40,321 nt of DNA from a virus. Below are positions 1-40,321 of this stretch, in pieces (within the stretch, counting starts at the first letter, position 1; each line of letters starts with the position of its first letter). The position numbers were made by a program, and so were the translations under genes. The stretch lies in IMG/VR virus record IMGVR_UViG_3300005529_000019, positions 1-40,321 of that record; one strand, given 5' to 3'. The notes under the pieces are model-generated. The model saw only the letters and a list, made by a program, of their open reading frames with translations, was not told the DNA's origin and made no database searches.

Positions 1-11
1 AGCATTCAGCA

Positions 12-32
12 AAATCCCGATGATCGGGATTT
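12..32 (-). promoter_or_regulatory. Perfect hairpin before the portal start
   Basis: Arms AAATCCCGAT (12-21) and ATCGGGATTT (23-32) are perfectly complementary around one base. Read leftward, the hairpin ends in a T run and the portal ATG follows about 8 bases later, with no clear Shine-Dalgarno between them. It could be an intrinsic terminator or attenuator between TerL and portal, or a structure holding the portal ribosome site (GGGA lies in the stem). Only the dyad is seen; the function is inferred. Confidence 0.55.
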
Positions 33-48
33 GGGATAGCATTGGCGC

Positions 49-66
49 GGAAATGGTTTCCCATCA
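49..66. promoter_or_regulatory. Operator-like site at the end of TerL
   Basis: GGAAA-TGG-TTTCC (50-62) is an inverted repeat, and GTTTCCCATCA (56-66) recurs at 6844-6854, with its first ten bases at 5937-5946 beside the lysogeny genes. The site overlaps the TerL stop codon and precedes the portal gene. It may be a distal binding site of a phage repressor. The shared string is observed; the binding is inferred. Confidence 0.3.
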
Positions 67-1374
67 GACGCTTTGCCATGATCCACCGCCGCGCGAGCGT
101 GACCGCGAATAGGGCACATGGGCTGTCGGCGCATACGGCGCCTCATAGCAGACCGCCATCAGGCCGAACCCGTCCGCGGCGTGCGAGCTCCAGTCGTGAT
201 CGGGGCCCAAGCCAATGTTGCGGGCTTCGTCTTTGCGCTCATGATAGTAGCCGAGTGCATCGAGGCCACCCTCGACGGCTGGCGTCTCCGAGAACCAACA
301 GAACGGGAACACCCGTCGCGTGGCCTCGACACGCATCATGGCCGCGCCAGCGCCCTGGTTCGGAATTGGCTCGGGACAGTCAAAGCCCGCATCCCTCCAA
401 TGGTCCACGTAGCGCTTGCCGGTGATGGCGTTGGCGTTAGTGCCGTCGTGCGGCAGTTGGATCACGGCGCGGTCGTATTTCTTGGTCCTGAGATCGTTGA
501 CGTAATATTCGAGCGGCTGTCCGAGGCCCTCGATGTAGTCGAGCACGCGGATTTGCGGGCCCACCCATTGCGTCACCCAAAGCGACATGGCGTCGGCCTT
601 CGCACCAGCGCCGCCGATATCCACAAAGATTTTGAGCGGCAGCAACGGGTCCTGCGGGATGATGCCGCGCCCTATGCGCCCCTGCGCCTTGGCCTCTGCA
701 ATCTGCTTGGCGAAATAGGCGCCCTCAAACGCGCGCGCATAGCCGCCTTCCCAGATGTGATCGTAGCGCTCGGGATACTTGGACAGGTCGAGCAGGCGCT
801 CTTGCTCGAGCACGTCGTTAAACCACGGATTATCGCGCCAATTGGCTTGGACAACGACCGCTCCGGGAGGAGGATCGGAGCGCAAGAACTCGTCAATGGC
901 ATCGACCTTGCGGCGCGGGTTCCAAGCGGCCCAAATCTCGGAATCGTCGGCGCGGATGGTCGGGCGCAGTAGCGAAAGCGAGCGCGAACTCAGCGTCTGA
1001 GCTTCTTCGATAAACGCTCTTTTGAAGCCTTCAAGGGACTTGATGCTTTCCGACGTGTGATCCTGCATACCCTGAAAGATGATGATGCCATCGCCAGGCG
1101 TTTCGATCTTGTCATTGAACACCCGAAATTCGCGACCGACGCCGAGCTCCTCGATCTTCTTCTCGATCAGGCGCTTGGAGGACTGAGCGAGCGTCTTTTG
1201 CACCTCGCGGATGCAGACTGCGAGCATGCCCTTTTGGTAAAGGCATTCCTCGACAATCATCTCGCAGAAGAAGTGGGACTTTCCCGATCCGCGGCCGCCA
1301 TAGGCGCCCTTGTAGCGCGCCGGCTGGAGGAGCGGACGAAAGACCGGGGCGGTGGGGATCTTGAGCGTGGTCAA
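64..1374 (-). CDS. terL: Terminase large subunit (PBSX/Terminase_3 type)
   Basis: This is the packaging motor that pumps DNA into the prohead through the portal and cuts concatemers. The 436-residue reading has a Walker A motif GGRGSGKS at about residues 26-33, an acidic FIEEA Walker B near residue 118, and a C-terminal RNase H-like nuclease region with aspartates in VDIGGAGAKAD and DHDWSSHAADG. The start is placed at TTG 1374 because it overlaps the stop of the upstream gene (TTGA) and gives a normal N-terminus (MTTLKIPT); the frame is open to 1449 but the extra residues look spurious. The portal follows across the circle junction. With a P22-like portal, headful packaging is likely. Length fits the family. 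Confidence 0.93.
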   Translation of the reverse strand: MTTLKIPTAPVFRPLLQPARYKGAYGGRGSGKSHFFCEMIVEECLYQKGMLAVCIREVQKTLAQSSKRLIEKKIEELGVGREFRVFNDKIETPGDGIIIFQGMQDHTSESIKSLEGFKRAFIEEAQTLSSRSLSLLRPTIRADDSEIWAAWNPRRKVDAIDEFLRSDPPPGAVVVQANWRDNPWFNDVLEQERLLDLSKYPERYDHIWEGGYARAFEGAYFAKQIAEAKAQGRIGRGIIPQDPLLPLKIFVDIGGAGAKADAMSLWVTQWVGPQIRVLDYIEGLGQPLEYYVNDLRTKKYDRAVIQLPHDGTNANAITGKRYVDHWRDAGFDCPEPIPNQGAGAAMMRVEATRRVFPFCWFSETPAVEGGLDALGYYHERKDEARNIGLGPDHDWSSHAADGFGLMAVCYEAPYAPTAHVPYSRSRSRGGGSWQSV

Positions 1375-1565
1375 TGCGAGTGCCCAACATGCCAACCGCC
1401 GCAGAAGGCGCAGGGATAGGGCTCGATGTTGTCCTCGCCCTGGCCGCACCTCAGCCTATCAGCCTTGGCCTGGGCCGCCTCGCGCGTGTAATGGCGCACC
1501 TTGGACAGGCACGACCGATCCATGAATAGCCGACGGTTGAGCGCCGCGCCTTCCAGCTTCTGCAT
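1371..1565 (-). CDS. Small Cys/His-rich protein before TerL
   Basis: A 64-residue protein with a basic N-terminal half and a C-terminal CAFCGGWHVGHSH stretch that could hold one metal ion. Similar small proteins with a C..C.gWH.gH tail are common next to phage terminases; their role is unknown to me. The ATG is preceded by GGAGA at good spacing, and the stop overlaps the TTG proposed for TerL, which suggests translational coupling to packaging genes. Confidence 0.75.
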   Translation of the reverse strand: MQKLEGAALNRRLFMDRSCLSKVRHYTREAAQAKADRLRCGQGEDNIEPYPCAFCGGWHVGHSH

Positions 1566-1566
1566 G

Positions 1567-1986
1567 TCAGTCTCCTGCCAGAAACGCCGAGCGCCGCGCC
1601 TTCACCTCGTCCATCGGGACGATATCGCCTGCCATCATGGCCTTGAGCCGCGCCTTGTCGCCGCGGGACAGAGACCAGCCGCCATAGCCCCATTCGGTCT
1701 GCACCTTGATCCCGACCTTATCGAGCGAGCGCTTGACCTTGACCATCTGCACGTCGATCAGCTTGGGCTCGGGGTGGTCGCATTCCGGCCGGTTACCGAA
1801 TAGGATAGTCAGGAGCGCATCGCGCGTAGCTACAGCTCGGCGAAGCATGAAGCCGACGATCTCGCATTGTTGCGGCGTTGCATCCAAGACCGTCAGGAGC
1901 CGCGACACGTCGTCATTCCCGACGCCAAGCATGGCCTCGAGCTCAAGCACGCGATTACGCAACTGCTCCTGTTCGGTCTCGGTCAT
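1567..1986 (-). CDS. Winged-helix DNA-binding protein in packaging cluster
   Basis: A 139-residue protein with two parts. Residues about 1-35 are acidic and helical. Residues about 40-125 match the pattern of an OmpR/PhoB-type winged helix: TPQQ near the start, a helix with ATRDALLTILFG, a recognition-helix region LIDVQMVKVKRSLDKVGI and a wing VQTEWGYGGWSL. No receiver domain is present. ATG 1986 is preferred over the upstream extension, which overlaps the next gene. Lying between the TerS candidate and TerL, it could be a late-gene regulator or a pac-site-binding small terminase. The fold assignment is from sequence pattern only. Confidence 0.8.
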   Translation of the reverse strand: MTETEQEQLRNRVLELEAMLGVGNDDVSRLLTVLDATPQQCEIVGFMLRRAVATRDALLTILFGNRPECDHPEPKLIDVQMVKVKRSLDKVGIKVQTEWGYGGWSLSRGDKARLKAMMAGDIVPMDEVKARRSAFLAGD

Positions 1987-1994
1987 TGCTACCC

Positions 1995-2171
1995 CTAAGC
2001 CGCGCGTTCCATGTCCTCGCAAAAGATGAAATGCCGATAGGCGCTGACCCATGCCGTGAAGCGGATATCGGACATGCGCCCCCGAACGAAAACAGCGTAG
2101 AATTCCGCATCTAGTGTCGTTGCTGATGTCGAGATCCGGATCAGCGCGACGCCGTGAAGCGGTTTAGCCAT
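1995..2171 (-). CDS. Hypothetical protein, 58 aa
   Basis: A short protein beginning MAKPLHGVALIRIS with alternating hydrophobic residues that suggest a small beta fold. The ATG at 2171 overlaps the end of the upstream gene by 8 bases, and the stop lies 8 bases before the winged-helix gene. No family recognised. The longer open frame upstream of 2171 is antisense-like composition inside the neighbouring gene, so the short start is used. Confidence 0.6.
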   Translation of the reverse strand: MAKPLHGVALIRISTSATTLDAEFYAVFVRGRMSDIRFTAWVSAYRHFIFCEDMERAA

Positions 2172-2424
2172 TGCTGGCCTCGGCCGGCTTTGGCTCAACG
2201 ATGACACGCTCGATTCTGGTGATGATGTTGAGGGCCGGCGCATCGTCGTCGCCTGAAATCGGCTGCGTTGGCTTTCCCCAACCCCGATCGAGCAGCGAAT
2301 TGGCGGCCGCGACACGGGCAGCAGCCGGCGCTTCGGACTGGTTCATGATCCCCACAAGCGTGTTCAGCGCTGTCTCAGTATGGGACCGCGCCAAAGATTT
2401 GATTTCTGTTGGAGTTTTCGCCAT
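2164..2424 (-). CDS. Possible small terminase subunit
   Basis: An 86-residue, mostly helical protein: TEIKSLARSHTETALNTLVG, then AARVAAANSLLDRGWGKP and an acidic, proline-containing tail. Proteins with the ARVAAANxLLDRGxGKP pattern are frequent upstream of TerL in alphaproteobacterial phages and resemble small DNA-recognition subunits. Position four genes before TerL supports a packaging role, but the winged-helix protein at 1567-1986 competes for the same role. Real gene with good confidence; function is inferred. Confidence 0.7.
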   Translation of the reverse strand: MAKTPTEIKSLARSHTETALNTLVGIMNQSEAPAAARVAAANSLLDRGWGKPTQPISGDDDAPALNIITRIERVIVEPKPAEASNG

Positions 2425-2444
2425 TTGGGTAGTTCAAGTCCCGT

Positions 2445-2573
2445 TCACTTCTTGGGCTTCTTCGCGGGCTTGCGCTTGGGCTTGTTGACGGCCTTCAGTA
2501 GCGCTTGCAGGCCGATCAGGACGGCCATTCCCTTCGGGGTGACGACGGGCACTTTGCCGCGATATCGGATCAT
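2445..2573 (-). CDS. Basic 42-aa protein
   Basis: A very short gene with a clear ribosome site (GAAGGAG, 8 bases before the ATG). The product begins MIRYRGKVPVVTPKG and ends in a lysine/proline-rich tail (KPKRKPAKKPKK), resembling a disordered nucleic-acid-binding tail. It sits between the coiled-coil protein and the TerS candidate in the same direction. No family recognised. Confidence 0.6.
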   Translation of the reverse strand: MIRYRGKVPVVTPKGMAVLIGLQALLKAVNKPKRKPAKKPKK

Positions 2574-2586
2574 AGTATCTGCTCCT

Positions 2587-3051
2587 TCAGGCTTCAGGGG
2601 GCATGTTTGAGATTTGGCCGAGCTCGGCGAGCACGGAAGCGGCCTCGTCCTCGATCGTCTTGGCCATGGATGCGGCGACCTGGGCCGTTGCGGTCTTGGC
2701 CTCGGTCAGCTTGCCGACGGCCTCAGAGACCTTGGCAAGGCCGTCAGCGCGGGCCTGAGCGATGCCCTGTCGAGCCTCGTCCATCATGGCGCGGATGCTA
2801 GCGGCGAAGCTGCCTGGCGCTGGGGTGGTCATGGAAGCGGCCTCCGGTTTATCTGGGATCAGCGCCACGGAGGGAAGCCGGGACGCATTGCGGATTGCGG
2901 TTTCGATCTCCTGGTCGGTCGCCATCGGATCGACCGCGACCAGCATTCCACTGCCCCACGAAAAGCACTGACGACCGCCGAGCAGCTGCATCGTGAGCCC
3001 GTCGATGCCGGGAATGTCGCTCATGCGGTTGCGGAGTTCGGCGATGCTCAT
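2587..3051 (-). CDS. Hypothetical protein with C-terminal coiled coil
   Basis: A 154-residue protein. The N-terminal 65 residues look globular (MSIAELRNRMSDIPGIDGL, then a beta-like QCFSWGSGMLVAVD). Residues about 80-148 are alanine- and glutamate-rich with heptad-like spacing, suggesting a long helix or coiled coil. It lies between replication and packaging genes in the leftward operon. No recognised family; could be a packaging accessory or a replication helper. Confidence 0.7.
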   Translation of the reverse strand: MSIAELRNRMSDIPGIDGLTMQLLGGRQCFSWGSGMLVAVDPMATDQEIETAIRNASRLPSVALIPDKPEAASMTTPAPGSFAASIRAMMDEARQGIAQARADGLAKVSEAVGKLTEAKTATAQVAASMAKTIEDEAASVLAELGQISNMPPEA

Positions 3052-3075
3052 GGGCGCGAAATTGGAACTGATTTG

Positions 3076-3342
3076 TTAATCTTCAAAAGCCGAAACATGG
3101 CGTTCATCGGGTTTCTGTGGATTGCTCTTGCGCGCGTGGTAGTCGCGTAGCCATTGCCGCGATTTTTCGAGGCGAAGCTGCGCGTCCGTGCGAGCCGGCT
3201 GGCGAACTCCGGTGTCGGGGCCCGGCGAAGGCAGAGGCGGCAGGTCTGAAGCCTTCAACACGGCACTTTCCACCGGGCCAAGCTGACCCAGCGTTGTCGG
3301 CGGGATATCTCGAACCGAACCGTCTGAGGGATCGCGGATCAT
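3076..3342 (-). CDS. Hypothetical protein, 88 aa
   Basis: A proline-rich, apparently flexible N-terminal half is followed by a basic helix (RLEKSRQWLRDYHARK). The ATG overlaps the stop of the YdaU-like gene in an ATGA quartet, so the two are probably translated as a coupled pair. A function linked to replication is possible by position only. Confidence 0.65.
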   Translation of the reverse strand: MIRDPSDGSVRDIPPTTLGQLGPVESAVLKASDLPPLPSPGPDTGVRQPARTDAQLRLEKSRQWLRDYHARKSNPQKPDERHVSAFED

Positions 3343-3857
3343 TGGTGCCGCTTGCTGATGTTTGCCACAGCCTCAGAGCTGAGTGAGTGGCGAGATGGCG
3401 CAACACGTTCACCCGGAGAGCCAACCCCTGTATCCTCAGAGACAGTAGAAGTTATCTTTCTAGGTGATTGTGTCATGCTTGAGCAAACCCCAAGCAAATT
3501 TGGAGCATTTGCTTTCGCTATGAAGCTGTTCATTTGCGTCCTAGCACCCCCCTTTTGCCCAGCAATTGCCCTAGCATTTGCTACCTTTGAGCGTTTCTCT
3601 AGTTCAGCGTCGAGACGCTTGTGGTGCCATCCCATGTAAAAGAAAGCTTGGATCGTCTCCCGCTCATTCAACCAAATGCGCAGCGGTAGCTTAGCAATTG
3701 CTGCTAACTGCTTGTCGTCATCTGGCAGCTCGCGCTTGCGCCAATAGTGCATAAGCAGGAGCAAATAGGCCCCGTGCTGCGTGGTGGTCAAATGCCCGGT
3801 ATCGGCGAGGTAGTCGCCGACGTACAGAGGCATCCAAAGGTCAGTTTTCTTGCTCAC
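3339..3857 (-). CDS. YdaU-like DUF1376 replication-associated protein
   Basis: The first 95 or so residues match the DUF1376 (YdaU) family: [18 protein letters not shown], then [18 protein letters not shown] and a helical segment ending near KLPLRIW. In phages and prophages such proteins usually sit with replication initiators, in the position of lambda O or P. The 172-residue protein has a low-complexity middle ([13 protein letters not shown]) encoded by unusually AT-rich codons, followed by a Ser/Thr-rich tail. Start and stop overlap both neighbours by ATGA. The repeats inside the gene are treated as a separate feature. Confidence 0.85.
3493..3711. repeat. AT-rich iteron-like repeats inside the DUF1376 gene
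   Basis: Variants of AGCAWTTGCT recur at about 3504-3513, 3561-3569, 3573-3582 and 3693-3702, and GCAAAT/ATTTGC form an inverted pair at 3494-3499 and 3507-3512. They fall in the AT-richest part of the leftward arm and are spelled by GCA, AAT and ATT codons that contrast with the GC-ending codons of flanking genes. By analogy with the lambda origin inside gene O, this may be the replication origin. The repeats are seen; the origin role is inferred. Confidence 0.4.
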
Positions 3858-4099
3858 AGCATCCCCAGCGCTTGGAGATAGCTTTCAAGGATACTCTCTT
3901 GCTCCTGGCGCTCATTCGGATCGAGCTTGCGCAGGCGCACGACTGTGCGAAGGGCCTTCACATCATATCCATTACCCTTCGATTCCGCGTAGATGTCGCG
4001 GATATCATCGGAAATGCCCTTCTTTTCCTCTTCCAAGCGCTCAATGCGCTCGATAATGCTCTTAAGCTGAGCGTTGCTGTTGTGGCCCGGCTGATCCAT
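3854..4099 (-). CDS. gapR: GapR-family (DUF2312) DNA-binding protein
   Basis: The 81 residues cover essentially the whole DUF2312 family: a coiled-coil segment [36 protein letters not shown] followed in the same helix bundle by [14 protein letters not shown] and a final helix [11 protein letters not shown]. In Caulobacter GapR clamps overtwisted AT-rich DNA, often ahead of replication forks, and assists topoisomerases. A phage copy beside DnaA-IV and YdaU genes suggests a role in phage replication or chromosome structure. Start and stop overlap both neighbours, matching operon style. Family assignment is confident; the role in this phage is inferred. Confidence 0.93.
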
Positions 4100-4277
4100 C
4101 TGCGCTCTCTGGGTTTGTGGTTTCGGAAACGCGATGGGGATACACAGGCGGATTTTCGCTCAACCACTCGATAATGGAGTGATTGGGCTTGTCGAAGTCG
4201 GGCATGACGTAAGCCCATCCAGATGCCCACCACATCGAGGCGCCGTCGGTTGGGATAGATTTGCGAATGCGCTTCAT
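4062..4277 (-). CDS. Hypothetical protein, 71 aa
   Basis: A compact, aromatic-rich N-terminal part ([20 protein letters not shown], then [11 protein letters not shown]) precedes a polar, probably flexible tail. The ATG overlaps the upstream stop (ATGA) and the 3' end overlaps the GapR gene by 38 bases, which ties it to the replication operon. No family recognised. Confidence 0.75.
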
Positions 4278-4450
4278 GCGGCGCGCTCACGCTTCAGGCG
4301 ACGAAGGTTCACGTCCTTGAGCATGGCTTCCAGCTCGCCGCGGCGAACGCTACGAGGCTTCTCAGCGTCAATGAGGGCCTTGAGGTGCGCGGCCTGGTGC
4401 TGGAGTGGCAAGCGCTTCATGCGGCCGACGATGACATGGAGTGGCGTCAT
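4274..4450 (-). CDS. Basic helical protein, 58 aa
   Basis: A short gene with ATGA overlaps at both ends: its ATG (4450) overlaps the DnaA-like stop and its TGA overlaps the next ATG. The product starts MTPLHVIVGRMKRLP and continues as a charged helix (HLKALIDAEKPRSVRRGEL, then [10 protein letters not shown]). It could bind nucleic acid or a replication partner; no family recognised. The double coupling is the main evidence that it is real. Confidence 0.75.
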   Translation of the reverse strand: MTPLHVIVGRMKRLPLQHQAAHLKALIDAEKPRSVRRGELEAMLKDVNLRRLKRERAA

Positions 4451-4977
4451 TGAAGCTTCTCCTGCAAATCTGAGACGGCTTTTGCAAGATCCTCATCAGT
4501 CTTGAGAAGACGTGCGATCTTCGCTACCCCGTGGTGGACCGAACTATGGTCACGACCACCAAACCTCCGCCCAATTTGCGGCAATGTCGCAAGCGTGAGA
4601 TGCTTACAAAGATAGTATGCAACCTGACGCGGCATCGCGATGTAAGCTGATCGACGGCCAGACAGCATTTCGGCCAGTGTGACACCGTAATGCTTGCAGA
4701 CTGCTTTCTGGATGTCTCGGATCGTAGGCTGACCGTGACCCGGAGGGACTAACACAAACCAGTGCGAATCCGTATCCTTGACCTCAGTGTCAGGAGCAAC
4801 GACCTCAACCGCCGGCACACTGACTAACGGCGCTTCGACGGCCGCAATGGGGATTGCTGCCAGCTTCAGTTGCGTGCGCCGATTGGCGAGTTCATCCGCC
4901 TTGGCAGCTATAGAGGCGCGAAATTGTTGATGCCTCTCGATTGCCGCGCGTTGTGTCGGTGTTACAGTGCCGTGCAT
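4447..4977 (-). CDS. DnaA domain-IV protein without AAA+ domain
   Basis: Residues about 85-170 of 176 match the DnaA C-terminal DNA-binding domain (Bac_DnaA_C), including IQKAVCKHYGV, the basic loop GRRSAYIAMPRQ and the signature GRDHSSVHHG at 141-150 that contacts DnaA boxes. The N-terminal 75 residues are Ala/Val/Pro-rich with no Walker motifs, so it cannot hydrolyse ATP as DnaA does. Such domain-IV-only proteins are common in alphaproteobacterial phages and may direct initiation or compete with host DnaA. It heads the coupled cluster that leads to GapR and YdaU. Confidence 0.9.
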   Translation of the reverse strand: MHGTVTPTQRAAIERHQQFRASIAAKADELANRRTQLKLAAIPIAAVEAPLVSVPAVEVVAPDTEVKDTDSHWFVLVPPGHGQPTIRDIQKAVCKHYGVTLAEMLSGRRSAYIAMPRQVAYYLCKHLTLATLPQIGRRFGGRDHSSVHHGVAKIARLLKTDEDLAKAVSDLQEKLQ

Positions 4978-4995
4978 TAGTTCCCCCCTTTGATC

Positions 4996-5361
4996 TCAGG
5001 TTCGATCCAAACCGCCAATGATGCGAGCGAGGCGCTCAAGGCGATCAATTTCCGTGCGATAAAAATCCGAATCCGTCTCACGCATTCCTCCGGCGATGTC
5101 CTGGAATTGAGAGGCGAGCGAAGCCGCCTCTTTTCTCGCCTCTATCAACTCTGCTTCCCGCCTTATGTCCCTGGCAGCCCAGTGTTCCGGGTCTTCGATT
5201 TCTCCGTACCAAAGTGCTTTGACCGTCCGGAAGCTGACCGTCTTGACCTTACGCGGCACGCGAGCCAACCAGCTTTCCCGCGTGTCGCCCCAATCCTTCG
5301 GGCCTGCAACGATGGCGATAGCTCTACGCATACGATCTACTCCGGACGACTTTTCCGACAT
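4996..5361 (-). CDS. Hypothetical early protein, 121 aa
   Basis: The N-terminal half (GPKDWGDTRESWLARVPRKV, then TVKALWYGEIEDPEHWA) resembles a small helix-turn-helix-like fold, and the C-terminal half is a charged coiled coil (ELIEARKEAASLASQFQDIA, ending in RLERLARIIGGLD). A GAGGG ribosome site lies 6 bases before the ATG. It directly precedes the DnaA-like gene. DNA binding is possible but not shown; no family assigned. Confidence 0.75.
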   Translation of the reverse strand: MSEKSSGVDRMRRAIAIVAGPKDWGDTRESWLARVPRKVKTVSFRTVKALWYGEIEDPEHWAARDIRREAELIEARKEAASLASQFQDIAGGMRETDSDFYRTEIDRLERLARIIGGLDRT

Positions 5362-5393
5362 TTGGAACCCTCATGGTGCTTATTGCCCACGCC

Positions 5394-5627
5394 ATGAGAA
5401 ACACGAACGATAACGAAGACCCATTTCAGCCCTTAGCGATTGCCGTCGCGAGGCTGACGAAAGACCTAGAAGAACAGCGCTCGGAGAATGAGCGCAAAAC
5501 CAAACCAGGCGAAGAGATTGACAAGCAGCGCGAGCGCGAGCGCTTCGTTGAAACGAGATTGAGAGAGATCGATCGGTTCGAGCGGCGCGTCAGCGGCCAG
5601 GATCGACCTCGAAGGAAACGGAATTAG
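5394..5627 (+). CDS. Doubtful charged protein antisense to a membrane gene
   Basis: An open frame of 77 residues starting MRNTNDNEDPFQPLAIAV, then almost entirely Glu, Lys and Arg. Most of it lies antisense to the membrane protein at 5466-5702, and a run of charged residues opposite a hydrophobic helix is the usual appearance of a shadow frame. The first 24 codons are not covered by the minus gene and look protein-like. No ribosome site precedes the ATG. Kept at low confidence. Confidence 0.25.
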   Translation: MRNTNDNEDPFQPLAIAVARLTKDLEEQRSENERKTKPGEEIDKQRERERFVETRLREIDRFERRVSGQDRPRRKRN

Positions 5628-5702
5628 ATTGGCGCGAGTATCGCGTGCGCCATACGAGGCTGGTAGCGATTGATTCCCCGTCGTCGCTGCCGGCCTCGTC
5701 AT
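5466..5702 (-). CDS. Small C-terminally anchored membrane protein
   Basis: A 78-residue product with a polar N-terminal part (ANLIPFPSR motif common in short rhizobial proteins) and one C-terminal transmembrane segment of about 23 residues (LALALLVNLFAWFGFALILR). Its ATG overlaps the stop of the HTH gene as ATGA, the coupling style used throughout this phage. It would be among the first genes expressed leftward after induction. Function unknown; a host-envelope or superinfection role is possible. Confidence 0.6.
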   Translation of the reverse strand: MTRPAATTGNQSLPASYGARDTRANLIPFPSRSILAADAPLEPIDLSQSRFNEALALALLVNLFAWFGFALILRALFF

Positions 5703-5917
5703 GCCGCACTCTCCGTCGAGGCGCGATCATTGGCCTGCATGAACGCCTTGACCTTATCCATCGTTGAAAGGCTCGGCGTGCGCCCCTTGTGGAGGTCGCT
5801 GACGAACTTCGGATCATTGAGGGAATTCGTACCGAAGGCGGTTGCACTCATTCCGGTGCGAGCCCGGAAGGCGTCAATCTCTGCCATTAGCGAACGGATA
5901 GTAGGATGAATGACCAT
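5699..5917 (-). CDS. HTH regulator (Cro-like position)
   Basis: A 72-residue helix-turn-helix protein: helix IRSLMAEIDAFRARTG, then MSATAFGTNSLNDPKFVSDLHKG as the turn and recognition region, then a closing helix STMDKVKAFMQAND. It is divergent from the S24 repressor and first in the leftward operon, the place of Cro in lambdoid phages. ATG 5917 is chosen because it starts the HTH fold. No ribosome site is visible, and the proposed promoter would begin transcription within about two bases of the ATG, so the transcript may be leaderless. Confidence 0.8.
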   Translation of the reverse strand: MVIHPTIRSLMAEIDAFRARTGMSATAFGTNSLNDPKFVSDLHKGRTPSLSTMDKVKAFMQANDRASTESAA

Positions 5918-6004
5918 GCAATGGGAAATACAGGAAGTTTCCCATCCTGTCAACAGGGCAGTTCCTAGTTCATTTCCGTAGGGGTAATCTCCTATACGGA
6001 GATT
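5918..6004. promoter_or_regulatory. Divergent lysis-lysogeny control region
   Basis: Leftward, TTGACA (5953-5948) and TATTTC (5930-5925) are spaced 17 bases. Rightward, TAATCT (5985-5990) and TATACG (5993-5998) are candidate -10 boxes. Dyads seen are ATGGGAAA/TTTCCCAT (5921-5928 and 5938-5945), ACAGGA/TCCTGT (5930-5935 and 5945-5950), TCCGTA/TACGGA (5975-5980 and 5995-6000) and AATCTCC/GGAGATT (5986-5992 and 5998-6004). The left dyads cover the leftward promoter; the right ones cover the repressor's own promoter and ribosome site. Repressor and HTH protein are the likely ligands. Confidence 0.75.
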
Positions 6005-6733
6005 ATGGATTTGGTGCGGAAACTGATTCTGGAGCGCTTGCAGGAACTCGGTCTAAATATGGCCGAGGTCTCCGGTCGTCTTGGGCGGAACGAGACTTAC
6101 CTTCAACAGTTCTTAAAGAGAGGATCGCCCCGCGAGTTGCATGAGCGGGATCGCGTTTTATTGGCCGAAATCCTGAACGTTTCTGAAGACCAGCTTCGCG
6201 GTCCGTCGTCAACTTTGCCTAAAAGGGAATACGTTAAAGTAAACCAGAGTGCTCGCGAAAGTTTAGTTGCCGAGTCTTCCCGTCGTCATAATCTGCCTGA
6301 CCAACAAGCAGCTCCGGAGCTAACCGGCGCGAATTTGGTGGGGGATCGTGACTTGCCGGTCTTCGGAACGGCACAAGGTGGTAGCGGGGCCCTGATTGTG
6401 ACAAATGAACCAGTCGACTGGGTTGTACGGCCAGACCCCCTACTTAGGGTTAAGGACGGGTACGGAATGATTGTAACTGGGGACTCCATGGAGCCCGCGT
6501 TCAGGCCGGGCTCGATCGCGCTCGTTAACCCCCACCTGCCCCCAGGATTTGGCGATTTCTGCCTATTCCGCAGCCATGCGGATGATGGGACCGCCCATGC
6601 TGCGATCAAGGAATATCGGGGCGAGACTGACGTTGTTTGGAAGGTCCGGCAATACAATCCGCCAAAAGACTTCACCCTCAAGAAGGCCGAATGGCAAATT
6701 CGACACCGCGTCGTCGGAACGTATTTCACCTAG
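6005..6733 (+). CDS. S24-family phage repressor (CI/LexA-like)
   Basis: A 242-residue lysogeny repressor. Residues 1-65 form an XRE-type HTH (LNMAEVSGRLGRNETYLQQFLKRG). Residues about 115-240 form the S24 peptidase/dimerisation domain, with the serine in GDSMEP (S161) and the lysine in AIKEY (K202). The usual Ala-Gly or Cys-Gly cleavage pair is not obvious; the matching stretch reads FGTAQGGSG, so self-cleavage is uncertain. The GGAG in the upstream dyad lies only three bases from the ATG, so the start may be leaderless or weakly translated. A strong terminator follows. It should repress the leftward operon and probably the rightward one. Confidence 0.93.
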   Translation: MDLVRKLILERLQELGLNMAEVSGRLGRNETYLQQFLKRGSPRELHERDRVLLAEILNVSEDQLRGPSSTLPKREYVKVNQSARESLVAESSRRHNLPDQQAAPELTGANLVGDRDLPVFGTAQGGSGALIVTNEPVDWVVRPDPLLRVKDGYGMIVTGDSMEPAFRPGSIALVNPHLPPGFGDFCLFRSHADDGTAHAAIKEYRGETDVVWKVRQYNPPKDFTLKKAEWQIRHRVVGTYFT

Positions 6734-6760
6734 TCAAACAAGGTTTTAGCCGCCGCTGAC

Positions 6761-6793
6761 GGCCTCGGTTAACCACCGAGGCCAAATTTTTTT
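6761..6793 (+). terminator. Strong Rho-independent terminator after the repressor
   Basis: A perfect 9-bp stem, GGCCTCGGT (6761-6769) and ACCGAGGCC (6775-6783), with loop TAACC is followed by AAATTTTTTT. It lies 28 bases after the repressor stop and should isolate repressor transcription from the early rightward operon, which would then need its own promoter. Confidence 0.92.
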
Positions 6794-6814
6794 CGCCTTC
6801 TTGTATTTTTCCCG

Positions 6815-6854
6815 TTTACAAAACAGGAAATTTCCTACAGTATGTTTCCCATCA
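6815..6854 (+). promoter_or_regulatory. Operator of the rightward early operon
   Basis: The 12-bp palindrome AGGAAATTTCCT (6825-6836) and GTTTCCCATCA (6844-6854) resemble the operator sequences at 5921-5950. TTTACA (6815-6820) could be a -35 element, but no well-spaced -10 is clear; TACAGT (6836-6841) is 15 bases away. Lying between the terminator and the first early gene, this is the expected place for the rightward promoter and a repressor site. Confidence 0.55.
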
Positions 6855-6868
6855 AGACGGGGAACGAC

Positions 6869-7054
6869 ATGGAACAGCTTCGCGAGCACTACTTCCCAGC
6901 CAACGACGAAACGGTCTTCACCGGCCTCTGCCCGAACGGTCAGTTCGGCGCCTATCTCGAGCGCGAAGATGGCCGCGTCCGTGGCTACGGCCACACCCGA
7001 ATGGCTGCAATTGCCGATCTCGTTGAAGCGCTCGACCTCGAGGAGGCGGCGTGA
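6869..7054 (+). CDS. Hypothetical early protein, 61 aa
   Basis: First gene of the rightward operon. The product begins MEQLREHYFPANDETV and ends in a helix (MAAIADLVEALDLEEA). ATG 6869 is preferred over the ATG at 6842 because GGGGA precedes it and the upstream part overlaps the operator. The next ATG overlaps its stop (TGATG). No family recognised. Confidence 0.7.
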   Translation: MEQLREHYFPANDETVFTGLCPNGQFGAYLEREDGRVRGYGHTRMAAIADLVEALDLEEAA

Positions 7055-7302
7055 TGACCACGAACATTGGCATCCATAGCGCTTTCCGCCTTCGCGCATT
7101 CAGTAACCGTGTTTCCGGCTCGCTGACAATCGAGATCGATAGCGATGACAGGCGGTGCCCCGACAGCATCGTCATGTTCACGCAAGACCAAGTTCTATCG
7201 GATCGATTGGTCGAGGCCATCAACAAGATTGTCGAGGCGCGGCATGTCGAGCGCGCTGAGCAGGACGCGGTAATCGAAGCCGCGATTGAAGGTGCAGCAT
7301 GA
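7054..7302 (+). CDS. Hypothetical early protein, 82 aa
   Basis: The ATG overlaps the preceding stop and is preceded by GAGGAGG. The N-terminal half looks beta-rich (FRLRAFSNRVSGSLTIEIDSD), followed by an acidic helical tail (LSDRLVEAINKIVEARHVERAEQ). An alternative GTG at 7051 would add one residue. It is coupled to the next gene by ATGA. Function unknown. Confidence 0.7.
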   Translation: MTTNIGIHSAFRLRAFSNRVSGSLTIEIDSDDRRCPDSIVMFTQDQVLSDRLVEAINKIVEARHVERAEQDAVIEAAIEGAA

Positions 7303-7502
7303 CCATCCGCTGGCGCGCAACCGTCTACTACCGCACCGCGCACGGCATCGTTGATGTCGTCCACGAGGTCTCCGAGATCAGCGACGTGCACGATTTGGTC
7401 GAGCGCGGTCCACATTGGGACGCCGTAGTCAAGATTGAGATCATCCGCATCAACCACGTCACTGGTGCCAACCTCACCGTTGAGCAAGCGGAGAAACTTT
7501 AA
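7299..7502 (+). CDS. Hypothetical early protein, 67 aa
   Basis: A small, probably beta-rich protein (IRWRATVYYRTAHGIVDVVHEV, with IDVHDLVERG-like linker and VVKIEIIRINH) that starts with ATGA overlap and ends with TAATG overlap into the next gene. The sequence pattern is typical of short phage proteins with one sheet and one helix. No family recognised. Confidence 0.7.
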   Translation: MTIRWRATVYYRTAHGIVDVVHEVSEISDVHDLVERGPHWDAVVKIEIIRINHVTGANLTVEQAEKL

Positions 7503-7585
7503 TGCCCGAGAACCGCATCGATCTCTTCTGCGCCTGCCTTATCGCAGGGCTCGGCGCCTTCGCAATCGCAACTTTGGTGCTGTGA
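7502..7585 (+). CDS. 27-aa single-span membrane microprotein
   Basis: The sequence MPENRIDLFCACLIAGLG continues as one hydrophobic helix to the end (FAIATLVL). The start overlaps the preceding stop (TAATG) and the stop overlaps the next start (TGATG), so the frame is kept in the coupled chain although it is very short. Possible membrane-signalling or inhibitor peptide; no family known. Confidence 0.55.
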   Translation: MPENRIDLFCACLIAGLGAFAIATLVL

Positions 7586-7743
7586 TGACTGCGCAGCAGG
7601 TAGCCGACCAGCTTCTCGCTCAATGGCAACTGCTCTGGCCGCTCCCGGCCGCCGAACGCATCAAGCGGATTGATGAAATCCGCGCTGATCTCGAATTCGA
7701 AGAGGCGCTTAGCCTCGTGACCAAGGAAATGGAGAGCGCGTAA
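7585..7743 (+). CDS. Hypothetical protein, 52 aa
   Basis: A short helical, acidic protein (MTAQQVADQLLAQWQLLWPL, then AAERIKRIDEIRADLEFEEAL). The start overlaps the microprotein stop and the TAA overlaps the ERF start. Being coupled directly to the recombinase gene suggests an accessory role or simply operon packing. No family recognised. Confidence 0.65.
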   Translation: MTAQQVADQLLAQWQLLWPLPAAERIKRIDEIRADLEFEEALSLVTKEMESA

Positions 7744-8498
7744 TGTCCCTTCCCGCTGAGAACGTCCGCCAGATCGAGGCCCCTAGGTCTCAACTCCCCG
7801 TCCAGACCGAGACCGGCGCCGTTATCTCCATGTTTGAGCGTATGGCTCGCGATGCTTCCGTCCCGATGGACCGGATCGAGCGCGTCATGGACATGCTTCG
7901 CGAGATGCGCCGTGAGCAGGCCGAGGAGGACTTCAACGAGGCTATGGCGAGCACGCAGCGCGATCTTACGCCGGTTGCTCGCGACTCGTTCAACCCGCAA
8001 ACGCGATCAAAGTATGCTTCGTACCACGCCATCGATAAGGCCATCCGCCCCGTCTACACCAAGTACGGGCTAGGCGTCTCCTTCGATGAGGAGCAGAACG
8101 CACCTGAAGGTTTTATTCGCGTCCTCGCCTTCGTTTCCAAGGGTCGGCACACCAAGACATTCCACTATGACAGCCCGATCGTAACTCAGGGCTTGGCCGG
8201 CAAGACCATGATGACGTTGACGCACGCGAGAGCGTCTGCCGTCACTTATGCCAAGCGGTACTTGGTCGGCATGATCTTCAACCTTTCGACCGGAGAAGAT
8301 GACGACGGTAACACGGCCGAAAACCCGCAAGATACCATTGACGGCGAGCAGATCGGCACACTAACCGAACTGATTGATAGCGTTGGCGCCGATAAGACTC
8401 GCTTCCTCAAGTTCTTCAAGGTCGAGCAATTAGGCGACCTGCCGGCGAAACGCTTCCAGGAAGCCGTGAACATGCTCAACGCGAAGTCGAGGGGCTGA
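7743..8498 (+). CDS. erf: ERF-family single-strand annealing protein
   Basis: A 251-residue recombinase of the ERF superfamily, which anneals single strands at resected ends, helping circularise and recombine phage DNA. The core spans about residues 60-180: KYASYHAIDKAIRPVYTKYGLGVSF, a beta region with VLAFVSKGRHTKTF, then TLTHARASAVTYAKRYLVGMIFNLSTGEDDD, the conserved end of the domain. The C-terminal tail (TLTELIDSVGADKTRFLKFF) is helical, often a partner-binding part. The exonuclease follows directly, making a two-component recombination pair. Confidence 0.92.
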   Translation: MSLPAENVRQIEAPRSQLPVQTETGAVISMFERMARDASVPMDRIERVMDMLREMRREQAEEDFNEAMASTQRDLTPVARDSFNPQTRSKYASYHAIDKAIRPVYTKYGLGVSFDEEQNAPEGFIRVLAFVSKGRHTKTFHYDSPIVTQGLAGKTMMTLTHARASAVTYAKRYLVGMIFNLSTGEDDDGNTAENPQDTIDGEQIGTLTELIDSVGADKTRFLKFFKVEQLGDLPAKRFQEAVNMLNAKSRG

Positions 8499-8499
8499 C

Positions 8500-9144
8500 A
8501 TGGCACCGCGCATCATAACCTGCGAACAGGGCAGTCCTGAATGGTTCGCCGCCCGCCTCGGGCTCCCGACCGCCAGCGAGTTCTCAACCGTCATGGCAAA
8601 GGGAAAGGATGGTGGCAAGTCCGTAACGCGCCGCACCTATATGCTGAAGCTGGCGGGCGAGATCCTGACTGGCGAGCCGATGGAAAGCTATTCCAACGGC
8701 CACATGGATCGCGGCAAGGAGCAGGAGCCAGAGGCCCGCGAAGCCTATGAGCTGATGAAGGACGTTGATTGCCAACAGGTCGGTTTCATCGTCAACGGCG
8801 ACAAAGGATGTTCGCCGGATTCCCTGATCGGTTCCGATGGCGCATTGGAAATCAAGACCGCCCTTCCGCACATCCAGGTCGAACGGCTGCTCAAAGGCGA
8901 GCTTCCGGCCGAGCATCGCGCCCAGGTCCAGGGCGTCATGTGGGTAGCTGAGCGTCAGTGGCTGGACTTCGTGTCCTACTGCCCTCGCCTCCCGCTCCTG
9001 ATTGTCCGCGTCCCGCGCGATGACGGTTATATTGCCACACTTGCCGGCGCCGTGAAGGAATTTAACGCCGAACTTGCGAGCGTAGTTGATGCCATCCGCA
9101 CGTCCGGCGGCTTGACTGATCAGCTCAAGAGGAGCGCAGCATGA
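8500..9144 (+). CDS. YqaJ-family lambda-type exonuclease
   Basis: A 214-residue 5'-3' exonuclease of the PD-(D/E)XK class, partner of the ERF protein. The N-terminus has the family's S-x-E-W-x-x-x-R motif (GSPEWFAARLG). Active-site residues are visible: E76 in RGKEQE, D106 in GCSPDSLIG, E117 and K119 in LEIK, and Q142 in HRAQVQG. Length matches the family. The stop overlaps the NinB start (ATGA). Confidence 0.93.
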   Translation: MAPRIITCEQGSPEWFAARLGLPTASEFSTVMAKGKDGGKSVTRRTYMLKLAGEILTGEPMESYSNGHMDRGKEQEPEAREAYELMKDVDCQQVGFIVNGDKGCSPDSLIGSDGALEIKTALPHIQVERLLKGELPAEHRAQVQGVMWVAERQWLDFVSYCPRLPLLIVRVPRDDGYIATLAGAVKEFNAELASVVDAIRTSGGLTDQLKRSAA

Positions 9145-9554
9145 GCCGCGCCCTCCTGACACTCGACAGCACTGCCAAGCGCGAACAGGCGATCGACTGG
9201 ATTCGCAAAGCTAAGACTGGCTCCCGCGTCGAGTTCAAGGGGCCTGCTCGTAGCCTCGACCAAAATTCGCGCTTCTGGGCGATGCTGACGGATTGCGCTG
9301 TGCAGGGCCGCATCAATGACCGCCGGTTCAACACCGAGCAATGGAAGACCATGTTCATGGCCGCGTATGCGGAAGAGCGCGGCATCGAGATCAAGTATCT
9401 CCCTGCGCTCAACCGCGCCGGCATGATCCCTTGTGGCCGGTCGTCATCCGATTTGTCCGTGCACGAAATGTCCGAGCTGATGGAGTGGATTGCGGTCTGG
9501 GGCGCTGAGAACGGCATCAAGTTCCACGACCAAGAGGAGCTTGAGGAAGCATGA
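9141..9554 (+). CDS. ninB: NinB-family recombination protein
   Basis: A 137-residue homologue of lambda NinB (Orf), a recombination mediator thought to help annealing or loading proteins on SSB-coated DNA. Family features visible are the N-terminal VEFKGPARSLDQNSRFWAML segment, WKTMFMAAYAEE, LNRAGMIPCGRSSSDLSV, and the C-terminal acidic helix SELMEWIAVWGAENGI. It overlaps the exonuclease and the HNH gene by ATGA, completing a recombination block. Confidence 0.9.
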   Translation: MSRALLTLDSTAKREQAIDWIRKAKTGSRVEFKGPARSLDQNSRFWAMLTDCAVQGRINDRRFNTEQWKTMFMAAYAEERGIEIKYLPALNRAGMIPCGRSSSDLSVHEMSELMEWIAVWGAENGIKFHDQEELEEA

Positions 9555-9883
9555 GGCGCGAGTTCTCAAAGCAAGTAAAGCGCGACGCATTCATGCGCGC
9601 CGCCGGCTGCTGCGAGAACTCGCAGTGTGGCGCTCGGCTTAGCATCGGCAAGTTTCACTATGACCACGATATTGCGGATGGCCTGGGTGGCGAACCAACA
9701 TTGGAGAACTGCAAGGTTCTCTGTACGCCCTGCCATAACGAGAAAACCGCAAACCGAGATGTCCCGGCTATCGCTCGAACAAAGCGATTGCAGGACCGCC
9801 AGCGGGGCATCCGTCAGCCCCGGAAAATCACCCGCTGGCGAAAATTCAACGGCGAGATCGTCAATGCAGGTCGCGAGCGATGA
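9551..9883 (+). CDS. HNH endonuclease
   Basis: A 110-residue nuclease with a zinc-supported HNH fold: cysteines C21, C26, C58 and C61, the catalytic-type DHD (38-40), the asparagine in LENCKVLC (N53) and H62 in CHNEK. The tail is basic and could bind DNA. It is coupled to ninB, unlike head-end HNH packaging nucleases that lie beside terminase, so its role is more likely DNA processing or homing. Family clear, role uncertain. Confidence 0.88.
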   Translation: MRREFSKQVKRDAFMRAAGCCENSQCGARLSIGKFHYDHDIADGLGGEPTLENCKVLCTPCHNEKTANRDVPAIARTKRLQDRQRGIRQPRKITRWRKFNGEIVNAGRER

Positions 9884-10053
9884 ACCCTCAAACCGCACTC
9901 GTCATGTTTGCAATGGCTAGCTTCGCGGTAATGCCGGTTTTGATTGCAAAGCAAATCGTAGAGCTAAGGAGCAAGAAGATGTGGTGGTTGATCCTGGGTT
10001 TGATCGTGGTTGCGTTGCTCGTGTGGTGGGTCAGCAATCTCACCATCACGTAA
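9880..10053 (+). CDS. 57-aa two-span membrane protein
   Basis: The ATG overlaps the HNH stop (ATGA). Two hydrophobic segments are seen: residues about 5-23 (ALVMFAMASFAVMPVLIA) and 34-52 (MWWLILGLIVVALLVWWV), joined by a charged link (VELRSKK). It resembles a small holin-like or membrane-modifying protein, but it is far from the lysis cassette and is expressed with early genes. Function unknown. Confidence 0.65.
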   Translation: MNPQTALVMFAMASFAVMPVLIAKQIVELRSKKMWWLILGLIVVALLVWWVSNLTIT

Positions 10054-10082
10054 CCACTCTCGCTACGTCAATGGGGATGACT

Positions 10083-10427
10083 ATGGCTAGAAAGAAGTCT
10101 CTTCCTTGGGCACAAGAAGTGGATTGGGCGACGCAGATCTGCGGCCAGCTTGGCTGCCTGGTCGAGCGATCGGCGGCGGATTACGAGATCGCCAAGGTGA
10201 AGGGCGACGGCGTTTCCCTGGTGATCTACCCGCACAAGACGACGGCGGGCCATTATCACGTCCGCGTGCGCGACAACGGCAGCAAGAACCCGGAGCAGGC
10301 TGCACGCGTCATGGCCGCGCTCAATGGCGGCCATGGGCTCCCCGAAAAGGAATCCGCGCTCGTGCGGTTTAGCTGCACGTTCAGCTTCAAGAAGCTGCCC
10401 ACTTCCGCGCTCTCATCGCCCAACTAG
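10083..10427 (+). CDS. Hypothetical protein, 114 aa
   Basis: Start ATG 10083 is preferred: GGGGA lies five bases upstream and the longer frame overlaps the membrane protein. The product begins MARKKSLPWAQEVDWATQIC and has a beta-hairpin-like centre (GVSLVIYPHKTTAGHYHVRVRD) followed by a helix (AARVMAALNGG). The overall pattern suggests a small dsRNA- or DNA-binding alpha-beta fold, but no family is assigned. Confidence 0.7.
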   Translation: MARKKSLPWAQEVDWATQICGQLGCLVERSAADYEIAKVKGDGVSLVIYPHKTTAGHYHVRVRDNGSKNPEQAARVMAALNGGHGLPEKESALVRFSCTFSFKKLPTSALSSPN

Positions 10428-10434
10428 GTATCCC

Positions 10435-10947
10435 ATGAAGATACTCGATCTTTCCGCCGGCAACCGTGCCATCTGGTTCGACAAGGACCACCCTTGCGCG
10501 ACCTATCTCGACATCCGCCCGGAGGTCGAGCCCGACTTCGTGGCAGATTCCCGCGCACTGCCGGCGGAAATTGGCGAAGGCTATTCGCTGATCGTCTTCG
10601 ATCCTCCGCACAAGAACAATGCCGCGACCGGAAACATGGTCCGTAACTACGGGCATTGGACGCATGACGAGATCAGGAGCACCGTCGCCGAGACGGCCAA
10701 GGAAGCCCACCGCGTAGCGGCGGACAACGCCCTGATGGCCTTCAAGTGGCACGACGGCCATATCCGCCTGCCGAGCATCCTGAAGCTGCTGGCGCCGTTC
10801 TGGGAGCCGCTGTTCGGCCACGGCGTCACGCACCAGCAAAAGGGCACGTCCTGGGTGATGCTCCGCCGCGTCGATTGCTTCAACCCGCCGCCGTCCGATC
10901 GGGATGACGGTCTTTCCCTCTCCTCTCCTCACGGAGCCACCCCATGA
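10435..10947 (+). CDS. Methyltransferase-like protein
   Basis: A 170-residue protein starting MKILDLSAGNRAIWFDK, which fits a SAM-binding first strand, followed by YLDIRPEV (second strand acid) and LIVFDPPHKN in the position of the DPPY motif of DNA methyltransferases. The tail has GVTHQQKGTSWVML. It is short for a full DNA methyltransferase and has DPPH instead of DPPY/DPPF, so it may be inactive, RNA- or small-molecule-directed, or part of a host-evasion function. Start set at 10435 to begin the fold. Confidence 0.75.
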   Translation: MKILDLSAGNRAIWFDKDHPCATYLDIRPEVEPDFVADSRALPAEIGEGYSLIVFDPPHKNNAATGNMVRNYGHWTHDEIRSTVAETAKEAHRVAADNALMAFKWHDGHIRLPSILKLLAPFWEPLFGHGVTHQQKGTSWVMLRRVDCFNPPPSDRDDGLSLSSPHGATP

Positions 10948-11180
10948 GCTTTATTCCATGCATCAAGTGCCAAGGCGAAGGATCTCTCTACTCGTCGCGC
11001 CATGGCGGCAATGATCCCGATGTCTACCGCACGGGAATGTGCGACGCCTGTGATGGGAGCGGGAACCACACCTGCGATAATCGCGGCTGCACTGAGATCG
11101 CCCAAGGCTTCAACGACGACGGCGAGGCGCTTTGCGAAGATTGCCTGTTTGAATGGATGACAAAATATGCCGCAGATTGA
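10944..11180 (+). CDS. Zinc-finger protein, DnaJ-like CxxCxGxG
   Basis: The 78 residues contain C-x2-C-x-G-x-G near the N-terminus (CIKCQGEG), then CDACDGSG, CDNRGC and CEDC, eight or more cysteines able to bind two zinc ions. This resembles the DnaJ cysteine-rich domain without a J domain. It overlaps the methyltransferase-like gene by ATGA. It probably binds protein or nucleic acid; the target is unknown. Confidence 0.75.
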   Translation: MSFIPCIKCQGEGSLYSSRHGGNDPDVYRTGMCDACDGSGNHTCDNRGCTEIAQGFNDDGEALCEDCLFEWMTKYAAD

Positions 11181-11433
11181 TGAAGCGATTGAGGCTCTGC
11201 TCGCCTACCAGCAGGCAGACATGGAAGGCGTCATGGTGCTGACCTCTCGACAGGCTATCCATGAGGTAGCCGACGAGATCAAGAAACTGCGCGATTTTGC
11301 GCGATGGGTCGATAGCTGGGTGTCCAATCCGGTCGGAAGCTACTCCGTCAATGCGCTGGACGGCCTCTTTGGCATGACGCGCGACAAACTCGGCGCTCTT
11401 TCACTTCCTCTCCACAAACAGGCATCCCCATGA
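11167..11433 (+). CDS. Hypothetical protein, 88 aa
   Basis: A mainly helical small protein (IDEAIEALLAYQQADMEGVM, then AIHEVADEIKKLRDFARWVD). It overlaps the preceding gene by 14 bases and the next by ATGA. No family recognised; the coupled spacing supports expression. Confidence 0.65.
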   Translation: MPQIDEAIEALLAYQQADMEGVMVLTSRQAIHEVADEIKKLRDFARWVDSWVSNPVGSYSVNALDGLFGMTRDKLGALSLPLHKQASP

Positions 11434-11651
11434 TTCTCTTGACCCGTGAGAGCATCGAGAAATTGCGAACACCGGCGGGCGGTTTCAATCAGGCAACGGC
11501 TGATGCTCTGGCGATTTGCTGGCCGCTCCAGCCCGGATGGATTGAGCGCCTGATCGGCACAGAAATTTCAAATAAGCGCTGGCGCGATGCCCAGCGCGCG
11601 GCGGCTCAGGGCGCTATCTATCGCCGTCGCGGCAATACGAGGAAAGCATGA
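11430..11651 (+). CDS. Hypothetical protein, 73 aa
   Basis: The product starts MILLTRESIEKLRTPAGGFN, contains LALAICWPLQPGWIERLIG-like residues near the middle (DALAICWPLQPGWIERLIGT) and ends basic (RRRGNTRKA). Short proteins with a PxGGfn...T...LG pattern are seen in rhizobial phages, but I cannot name the family. ATGA overlaps at both ends. Confidence 0.7.
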   Translation: MILLTRESIEKLRTPAGGFNQATADALAICWPLQPGWIERLIGTEISNKRWRDAQRAAAQGAIYRRRGNTRKA

Positions 11652-11746
11652 CCTGCCCCAACCGCTTCTCTAGGATCTGCATCTGGTGCGCCTTCGTGGT
11701 CGCCGTGATCGGCTATCCCGCCTTTCTTATCGGAGCGTTCTCATGA
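11648..11746 (+). CDS. 32-aa single-span membrane microprotein
   Basis: The reading begins MTCPNRFSRICIWCAF and runs as one hydrophobic helix to the end (VVAVIGYPAFLIGAFS). ATGA overlaps on both sides fix start and stop inside the coupled chain. It is the second such microprotein of this operon (compare 7502-7585). Function unknown. Confidence 0.5.
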   Translation: MTCPNRFSRICIWCAFVVAVIGYPAFLIGAFS

Positions 11747-12834
11747 CCGAACCCGTTCAATCGTGCTCCGCTGGGAGCAACGAACCCCAGACACCAACTA
11801 AAGAGGACTTCGCCAAATGGTCGCGCGTTTGGAATAATACGTGCAACACGATCTTGGAGATGCTGGATTTGCCGGGCCACGGCTCGCCAGATGAAATGAT
11901 TGCCCAAGTTTCGCATCACTTGGATCGGGATCACGCTGCGTTAGGAGCCCTGAAGGAGCTGAGAGAAGCTTTTGTGATGGCGTGGGGGTTCGAGCCGGGA
12001 GCGGAGAACACGCTTTATCGACCAGTGCTTGATCGCGTGGACGCCGCACTTAAACGGAAGCCTTCCGGCAGAGATGCCGATGCAGCACCCATGCGCGATC
12101 CTGCCCAAGGATGGCGTAGGCCACTCGCAACCATCAGCGAGGAGGAAATCGAGCGCGTTGCCCAAGCGATTGAGCGGTCAATGTTTGCGCCGCACGAACT
12201 GCCGCTGAGCGCCGATCTGCATCTCAAGTATCGCGCAACGGCTGTTGCGGCCATCAACGCCGCCCAGCCGCCGGCCGCTCCGGTCGAGACGGGTCTGACA
12301 CTTGGCGAAATGGCCCATTACCATAACGGGGAAGACCCGGCGGATTCTTTTGATCCGTCAGAATGGGAACAGGTGCTTGAACGCCGTGAAGATGCACTTC
12401 ACGGCTCCTCTGCCGGAAGCGCCATAGCGGCACTGGCCAAACGGTTTTGGAGTATCCATCCGAAGGAAATTCAAGACATGGGGATTACGCGCGAGCAGTT
12501 CTATGAACGGGAAATGCTCGCCCTGTTCGCTACTCAACCGCAGACATCTGCCAGAGGCGTTTGTTGCTACTGCGACGCGCCGCTGTGCTGCGCGGCATGT
12601 GGTCGCGAGCAGCCCGATGACAGCGCTGATCTACCGCAGGAAGCTCTGAGGTCTGTCGCAATCAAGGCGATCGAAGCGTATCGACGCGCGCAAAGCGAAG
12701 GCGAAGTTGTCATCGCGATGGAGAATCTGGAGCGCGCTCTTTCGCATGAGCCCGGATGCTCGGTGACGCGCCCGATGCGCGCTACCCCTTCCGCTCCCGA
12801 CGCTTCAGCTCCCGCTCAACGGCCTCGCGAATGA
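11743..12834 (+). CDS. Mosaic protein of repeated phage modules, 363 aa
   Basis: The ATG overlaps the preceding stop (ATGA). The sequence looks modular: helical segment ALGALKELREAFVMAW (about residues 65-85), ISEEEIERVAQAIERSMF (about 125-145) with following KYRATAVAAINAAQ, a middle LAKRFWSIHPKEIQD, then a cysteine cluster CCYCDAPLCCAACGRE (about 270-285) and a helical tail. Such chained helical elements are typical of large accessory phage proteins that bind nothing recognised so far. Zinc binding by the cluster is plausible. The last 50 bases run opposite the RHH gene. Confidence 0.75.
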   Translation: MTEPVQSCSAGSNEPQTPTKEDFAKWSRVWNNTCNTILEMLDLPGHGSPDEMIAQVSHHLDRDHAALGALKELREAFVMAWGFEPGAENTLYRPVLDRVDAALKRKPSGRDADAAPMRDPAQGWRRPLATISEEEIERVAQAIERSMFAPHELPLSADLHLKYRATAVAAINAAQPPAAPVETGLTLGEMAHYHNGEDPADSFDPSEWEQVLERREDALHGSSAGSAIAALAKRFWSIHPKEIQDMGITREQFYEREMLALFATQPQTSARGVCCYCDAPLCCAACGREQPDDSADLPQEALRSVAIKAIEAYRRAQSEGEVVIAMENLERALSHEPGCSVTRPMRATPSAPDASAPAQRPRE

Positions 12835-12940
12835 AATCCGTCCGGTCCTCATCCTCACCCCTGACGGCATCCATGCGTTCGAAGGTGCCAGCCTCGAAGC
12901 GGGCCACCATGTCCTCGCTCCATCTTTTTTTGCGTCCCAT
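12782..12940 (-). CDS. Ribbon-helix-helix (CopG/Arc-like) regulator
   Basis: A 52-residue minus-strand gene. After a basic start (MGRKKRWSED), a predicted beta strand MVARFEAGTFERMDAV leads into two helices with the RHH hallmark DRTDFIREAVERELKRRER. It converges with and overlaps the end of the 363-aa gene and diverges from the gene at 13017. Two CTCATATGA palindromes lie in the shared promoter region, the expected operators of an RHH dimer pair. It is the only minus-strand gene in the rightward arm, so probably expressed in the lysogen. Confidence 0.8.
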   Translation of the reverse strand: MGRKKRWSEDMVARFEAGTFERMDAVRGEDEDRTDFIREAVERELKRRERKG

Positions 12941-12949
12941 CGATTATTT

Positions 12950-13006
12950 CTCATATGAGGTATTGACGACGGCCAGAATATCTCATATGATTTATTCACG
13001 GTCAAG
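12950..13006. promoter_or_regulatory. Divergent promoters with twin CTCATATGA operators
   Basis: CTCATATGAG (12950-12959, a perfect palindrome) and CTCATATGAT (12982-12991) lie 32 bases apart centre to centre, about three helix turns. Rightward, TTGACG (12963-12968) and TATGAT (12986-12991) are spaced 17 bases, a near-consensus promoter whose -10 lies in the second operator. Leftward, TTGACC (13006-13001) and GATATT are also spaced 17 bases. Binding by the RHH protein would shut the rightward promoter and control its own. Confidence 0.85.
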
Positions 13007-13016
13007 GGAGATGGTC

Positions 13017-13370
13017 ATGGCAAAGGTTCTCTACTTCAACGGCGAAACAGAACTCAAGTCGCCCCAGGCGATGGACAACAAAGAGTTCGCCGTCCGCTTC
13101 CCCGGCGTGAAGGGCCGCAAGTACGACGGTTACTCCAAGTGGGTCGGTCGTCCAGTCCACCTGACCGAGAAGTTCATTCCCGGTCAAGGCTGGGACCGCA
13201 GCGACCTTCTTCCTGTCGAGCGGGTCATCACCTACAAGTCAAATCCCTCCAAGCATGAGTGCGATGCGCGCTGCATGAACGCCAACGGGCGCACGATGAA
13301 TTGCGAGTGCTCCTGCGGCGGCAAGAACCATGGCCGCGCAAACTTCATCTGCAACGAGGTGGCGGCATGA
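13017..13370 (+). CDS. Cys-rich protein under RHH-controlled promoter
   Basis: A 117-residue protein. The N-terminal 75 residues (MAKVLYFNGETELKSP, then FAVRFPGVKGRKYDGYSKWVG) look globular; the C-terminus carries a zinc-type cluster HECDARCMNANGRTMNCECSCG followed by GKNHG, seen in many phage proteins of unknown role. ATG 13017 is chosen because AAGGGAG (13004-13010) sits six bases upstream; the ATG at 13011 would be too close. It is the first gene from the operator-flanked promoter. Confidence 0.8.
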   Translation: MAKVLYFNGETELKSPQAMDNKEFAVRFPGVKGRKYDGYSKWVGRPVHLTEKFIPGQGWDRSDLLPVERVITYKSNPSKHECDARCMNANGRTMNCECSCGGKNHGRANFICNEVAA

Positions 13371-13696
13371 GAAAGGACCGCACCCTTCATTGCTGCTTGT
13401 GTGGGGAGCCACGGCGCCCCACACAGAAGCCCGTGGACAGCTTCGGCAACGAAGTCCGGATTGTCCACATAGCTGATCACCGTCCGCTCCAGGAAGGCCG
13501 CTGGGAAGTCAGTCCTCAACTGCTCGTCAGCGTAAGCATGTGGCGCAATGGCGGCACGGACTCCGGCAGCACCCACATTTGCGATGGCTGCATAGTCGTC
13601 GGACTGCGCCACGCGAAAGAGTTCGTGGATACTTCGCTTGCGCAGCTCGGGGCTACGGCGGTGACTTCGCACCACTCAGCACCTCAGGGGGAATAG
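13367..13696 (+). CDS. Zinc-ribbon-like protein, 109 aa
   Basis: The start overlaps the preceding stop (ATGA). CCLCGEPRRP near residue 9 and THICDGCIVVG near residue 72 provide two CxxC pairs, a zinc-ribbon pattern with a long insert between. The rest (DSFGNEVRIVHIADHRPLQ) looks beta-rich. Function unknown; DNA or protein binding possible. Confidence 0.7.
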   Translation: MRKDRTLHCCLCGEPRRPTQKPVDSFGNEVRIVHIADHRPLQEGRWEVSPQLLVSVSMWRNGGTDSGSTHICDGCIVVGLRHAKEFVDTSLAQLGATAVTSHHSAPQGE

Positions 13697-13951
13697 ATGT
13701 CCGACACCGTAAAAGTCAGGATCACGGCACGCCAAGAAGTGTCCTACGATCAGATCAGGACTATCAGCCGAGAGACATTCGAACGCTACCAAAGGCTGGT
13801 GGAGAACGAGGCGGGCGATGACGAGTTCAACGCCCTTGCAGAACTGATTATCGATCCTTCCGATGTGGTCGATTCTGAGGAGTACGAGGACGTAGAGATG
13901 CGCCTCTACCACTCTCCCCAGGACAGCATCACAGGGGGCGGCAATGGCTAA
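13697..13951 (+). CDS. Hypothetical acidic protein, 84 aa
   Basis: Starts one base after the previous stop. MSDTVKVRITARQEVSYDQI suggests a first beta strand, then a helix (RETFERYQRLVENEAGDDE) and a very acidic tail (PSDVVDSEEYEDVEM). Such acidic small proteins can act as DNA mimics, but no evidence beyond composition is available here. Confidence 0.65.
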   Translation: MSDTVKVRITARQEVSYDQIRTISRETFERYQRLVENEAGDDEFNALAELIIDPSDVVDSEEYEDVEMRLYHSPQDSITGGGNG

Positions 13952-14159
13952 CCAAGATGTAATCGACCCGATGAACGAAAGCAGCCGCTTGAAATTCGAG
14001 CGTGACGTTGCTGTAGCTGCTCTGCGCGAGATTAAACGCGCAACTGTCGAGGGTCGCGTTTGTGACGACGTCGCCTGGTTTGATGAGATCGAGACCCTGC
14101 ACGACTTCTGCGACCGCATCCTCGATCGTGTCAAATCACCGGGAGGCCCAGATGCCTGA
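13944..14159 (+). CDS. Hypothetical helical protein, 71 aa
   Basis: A charged, helical protein (SSRLKFERDVAVAALREIKRAT, then EIETLHDFCDRILDRVK) overlapping both neighbours. It has coiled-coil-like spacing of hydrophobic residues. No family recognised. Confidence 0.65.
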   Translation: MANQDVIDPMNESSRLKFERDVAVAALREIKRATVEGRVCDDVAWFDEIETLHDFCDRILDRVKSPGGPDA

Positions 14160-14577
14160 GCGAATCCAGCGGCAGCGCATTAAGGGGTGGCGCAAGCCGC
14201 AAGATGCGGTTTACGTCGGCCGAGGATCGATCTTCGGCAATCCAGTGGTCTGCACGCCGCACGGATGTGAGCTTAAGCCATGCGGCTGTGACGGGTGCGA
14301 GCCCTACCGTTGCTGCGTCAAGGTGTTCCGCGAATACATCATGAGCGGGATCGAGGGGCGCCATTCCCATACCGGGTCTCTGATCATCGCACTCGACGCC
14401 CAGAAAGGATATCCGCGCCGCAACCGGCTAATAGCGCGGCTACCTGAGCTTCGCGGCAAGGATCTGATGTGTTGGTGCCCACTAGACAAGCCGTGCCATG
14501 CCGACGTGTTGCTCGAACTTGCGAACGGGATGCCAGTTGCTGTGGGATCACCAGCCACCCCGGAGGTAAAGCCGTGA
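14152..14577 (+). CDS. DUF4326 family protein
   Basis: A 141-residue protein with the DUF4326 pattern: RIQRQRIKGWRKPQDAVYVG near the start, GSIFGNPVV, a lysine-tyrosine region with VFREYI, and the C-terminal KDLMCWCPLDKPCHADVLLEL. The extra CGCDGCEPYRCC insert adds metal-binding cysteines. Family members are widespread in phages and some are proposed nucleic-acid enzymes; the reaction is not known. ATG 14152 has GGGAGG upstream and overlaps the previous gene by 8 bases. Confidence 0.85.
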   Translation: MPERIQRQRIKGWRKPQDAVYVGRGSIFGNPVVCTPHGCELKPCGCDGCEPYRCCVKVFREYIMSGIEGRHSHTGSLIIALDAQKGYPRRNRLIARLPELRGKDLMCWCPLDKPCHADVLLELANGMPVAVGSPATPEVKP

Positions 14578-14834
14578 GCGAACAGAAACGACACGCAATG
14601 GCTGCCATGATCTATGAAGCGGTTCGCTTCTCCTTATGGGCCGCTGGGCAAGGCATTTGTCCAGCGCCTGGTGAAGACGCCGTAGCTCCAGAAGACTTCC
14701 TTTTCGAATATTCGAAGGCGGTTGACGTTGACGACTGGGATGGCCTGCATCTGGTCGCTCGCGATGCTGTCTTGTCCGCCCTCCCTCCGGCAGACCGTTC
14801 CGACGCTGAAAAGACAGGGGCAAGTCAGTCATAA
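14574..14834 (+). CDS. Hypothetical protein, 86 aa
   Basis: GTG start overlapping the DUF4326 stop (GTGA), with GGAGG eight bases upstream. Mostly helical (HAMAAMIYEAVRFSLWAAGQ, then DGLHLVARDAVLSALP). No family recognised. It precedes the excision-integration genes. Confidence 0.65.
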   Translation: MSEQKRHAMAAMIYEAVRFSLWAAGQGICPAPGEDAVAPEDFLFEYSKAVDVDDWDGLHLVARDAVLSALPPADRSDAEKTGASQS

Positions 14835-14835
14835 A

Positions 14836-15168
14836 ATGACACGCGATCCTGACCTCAATTTCTCGGATTTGATCACGCTTGATGACGCGTGCACTCATTT
14901 CCTTGGGGGCAAGGTCACGGTTGCGACTTTGCGAGCGCTTCACAAAGCAGATAAATTAGAGATTTACCGAATTGGCCGGCGGGACTTTACCACGGTCAGC
15001 GACCTGAAGGCGATGCAACAAAAATGCCGCGTAGAAGCTCCGGCCCCAAGCTCTGGTTCGACAAGGCGCGCGAGAGATGGACGATCAGTGACGGAAAAAG
15101 CAAGCGCCGCACAAACTGCCGTCGCAATGAAATTGAAGCTGCGAAAGCAGAGCTTGCGAAATACATAG
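14836..15168 (+). CDS. Excisionase-like AlpA/MerR-type HTH protein
   Basis: The first 65 residues contain the winged-helix pattern of small excisionases: ITLDDACTHFLGGKVTVATLRALHKADKLEIYRIG, then RRDFTTVSDLKAMQQKC. It overlaps the integrase gene by 145 bases in another frame, so its C-terminal third is constrained by the integrase start. Excisionases bend attachment-site DNA and bias integrase toward excision. The role is inferred from fold and position. Confidence 0.8.
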   Translation: MTRDPDLNFSDLITLDDACTHFLGGKVTVATLRALHKADKLEIYRIGRRDFTTVSDLKAMQQKCRVEAPAPSSGSTRRARDGRSVTEKASAAQTAVAMKLKLRKQSLRNT

Positions 15169-16025
15169 CGGAACACCATGAGACGGACAAAACGTCGAAG
15201 GTAATCGCGGATATTCTGATGGCCTATATTGACGAGGTGATCACGGGAAAGGTCAGCGAAGAGGATTCGCTGATGATGATCAACCGCGTCAACGCATGGT
15301 GGGGCGCCAAGCTCATCGCCGACATCACTCTGGCCAACTGCAAGGCATACGCCAAGCACCGGGGCGACAAGCCGATTGTGCGCTCCGAGCTAGGCTACCT
15401 CCGGGCGGCCCTGAAGCACTGGCACAAGAACCACGCTCCTATCTTGATCCCTACCATCATCATGCCGGATCGGCCGGCTGCGCGCGAGCGCTGGTTGACC
15501 AGATCCGAGGCGGCTCGGTTCCTTTGGGCGGCCCGGCGCACCCCTCACCTCGCCCGCTTCTTTATTATCGGCTGGTATACCGGCAGCCGTCGCACGGTGA
15601 TCCTCCGGTCGAAGTGGTCCCTAATCAAGCTGGACGACCGGATCATGTACCGGAAGCTGCCAGGCGCCGTGCAGACCAAGAAGCGCGCCCCGCCGCTGCG
15701 GATCGGCAACCGGCTCCTCGGGCATCTGAAGCGCTGGAAGAAGCGGGACGGCAAACACGACTTGCTGATCCGCTTCGCCGGCCGGAACCAGGGCGAGGCC
15801 ATCAAGCAGATCGACCGGACATGGCACAGCGCCCGCATCAAGGCTGGGCTGAGCGATGACGTGACGCCGCACGTCCTACGGCACTCCCGCGCCACGCACC
15901 TGATGCGGCAGGGTATCGACCCATGGGAGGCGGCTCAGTTTCTCGGCATGTCCTTGAAGATGTTGGAGACGGTTTACGGCCACCACAGACCGAGTTGGCA
16001 GCTCAGCGCGGCCGACGCGAAATAG
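15024..16025 (+). CDS. int: Tyrosine integrase
   Basis: A 333-residue phage integrase. Residues about 55-140 form the core-binding domain and about 155-325 the catalytic domain, with arginine in TGSRR (189-190), HVLRHSRA supplying H283 and R286, and the nucleophile in ETVYGHH (Y318). The usual LGH histidine reads LGMS (307-310), as in several rhizobial prophage integrases. The short N-terminus (RSSGPKLWFDKARERWTI) is basic and may bind arm sites. Candidate arm sites flank the region just after the gene, which fits attP beside int. Confidence 0.93.
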   Translation: MPRRSSGPKLWFDKARERWTISDGKSKRRTNCRRNEIEAAKAELAKYIAEHHETDKTSKVIADILMAYIDEVITGKVSEEDSLMMINRVNAWWGAKLIADITLANCKAYAKHRGDKPIVRSELGYLRAALKHWHKNHAPILIPTIIMPDRPAARERWLTRSEAARFLWAARRTPHLARFFIIGWYTGSRRTVILRSKWSLIKLDDRIMYRKLPGAVQTKKRAPPLRIGNRLLGHLKRWKKRDGKHDLLIRFAGRNQGEAIKQIDRTWHSARIKAGLSDDVTPHVLRHSRATHLMRQGIDPWEAAQFLGMSLKMLETVYGHHRPSWQLSAADAK

Positions 16026-16032
16026 ATGGATA

Positions 16033-16213
16033 AGAGTACCAAAAGAGTACCAAAGCGACAAAAACTAGCGTAAAATAGCTGGAATTCGCGATAAGCAGCA
16101 GTATCTGCTACTCTCGTGAATGCATCTAAACCATTGGTAAAATTGAGGTTCATCATGCCAAAGTCTGCGAACGTCTCAAGAACATTGCCCCATGAGAGTA
16201 CCGAAGGAGTACC
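16033..16213. other. Candidate attP with paired arm-type repeats
   Basis: AGAGTACC occurs at 16033-16040 and 16044-16051, and again at 16195-16202 with GGAGTACC at 16206-16213. Each pair has the same 11-bp phasing, and the pairs flank about 143 bp immediately after the integrase gene. The middle holds a small dyad AGCAG-TAT-CTGCT (16097-16109) that could mark the core. This is the layout of P and P' arms. The core itself is not proven and no tRNA 3' end is recognisable. Confidence 0.6.
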
Positions 16214-16412
16214 AGCCGCCGAGCTGGCGGCACGACGCCTCACGGCCAAGGTTCCGACGCTCCCGAAAGACCTCCCCCCATTCGCTTATACGGCGATCGA
16301 GCAACTCTACAACAAGGTCGATTATGTCCGCCCGGAGTGGGCCAAGGATCGCCGGCAGACGCTGGACTACCAGATCGAGAAGACGCTGGCTCGGCTTGCT
16401 GGTGGGATGTGA
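16155..16412 (+). CDS. Hypothetical protein after attP, 85 aa
   Basis: ATG 16155 has TTGAGG upstream; an ATG at 16116 would extend into the attP core. The N-terminal codons include the right-hand arm repeats, so this gene might be split or displaced by integration depending on the core position. The C-terminus is helical (IEQLYNKVDYVRPEWAKDRR, then IEKTLARLAGG). No family recognised. Confidence 0.6.
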   Translation: MPKSANVSRTLPHESTEGVPAAELAARRLTAKVPTLPKDLPPFAYTAIEQLYNKVDYVRPEWAKDRRQTLDYQIEKTLARLAGGM

Positions 16413-16427
16413 GGAGCGAGGAAGCCA

Positions 16428-16658
16428 ATGTGGAAGATCTGGCACAAGATTTTCGGCGCCCACTACGTCGCGGTTGAGTTCGGCTACAGCCACCACATCC
16501 GCCGGGTCCAGTTCACCGGATCAAACCGGCCCTTCGTGAACCTCTACGGCGAGTTCGTCTACCTCGATGATCGAACCGAAAAGTGGGAGGGGATGACATT
16601 CAACAAGACCGAATGGCTGAAAAGCCGCGAGAAGCCGCAACTGCGAGTGGTGCGGTAA
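16428..16658 (+). CDS. Hypothetical protein, 76 aa
   Basis: Preceded by GAGGAAG. A beta-rich small protein (MWKIWHKIFGAHYVAVEFG, HIRRVQFTG, FVNLYGEFVYLDD). Aromatic-rich and basic. Function unknown; the good ribosome site and coding pattern support it as a gene. Confidence 0.7.
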   Translation: MWKIWHKIFGAHYVAVEFGYSHHIRRVQFTGSNRPFVNLYGEFVYLDDRTEKWEGMTFNKTEWLKSREKPQLRVVR

Positions 16659-16684
16659 TGCGACGAGGAGAGTGAGGAAGCCCT

Positions 16685-16918
16685 ATGAGCACGGACCCGA
16701 CAATCTATGACGTGCCGACCCCGGCTGAAGTCGAAGAGATGGAACGCATGGCGCCCATCGCAGAACCATGCCCGTATTGTGACGCAGAGATGCCGGTTAA
16801 CGAGTCCGGATGCGAGGCGTGCGGCCGTGAGCATCCTGACAGGTTTAAGATCATTTGTACCTGCCGGGGGAACAACGACTGCGATGGGTCGTGCCAGTGC
16901 CCAGCCCCGGCACAATAG
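16685..16918 (+). CDS. Zinc-ribbon Cys-rich protein, 77 aa
   Basis: Two cysteine clusters are seen: PCPYCDAEMPVNESGCEACG in the middle (two CxxC) and IICTCRGNNDCDGSCQC at the end. Eleven or so cysteines in 77 residues imply metal binding. A GAGGA ribosome site lies upstream. One of several zinc-type small proteins in this arm; target unknown. Confidence 0.75.
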   Translation: MSTDPTIYDVPTPAEVEEMERMAPIAEPCPYCDAEMPVNESGCEACGREHPDRFKIICTCRGNNDCDGSCQCPAPAQ

Positions 16919-16944
16919 TCCATCCACGAGGAGAGTGAGACCCC

Positions 16945-17151
16945 ATGCTGTTGACCCATTGCCGCGAGGCGCGATCCTGTAAACACACGGCCTGCATCTG
17001 CGATGAGGACCCAACCTTGTTGGACAATCCGACATTTGGCTCAGATGCCGAGCTTAGGCGCCTATCCGTTATTAGAACGCAGGGCAACCCGTACCCACTC
17101 GGGTCCGACTTATTCGAGGCGTTTGAATTGTGCCGTAAGCCAGCTTTCTAA
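16945..17151 (+). CDS. Hypothetical protein, 68 aa
   Basis: Preceded by GAGGAGAG. It has Cys/His residues at the N-terminus (THCREARSCKHTACICDED) and a short alpha-beta tail (LSVIRTQGNPYPLGSDLF). A weak zinc site is possible. It is the last gene before the operator-rich gap at 17152-17277. Confidence 0.6.
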   Translation: MLLTHCREARSCKHTACICDEDPTLLDNPTFGSDAELRRLSVIRTQGNPYPLGSDLFEAFELCRKPAF

Positions 17152-17156
17152 GGCCC

Positions 17157-17186
17157 GTTATACTCAAATCGCGAGGATAGTATAAC
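17157..17186. promoter_or_regulatory. 8-bp inverted repeat after the 16945-17151 gene
   Basis: GTTATACT (17157-17164) and AGTATAAC (17179-17186) are perfectly complementary with a 14-base loop. No T run follows, so it is a poor terminator; TATACT could also serve as a -10 box on the plus strand. It may be an operator or an RNA hairpin closing the preceding transcript. Confidence 0.4.
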
Positions 17187-17212
17187 CAGCCGTGTATGTA
17201 ACAATACGTGAT

Positions 17213-17250
17213 TACGCAATACTTGCGTATGCGCAAATTATGCGTATTAT
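17213..17250 (+). promoter_or_regulatory. Operator-overlapped promoter of the second early cluster
   Basis: TACGCAA-TAC-TTGCGTA (17213-17229) is a perfect 7-bp inverted repeat, and TTGCG-TATG-CGCAA overlaps it from 17223. TTGCGT (17223-17228) and TATTAT (17245-17250) form a promoter with 16-bp spacing, so the dyads cover the -35. The next gene starts 28 bases later, and an HTH protein is encoded third in that cluster (17651-17836), a candidate autoregulator. Confidence 0.7.
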
Positions 17251-17277
17251 GGTCTCCATCAACAACGGAGCACGCAA

Positions 17278-17460
17278 ATGACCATCGAGCAACTCAACCA
17301 GACCTCCACCACCGCCGAAGCGGTCAAGCACACGGGTTCGGCGCTCTGGTTCATTCGCTCGAAGGTTGATGGGACCATTCTCAACAGCGCCATGTCGCTG
17401 GATTGGGCCAGGTCCTCGATGGCCGATCACATCGACTTTCAAAGGAGGCTCGGGGCATGA
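17278..17460 (+). CDS. Hypothetical protein, 60 aa
   Basis: First gene from the operator-promoter at 17213-17250. The ribosome site is ACGGAG. The protein is small and soluble (MTIEQLNQTSTTAEAVKHTG, SALWFIRSKVDGTILNSAM). No family recognised. ATGA overlap couples it to the next gene. Confidence 0.65.
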   Translation: MTIEQLNQTSTTAEAVKHTGSALWFIRSKVDGTILNSAMSLDWARSSMADHIDFQRRLGA

Positions 17461-17654
17461 GGGAGTCATACACGGTCAGGGAGGGGGACCGGATTTGGCC
17501 CCTAATCCAACTGATACGAAACACCCATATTGACGACCTCTCCTCCGAGAGATTGTTGCAGCTCCAATATCTCGTTGACAGTTGGCGCTCCACGGACGCG
17601 GAGGGGCGGCCTCTAGATCGGCCTAAGCTGCCGTGGTCGGATGACCTAACGTGA
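17457..17654 (+). CDS. Hypothetical protein, 65 aa
   Basis: ATG 17457 overlaps the preceding stop; the frame is open further upstream but that part is shadow. The product (MRESYTVREGDRIWPLIQLI, then SSERLLQLQYLVDSW) is helical. The GTG of the HTH gene overlaps its stop, so the three genes act as one unit. Confidence 0.65.
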   Translation: MRESYTVREGDRIWPLIQLIRNTHIDDLSSERLLQLQYLVDSWRSTDAEGRPLDRPKLPWSDDLT

Positions 17655-17836
17655 CCCCAAAGCAGTACAAGGCCATTATTGATCAGCTCGGATTGAGCCA
17701 AGAGCGAGCGGGAAAGTGGCTCGGCGTCTCTGCCAGAACCGGCCAGAATTATGCATCTAAAGGGCCACCTGAGCCCGTTGCAAAGCTTCTGCGATTAATG
17801 GTCAGGCTTGGGTTAAAGCCGGAGGATGTGAAATGA
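17651..17836 (+). CDS. Small HTH regulator, 61 aa
   Basis: A compact helix-turn-helix protein: MTPKQYKAIIDQLGLSQERA, then GKWLGVSARTGQNYASKGPP as turn and recognition helix, and PVAKLLRLMVRLGL. It resembles XRE-type plasmid and phage regulators. GTG start overlaps the previous stop (GTGA). The nearest dyad operator, TACGCAA-TAC-TTGCGTA, controls its own operon, so negative autoregulation is the simplest model. Confidence 0.8.
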   Translation: MTPKQYKAIIDQLGLSQERAGKWLGVSARTGQNYASKGPPEPVAKLLRLMVRLGLKPEDVK

Positions 17837-18177
17837 GTGGGAACATTGTTGAGCTTGGTAGGGCAAAGTACCCGCGTCGGTTCTACGGCGAATGCCAACG
17901 ATGCCAGCGCACTGATTACCTCCCATGGGCCACTGAACACGGCGAGAGATATTGCGGTCAGTGTCATGAGAAGGACGCGCTGGAGTACGCGCGGCTGAGG
18001 GGAAACCCAAACGAGGAGCCCGTGACTAAAGAGAAGATAGAATGGCTGATCAACTACTGGAAGGTTCGCGCTGAGCGGAGCGAAGCATTAGCCGCAAAAG
18101 TTTCCGGCGAAGGTGAAGCGGCTGAAATATATCGAGATACAGAGGCCGCACTACGCCGGCTGCTTATGCGCGCGTGA
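17833..18177 (+). CDS. Zinc-ribbon plus coiled-coil protein, 114 aa
   Basis: Residues about 15-50 carry CQRCQRTDYLPW and YCGQCHEKD, a four-cysteine zinc ribbon. The rest is helical and charged (IEWLINYWKVRAERSEALAA, ending in TEAALRRLLMRA). ATGA overlap with the HTH gene. Possible nucleic-acid- or polymerase-binding protein; no family assigned. Confidence 0.7.
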   Translation: MSGNIVELGRAKYPRRFYGECQRCQRTDYLPWATEHGERYCGQCHEKDALEYARLRGNPNEEPVTKEKIEWLINYWKVRAERSEALAAKVSGEGEAAEIYRDTEAALRRLLMRA

Positions 18178-18218
18178 CGGGGTTACTCGGTGTGGCGGGG
18201 CCACCAAGGAGAGGCACA

Positions 18219-18542
18219 ATGAGCGGCCAGTACGGCTACATCGACCAGGATGATGATGATGACGAGCTCTGCGACCATGAGGACTACGAGACCGATATGC
18301 TGGAGGGCCGCTGCCGCTGCTACCGCTGCGGCCATTCCTGGTACGCCTCGACGGAGGACATTGACCGCGAACTGCGGTTTCAGTCCGAGTACGCAGAAGC
18401 AATGGAGCGCGAGGACCGCCGGCAATGGTGGAGCGACCTCTGGTGGGCCGTCCGCCACCCCTTGGCGCAGATCCATTGGGAGTTGAGCAAGAGGGGCTGG
18501 TTCAGAAAGTCGGCCCCGACCGACGACGAAATCCCCTTCTAG
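18219..18542 (+). CDS. Acidic zinc-ribbon protein, 107 aa
   Basis: Start at 18219 is supported by AAGGAGAGG just upstream; a GTG at 18174 overlapping the previous stop is the alternative. The N-terminus is strikingly acidic (YIDQDDDDDELCDHEDYE), followed by CRCYRCGHSW and a helical tryptophan-rich part (RRQWWSDLWWAVRHPL). The acidic start may imitate nucleic acid; the cysteines may bind zinc. Function unknown. Confidence 0.7.
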   Translation: MSGQYGYIDQDDDDDELCDHEDYETDMLEGRCRCYRCGHSWYASTEDIDRELRFQSEYAEAMEREDRRQWWSDLWWAVRHPLAQIHWELSKRGWFRKSAPTDDEIPF

Positions 18543-18566
18543 GGGTCACACGCTGCGGCAAGGAGA

Positions 18567-18926
18567 ATGACCATGAAGCGACTTGAAAATCCCTTGGACC
18601 ACGCTCGCGGCACTGTCACCTATGACATCGGCAACGGCCGATATGCGACCTTCGATGCGCGCACGGTGGAAAGGGTCGGGCTCGCCCCGTTACTCGCTGC
18701 GTATGGCGTCGAGATGCCGACCGAGCGCGTTCCTGTGTTTCAGTACGGCCGCCGCATCGGAACGCTGCCGCCCGACTTCGATCCTGCCTTCGCTCACAGC
18801 ATTTCGTTTATGTACGATGTGCGGCCTGGGGATTTCACCCGCACCGACGATGGCTGGGTGGTGGGTCGGACAATGGGAGCGAGCGACGTCGATTGCGTCG
18901 CAGGCTTCATTCGCGATGATCAGTAG
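18567..18926 (+). CDS. Hypothetical protein, 119 aa
   Basis: AAGGAG precedes the ATG. The protein has mixed alpha-beta pattern (GTVTYDIGNGRYATFDARTV, RVPVFQYGRRIGTLPP, DDGWVVGRTMGASD). A small globular domain is likely. No family recognised. Confidence 0.65.
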   Translation: MTMKRLENPLDHARGTVTYDIGNGRYATFDARTVERVGLAPLLAAYGVEMPTERVPVFQYGRRIGTLPPDFDPAFAHSISFMYDVRPGDFTRTDDGWVVGRTMGASDVDCVAGFIRDDQ

Positions 18927-18935
18927 GGACTACCG

Positions 18936-19130
18936 ATGAGCCAGCTTTCCAAGGCGAAGCAGAAGTTCAGCCGGCTTGTAACCGAATGGGCCCGCGCCGA
19001 TCGCGAATGTTCGGAGACCTATCTGGCGTGGCAGGACGCTTGCCGGCGGCGGGAGGCGGCTGCCATCAAGAAGAACAACGCATATGGCGAGTTGGAGATG
19101 GCTCGCGCACATTCGAATGGGGAACGCTGA
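18936..19130 (+). CDS. Hypothetical helical protein, 64 aa
   Basis: A charged helical protein (LSKAKQKFSRLVTEWARADR, DACRRREAAAIKKNN) likely to form a coiled coil. Its stop overlaps the start of the next tiny gene (TGATG). No family recognised. Confidence 0.65.
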   Translation: MSQLSKAKQKFSRLVTEWARADRECSETYLAWQDACRRREAAAIKKNNAYGELEMARAHSNGER

Positions 19131-19231
19131 TGCGATGTATCCTTTGCTTAAGCTGCCATCCCGTTGAATATGACAACGGCGTAGCCTTTCACCGTATAGG
19201 GCCGCGCCGCATACTGTGCGCTCGCTGCTGA
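19130..19231 (+). CDS. 33-aa zinc-finger-like microprotein
   Basis: The peptide MRCILCLSCHPVEYD ends ILCARC: a C-x2-C-x2-CH cluster plus a C-x2-C, enough for one zinc site in a 33-residue chain. The start overlaps the previous stop as TGATG. Similar tiny Cys-cluster peptides are common in phages but usually not annotated. Confidence 0.5.
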   Translation: MRCILCLSCHPVEYDNGVAFHRIGPRRILCARC

Positions 19232-19249
19232 CCGAACAACGAGGAAGCC

Positions 19250-19570
19250 ATGACAGAGTGTGAATTTTGCCGCACCGAGCCGAACCAGGGAGAGAAGGTT
19301 TGCCTCTCCACATCCGACGCTCGCGAGTGCGGCTGGATGTGCAGATCGGATTGGGAGCGGTGGGAGGCGGCGCATAAGACCGACTGGCGCGTAGTCGAGA
19401 CAGCGCCTCACGACACCTATGTGCTGCTCGGCTGGTGGGACGATGGAGAATGGAACTGCGCTACCGGGAAAGCGACGCACGGCTGGCGCCATGGCGGAAT
19501 TAGCACCATGTCGCAGCATGGACAGGCGACGCACTGGCAGCCGCTGCCGGCCCCGCCTCCACGATCTTAA
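19250..19570 (+). CDS. DUF551-domain protein with zinc cysteines
   Basis: A GAGGAAG site precedes the ATG. The N-terminal 45 residues bear CEFCRTEPNQGEKVC and CGWMCRSDWERWE, a possible zinc site. Residues about 46-102 match DUF551: WRVVETAPHDTYVLLGWWDD, then EWNCATGKATHGW and the closing ATHWQPLPAPP. The DUF551 fold is frequent in phage accessory regions; its biochemical role is unknown. Confidence 0.8.
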   Translation: MTECEFCRTEPNQGEKVCLSTSDARECGWMCRSDWERWEAAHKTDWRVVETAPHDTYVLLGWWDDGEWNCATGKATHGWRHGGISTMSQHGQATHWQPLPAPPPRS

Positions 19571-19587
19571 GCAGAGAGGGCCGCGCC

Positions 19588-19845
19588 ATGCGCCAAGATT
19601 TCGATTACGTGACGATGGCCGACTACCGGGCCGACATGAAAGAGTCCTCCGATCGCGCCGTTTCTGTGATCGAGCATATGAAGAAGCGCGCCGAACGGGC
19701 CGAACTGATGTGCGCTCTGGCTGTTCTTGCTGCCGGCGGGAAGGTCGAGATACCCAGCGAATGGATGTATGATCCGAAGTTGCATATCGAGCACACGCGA
19801 AACGATGCTGATATGACCTATGTCATTAGGGTACGTCGCAGCTAA
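19588..19845 (+). CDS. Hypothetical protein, 85 aa
   Basis: The product is helical in the first two thirds (YRADMKESSDRAVSVIEHMK, RAERAELMCALAVLA) and ends in a short beta-like stretch (TYVIRVRRS). A coiled coil is plausible. It lies directly before the structured RNA region. No family recognised. Confidence 0.65.
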   Translation: MRQDFDYVTMADYRADMKESSDRAVSVIEHMKKRAERAELMCALAVLAAGGKVEIPSEWMYDPKLHIEHTRNDADMTYVIRVRRS

Positions 19846-19861
19846 GCGATCATAGGAAGTC

Positions 19862-19980
19862 CCCGGTGGCCTGTGCACAGGCACCGGGCGCCGGTCGGAC
19901 GGTGAAACGTTCAGATCCGACAGAGGTGGCGAGATTCAGCCAAGGCCGAAAGCAACCGCCGCAGCGGGTGGGAGCCCCGC
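19862..19980 (+). ncRNA. Candidate structured RNA, unknown family
   Basis: Four hairpins follow each other. H1: CCCGGT-GCCTG with CAGGC-ACCGGG (19862-19888, one bulged G, loop TGCA). H2: GTCGGA/TCCGAC (19894-19899 and 19916-19921) enclosing TGAA/TTCA with loop ACG. H3: GGTGG/CCGCC (19925-19929 and 19956-19960). H4: GCGGG/CCCGC (19964-19968 and 19976-19980). They fill the only sizeable gap of the rightward arm and stop just before the AAGGAGGG site of the next gene. It could be a 5' leader regulating that gene or a stand-alone phage RNA. No tRNA or known class recognised. Confidence 0.6.
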
Positions 19981-20004
19981 ACTTGGGCAAGGAGGGAAAG
20001 AGCC

Positions 20005-20238
20005 ATGACTGAAGATGAAGCGGCCAAGATCCTGAACCACCTCGTGGACAAGATGATTGCCGAGATCGCCGGCCCTCCACCGAAGCCGAACCAGCTAAGG
20101 GCGATCCGCTACGTCCACGGGCGGTTCGAAAGCGTCGAGATCAACGACAATGGCCAGATTGTAGAACCGCCGCCCAGGTGCTGCTACGGCGGGGTCCTGC
20201 ACGCCCCGAACTGCAAGTATTGGGGCGTGGTGACGTAG
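20005..20238 (+). CDS. Last rightward gene, hypothetical 77 aa
   Basis: AAGGAGGG (19989-19996) sits before the ATG, directly downstream of the folded RNA. The protein is helical at first (EAAKILNHLVDKMIAEIAG), then beta-like (LRAIRYVHGRFESVEINDNG) and ends with PRCCYGGVLHAPNCKYWG. Cysteines may form a small metal site. If the RNA is a leader, this is the regulated gene. Confidence 0.7.
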   Translation: MTEDEAAKILNHLVDKMIAEIAGPPPKPNQLRAIRYVHGRFESVEINDNGQIVEPPPRCCYGGVLHAPNCKYWGVVT

Positions 20239-20274
20239 GGGGTCTTTCTTTGTCCCTGAGCCACTACCGATCCG

Positions 20275-20294
20275 GTCCCTTGAAGGGAGTGGAC
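20275..20294. terminator. Weak dyad between converging arms
   Basis: TCCCTT-G-AAGGGA (20276-20288) lies between the last rightward stop and the last leftward stop, with outer GTCC/GGAC pairing possible. There is no good T run on either strand. It is placed where a bidirectional terminator is expected, but its strength is doubtful. Confidence 0.35.
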
Positions 20295-21565
20295 TAGAAC
20301 CCGAAGTGATTGGACTCCGTGGTGGACCAAAGAGCCTCGCCCGCCGCGTTCGGATGAAGAAGATCACCGGCCAGATAGGACGATAGGCTTCCGCCAAGCG
20401 CCGTGAATGGCGCCTCTATGTCGATGAACCCCCATCGCTGCCCCGACCACGCCGCACGCAAGGCGGCAAACCGTGCCGCAGCCGAAGCGGCCCCAGCGTC
20501 TAGCCTAGCGTTCTCAGTGCAGACTATCGGCGTGAGGCCCGAATAGGTTCCCCTGACATCGGCAACATAAGAGACCATACGCGCGACATACTGATCCGCC
20601 GTATCGGTGCCGTCATTATTGTGCCCGAGCGCGATCATCCAGCAGTCCGGCCGCTCCGGCAACATCAGAGCGATGCGGGTGTCGTGGTAGCTGATAGCTG
20701 AACCAGCCACAGACCCGTTATAGACCTTAAGCGTCCGGGTGTTTGTGAGCGTCTTGACCGACACGCGGTCGAATACACCTGTGCTCGCCGGGCCTGCAAA
20801 ATAGACTTGGCCGCCAAGCGCCGCCTTCTGAGTTGGTGTAAGGTATGCCCCGCAAGTGTAGCCGTTTATATTAACTCCGACCCAAAGTCCTTTGACAATG
20901 AGCCGAGCCGTATAGTCCGTTCCTGCGGTCGTCGCAATCGAGACCGATGCAAGGTTGACTGTACCTGCTCCCGTTTTCACAAACAGCGTTGCGCCGGTCA
21001 AATTCCACTGCACAAACACACCAAAGTCAGAGGCGTTGTACAGGGCTTCAATTCGATAGTTTCCGCTGGCTAGAGCCGTAAAGACTGCTTCTGCCACGAG
21101 ATTGTCCGTCGCCACGGAAGCACTTGAAACCAAGTTGCCGGAAGCAGCCGCCAGCGCCTTGTTTCCACTAATTGTCCACGTATTCGCGGCCCAAGTATCA
21201 CCGTGGCTTGTCGTCGTTCCGAGCGACCCGTCAGCGCGGTTAAACGTATCCTCAAACAGGGTTGAGCCCAACACCTCGCCGAACGACCCACTAAAGCCGT
21301 TGGTGTTGACCGCGTATGTCTGCGAGGGGTCAGAAAATGTTTGAACCTGACAGAGATAGGCTGGATACGCAGGCGCAAGCCTATTCGCGACGGTCAGGAA
21401 GGTGTGTTCAATATTCTCGTTGTCGGTCGAGTCAGACGAGATTGCTAACACCAAGTCAGATATGCCGGCCGCCAGCTTTGACGTGAAGGCGCGGGCTGGA
21501 GCAAACTGGCTACTCACTCCCCCAAGGAGAGCGACGTACCCCTTACGAATTTGCTTCCGGCTCAT
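20294..21565 (-). CDS. SGNH/GDSL-hydrolase tail protein with inserted domain
   Basis: A 423-residue hydrolase, probably a receptor-modifying tail fibre or spike. The SGNH blocks are far apart: block I reads AISSDSTDNE (nucleophile S46), block III reads ALGHNND near residue 318, and block V is DLLHPNAAG with D401 and H404. Between blocks I and III, about residues 105-275 form a beta-rich domain like a LamG/ConA jelly roll (FEDTFNRADGSLG, TWTISGNKALAAASG). Such a split layout fits an O-acetyl- or lipid-esterase acting on surface polysaccharide. It is the last leftward gene. Confidence 0.82.
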   Translation of the reverse strand: MSRKQIRKGYVALLGGVSSQFAPARAFTSKLAAGISDLVLAISSDSTDNENIEHTFLTVANRLAPAYPAYLCQVQTFSDPSQTYAVNTNGFSGSFGEVLGSTLFEDTFNRADGSLGTTTSHGDTWAANTWTISGNKALAAASGNLVSSASVATDNLVAEAVFTALASGNYRIEALYNASDFGVFVQWNLTGATLFVKTGAGTVNLASVSIATTAGTDYTARLIVKGLWVGVNINGYTCGAYLTPTQKAALGGQVYFAGPASTGVFDRVSVKTLTNTRTLKVYNGSVAGSAISYHDTRIALMLPERPDCWMIALGHNNDGTDTADQYVARMVSYVADVRGTYSGLTPIVCTENARLDAGAASAAARFAALRAAWSGQRWGFIDIEAPFTALGGSLSSYLAGDLLHPNAAGEALWSTTESNHFGF

Positions 21566-21569
21566 CGGA

Positions 21570-21875
21570 TCAGCCCACTGCGGAAATGACCGACGTGATA
21601 TCGACGTAAACGGCGGTCGCCGTCGTCACCGTGATCTGGTAGGTGCCAGGCGGGACGTTGAAGGTCTGATAGGCGTTCGCGGTGAAGGTAGACTGCAGCA
21701 CCGAGACATAGGTCGAGCCGTCCGCGGCGAGACGCTTGAAATCGACGGACCCGCCACCCCAGGTGGCGATAACCGTCATGCCGTATGATCCGCCGTTGAG
21801 ACTGAGCCCGCTCACCGTGGCCGAGATGTTCGACTTGATGATCTGCTCGTAATAGCCGTACTGGTTCGCGGTCAT
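21570..21875 (-). CDS. Small beta-rich virion protein
   Basis: A 101-residue protein with strand-rich, Thr/Val/Gly sequence (MTANQYGYYEQIIKSNISAT, GMTVIATWGGGSVDFKRLAA, PPGTYQITVTTATAVYVDIT). Similar short beta proteins occur in virion gene clusters of many phages. It is only four bases from the SGNH gene, so it may be its partner or chaperone on the tail. Confidence 0.7.
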   Translation of the reverse strand: MTANQYGYYEQIIKSNISATVSGLSLNGGSYGMTVIATWGGGSVDFKRLAADGSTYVSVLQSTFTANAYQTFNVPPGTYQITVTTATAVYVDITSVISAVG

Positions 21876-21924
21876 GGAAAGCCCCGGAGAGAGCGAAAGA
21901 TGCTTCTCCGTGCTACCGCCGCGC

Positions 21925-21938
21925 GGTTAGTGATTTTC
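21925..21938. repeat. GGTTAGYGATTTTC motif, copy 1
   Basis: GGTTAGTGATTTTC in a GC-rich context, found again with one change (GGTTAGCGATTTTC) at 24081-24094. Both copies lie in gaps just upstream of leftward genes. Read leftward the core is GAAAATCRCTAACC. Candidate late-region regulatory element; function inferred from placement only. Confidence 0.45.
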
Positions 21939-21943
21939 CCGGT

Positions 21944-22381
21944 CTAGACGCCGCCATTTTGAACGAAGCACCAGGTATAGCCGGAGGCGCTGAGGAAAAT
22001 GATGCTGTGGCCGGTCGGATTGCCCTTATCGAACTTCAGCTTGTTCGGCGGGATCTCGTATTCCTCGCCGATCTCACGATGTGGACGACCGAGAGGACCA
22101 TCAGGACGAGGATCAGTAATCCTGCAATACGCCTTATCGCCTTTGACGTGGATATCATCGCACCAATAGGCGTCAGCCTCTCCACAACACGATAGCGTCG
22201 GAACGTCAGGCTGCATCAGGGATCGATACCAGTCCCTCACGGCAGGATCGCCGCCCTCCCATTGGCCGAGATCGCGGGCGATGGAGAGCCGCACGTTGAA
22301 CAGCAGAATTATCAAAACGATCATCGCGACCAGCGCGCCGGCCAGCCAAGGATTCTTGAGTTCCTCGAGGAAATTCCTCAC
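21944..22381 (-). CDS. Membrane-anchored hypothetical protein, 145 aa
   Basis: One transmembrane segment near residues 13-34 (LAGALVAMIVLIILLFNVRL) is followed by an extracytoplasmic domain with DWYRSLMQPDVPTLSCCGEADAYWCDDI, a motif repeatedly seen in rhizobial phage and prophage proteins. Paired cysteines may form disulfides. GTG start overlaps the previous stop (GTGA). It follows the lysis genes, so an envelope role at lysis or superinfection is possible. Confidence 0.75.
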   Translation of the reverse strand: MRNFLEELKNPWLAGALVAMIVLIILLFNVRLSIARDLGQWEGGDPAVRDWYRSLMQPDVPTLSCCGEADAYWCDDIHVKGDKAYCRITDPRPDGPLGRPHREIGEEYEIPPNKLKFDKGNPTGHSIIFLSASGYTWCFVQNGGV

Positions 22382-22626
22382 TGCTTGCCCCGGATGAAGC
22401 CCTCGATCCGGTTGATCGATTGCTGCACGCCATCGACCTTCACCTCGACACGGGTCAGGCGGTCGGAGTTCGGCGCGATCAGATCAAGGCGCTCCTTGAG
22501 GACGGCAACCTTTTCTTGGGTCGTAGCGCCCCACCAAGCGAATCCGCACGTCTGCATGATGATCGCAGCGATCAGCGAGATCGGAACCTTCTTGTCCAAG
22601 TGCCAATTTCCGTCGTCTTCGATCAT
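22378..22626 (-). CDS. XhlA-like membrane protein, 82 aa
   Basis: ATG 22626 overlaps the o-spanin stop (ATGA). After a polar start (MIEDDGNWHLDKKVP) comes one membrane segment (ISLIAAIIMQTCGFAWWG), then a coiled coil (VAVLKERLDLIAPNSDRLTR, VEVKVDGVQQSINRIEG). This layout resembles XhlA or DUF2730-type lysis accessory proteins. Its place behind the spanins supports a role in lysis. Confidence 0.75.
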   Translation of the reverse strand: MIEDDGNWHLDKKVPISLIAAIIMQTCGFAWWGATTQEKVAVLKERLDLIAPNSDRLTRVEVKVDGVQQSINRIEGFIRGKQ

Positions 22627-22925
22627 TTCCAACACCGTTTGTTGCGCCCTACTTGGTTGTGAACCCTGATTTGCTCGATGGTTTCCAGCGTGTCGCTATC
22701 GCCTGAATAGGTAATACGGGTCCAACCGGCGCAGCGCGCCGCCAGACTTGTCGGCCTGCTTCCCGCCGTCACGGTTGTCAGGGTCGCCTCGAAACAGCCC
22801 GCGGTCGGTAACGAGAGGCACGTCACGCTCAGCAGCAGCGCGAGCCTTTTCGCCAAGCTCGAGCTCGCGGGACAAGGCGGCGTCCCATTGGCGCTGTTTT
22901 TCGTCTGATCCGTTCTTGTAGCCAT
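22623..22925 (-). CDS. o-spanin (Rz1-like lipoprotein), embedded
   Basis: A 100-residue outer-membrane lipoprotein. A signal peptide LAKRLALLLSVTCLSLPTAGC ends in a lipobox with the acylated cysteine at about residue 44. The C-terminal half has the pattern CAGWTRITYSGDSDTLETIE and QIRVHNQVGRNKRC seen in alphaproteobacterial o-spanins. It starts inside the i-spanin gene in another frame and extends beyond it, the classic Rz/Rz1 arrangement. ATG 22925 gives the correct signal. Confidence 0.85.
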   Translation of the reverse strand: MATRTDQTKNSANGTPPCPASSSLAKRLALLLSVTCLSLPTAGCFEATLTTVTAGSRPTSLAARCAGWTRITYSGDSDTLETIEQIRVHNQVGRNKRCWK

Positions 22926-23112
22926 AAGAAATTGCTCCGGTGAGCGTGAATGCGACCACCGCGCCGGCAATCGCCCATTTGCGGAGGTCGGGAATGATGA
23001 CCGCCACGATCGGCGGCTCGAGCACGGCCACCGCGACGCACGCCGCCCCTATCAGCATGTCGATGCCGGCCCAGCCGAACAGGAAATGCCAGGCGAGCCC
23101 GAGCCAGTTCAC
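22696..23112 (-). CDS. i-spanin-like protein with several membrane spans
   Basis: A 138-residue protein. GTG 23112 overlaps the endolysin stop (GTGA), which decides the start. Residues about 1-65 are very hydrophobic, with spans near AWHFLFGWAGIDMLIGAA, VAVLEPPIVAVIIPD and KWAIAGAVVAFTLTGAISYG. A periplasmic coiled coil follows (DEKQRQWDAALSRELELGEK). A standard i-spanin has one span, so this could be an i-spanin fused to a holin-like region. It should bridge to the embedded o-spanin and fuse the membranes. Confidence 0.78.
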   Translation of the reverse strand: MNWLGLAWHFLFGWAGIDMLIGAACVAVAVLEPPIVAVIIPDLRKWAIAGAVVAFTLTGAISYGYKNGSDEKQRQWDAALSRELELGEKARAAAERDVPLVTDRGLFRGDPDNRDGGKQADKSGGALRRLDPYYLFRR

Positions 23113-23771
23113 GACTTGAAGACCATTGACCAGAGACGGGCCCAGAATGACGGATGCGGGGCTGGCGCAGGCGGTAGAGGTGCCGCCGGCGGCGGTGGGC
23201 ATGCGACTGCCGGCGGCGCCTTGGCCGGCTCAGGCGCGGCCGCAGGAGGCTTGGCGGACGGCTTATCGAGGCCGGACAGGCAAAGCTTGGCTTCGTCGTT
23301 GCGGCGGTTCTGCAAGCCGCGCTGGATGACGAGGGGCCCATTGGGGCCATGTGGATGGGATCCGATGCGCCAGCCGCGAATGGCCTCGCAGCCGCCCCGG
23401 ACATCGCCATCGTTCCATTTACGGACGATCGGCGAGGAGCACAGAGCCGCGGGGCCCGCATTGTAGGCTACGGAGATCGCCGCCGCGCGCGCGCTGTCCG
23501 GAAGGTTGACGCGGATGCACTTGCCGATATCGGCGTCGTATTCCTCCGAAAGGCGCTTCGCGAGGCGATCGGACCAGAATTTCTCATCGTGGGTCTCGCC
23601 GAGCTTGACGCCTTCGGTCTCGCCGTATCCGCCGGTTGGCAGGCCATTGGCGAGCCGATCAGGGACAACAGTTGGGGCGAACCCTTCCCAATGTTTTACG
23701 GTCGTGCCGGCCATGGCAAGAGCTGACACGCTGGCAATCGTGATGGCTGTCTTGCGGACTGGGGCGGTCAT
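23109..23771 (-). CDS. SAR-type GH24 endolysin (lysozyme)
   Basis: A 220-residue muramidase. The N-terminal weakly hydrophobic segment (AITIASVSALAMAG) looks like a signal-anchor-release sequence. The catalytic set is E29 in KHWEGF, D38 and T46 in PDRLANGLPTGGYG; the D-to-T distance is two residues longer than in T4 lysozyme, as in many alpha phage enzymes. The core continues to about residue 165, followed by a proline/alanine-rich linker and a short tail, which is unusual. ATGA overlap with the holin gene. Confidence 0.9.
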   Translation of the reverse strand: MTAPVRKTAITIASVSALAMAGTTVKHWEGFAPTVVPDRLANGLPTGGYGETEGVKLGETHDEKFWSDRLAKRLSEEYDADIGKCIRVNLPDSARAAAISVAYNAGPAALCSSPIVRKWNDGDVRGGCEAIRGWRIGSHPHGPNGPLVIQRGLQNRRNDEAKLCLSGLDKPSAKPPAAAPEPAKAPPAVACPPPPAAPLPPAPAPHPSFWARLWSMVFKS

Positions 23772-24040
23772 ACGGCCCCACCGCGCTCAGTCATCGTCGC
23801 GCGAGCGGCGTCATTCACGACCGATGGAGGAACTTCCGGCTCCCTCTGCTTGGCGAGGCGGGCGAGCGGGATGACGGCCACATTCACGAAAACGCTGATG
23901 ACGACCAGGAACCACGGATTGAAGACATCCGTAAAAGCCCCGATGACCGCGGCGATGCCGTTGAACAGGCCGACCGCAAGCGAAATCCGGATGGTCCAGA
24001 GGCGGTGAAACTCCCGCCAAGCATTCTCGATCAGCCGCAT
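23768..24040 (-). CDS. Holin (DUF7940-like)
   Basis: A 90-residue membrane protein with two spans: RISLAVGLFNGIAAVIGAFT and NPWFLVVISVFVNVAVIPLA. The basic amphipathic start (MRLIENAWREFHRLW) and charged tail fit holins of this family in alphaproteobacterial phages. With a SAR endolysin it may act as a pinholin. ATG 24040 excludes an improbable leader. First gene of the lysis cassette. Confidence 0.82.
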   Translation of the reverse strand: MRLIENAWREFHRLWTIRISLAVGLFNGIAAVIGAFTDVFNPWFLVVISVFVNVAVIPLARLAKQREPEVPPSVVNDAARATMTERGGAV

Positions 24041-24080
24041 AGGCCCGCCCCTCGGTGATGGGGCGACCATGCGGCGCGCC

Positions 24081-24094
24081 GGTTAGCGATTTTC
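24081..24094. repeat. GGTTAGYGATTTTC motif, copy 2
   Basis: GGTTAGCGATTTTC, matching 21925-21938. It lies between the holin start and the plus-strand membrane gene, a gap where leftward and rightward promoters are both expected. The GC-rich flank (GGCGCGCC) resembles that of copy 1. Confidence 0.45.
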
Positions 24095-24113
24095 TGCGGC
24101 TACCCGTCTACCA

Positions 24114-24143
24114 TTGCTATTCCGTAGGTTGTGGGGTTAGACT
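24114..24143 (+). promoter_or_regulatory. Promoter of the first moron gene
   Basis: TTGCTA (24114-24119) and TAGACT (24138-24143) are spaced 18 bases. The start would fall just before GGGAGGAG (24155-24162) and ATG 24166. This allows the small membrane gene to be expressed independently of the leftward late transcript. Confidence 0.5.
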
Positions 24144-24165
24144 CGCTCCCGGCTGGGAGGAGTCT

Positions 24166-24369
24166 ATGAGATTGCTTTTGAATAGTTTGGCTCTTTTGAC
24201 CGTGGGCGTCGTCGCAGGGTCAAATATCTATTGGCAGTGGGCCAATGCTTGGATTGCCTGCATCGTTGCCTTGAGCGCCGCCTTTACGATCTGTCTTACT
24301 GTCGAGAAGATCGCCGCAAGAATGGCTTACAGAGACCTCAAGAAGGAATACGGAGCTGACTGGCAGTAG
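24166..24369 (+). CDS. Small membrane protein on opposite strand (moron 1)
   Basis: A 67-residue protein with two hydrophobic segments: LLLNSLALLTVGVVAGSN and NAWIACIVALSAAFTICLTV, then a basic tail (RMAYRDLKKEYGADW). GGGAGGAG lies four bases before ATG 24166, a strong ribosome site that decides this start. Its stop directly abuts the stop of the collar-fibre gene on the other strand. It resembles 26594-26845 (shared VAGSN, then aromatic-W, then IVA-x-x-AAF). Probably expressed in the lysogen or independently; function unknown. Confidence 0.8.
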   Translation: MRLLLNSLALLTVGVVAGSNIYWQWANAWIACIVALSAAFTICLTVEKIAARMAYRDLKKEYGADWQ

Positions 24370-25377
24370 TTAGATGATCCTCAGGAGCTTGTTGACCACG
24401 ATGGTTGGCTGCACGATCGCATGAGCCGCGCCCGAGCCGGTGTTGCCGGTCTTGTCCAGGCCGTTAGAACTGTTCACGCGAACGCCGGTGGTGCTGGTGC
24501 TGGTCGTAGAGCTGACAGGGGCATTGCCGAACGCGCCGCCGGCGCCCGTGTTGCCGGTGTTGCCCGCTGCCGTGTAGATGTGATTGTGCCCAGGATCGGT
24601 AATGGGAGCGTCGTGATAGTGCGCTGGAAGCTCTGCTGTGATGAGAGTGTGGTATTCAACGCCGCCCGTTGCGCCGAGATTAGATGCATTCGCGCCGAAA
24701 TAGCTCGATGTTAAGCGGCTCGCCGCCGACCCTCCCATGTTGTCCACGCCAGCAGTAACGCGCCCACGAAGGTCAGGAATGTTGAAAGTCGAAGTGCCAT
24801 CGCCGCCGCCATATGTCGTTCCAAAAAGCCCAAACAACGCCGAGTACGTAGTGCGGCTAATGGCCTGCCCGTACATCAATGCAAATGAGCTGTTCGGCGC
24901 CGACGCGCCCCAGAAATCGAGGCTGGCTCCAATCGGGATATTGTATGGATTGCCATAGAAACCATGCAAATAAAAAATACCTGCGCTGGCATTGTAGAGC
25001 GCAATGTAAGGCGTGCCAGAGACTAGCGTTCCAGCAGGGACATCGACTCCTGGAGAGATTTGGATGGTCTTATTCCCGAGACCATCGACGTTTAATGCAC
25101 ATGCTCCAGTATTCGTGAAACTGGCTGTGAACGCGACAATCTGATTGTTCAGAGAACTTAGGCTGTCAAACTGCTGATAGGTGGACAGCGTATAAACACC
25201 GCCGCCGCCCCCTGTAATAGTGGCTCCGGTGACATCATCGCGATACTTTGCAGCGGCCGCCATCATGGCGCGAGCGGAATCATTCACCGCAGACGGGGCC
25301 ATGCCTTCGGCCCAATTGATGCTTGGATCAGCCGTCGCGTCGCTTGCTGCGGTCCTACTCCAACGAAAAAAAGTCAT
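24370..25377 (-). CDS. Tail-fibre protein with collar domain
   Basis: A 335-residue fibre. The N-terminus (MTFFRWSRTAASDATADPSI, then WAEGMAPSAVNDSARAMMAA) is the attachment pattern common to fibres of many phages. Residues about 145-210 match the phage tail collar domain: IPIGASLDFWGASAPNSSFA, YGGGDGTSTFNIPDLRGRV. The C-terminal part is glycine/histidine-rich (AHYHDAPITDPGHNHIY) and may fold with metal in the trimer tip. It is coupled to the AP2/HNH gene by ATGA. Confidence 0.88.
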   Translation of the reverse strand: MTFFRWSRTAASDATADPSINWAEGMAPSAVNDSARAMMAAAAKYRDDVTGATITGGGGGVYTLSTYQQFDSLSSLNNQIVAFTASFTNTGACALNVDGLGNKTIQISPGVDVPAGTLVSGTPYIALYNASAGIFYLHGFYGNPYNIPIGASLDFWGASAPNSSFALMYGQAISRTTYSALFGLFGTTYGGGDGTSTFNIPDLRGRVTAGVDNMGGSAASRLTSSYFGANASNLGATGGVEYHTLITAELPAHYHDAPITDPGHNHIYTAAGNTGNTGAGGAFGNAPVSSTTSTSTTGVRVNSSNGLDKTGNTGSGAAHAIVQPTIVVNKLLRII

Positions 25378-25847
25378 TGCGCGGCCCTCGCGAATTCACG
25401 GTGAATGAGCGCCGCGGCCTTGTTATAAGCCGCAGTTGCTTCTTTGGCAGTGCCAAATTGGCCTAGATGCCGATACTTGCCGCCATCACGGATTCGGGCG
25501 ACGAATACGTCGCGCCGTTTATCGAACGTGTACCCACGCTTCTCTCTGTTGAAGGCATTTTGCGCATGGGTAGCCTCGCGCAGGTTGCTGAACCTGTTAT
25601 TGGCTCTGGCGAGGTCACGATGATCAATCTCGTCTTCCGGCCATTCGCCAGTCATCCATAGCCACGCGAGACGATGGGCCTTATAGAGCCGCCGGTCGAT
25701 ACAGATACTGATATAGCCGTCTTTGTCCGGCGTTCCCGCGACCATGCCGGCCCGGACTTTCTTGTGGCCGCCCCGCCAAGTAAAAATTCCGGTCTCGGGA
25801 TCATAGTTTAGAAGGCGTTCAAGCCTTGAGCCGGTCAGCATCGTCAT
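25374..25847 (-). CDS. HNH homing endonuclease with AP2 domain
   Basis: A 157-residue nuclease. HNH residues are H58-R59 in YKAHRLAWLW, D75-H76 in IDHRD, and N84 with N88 in NRFSNLREAT. The C-terminal AP2-type DNA-binding part follows (GYTFDKRRDVFVARIR, HLGQFGTAKEATAAYN). This architecture marks free-standing homing endonucleases that invade intergenic positions in virion clusters. ATG 25847 is used since the longer frame overlaps the terminator hairpin. A stable hairpin just upstream may limit its translation. Confidence 0.9.
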   Translation of the reverse strand: MTMLTGSRLERLLNYDPETGIFTWRGGHKKVRAGMVAGTPDKDGYISICIDRRLYKAHRLAWLWMTGEWPEDEIDHRDLARANNRFSNLREATHAQNAFNREKRGYTFDKRRDVFVARIRDGGKYRHLGQFGTAKEATAAYNKAAALIHREFARAAQ

Positions 25848-25850
25848 TTG

Positions 25851-25878
25851 GGAGGAGCCTCTTTTGCTCCTCCTTTTT
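25851..25878 (+). terminator. Intrinsic terminator on the plus strand
   Basis: GGAGGAGC (25851-25858), loop CTCTTTT, GCTCCTCC (25866-25873) and TTTTT (25874-25878) make a textbook plus-strand terminator. The only plus gene upstream nearby is the moron at 24166-24369, 1.5 kb away. On the minus strand the same hairpin lies four bases before the endonuclease start and hides its GGAGGAG, so it may instead control that gene's translation. Confidence 0.75.
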
Positions 25879-25906
25879 GGACCGGCGCAGATAGTGGTTT
25901 GTAACC

Positions 25907-26590
25907 TCAACCCCGCAGGGAAAAAGGCGCAACCCTAAGACCGTAGATGTTCGGCCGCGCTGGTAGGATGTTTTGCAGCTGCGGCGTTGCCGTGAGCGCG
26001 GCGAGATTCGGCGCAGGCGTATCCGCTCCCGATCCCGTAATCTGGAACGCTGGTTGCTTTGCCGGCGGCGCGAGCGACATTGGCGCGGCCGGGGCGGCGG
26101 CGGTAGCAGCGGCAGGCTGAGCGGGCCCAGCCATCGACATCGGCGCGGCTCCGCCCATCTTCCGCTCGGCCCAGGCCGCAAGGTCGCCTGCGGTCATCTT
26201 GGCGAGGAATGGGTTTGCCTTCACCACCCGATCGCCCAAGATCGCGCCGGCCGGTGTCGAGGGATCGGAATTCAGGATACCGACGGCACCCTGCGGTCCC
26301 GCGAAATGCGCCAAATATTGCGTTCCCGCGGTGACAGGAAGCCCGGCCTTGGATAGGATGCCTGCATTGTCACCGGCATAGGCTGCCGTCATCTCTCGAG
26401 ACAGGGCAGGGTCGTTCTTGAGCGCAAGCAGCTCGTCCCGCGACCCGGTAATGTCGGGCCGATGCCGCGCCAGCATGTCGAGCCAGGTGCCGTCGATGAA
26501 TTGGCCTGGTCCGGCGGCGGATGAGTTTGGGTTCGCGGCGTTCGATTTTCCGCCGCTTTCCACAGAAATAATCTGGTCGATAAGGCCCAT
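25907..26590 (-). CDS. Virion-associated lytic transglycosylase
   Basis: A 227-residue protein. Residues 1-115 carry an SLT-type domain: MGLIDQIISVESGGKSNAAN with the catalytic glutamate E11, GPGQFIDGTW, then EMTAAYAGDNAGIL and YLAHFAGPQG. The rest is Ala/Pro-rich and contains PMSMAGPA/PMSLAPPA segments similar to those in the neighbouring 452-aa protein, suggesting shared virion attachment. It would cut peptidoglycan at DNA entry. ATG 26590 is preferred to the upstream TTG at 26614; it lies back to back with the divergent moron gene. Confidence 0.85.
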   Translation of the reverse strand: MGLIDQIISVESGGKSNAANPNSSAAGPGQFIDGTWLDMLARHRPDITGSRDELLALKNDPALSREMTAAYAGDNAGILSKAGLPVTAGTQYLAHFAGPQGAVGILNSDPSTPAGAILGDRVVKANPFLAKMTAGDLAAWAERKMGGAAPMSMAGPAQPAAATAAAPAAPMSLAPPAKQPAFQITGSGADTPAPNLAALTATPQLQNILPARPNIYGLRVAPFSLRG

Positions 26591-26593
26591 GTG

Positions 26594-26845
26594 ATGCTCT
26601 GGAAGATCTTTCAATTCGTCGTCATCGTCGCGGTCGCGGGCTCAAACGGGCAATATCACTGGACGCCAAACGGTTATGTTGCGGGCATCGTCGCAGTCTT
26701 TGCTGCCTTCGCGCTCACAGCCATCCTCTCCGAACTATTCCGATTGGTTTCGTGGCTGCTCAAGCAGCTTCGATCGCGAGGCCTCCATCAGGGCCATGTA
26801 GGCCGCGCGCCGCCGCGCAGGTTCGGCCCGCAGCGCTTCCGTTAG
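26594..26845 (+). CDS. Small membrane protein on opposite strand (moron 2)
   Basis: An 83-residue protein with two membrane segments (MLWKIFQFVVIVAVAGSN, then YVAGIVAVFAAFALTAIL) resembling 24166-24369 in order and residues. TAAGG at 26581-26585 precedes ATG 26594. Its 3' end overlaps the 549-aa ejection-protein gene by 111 bases on the opposite strand, so its basic tail (from about residue 55) may be partly accidental. The start region is shared head to head with the transglycosylase start. Confidence 0.7.
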   Translation: MLWKIFQFVVIVAVAGSNGQYHWTPNGYVAGIVAVFAAFALTAILSELFRLVSWLLKQLRSRGLHQGHVGRAPPRRFGPQRFR

Positions 26846-28384
26846 CGCCTGGTTGCGGAGATAGGCCTGGGTGGGCGCCGCCATCATCACGCGGCCGGTG
26901 ACCGCCGGAATCACCCCCAGCGTTGAGCCGTTGAGAACATCCCAAACGATATTTCGCTGCCCCGTACCTGAATTCGGCAGAGGCGCCATGACGCCGGCGC
27001 CGGCGCGCGCCAATCCTGAAAAATCACCTTCGCCACGGGCATAGGCGCCCCGGTTCTCGGCCGAGACAGTATTGCGAAGATTTGCCGGCACAATCTGGCC
27101 CTCTGCGGTGGCCTCACCCGCGCGCGAGGCCGTCTTTTCGATTACCTTCTGAGCGCCGTATTCGCGGCGGGCTTGGGCCCACAGATTGGCATCCTGCGAG
27201 CCCTGCGGGATTGAGCGGGTCATTGCATCGTCCAGCGCGTTGCGCATGTCGCGCAGCGCCTCCGAAAGGGTCGGGTCGCTCTGCCGCAGACTGTTGGCCT
27301 GCCTGGAGAGCCGTGATCGCATCTCTTGGTACTGCGGACCCGGCATATGACCGTTATTCACATGCGCAATGATGTCGTCGATATAGCCCTGCACCATCGC
27401 GCGCTGCTGCGAATCCGGCACGCGCCGGTAGTTGCGCGCGGCCGCGACGATATCGTTGACGAACTGGTTGTCTGGCACAAGGTTATTGCGCTGGGACAGT
27501 GCGCGGAACGTGCCCCCGAGGCGGTCTTGATTTGCCGCCAGAACCTCCGGCGCCGCCTCCTCCCCGTCGATCCCGGCTCGGCGCAGCGCGGCGCGCGTGA
27601 ACTGACGCTGCCCTTCCTCTTGAATGCGTTCAGCCGCGCCACCGCCAAGCGGGGCAGCGCTGGTCACGCTTTCCATGTACTGCAGACGCTTGTTGCCGGT
27701 CGCTTGCCCTGCAGTGAGAGAAGTTACGCCCTCATCTGCCAGATCCCCCACAAGACGCTGACGGGCCGCGCTACTCGGCAGCGGCGTCACCACCCGGCCG
27801 GCCGCATATGGCGTCAGCCCGCCGATCGCGGCGCCCGCAGCGCGCGCGTAGGGTTCAGCGGCCGTGCCTTCGCTCGCCTGCCCCAGCGCCTCGCTGGCAA
27901 ACCCAGCACCCACGGCGGAGATGCCGCGCGCTGCGAGGCTGCCACCACCACCGAGAGCCGCCGGCGCGGCCTCGCCGACGCTACGAGCATATTTCCCCGT
28001 CGTCGTCTGCGGCTCATAGGGCGCTTGGCCGCCATAGTAGAGGTCTTGGATTTCCTTGCTCATCGACGCGCTGGTGGGGATCTGATCGAGAAGAGACGCA
28101 ATTGGCCCCTTTTCCTGCGGCGGTTCGTAGCGCGGCAACCCAACCTTGTCCGAAATGTAGTCGCTGGCCTTCCGGATACCGGCCGCGCCCAAATTTGTCA
28201 GATCGCCGAGCGATCCAAGCAGCGCAGCCGTGCCTTTCGCCACGCCAGCGTCGAAACTTTTGTAGGCGTCGGTCGCGGTATCCACAGGGAAATTCTCAGA
28301 CATGACCTTGTTTATGGTCGCATCGTCGGTCCCGTCAGGAAACTGCACCGTCGCGCCGTTTGGCGCCTTAACCACCAACGTCAT
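26735..28384 (-). CDS. Internal/ejection protein, 549 aa
   Basis: The N-terminus MTLVVKAPNGATVQFPDGTD followed by ATINKVMSENFP is the hallmark opening of many podovirus internal proteins. The rest is Ala/Gly-rich and helical, with hydrophobic stretches (GGGSLAARGISAVGAGFAS, AAGAAIGGLTPYAAG) that may insert into the cell membrane. Position after the tail-machine genes and next to the transglycosylase suggests a channel or pilot protein ejected with the DNA, like P22 gp16/gp20. ATGA overlap with the preceding gene. Confidence 0.82.
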   Translation of the reverse strand: MTLVVKAPNGATVQFPDGTDDATINKVMSENFPVDTATDAYKSFDAGVAKGTAALLGSLGDLTNLGAAGIRKASDYISDKVGLPRYEPPQEKGPIASLLDQIPTSASMSKEIQDLYYGGQAPYEPQTTTGKYARSVGEAAPAALGGGGSLAARGISAVGAGFASEALGQASEGTAAEPYARAAGAAIGGLTPYAAGRVVTPLPSSAARQRLVGDLADEGVTSLTAGQATGNKRLQYMESVTSAAPLGGGAAERIQEEGQRQFTRAALRRAGIDGEEAAPEVLAANQDRLGGTFRALSQRNNLVPDNQFVNDIVAAARNYRRVPDSQQRAMVQGYIDDIIAHVNNGHMPGPQYQEMRSRLSRQANSLRQSDPTLSEALRDMRNALDDAMTRSIPQGSQDANLWAQARREYGAQKVIEKTASRAGEATAEGQIVPANLRNTVSAENRGAYARGEGDFSGLARAGAGVMAPLPNSGTGQRNIVWDVLNGSTLGVIPAVTGRVMMAAPTQAYLRNQALTEALRAEPARRRAAYMALMEASRSKLLEQPRNQSE

Positions 28385-29739
28385 TTGAGCCCCCCACCGG
28401 GCGTCCAGACATAACTTCCGGGCGGCCGAGCAACAGCCGGCGCAGCGGCGGCGGAAGGAGCCGGAGCGACCGGGGCTGCGCCGCCCTTGCCAGCCGAAAT
28501 CGCAGCCATTTCCCCAGGCGATAGAGGCGAGCCGAGGTCGGCGATCTTGTTCTGCACGTCGAGATAATTCGGGATTCCGCGATTTGCCGCCGCGCTTTCG
28601 CGCCAGATGCGCGCCACGCCCATGTCGAACTGCTCGAGCTTGCGGTTGATGTCGATCGCCATCTTGAGACCTTCCGGCGACTGGATCATGCTCGGCAATG
28701 CCGATGCGTAGAGCTCGCGTTCGTAGTTGGAAACCGCTCCCTGCCCCTTCGGCTGCGCATGGATCGCGAGTTGGCGGCCAATCATTTGCTGGATTTCGCC
28801 GTCGGGCACATCCTCGCCCTTGATAAGGCCGGCATCCTTCAGATAGCGCTTCGCCGTGAGGCGCATTTCGGCCGTTGCACCAGGCGTGAAGCCCTGCGAG
28901 GCTTTTTCGAAAGCGTCGTACATCGCGAGCCGCTTCTGGCTTTCTTTCGAGGCCAATTGAGCGTTTTTGTATTCTTCGACGGCGGTCTTTGCGAGTTCAG
29001 CCTGTCCGGTCTTCTCGGTGCTGACGTTCACATTGGTCTGGGCCGGCCCGAACGTCGGCTTGCCGGTATCTGCATTGATATAGAGCGGCTGGCCCGTGTC
29101 GTTGCCTCCGAACGCCGCCTTTCTCTCTTCCGGCGTCGCGGGCCGAATGGTTTCCTTTTCCTTGACGGAATTGTCCAAAATCTTCTTCAAATACTCTGGA
29201 TTGGCGAGCGCCGCCGTAATATCAGCGTTTGAAACACCGCGCGCCTGCAATCCAGAAATCAACGCCCGCTGCTGCTGAACTTTTGTCGCCTGTGCGATGC
29301 TGCCGGCATCTGTCGGCTGCCCAGTGACAGCAGCACCAATGCCGCCGATCAGCGCCCCGATCGGGCCAGCGGTCATATTGCCGAGAAGGCCCTTCGCGCC
29401 AAGCGAAAGGCGATCAGTCGCCGGCGCTTGCACGAGCGGCTGCGCGGGCTGATCGGTGGGCACAGGCTGCGTCGTAGCAGGTGCGGCGGTAGGCTGTGGC
29501 CCCGCCATGGACAGCGGCGCGGCCGGCCGCGGCATGGATGCATTGGCGTTCATGGGGGCCTGCGGCGGAGCCAAGGCCTGGGGAGGCGGCGCGAGCGACA
29601 TCGGTGCCGGCCCATAATTGGCCGCATCCGACTGCATACCGCCCGGATTGTTGTTGATCGCAGCGGCGCTGTTCGCGCGCAGGAAATCGAGCAGCGAACC
29701 GCCGCCCTGCCCTGACAAGAGATCGAGAAGCCCAGCCAT
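28381..29739 (-). CDS. Internal virion protein, 452 aa
   Basis: The N-terminal 130 residues are Pro/Ala-rich low complexity with PMSLAPPP and PLSMAGPQ segments, matching motifs in the transglycosylase. A short glycine-rich hydrophobic stretch follows (MTAGPIGALIGGIGAAVTG), then mainly helical sequence to the end, with a second Ala/Pro tail. Gene order fits T7 gp15-like or P22 gp20-like internal proteins. Exact counterpart not recognised. Confidence 0.75.
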   Translation of the reverse strand: MAGLLDLLSGQGGGSLLDFLRANSAAAINNNPGGMQSDAANYGPAPMSLAPPPQALAPPQAPMNANASMPRPAAPLSMAGPQPTAAPATTQPVPTDQPAQPLVQAPATDRLSLGAKGLLGNMTAGPIGALIGGIGAAVTGQPTDAGSIAQATKVQQQRALISGLQARGVSNADITAALANPEYLKKILDNSVKEKETIRPATPEERKAAFGGNDTGQPLYINADTGKPTFGPAQTNVNVSTEKTGQAELAKTAVEEYKNAQLASKESQKRLAMYDAFEKASQGFTPGATAEMRLTAKRYLKDAGLIKGEDVPDGEIQQMIGRQLAIHAQPKGQGAVSNYERELYASALPSMIQSPEGLKMAIDINRKLEQFDMGVARIWRESAAANRGIPNYLDVQNKIADLGSPLSPGEMAAISAGKGGAAPVAPAPSAAAAPAVARPPGSYVWTPGGGLK

Positions 29740-30611
29740 CAGCTTGCTCCGAACGAGATGTTACCCTTCGGCCAAAGCGAGCCGATGCCGCTTGCGATCG
29801 TGGCGAATTGCTGCGCCGGGCTCATGGTGCTTTCGCCGGTCTGTGTGCCGTTCTGCGTGCCGAATTGAGCCGCGACGGGCGAAACCGCGCCGAGCAGCGT
29901 CTGCAGCTGCGACGCCGGAATGTTGAATTGCTGCGCCAGCGCGTTGATGGTCGCCGTCGGCGCCGCGTTCTCCGCGTTGAGGCCCGCTGAGACCGATCCG
30001 ACCCCGTTGGTGAAATTCGTGTTGGCATTGGCCTGCGTGCCGTTGAGCAGACCATAGGTGGTGTTGCCGGCGCCGTAGATGGAATTCAGCGCGCCGGTGC
30101 GCGTGGCCGTGTCTTGATTGGCCTGGTTGAGAATGATCGGCGCCTCTGCAGCGGCGATGCCCCGGCCAAGCGCCTGCACGTTCCCTGGCGAGCCGTCGCG
30201 GCCGGCCGCGGCCCATGAGCCGTTGACGTTGTTGGTCGTGTCGGTCGCGACCTGATCGAGCGCAGCTCGCACGGCAGGGCTGTTCACGGTCGAATAGTTC
30301 GGATCCGTATAGGCCGACATGCCCGTCTTATAGCCGGTCAGGTTATCGAGAATGCCGGTGTCGTTCTTCTGCGCGCCGCCGCCGTTGAGCAGGCCCATTG
30401 TCCCGGAATTGATCGCCGGGTTGTAGTTCGGCATGCCGTTGGCGTTGCTGACGACCTGGTTGATCGCGCCCTGTTGACCGCTCGATAGCGTCCCGGCCTG
30501 CGGCACAAGGTTGTTGATGCCACCCAGGATGCCCTGCAGCGACGGGTTTGCCGGATCGTAGGGAGCAAGGCTGGAGGTGCTGGTTTGGCTGGTTTTCGAC
30601 GTGCCGCCCAT
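29739..30611 (-). CDS. Internal virion protein, 290 aa
   Basis: An Asn/Gly/Ala/Ser-rich protein (GGTSKTSQTSTSSLAPYDPA, then GILGGINNLVPQAG and QVVSNANGMPNY) with few charges and long helical or loop segments, typical of small ejected internal proteins such as T7 gp14. It directly follows the acyltransferase-like gene and starts one base after overlapping the next stop. Function in DNA ejection is inferred from context. Confidence 0.75.
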   Translation of the reverse strand: MGGTSKTSQTSTSSLAPYDPANPSLQGILGGINNLVPQAGTLSSGQQGAINQVVSNANGMPNYNPAINSGTMGLLNGGGAQKNDTGILDNLTGYKTGMSAYTDPNYSTVNSPAVRAALDQVATDTTNNVNGSWAAAGRDGSPGNVQALGRGIAAAEAPIILNQANQDTATRTGALNSIYGAGNTTYGLLNGTQANANTNFTNGVGSVSAGLNAENAAPTATINALAQQFNIPASQLQTLLGAVSPVAAQFGTQNGTQTGESTMSPAQQFATIASGIGSLWPKGNISFGAS

Positions 30612-31043
30612 TTACAAAGCCCTTTCCAGCACGACGTTTGACACCGAATAGCCCTTCAGAACGCGGGCCCAGCCCGGTCGGCCCATGATGCGAACCAGCG
30701 CCGCGCCTTCCGCGCGCGCCCAATCCTCGATCTGGGAGAGCAGCGGAAGCCATTTGTCCATGTTCTCGCCGCCGAGCGCCGTGATCAGGCAAACCATGTG
30801 GCGGTCGGTGTTAACGAGAAGGGTGGCGCCGGCGGCCTCGATGCGCTTGCCATCGCAGATCAGCCACAGCAGGCCATCGCCCTCCATCAGGTCGCGCTCG
30901 ATGTCCTCGGTATGGCTCAAATCGGTACGCATGACGGCCGAAAACAGATGATCCTTGACGCGCGGCCAGAGGTCCGCAACCATCGACGGCGGAACGCAGA
31001 CGAGCTTATCCAAGGCAGACGTAGAAGAAGCTTCGATCGACAC
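30612..31043 (-). CDS. GNAT-like protein in virion cluster
   Basis: A 143-residue protein with a GNAT-like pattern: DGLLWLICDGKRIEAAGATLLV as central strands, MVCLITALGGENMDKWLPLL and EDWARAEGAALVRIMGRPGW, GYSVSNVVLERAL as the last strands. The usual acetyl-CoA loop (Q/R-x-x-G-x-G/A) is not evident. Similar proteins lie before internal-protein genes in many podoviruses (T7 gp13 position), suggesting a structural or assembly role rather than catalysis. GTG start at 31043, overlapping the previous gene by 38 bases. Confidence 0.75.
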   Translation of the reverse strand: MSIEASSTSALDKLVCVPPSMVADLWPRVKDHLFSAVMRTDLSHTEDIERDLMEGDGLLWLICDGKRIEAAGATLLVNTDRHMVCLITALGGENMDKWLPLLSQIEDWARAEGAALVRIMGRPGWARVLKGYSVSNVVLERAL

Positions 31044-31323
31044 TGACGGCGCTCGCGTGGGTAATGGTGAACGTCTGTTTTCCGACGGACGAAACGTACG
31101 TCGTGGACAATGCCCCAGCCGCGTTAGCGGTTTTTGGAAATAGGAAAACGGCGCTTCCCGGCGCGCAGTTGCTCGCAGAGACCACCGTCGATGTCGCGCT
31201 CGCGGTCAACGTCACAGATCCGGTCGCATTCGACCGCCCCATGGCGAGCTGCTGGAGGGACATCGCGTATTTTGCGAGATCCTTCTCCTGCGTGCCGGGA
31301 ACGTATACGCCTGCTCCGCTCAT
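31006..31323 (-). CDS. Small virion protein, 105 aa
   Basis: After a helical start (DLAKYAMSLQQLAMGRSNAT) the protein is beta-rich (GSVTLTASATSTVVSASNCA, STTYVSSVGKQTFTITHASA). This pattern occurs in tail-end or needle-type accessory proteins. ATGA overlap with the gp10-like gene suggests that it joins the tail machine. No family assigned. Confidence 0.7.
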   Translation of the reverse strand: MSGAGVYVPGTQEKDLAKYAMSLQQLAMGRSNATGSVTLTASATSTVVSASNCAPGSAVFLFPKTANAAGALSTTYVSSVGKQTFTITHASAVSVDRSFFYVCLG

Positions 31324-32801
31324 CTCTTGCTCGTCGCCTTCAAATCGATCGGCTCAACACCATTGATGAACGACCAGACGGTCCCGGCCGGAATTCGGCA
31401 TTTCAGGCGGCTATAGCGGGTGTCCACCAGCATGTTGCAGATGCCGGTTGTCGGGTTGACCAGGCTTTCGGTCCCGGCGGCGACCGCGGATTGTAGGTTT
31501 TCACGACGGGACGCCGAGCCGTAGACCGTCGGCGCGTCGGAGACAGGCCGGAAGCCAATCTTGAGCTTGATGCGCTGCCCGTTGGTGCCCTGTTCTGCTG
31601 TTTCGAGGGTGGCTTCCAGGTTGGGGCCGCGGAAGAAGTTGAGGATATGGCTGCTGTCGAATGCTGCGAGCTCCGGCACGACCGCAGTCGATAGCGTGTC
31701 GAAAGACTGCGTGATCAGGTCGAGGTTCGATCCGATCAGCGTGTCCACCTGCTCAAGCGTGATGCCGGGCTGCGCCATCTTGAACAGGAATTCGCCGGCA
31801 AAGCGCAGCGGCGTGAACTTGTCGAGGACGGGATCGTAAATCAGCCCCTTGTCGAATTGGTTGACGATGCCGTTCACCGACTTGTAGACCCAAAGGATGC
31901 GCGACGACCGCGGATCAGCTGTCCCCTGGAATAATTGCGGCTGCGTGGCATCAAGGTCGGTGAAAAACGTCCGGTCAACGCGCTCGCGTCCGATCGGCGT
32001 GGGCGCGCTGCCAGGGTCGATACGATGAAAGCCCTTCAGGGAGTAGAAAAACACGCTGGCGCCGGCGCGCGTGAGGCTCAGAGGCCCATAGATGCCGAGG
32101 CCCTCCGCGATCTTTTCGATCTGAAATACGCGGGGATCGCCCGGCAGATAGGTCATGCGCCGGATGATGTTGTCTTGAAAGATCACGCCTGATTCGCCGC
32201 CGGCGATGCCGCGGGTAATGCCACCGTCCGGGAAGTCCTGATAGTCGCTCGAATTGATGCCTGGCGTCCATGAATTGACGCCGTTCACATCGTTGAGGCC
32301 CGACCATTGCGCGCGGTTGGGGTTCGACAGCAGTCCCGTCAGAACGACAAAGCGGCCGACCACATCGACATAGCGCGCCTGCGGAGGGCTTCCCGCGAGG
32401 TTGGCGAATGCGGTCGAGCTCGAGATATCGAACACCTGCGGGGCGATGTTTGCCTGAACCGCAATCACCAGATTGTTGAATTGGGCAAACGACCACTGCT
32501 CGTTCGCCGGGACGGACGCATAAGGTCCGCCACCCAGCGAAACCTTGGTCCAAGCATACGAGCTATTGTTCAGCTGATAGAGATCGGTCGCGGTCGCGGC
32601 AAAACCGACGACCGAGCCGTCGGTCTTATAAGCCGCAAAAGCCCCGCGGCATTGAGCACCAAGCGCCTGGGAAATGGCTGCAAGGCTCGGGAACGGGCCA
32701 TAGCCATCGCCGCGCGGCACGACGTTGAGCACGCCGCGCTCGCTCTGCGCTTCGTAGTCCGAAATGTCTGGCCGGTATTCGCCGAATGGGATGATCGGCA
32801 T
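31320..32801 (-). CDS. P22 gp10-like tail nozzle/stabilisation protein
   Basis: A 493-residue, beta-rich protein beginning MPIIPFGEYRPDISDYEAQ, followed by repeated strand pairs (GAFAAYKTDGSVVGFAATAT, WSFAQFNNLVIAVQANIAPQ, RYVDVVGRFVVLTGLLSNPN). It matches the pattern of the packaged-DNA stabilisation protein family that forms the tail nozzle in P22-like phages. Location after the gp4-like adaptor supports this. Length is close to the family. Confidence 0.85.
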   Translation of the reverse strand: MPIIPFGEYRPDISDYEAQSERGVLNVVPRGDGYGPFPSLAAISQALGAQCRGAFAAYKTDGSVVGFAATATDLYQLNNSSYAWTKVSLGGGPYASVPANEQWSFAQFNNLVIAVQANIAPQVFDISSSTAFANLAGSPPQARYVDVVGRFVVLTGLLSNPNRAQWSGLNDVNGVNSWTPGINSSDYQDFPDGGITRGIAGGESGVIFQDNIIRRMTYLPGDPRVFQIEKIAEGLGIYGPLSLTRAGASVFFYSLKGFHRIDPGSAPTPIGRERVDRTFFTDLDATQPQLFQGTADPRSSRILWVYKSVNGIVNQFDKGLIYDPVLDKFTPLRFAGEFLFKMAQPGITLEQVDTLIGSNLDLITQSFDTLSTAVVPELAAFDSSHILNFFRGPNLEATLETAEQGTNGQRIKLKIGFRPVSDAPTVYGSASRRENLQSAVAAGTESLVNPTTGICNMLVDTRYSRLKCRIPAGTVWSFINGVEPIDLKATSKR

Positions 32802-33430
32802 CAGAAGCTCGTCGGCCTGATGCGCCCGGTCGCCATCCGAGCCGATGTCTGGTAGGTCAGCGAATCCATATAGCTCTGGATCTGGACGGACATGCGCTGC
32901 ATGCCGTCGGTGTCCTCCAGGACGTTCGTATAGAGCAGCAGCTTGGCATGGCAGCGGATCAGCTTCTCGGCGTCATTGGTCCATGCGTTGGTGTCCGTAT
33001 CGTTCACCAGCGGATCGAGCACATAGTGCATATGCGGCCGGATCGGGTAGATCGCGTTCGGCAGCGGCCAGACCAGGATTTGGCTGTCGATGTAGGTGTA
33101 GGCGCACGGGCGTCCATTTCCGGTTGACGTGCTCTGTAGCCACTCGAATTCGTCGGCCTCATACTTGTCGAGCTCGAGCGGGCGGCCGCCGTCGAACAGG
33201 AACATGGTGTCGATGCCGATGATGTTCGGAATCTGCGCAAGATCGCTTGCGCCATAGGCGCGCTGCCCGACTACCGTGTTGAACGTGAACGACCGCGTGA
33301 CGTTGAAATAGAAGCGCGAATTTGAATACTGTTCAATGGCGTCGCCGATGGCGCTTTTTATTTGGCTTGTCAGGTCGGTTCGGCTGAGATCGCTCGCGAT
33401 GTTGTTCTGAAGGTCGAGATACGTTCCCAT
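32801..33430 (-). CDS. P22 gp4-like head-tail adaptor
   Basis: A 209-residue protein: helical N-terminus (MGTYLDLQNNIASDLSRTDL, IKSAIGDAIEQYSNSRFYF), strand region NVTRSFTFNTVVGQRAYG, and helical C-terminus (LIRCHAKLLLYTNVLEDTDG). This is the usual pattern of podovirus adaptors that sit under the portal. Its stop overlaps the gp10-like start (TGATG). Confidence 0.82.
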   Translation of the reverse strand: MGTYLDLQNNIASDLSRTDLTSQIKSAIGDAIEQYSNSRFYFNVTRSFTFNTVVGQRAYGASDLAQIPNIIGIDTMFLFDGGRPLELDKYEADEFEWLQSTSTGNGRPCAYTYIDSQILVWPLPNAIYPIRPHMHYVLDPLVNDTDTNAWTNDAEKLIRCHAKLLLYTNVLEDTDGMQRMSVQIQSYMDSLTYQTSARMATGRIRPTSF

Positions 33431-33541
33431 TGTCCACCGTCACGGCTTTGGGCGCGAGCGGCGCCGGGATGGCATGGCGCGACGATTGCTCCTCAAGAAC
33501 AACCGCCGCGCCTGCGTAGTGCAGCCAGAGTTCCAACGGCC

Positions 33542-33961
33542 TTACAGGTCGTTGTTCGGGATGTACTTGACGATGACGACGGCCTGCCCGGCCGTCGCTG
33601 CGGTTCCGGTCTGCGCGTACATCACGAACACCTGCGAATCCGCCGCGAGCGGCACAAGCGCCGTTCCGGTCGGGGCGATGTTCTGCTTCAGGCCGGTCGA
33701 GCCCGCCGCCGTCGATGCCGAAGCCGCGATGTTGGCGTAGGTCGTGGCCTCGATGCCGACCGTCAGCGGGTTGGTGGTGCCCGCATTGAAAGCCGTGATC
33801 ACGTTCACATCGGTGCCGATGATGACCGCGCCGGCGGGCAGTGTCTGCTTGCCGACGCCGGTCCCGATGCCTGTGTCGTTGTAGTTCACGATGAAGCGCA
33901 GATAATGCACCATCTGCGCTGCATTTTTGCGGGCGGTCGTGCCCTTCGTTCCGGTAGCCAT
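33542..33961 (-). CDS. Head decoration/virion protein, 139 aa
   Basis: A beta-rich Gly/Thr/Ala protein (MATGTKGTTARKNAAQMVHY, LPAGAVIIGTDVNVITAFNA, ADSQVFVMYAQTG, AVVIVKYIPNNDL). It lies right after the major capsid gene, where cement or decoration proteins are usual. The sequence pattern (ends in VxVxYxPNxD) is shared by many phage head proteins downstream of capsid. The 111-bp gap to the next gene holds no convincing gene. Confidence 0.75.
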   Translation of the reverse strand: MATGTKGTTARKNAAQMVHYLRFIVNYNDTGIGTGVGKQTLPAGAVIIGTDVNVITAFNAGTTNPLTVGIEATTYANIAASASTAAGSTGLKQNIAPTGTALVPLAADSQVFVMYAQTGTAATAGQAVVIVKYIPNNDL

Positions 33962-34004
33962 ATCGTTCGCCTTTCGATCGAGGTTAAGGGATCAGCCGGC
34001 GCGC

Positions 34005-35075
34005 TTACGCGGACGCGACGGCGTAGGTGGTGGCGACGACGGTGGCGAAGTCAGCACTGTTGAACACCGACTTCTTGATGCCCCAGACGGTCTGCGCGGA
34101 GACGCCGAGCTCGCGCTCGTAGTCGAACAGCTCTTCGATCCACTTGAAGTGAGAGCCCTTCGCGAACTCCTTACCGAAGCCGACGGCGGCCGCCTGCGCA
34201 CCGCACAGAACCGCGCGGCGTGTGGAGGTCTGCGCAGCGCCGGCATTCGAGATGCCGTAGGGCAGACGGTTCCACTTGTGCAGGATGACGCCGTTGTACT
34301 CGCCGAGCGCGCCGGTGTAGATCGGCGACTTGGATCCGATGCCGCCGGCGAGCGCCGACTTCTGGATGTCGAGCCACTGTCCGGTCGAGGTCGAGGTCCG
34401 CAGGCTGGTGACCTGGTAGTCATGCATGAACATGACGAACTTCTTCTCGCCGCCCACCATGATCGGCCGGATCAGCGGCGAGATGGTGTTGGCCTTCTCC
34501 ACCAGGAAGTCGATGATCTGGAGGTTCATCGTGGCGGTGGAATCGCCGTTGATCGTGGCGTCATCGGTCGCGCCGCCCTTGCGGTAGATGTTGGTCGGCG
34601 CCGTGATCGCGTTGTTGCCCGCATAGCGCATGTCCGTGACCAGGGTGTTGCCGGTCAGGTGGTTCGCCATGCAGAAGTCGAAGCGGTTGGAAAACCAGTC
34701 GGTCAGACCGTCCTTGGCCTCGCTGCGGAGGTTGAACGGAACGCGCTGGGCGTCGATCGTGTTCTTGTTCTTGACGCGCGCGGCGTGCGCGAGCTCGTTG
34801 ATGACGATCGAATCCGAATAGGTCGAGAGCTGCTCTTCGTTGCCCTGGAGCGTCTGCCCCTCGGTCACGCCGTCGCCGCTCATCTGGACGCGCAGGCCGA
34901 TGGTCACCTTGTCGCCGGCGTTCTGCTCCAGTTCGGTCTTGATCTGGATCATGTTCGATGAGCCTTCGCCCATGAACTTGCCGAAATAGGTGGTCTTCAG
35001 CGCTTCGACGTTGAGCTTTTTGGCCCAAAGTTTGTTGGAAAGCGTGTCATTCACGCCAAAAGTCGTCAGCGACAT
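34005..35075 (-). CDS. Major capsid protein (N4-gp56/DUF4043-like)
   Basis: A 356-residue shell protein. The start MSLTTFGVNDTLSNKLWAKK and following FGKFMGEGSSNMIQIKTELE, KVTIGLRVQMSGDGVTEGQT, then YSDSIVINELAHAARV match the DUF4043/N4-gp56 capsid family of HK97 fold. The C-terminus has NGVILHKWNRLPYGIS-type strands (YNGVILHKWNRLPYGI). Directly downstream of the scaffold, as expected. Confidence 0.9.
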   Translation of the reverse strand: MSLTTFGVNDTLSNKLWAKKLNVEALKTTYFGKFMGEGSSNMIQIKTELEQNAGDKVTIGLRVQMSGDGVTEGQTLQGNEEQLSTYSDSIVINELAHAARVKNKNTIDAQRVPFNLRSEAKDGLTDWFSNRFDFCMANHLTGNTLVTDMRYAGNNAITAPTNIYRKGGATDDATINGDSTATMNLQIIDFLVEKANTISPLIRPIMVGGEKKFVMFMHDYQVTSLRTSTSTGQWLDIQKSALAGGIGSKSPIYTGALGEYNGVILHKWNRLPYGISNAGAAQTSTRRAVLCGAQAAAVGFGKEFAKGSHFKWIEELFDYERELGVSAQTVWGIKKSVFNSADFATVVATTYAVASA

Positions 35076-35251
35076 TTTTCATGTCTCCGCAAGAGGAAAT
35101 CGGGTGCTGTGGGTTGACCGCGAGCCGCTGCGATCGAGCGCAACACCGGATTTTCCGTCCTCGGTGGAGACGCGCTCCGTGACGTGGAGCGAAACGAAAA
35201 CGGGATTGAGGCTCCCGCGGGCCTTACACTTCACTCACCAGGTCGGCAGCG

Positions 35252-36196
35252 TCAGCCGCCGAAAAGTCTGCGAGCCTTGGCCGGGTTCTTGTTGGTCCAG
35301 GCCTCGAACTCGTCTGCCGGCATAGCGATGAGCATCTCTGCCGTCATTTCTTGGTCGCCCGAGGCTCCCGCCGCGCTTGACAGCGACTTGTTGGCCGCCT
35401 GCCCGCGCTCGATGGTCTCGAGCTTCTCGGCTGCTTTGCCCTTGTTGGGATCGGCCGCCGCTTCCTTCTTATACCCGCGCTGAGATGCCAAATTGTAAAG
35501 AAGCTCTGCTGGGCTCTTGCCCTTCTCGAATGCCATCTGTGCAATCGCCATCTCGTCGGCGATCAGGGCATTGTGCAAAGCCTCCGGCGTATCGTAGCCA
35601 ATGGCCCGAAGTTCCGCGGCGCGCGCGTTGAGGAGGTAATTGTACGCTGCCTTGAAGTCTGGCGTGGTGGTCTCGAACTCGTCACAAGCAGCGCGGTACT
35701 TGTCCACAAATACTTTTTGCTCGGTCGCCTGCTTTTCGGAGGCTTCGCGCGCCGCCTTTTGCTCGGCGCTTTCCTTCTTGATGCCGGTGAGCTCTTCGGC
35801 GAGGTGCTTCACCGCGCCGAAAATGTCTTCTTCCGGATTCGGCGGCCCCTTCGGCTGCTCGGTCTGCTCGCCCGGCAGCTTCAGCCGATCGATGATCGCA
35901 AACTTGCCCTTGAACTCGGCGATCTGCTTCTCGTACTCGGTGAGCTTTCCGGCCAGCTCCTTGCGGGCCTTCTTCTCCTCCAGGAACGTTGCGAGCGGGA
36001 CGTGATCGTTCTTGGGGGCGTCGCCGGCTTTCGCTTCGGCGGCCGCGGGCTTGGCCTCGCCGCCATCGCTCCCTTTGCCGGCCTCATCGCTCTCTGCGGG
36101 AACTGCCGTTTCGCCGCCGCTGGCGAAAAACGCCTCTTCATCAGCCGAAAGCGTCGGCGTGCCGCCGGCGTCAATGACCTCTGCCACTTCTGACAT
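35252..36196 (-). CDS. Scaffold protein
   Basis: A 314-residue acidic, highly charged protein. The first 75 residues are disordered (Glu/Ala/Pro-rich); residues about 75-190 form a coiled coil (EEKKARKELAGKLTEYEKQI, EELTGIKKESAEQKAAREA); the C-terminus is small and basic (EAWTNKNPAKARRLFGG), as in scaffolds that contact the shell. It lies just before the capsid gene. The 176-bp gap downstream has no gene. Confidence 0.85.
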   Translation of the reverse strand: MSEVAEVIDAGGTPTLSADEEAFFASGGETAVPAESDEAGKGSDGGEAKPAAAEAKAGDAPKNDHVPLATFLEEKKARKELAGKLTEYEKQIAEFKGKFAIIDRLKLPGEQTEQPKGPPNPEEDIFGAVKHLAEELTGIKKESAEQKAAREASEKQATEQKVFVDKYRAACDEFETTTPDFKAAYNYLLNARAAELRAIGYDTPEALHNALIADEMAIAQMAFEKGKSPAELLYNLASQRGYKKEAAADPNKGKAAEKLETIERGQAANKSLSSAAGASGDQEMTAEMLIAMPADEFEAWTNKNPAKARRLFGG

Positions 36197-36295
36197 TCGC
36201 TTGCCTTCTGCCGAAACTGTCGGCCCAGAGAACGCGGAAACCGCCGCGCGCGGGAATCCGGCTTCGCACCGGAAGGAGGCTCTGGTTAACCCGGC

Positions 36296-36934
36296 TCAGG
36301 AAGCGAGAAGTAAAAGCGCCTCTTCATCCCGGCGCCGCTTTGCCATCTTGGCTTGCGCCGCAGCCGCGGCCATGCGCTGGTTCTGGATGGCCGCCATATC
36401 GGGCGCCGGCGCAGCTGGAGCGCTGGGCGGCCCCGGCAGCGGCGCGAAACGCGCGACGGTGCGTCGATCGATCGGACCAGGCACTTTGCGCGTGATCGCG
36501 GCAAGCTGCTTCTGGCGCTCGATCTCCTCGAGGAAGTGCCCGACGCCGCCGGTGAAAGCCGGATCGACACCAGCACCCGTCCATATGAGTTGCGCGCTTC
36601 CGTTCAGGAGATACGCGCTGGGATCAGCCAATCCGGTGATGTTATTCGCGATCGAGCCGGTGACCACATACGATCCGGCGATAACGTTTTCGGCAATATT
36701 GAAGGTCTGGCTCGCGCCAGTCATGGCGAAAGAGCCGCTCGCGACGCCTATCACCTCAGAAATCGAGGCTCCTGACATCATGAACGCACCGGCCGCGACG
36801 TTCTCTGTGAGCGTGAACGGCTGAGCCGCACCAATTACGGCGAAGCTGCCGGAGATTGCCGGCATCGATATGTTGCCGCGCTGAATCTGCGCGAGCGCGA
36901 GCCTACCAACAGCGTCAAAGCCTAGAAGTGACAT
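36296..36934 (-). CDS. Virion protein with beta repeats
   Basis: A 212-residue protein. Residues 29-55 and 67-93 are a clear internal repeat: GSFAVIGAAQPFTLTENVAA against GSFAMTGASQTFNIAENVIA, period 38. The repeats are beta-type; the C-terminal third is Pro/Ala-rich then basic (AAQAKMAKRRRDEEALLLL). Likely a head or tail-surface protein. It ends three bases before the gene at 36938 begins to terminate. Confidence 0.7.
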   Translation of the reverse strand: MSLLGFDAVGRLALAQIQRGNISMPAISGSFAVIGAAQPFTLTENVAAGAFMMSGASISEVIGVASGSFAMTGASQTFNIAENVIAGSYVVTGSIANNITGLADPSAYLLNGSAQLIWTGAGVDPAFTGGVGHFLEEIERQKQLAAITRKVPGPIDRRTVARFAPLPGPPSAPAAPAPDMAAIQNQRMAAAAAQAKMAKRRRDEEALLLLAS

Positions 36935-36937
36935 GCG

Positions 36938-37594
36938 CTAGCTGACCTCGTAGACACCTTCCAGGACCAGGGCGGCACCGCTCGCGCCGGGGTAGGTGTT
37001 GTCGTAGTTTGTCAATTGCAACGACGCCGATCCGTTTGTCGAACCACCGAAGGCCTTGCCATTCACCAATCCCTCTTTGCCGGTAAAGACGGCCCAACCG
37101 TTGGGAGCAATGGGAAGCGTGACGTTCACGGAAGAAGCTGCAGTGCCATTCGTGGTGATAGTCACCACGATACGAATTGAGACTGTTTTGCCAACCTGGA
37201 TGTATTTTCCAGCTGCAGACGCTGATGTAAATGAGCCTGTGCCGGCAGTAAGCGTTGGCGTGTAAGAGGTCCACGATGACACACCGAGATCTTCAGCGAG
37301 CGCCACAACTGCCACCTGCGGGGTGGACGAGAAGTTGATCTTGGAGGTGGTGCCGGACGAATTGAACAAGACAGCAGCCCGCGTGAGGACACCAGTTCCC
37401 GAATTATAGACGCCGGTTCCTACCTCCCATTGCGTGAGATCGGCACTTTCCGCCCGATAGCTGTAGGTCGCACCATTGACCGCGCCTGCCGCCGACGGGC
37501 TTTGGTAGCCCTGCACGGCGCTGGAATAGGTCCAATCGGTCGTGCCTCCCGCGGTCGGGTTGAAGCGGCAAACGTCGATGAGGGATGATGCCAT
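36938..37594 (-). CDS. Virion protein, 218 aa
   Basis: The N-terminal module is typical of phage virion proteins: MASSLIDVCRFNPTAGGTTD, YSYRAESADLTQWEVGTGVY, VLTRAAVLFNSSGTTSKINF and VAVVALAEDLG. A second, beta-rich C-terminal domain follows (SWTSYTPTLTAGTGSFTSAS, then SIRIVVTITTNG). The first module is widely found in fibres and head fibres and anchors variable domains. Position between portal and scaffold suggests a head fibre. Confidence 0.75.
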   Translation of the reverse strand: MASSLIDVCRFNPTAGGTTDWTYSSAVQGYQSPSAAGAVNGATYSYRAESADLTQWEVGTGVYNSGTGVLTRAAVLFNSSGTTSKINFSSTPQVAVVALAEDLGVSSWTSYTPTLTAGTGSFTSASAAGKYIQVGKTVSIRIVVTITTNGTAASSVNVTLPIAPNGWAVFTGKEGLVNGKAFGGSTNGSASLQLTNYDNTYPGASGAALVLEGVYEVS

Positions 37595-37596
37595 GA

Positions 37597-38022
37597 TTAG
37601 GCCAGCGTGAAGACGCCGGCGGTCTGATCCAGCGCCACGGTGAAGCTATTGCCGTTGGTGAGGTTGATCTCGGCGCCGTAGTCGTACCAGCCGATGAGCG
37701 GCTTGGCTGGCGATACCGGCGTATCATTGTAGAGCACGGCATAGCGGAACTGCGCGATCGAGCCGCCCGAGGCGGTGAACACAACCGGGGACAGGATCAG
37801 CTTATAGGTCCCGCTCGACTGATTGCCGGAGACGAACGCCGCCGCAGCCCCGCCAGCAGTATAGCCATTCCCGCCTGAAATCTCGGTCAGATCGGCCTTC
37901 ACGGCGTTGGTCGCCACCGGAGCCACATCCGTGAGCAGGATTTTCATCGAGTCCGAATTGAGGTTGTGAACCTTCGTCGCCATGTCCTTGACGAACTGGT
38001 TGAACTTGTTGAATGCGGCCAT
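37597..38022 (-). CDS. Virion protein, 141 aa
   Basis: A beta-rich protein starting MAAFNKFNQFVKDMATKVHN, LNSDSMKILLTDVAPVAT, then VKADLTEISGGNGYTAGGAA and a final GNSFTVALDQTAGVFTLA. This short family is found in many phages between structural genes, often with the preceding type of module, and is thought to be a virion component. Exact role unknown. It ends two bases before the next gene. Confidence 0.75.
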   Translation of the reverse strand: MAAFNKFNQFVKDMATKVHNLNSDSMKILLTDVAPVATNAVKADLTEISGGNGYTAGGAAAAFVSGNQSSGTYKLILSPVVFTASGGSIAQFRYAVLYNDTPVSPAKPLIGWYDYGAEINLTNGNSFTVALDQTAGVFTLA

Positions 38023-40206
38023 TTACTGCGTCCCCACGGGTGCGATGCCGACGATCTCGCCCGTCTGCGGATCGCGGATCAGCTTTTTCGGCGTGTTGAA
38101 GGCGGTCGCGAGCGTGTTCATGTCGCGCCGCATTTCCTGCATGAAGGCCATGATCAGCGCTGCGCTGTCGCCGCCTTGGCTCTGCACCGGGTTGCCGTCC
38201 GCGTCCTTGGCCGGTGCCGCGGTGAGTGTCTTGATCATGGCGCTATGCTGAGCTTCTTCGGCCGCGATCTTCATCTTGGCCTGGCTCTCGGCTTGCATAG
38301 TCTGGATTTTGGCGTCCGACGCTTGCTTGTCGTTCGCCATCTTGGCCTGCGCCTTGTCGTTCTCGAGCTTCAGCTCGGCGTCGCGCTTCTGCTGTTCTGG
38401 ATCGGGCTGCTGCTGGGACTGCTGGATGCTGTCCGAAATGTCCTTCTGGGCCGAGGTCGGCAACGGAGAATATTTGAGCAGCGCAAGCCACGTCGCCGGC
38501 GGCAGCATCTTGCCGATGACCGGCAGGATCTGCTGTAGCATCGCCCAAGTGGCCTCTTTCTGGTTGGCCGAGGTCGGGCTTTCGTCAACGATCACGTCAT
38601 AGGAGCACTTGCCGTCGAAATTGTCCTGCTTGATCAGCGGGACAAACTGCGCCTCTTCAGGCCCTTCGATCTTGATCAGGCGCCCGTCGGACAGATAGTG
38701 CTCGATCAGGTACAGCATGAGCCGTCCCTGTTCTTTCCGGTAGCGGCGAAGGCTGTCGAACAGCGGCTGCAGGATGGTCAAGGCCGACTGCTTGCGCTGG
38801 AGATCGAGCGCCGCAGCCTGCCCGGCCGAGTTCTGCATGCCGAGGATCTCGACGTTGACGCCGGACACGTCGCGAAGCGACTGATTGGCATACTGCATGA
38901 GCTCGAAAGAGCCTTGCGGGAAGGCAGAGACGGGCTTGGCGATGAACGACGGGTTTGGACCAGACAGCGCGCCCGGCTTCAGATATGTCACCTGGTCCTG
39001 ATGTGCCCAGGAGGCTTCGCCGGCCGCGTCATTGTCGAAGAATTTGCCGCGCTCGGCCGCAATGCCGCCCTTCGCGGTCGTGTTCATGATGTGCATGGTC
39101 TGCGACATCCATTTGTTGGACCAGCGCGCAGGGTCTTTCATCGCGCGCACGATGCCAAAGAATGAATTCTTGTTCCGGTCTCGCTTGCCGGTCATGCACT
39201 TGAATGAGAAATGGTTCTTGGCCGGCGCGTCGCCGATCTCGAGCAGCACATTGCCGAGATAGGCCTGGCGATAGACCTTCCGCGTGGTCTTGGTGAATTT
39301 CAGCTGGGCACCAATCAGCGCGGCCTTCTTCTTGAGATCGGTGAATTCGTCCGGCGCTAGCGTGAGGATGTTGCTGCCGGTCTGGTCGGTCGGATCGAGC
39401 ACCAGATAGGCGGGCACGCGCTCCCACCACTGGATGCGGACCATCGTCACGCTTTCGTCGTCGCCTCCGTCCTCGACAAGATTGTCCTTGTCGTAGGTCC
39501 GGGCGTTGACGTGATGCGGATCCTCGCCTTCCTTCTCGTCTCCGATCCATGTGGCGTTGTAGTCCGAATCCTCGAAAGGCCGCTCAGGATCGCCGGGGCA
39601 CAGCGCGCGCGCCTCCTCGATCGGCACCTTGCGGCGAATATGGAAGACGCGGCGGCTGTCCACCAGATTGCGCTTGGTCGCGCTGCTGTCCCAGCCCATT
39701 TCGAGCGGGTCCACGCGGTCAATCTTGGGGTCGCCCTCCGGGTTGTCCTCATAGTCGAGCCGGGTCTCGGTCCAGCCCATGCCGCAGACAACCATGTCGC
39801 GGAAGGCGTCGGATTCCTCATCCTCGGCGTCGCACTCCTGACGGAACCACTTTGCGGCCGAGGTGAGCAGCTCGTTCTTCTTGACGACGCCCTGCGTCCG
39901 CGGGAGGAATTGCACTTCCTGCCGGTTGCCGACCTCCTGGCCGGACACGCTATCGACGGTCGTTCCGATGCGGTTGAAAATGACAATCGGGCGCTTGGCG
40001 TCCTTCAGGATCGCCTTGTCTTCCTCGGACAGCTGCTCGCCGGCGTCGAAATCGAAGTCCTCGCGGGCCTCCTTGCGCCAGTTGACCTGTCCCTTGCTGT
40101 TGTAGTCGAGCTTGATCCAGCCCTTCAGCTTGTCAAAGAGCGCATCGGCGTCGGATGGCGTCTCGGTCGCCTCGCCCGTTCCGGCCTGGTCCGCGTCGTT
40201 CAGCAT
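38023..40206 (-). CDS. Portal protein (P22-like)
   Basis: A 727-residue portal, the DNA channel at one head vertex. Family features: N-terminal KLKGWIKLDYNSKGQVNWR, then FDFDAGEQLSEEDKAILKDA, RPIVIFNRIGTTVDSVSGQE, NRQEVQF and the clip/stem part with GKRDRNKNSFFGIVRAMKDP. The last 130 residues are Gln/Ala/Lys-rich coiled coil (barrel-like helix of P22 portal). ATG 40206 lies at the terminal repeat; across the circle TerL is immediately upstream. The start lacks a clear ribosome site, so the hairpin at 12-32 may matter. Confidence 0.92.
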   Translation of the reverse strand: MLNDADQAGTGEATETPSDADALFDKLKGWIKLDYNSKGQVNWRKEAREDFDFDAGEQLSEEDKAILKDAKRPIVIFNRIGTTVDSVSGQEVGNRQEVQFLPRTQGVVKKNELLTSAAKWFRQECDAEDEESDAFRDMVVCGMGWTETRLDYEDNPEGDPKIDRVDPLEMGWDSSATKRNLVDSRRVFHIRRKVPIEEARALCPGDPERPFEDSDYNATWIGDEKEGEDPHHVNARTYDKDNLVEDGGDDESVTMVRIQWWERVPAYLVLDPTDQTGSNILTLAPDEFTDLKKKAALIGAQLKFTKTTRKVYRQAYLGNVLLEIGDAPAKNHFSFKCMTGKRDRNKNSFFGIVRAMKDPARWSNKWMSQTMHIMNTTAKGGIAAERGKFFDNDAAGEASWAHQDQVTYLKPGALSGPNPSFIAKPVSAFPQGSFELMQYANQSLRDVSGVNVEILGMQNSAGQAAALDLQRKQSALTILQPLFDSLRRYRKEQGRLMLYLIEHYLSDGRLIKIEGPEEAQFVPLIKQDNFDGKCSYDVIVDESPTSANQKEATWAMLQQILPVIGKMLPPATWLALLKYSPLPTSAQKDISDSIQQSQQQPDPEQQKRDAELKLENDKAQAKMANDKQASDAKIQTMQAESQAKMKIAAEEAQHSAMIKTLTAAPAKDADGNPVQSQGGDSAALIMAFMQEMRRDMNTLATAFNTPKKLIRDPQTGEIVGIAPVGTQ

Positions 40207-40321
40207 TCAGCAAAATCCCGATGATCGGGATTTGGGATAGCATTGGCGCGGAAATGGTTTCCCATCAGACGCTTTGCCATGATCCACCGCCGCGCGAGCG
40301 TGACCGCGAATAGGGCACATG
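40202..40321. repeat. Direct terminal repeat, right copy
   Basis: Identical to 1-120. It includes the start of the portal gene and the end of TerL. Interpreted as the overlap left by assembling a circular or permuted genome. Confidence 0.95.

Follow-up and report, generated by a model that had tools for sequence, protein, structure and literature searches.

Multi-hairpin RNAs that lie in phages or inside operons, such as HK022 put and the Bacillus EAR, are antitermination elements that act whatever genes follow them. Phages also encode large RNAs near tRNAs, namely GOLLD and ROOL. Here we describe a structured RNA family of phages that is real and undescribed: a literature search, largely of papers outside subscription, found no description of this RNA. 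It was recognised in a 40.3-kb virus record, the whole of which (40 321 nt) was analysed and is called the window. That the element exists as a conserved structured RNA, on the + strand at 19854-19982, is near certain.

Because the window has identical 120-bp ends (bases 1-120 are identical to 40202-40321), its genome (∼40.2 kb) looks complete, either circular or terminally redundant. It codes for a P22-type portal, capsid, terminase, Erf-like annealing protein and tyrosine integrase. The rightward early genes and the leftward structural genes face each other, and a gap of 159 nt (19846-20004) precedes the last early gene. Elsewhere in the window, ARAGORN calls a tRNA-Arg(cct) at 36248-36333 on the minus strand; the call overlaps predicted structural genes, is absent from Rfam at gathering threshold and is probably a false positive. 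A strong hairpin resembling an intrinsic terminator (GGCCTCGG/CCGAGGCC plus a T-run) is found at 6760-6793, after a repressor-like gene (6005-6733). The element and its two neighbours are laid out as follows:

19588-19845, + strand: upstream co-directional gene (85 aa; no PHROG or Pfam match)
19854-19982, + strand: conserved structured RNA element, AGGAAGTCC...CCCCGCAC, ∼125-129 nt
19862-19888, + strand: hairpin P1, CCCG/CGGG and GCCTG/CAGGC around the self-complementary tetraloop TGCA
19894-19921, + strand: hairpin P2, GTCGGA/TCCGAC, with a conserved 16-nt loop CGRYGARACNYTCWGA
19922-19924, + strand: AGA linker between P2 and P3, from the alignment of members (TGA instead in L106, L152 and L153)
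19925-19960, + strand: P3, a variable hairpin GGTGG...CCGCC (23-42 nt among relatives)
19964-19980, + strand: P4, GCGGG-TGGGAGC-CCCGC, with a UGNRAGC loop (GNRA- or T-loop-like); the most conserved part
20005-20238, + strand: downstream co-directional gene (77 aa; CCYGxxLHAPNCKYW family), with orthologues that lack the RNA

The conserved stretch reaches slightly beyond 19862-19980, the interval reported by a first-pass annotation of the letters alone, and the four hairpins which that annotation placed there were all located (P1-P4). They end, as it said, beside the ribosome site of the next gene (P4 ends at 19980, AGGAGGG is at 19990-19996 and the ATG at 20005). Its '11-bp stem' with a TGCA loop holds in the window, except that one bulged G interrupts the stem. 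The region was indeed worth a second look, but not on the folding grounds given, as its energy is ordinary: the z-score is about -1.1, 28 out of 200 shuffled sequences fold equally well, and the element is at about the 24th percentile among the phage's own 119-nt windows after GC correction. P1 alone stands out: just three 27-mers of the 40 kb, P1 among them, reach -19.2 kcal/mol or lower. By energy alone the element is within chance, and a claim made from this single sequence would not have stood.

Homologues were therefore decisive, and we collected 11 of them (10 from IMG/VR phages and one from a Bradyrhizobium prophage-like region). A 16-mer taken from the element returned L057, which is 93% identical over 129 nt; the rest of its 3.5-kb stretch has no blastn match to the window. 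A scan of Bradyrhizobium genomes returned a diverged end-to-end copy (69%) in the prophage-like region of G517 (locus L106/L164). The invariant 3' hairpin (P4), used as a pattern, yielded nine further full members from IMG/VR (L116, L125, L136, L138, L147, L150, L152, L153 and L161). A covariance model (R1) scores its 12 members at 113-143 bits, by construction, as it was built from them.

Searches elsewhere drew a blank. The whole locus against named phages (blastn), and the element alone against phages and plasmids, gave no match or chance matches only; neither R1 on 385 genomes of alphaproteobacteria nor the P4 pattern on 398 of Pseudomonadota gave a true match. The P4 pattern over 266 Bradyrhizobium genomes returned G517 only, and L057 was the sole true homologue returned by two gapped patterns. 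Among structural relatives (27 portal homologues), the element is absent from the 17 records searched, and likewise from two relatives of gene 20005. Short genome matches at L061, L062 and L107 are by appearance fliH-type or other coding chance matches, and L162, judged by inspection, has the same look. The window terminase has no match in the ten viral carriers, several of which are fragmentary records, in a search whose set held no positive control; the window capsid has a distant match in the phage of L150 only, among the same partly fragmentary records. The carriers are otherwise mostly unrelated phages and prophages, and the RNA has evidently moved between phage lineages.

The fold is kept throughout this collection. 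P1, P2 and P4 are present in all 11 homologues, with 98.8% of cells paired and both-side changes at five pairs (14 cells); P3, which differs in sequence and length, is at least partly paired in all of them. The covariation score is 0.255, compared with 0.141 (sd 0.015) in shuffles and at most 0.062 in slid-partner controls; none of 500 shuffles reached it, although the shuffles ignore the relatedness of members, so that such counts are not probabilities. Even so, the members of the close pairs L138/L150 and L106/L136 differ from each other, so that changes recur. P1 pairs are kept in 95.8-100% of cells, with double changes at two pairs, and its tetraloop is self-complementary in 12 out of 12 members (TGCA in seven, CGCG in four and GCGC in one); the last base of this loop co-varies with a base of the P2 loop in 11 of the 12 (alignment columns 23/56), a hint that the two loops may touch. 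In P2, 98.6% of cells are paired and three of the six pairs show double changes, in three to four sequences each. P3 was aligned by its two ends: 54 out of 60 basal cells are paired vs. 41 expected (the shuffled mean), a count reached by none of 10 000 shuffles, and two members retain just two or three consecutive basal pairs. P4 is invariant among the 12 members, partly by construction, as most were found with the P4 motif.

Two trivial explanations can be weighed at this point. Chance folding of GC-rich DNA, or a gene that was overlooked, would agree with a folding z near -1 and with the open + frame at 19866-20012. This explanation is refuted by covariation and has a next to negligible probability: homologues carry compensatory changes, and P3 lengths differ in places by non-multiples of three, so no reading frame is preserved. 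Thus the annotation's 'unidentified structured RNA' covaries above every shuffle and folds alike in its relatives; it is homology and covariation, rather than energy, that show the element to be real.

The strand also follows from the pairing. With G-U pairs allowed, 237 of 240 cells are standard on the + strand vs. 222 on the minus strand, which makes the + strand the better RNA strand. The same pairs bear on the idea that the palindrome GCCTGTGCACAGGC is the centre of an element acting as DNA, whether the operator of a repressor or a site of replication or attachment. In the window this palindrome is perfect over 14 bp of DNA, and an integrase gene is upstream in five members; but members have G-U-paired arms (GCCTGCGCGTAGGC) in its place, suiting RNA and not duplex DNA, and no second copy of the palindrome is present in the phage. 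Because its arms change to G-U pairs the element is not a DNA operator, and we regard a DNA-level role as highly improbable.

Genomic contexts of the RNA vary among carriers. The genes that follow it encode TerC, PolA-like, zinc-ribbon-like and unrelated small unknown proteins. It precedes a TerC-family gene in L152, L153 and L161 (Pfam confirmed on L152), and is found 0.3-1.1 kb after an integrase-like gene in L057, L136, L147 and L150; in the window and in the Bradyrhizobium copy it comes towards the end of the early operon, with one gene between it and the convergent structural (late) genes. Where both flanking genes are readable they are co-directional, the case being less clear for L116, L125 and L138. 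Upstream of the RNA, L153 and L161 encode a small TerB-like protein that has no Pfam match. Gene 20005-20238 belongs to a small-protein family (CCYGxxLHAPNCKYW-type motif; L003, L039-L043) of phages with one member in a Bradyrhizobium genome; searches of Pfam and PHROG gave no match. Five orthologues of this gene, one of them 70% identical, have no element upstream, and ordinary genes abut them instead.

These contexts count against the first-pass suggestion of a riboswitch-like leader: since the carriers have different genes downstream and the RNA is missing before orthologues of gene 20005 (including the 70% identical one), a riboswitch for this gene is unlikely. Nor does a ligand-sensing riboswitch in general fare well, and we consider it very unlikely. 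The intricate conserved fold would suit one, as would the TerC-family metal exporter gene next to the RNA in three related phages (TerC-type genes elsewhere are under manganese riboswitches), but the next genes in other carriers are unrelated and share no common pathway (TerC, PolA-like, zinc-ribbon-like, unknowns), and no Rfam riboswitch matches.

A cis-acting role in mRNA processing or stability, or as a translational leader, in which P4 would shield or present the next ribosome site or mark an RNase cut, is somewhat better placed and still improbable. About seven of the 12 members have a ribosome-site-like sequence 7-10 nt after P4, in line with the co-directional position. Yet no such sequence is found in L106, L116, L152, L153 and L161, the downstream genes are unrelated, 20005 orthologues manage without the element, and the conservation of loops and linker exceeds the needs of a stability hairpin.

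Relatives of the 3' part were found more widely, as the 20-base P4 pattern also matched loci outside the 12-member family. Thirteen of the 14 non-family places with a GNRA loop have CAGA at most 50 nt upstream, and nine of the 14 show a helix of 4 bp or more between CAGA and P4, where 0.4 would be expected; the five non-GNRA places show none. The set is mixed, because some matches lie in open frames (clearly L146 and L158, perhaps L126, L130 and L154), and the breadth of the domain is uncertain. In L146, P4 motifs occur at 5355 and 5589 (+), 234 nt apart within one 382-aa frame, both preceded by CAGAG and a hairpin; this is either chance or an RNA overlapping a gene. A search of named phages with P4 gave intergenic matches in which the stem is changed yet paired (GCCGG/CCGGC, GCAGG/CCTGC) and the loop kept. 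Many phages of Gamaleyavirus, of Klebsiella and of the D3-like Pseudomonas group contain a related segment, as do E. coli prophages; several of these segments lie in clusters of tRNAs or degenerate tRNAs. In two or three related loci (L148, L135, L122) P4 is directly followed by a U-run. R1 gives P4-only IMG/VR loci ∼17-33 bits, largely from P4, for which reason we treat them as a lead and not as members. One candidate, L169, was rejected as the terminator of a ribosomal gene.

It thus seems that a 3' domain (CAGA, P3, GCNGG-UGNRANC-CCNGC) recurs in other phage RNAs. The UGNRAGC loop of P4 can be taken either for a GNRA tetraloop plus one bulged C or for a 7-nt loop of the T-loop type, and relatives with UGGAAUC and UGGAAAC would favour the latter. 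A bolder and rather doubtful proposal places the element in a wider class of phage RNAs, as the first of its families to be described. The class would share this 3' domain (CAGA linker, variable hairpin, 5-bp UGNRANC T-loop-like hairpin) and occur in phages of alpha-, beta- and gammaproteobacteria, including Gamaleyavirus, D3-like Pseudomonas phages and Klebsiella prophages, often near tRNA genes, and all its members would bind one widely conserved bacterial partner. Named phages that may carry the related domain are D3, ECBP1 and Klebsiella ST147-VIM1phi7.2.

Some of these records hold other non-coding features. L122 and L140 (also L128, L144 and L160) are phage tRNA arrays in which complementary spacers of the TTTAGAATA type delimit several structured non-coding segments; in L122 and L140 the P4-bearing RNA is ∼86 nt before a strong match to permuted tmRNA (RF04321). 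In L170 (ECBP1), L171, L175 and L176, 0.7-1.1 kb of non-coding DNA contains degenerate tRNA-like pieces as well as weak matches to permuted tmRNA, and some of these four have a P3-P4-like segment near a tRNA-Cys or pseudo-tRNA annotation.

An antitermination element of the HK022 put or Bacillus EAR type, in which the nascent RNA would modify RNA polymerase for read-through to any distal genes, is about as unlikely as a processing or leader element. The co-directional intergenic position, the diversity of downstream genes and a complex conserved fold with constant loops all speak for it. Against it, the window and Bradyrhizobium copies come so late in the early operon, a single gene ahead of the convergent late genes, that there is little to read into; related 3' domains are directly followed by U-runs; and the window has no terminator downstream on the + strand.

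We tentatively favour, at a little under even confidence, a trans-acting structured RNA that would be cut from the early transcript, or be stable within it, and bind a partner through its constant loops. It would arise within the early (or integrase-downstream) transcript and probably functions as an independent RNA and not by switching the gene that follows; on this view it would be a regulator or decoy of the phage, not a switch of gene 20005. The 'processed phage sRNA' or 'decoy RNA' offered in the first pass is accordingly the direction we would favour. A host or phage partner may contact the RNA at its constant parts, namely the loop of P2 (CGRCGAAACNYUCUGA), the AGA linker and the P4 hairpin closed by UGNRAGC, P3 being a spacer presumably free to vary. 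A trans-acting RNA is suggested by the unrelated neighbours and, in loci such as L148 and L135, by U-runs that follow P4 at once and leave little downstream for cis regulation; the 12 members themselves have no U-run of their own after P4. The ribosome-site-like sequence 7-10 nt after P4 in about seven of 12 members also fits a cis role, and so counts against a trans-acting RNA. Since phage genomes keep little non-coding DNA, an RNA fold kept under selection in unrelated phages is probably useful against or with the host. The 12 aligned members, the covariance model and the defined strand and ends provide a basis for a direct test of the transcript and its partner.

How, then, does the element compare with known RNAs? 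Rfam 15 (4227 families) was searched at gathering and relaxed thresholds. Over 551 bases of the window, nothing relevant matches with E as high as 10 (two chance matches are elsewhere), seven members have none at E up to 1, and nothing reaches a gathering score in the window or the members scanned. RNase P, HDV-like or hammerhead ribozymes, CRISPR-mimic RNAs, omega RNAs and Y RNAs were dropped, as none matched. Like base-pairing sRNAs of prophages, for example the Pas sRNAs (PMC13192938), the element is a small phage-encoded RNA and probably regulatory; in contrast to them it is recognised by a conserved fold and loops, and an own promoter or terminator was not found (on the + strand P4 is followed by ACTTGGGC, with no U-run and no intrinsic terminator). 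GOLLD and ROOL resemble it as phage RNAs without a protein product, but at ∼125 nt the element matches neither model. HK022 put and the Bacillus EAR resemble it in their several hairpins and diverse downstream genes; it differs from them in hairpin number, sequences and operon-end position, and matches no such family (EAR in Rfam gave no match, nor did put, if included there). Finally, the first-pass remark that the region does not look like tRNA is borne out: ARAGORN makes no call here, nor does Rfam; the 5' and 3' ends show no consistent pairing in the alignment (by inspection); and a conserved acceptor stem, CCA and a TTCRA T-loop are absent, the P4 loop having no TTC. Nevertheless, there are likenesses to tRNA and to tRNA-like RNAs (YrlA, permuted tmRNA RF04321): the order of parts is arm, arm, variable arm and P4; P4, with a 5-bp stem and the 7-nt loop UGNRAGC, resembles a T-arm; and 3' domains related to that of the element sit in phage tRNA clusters.
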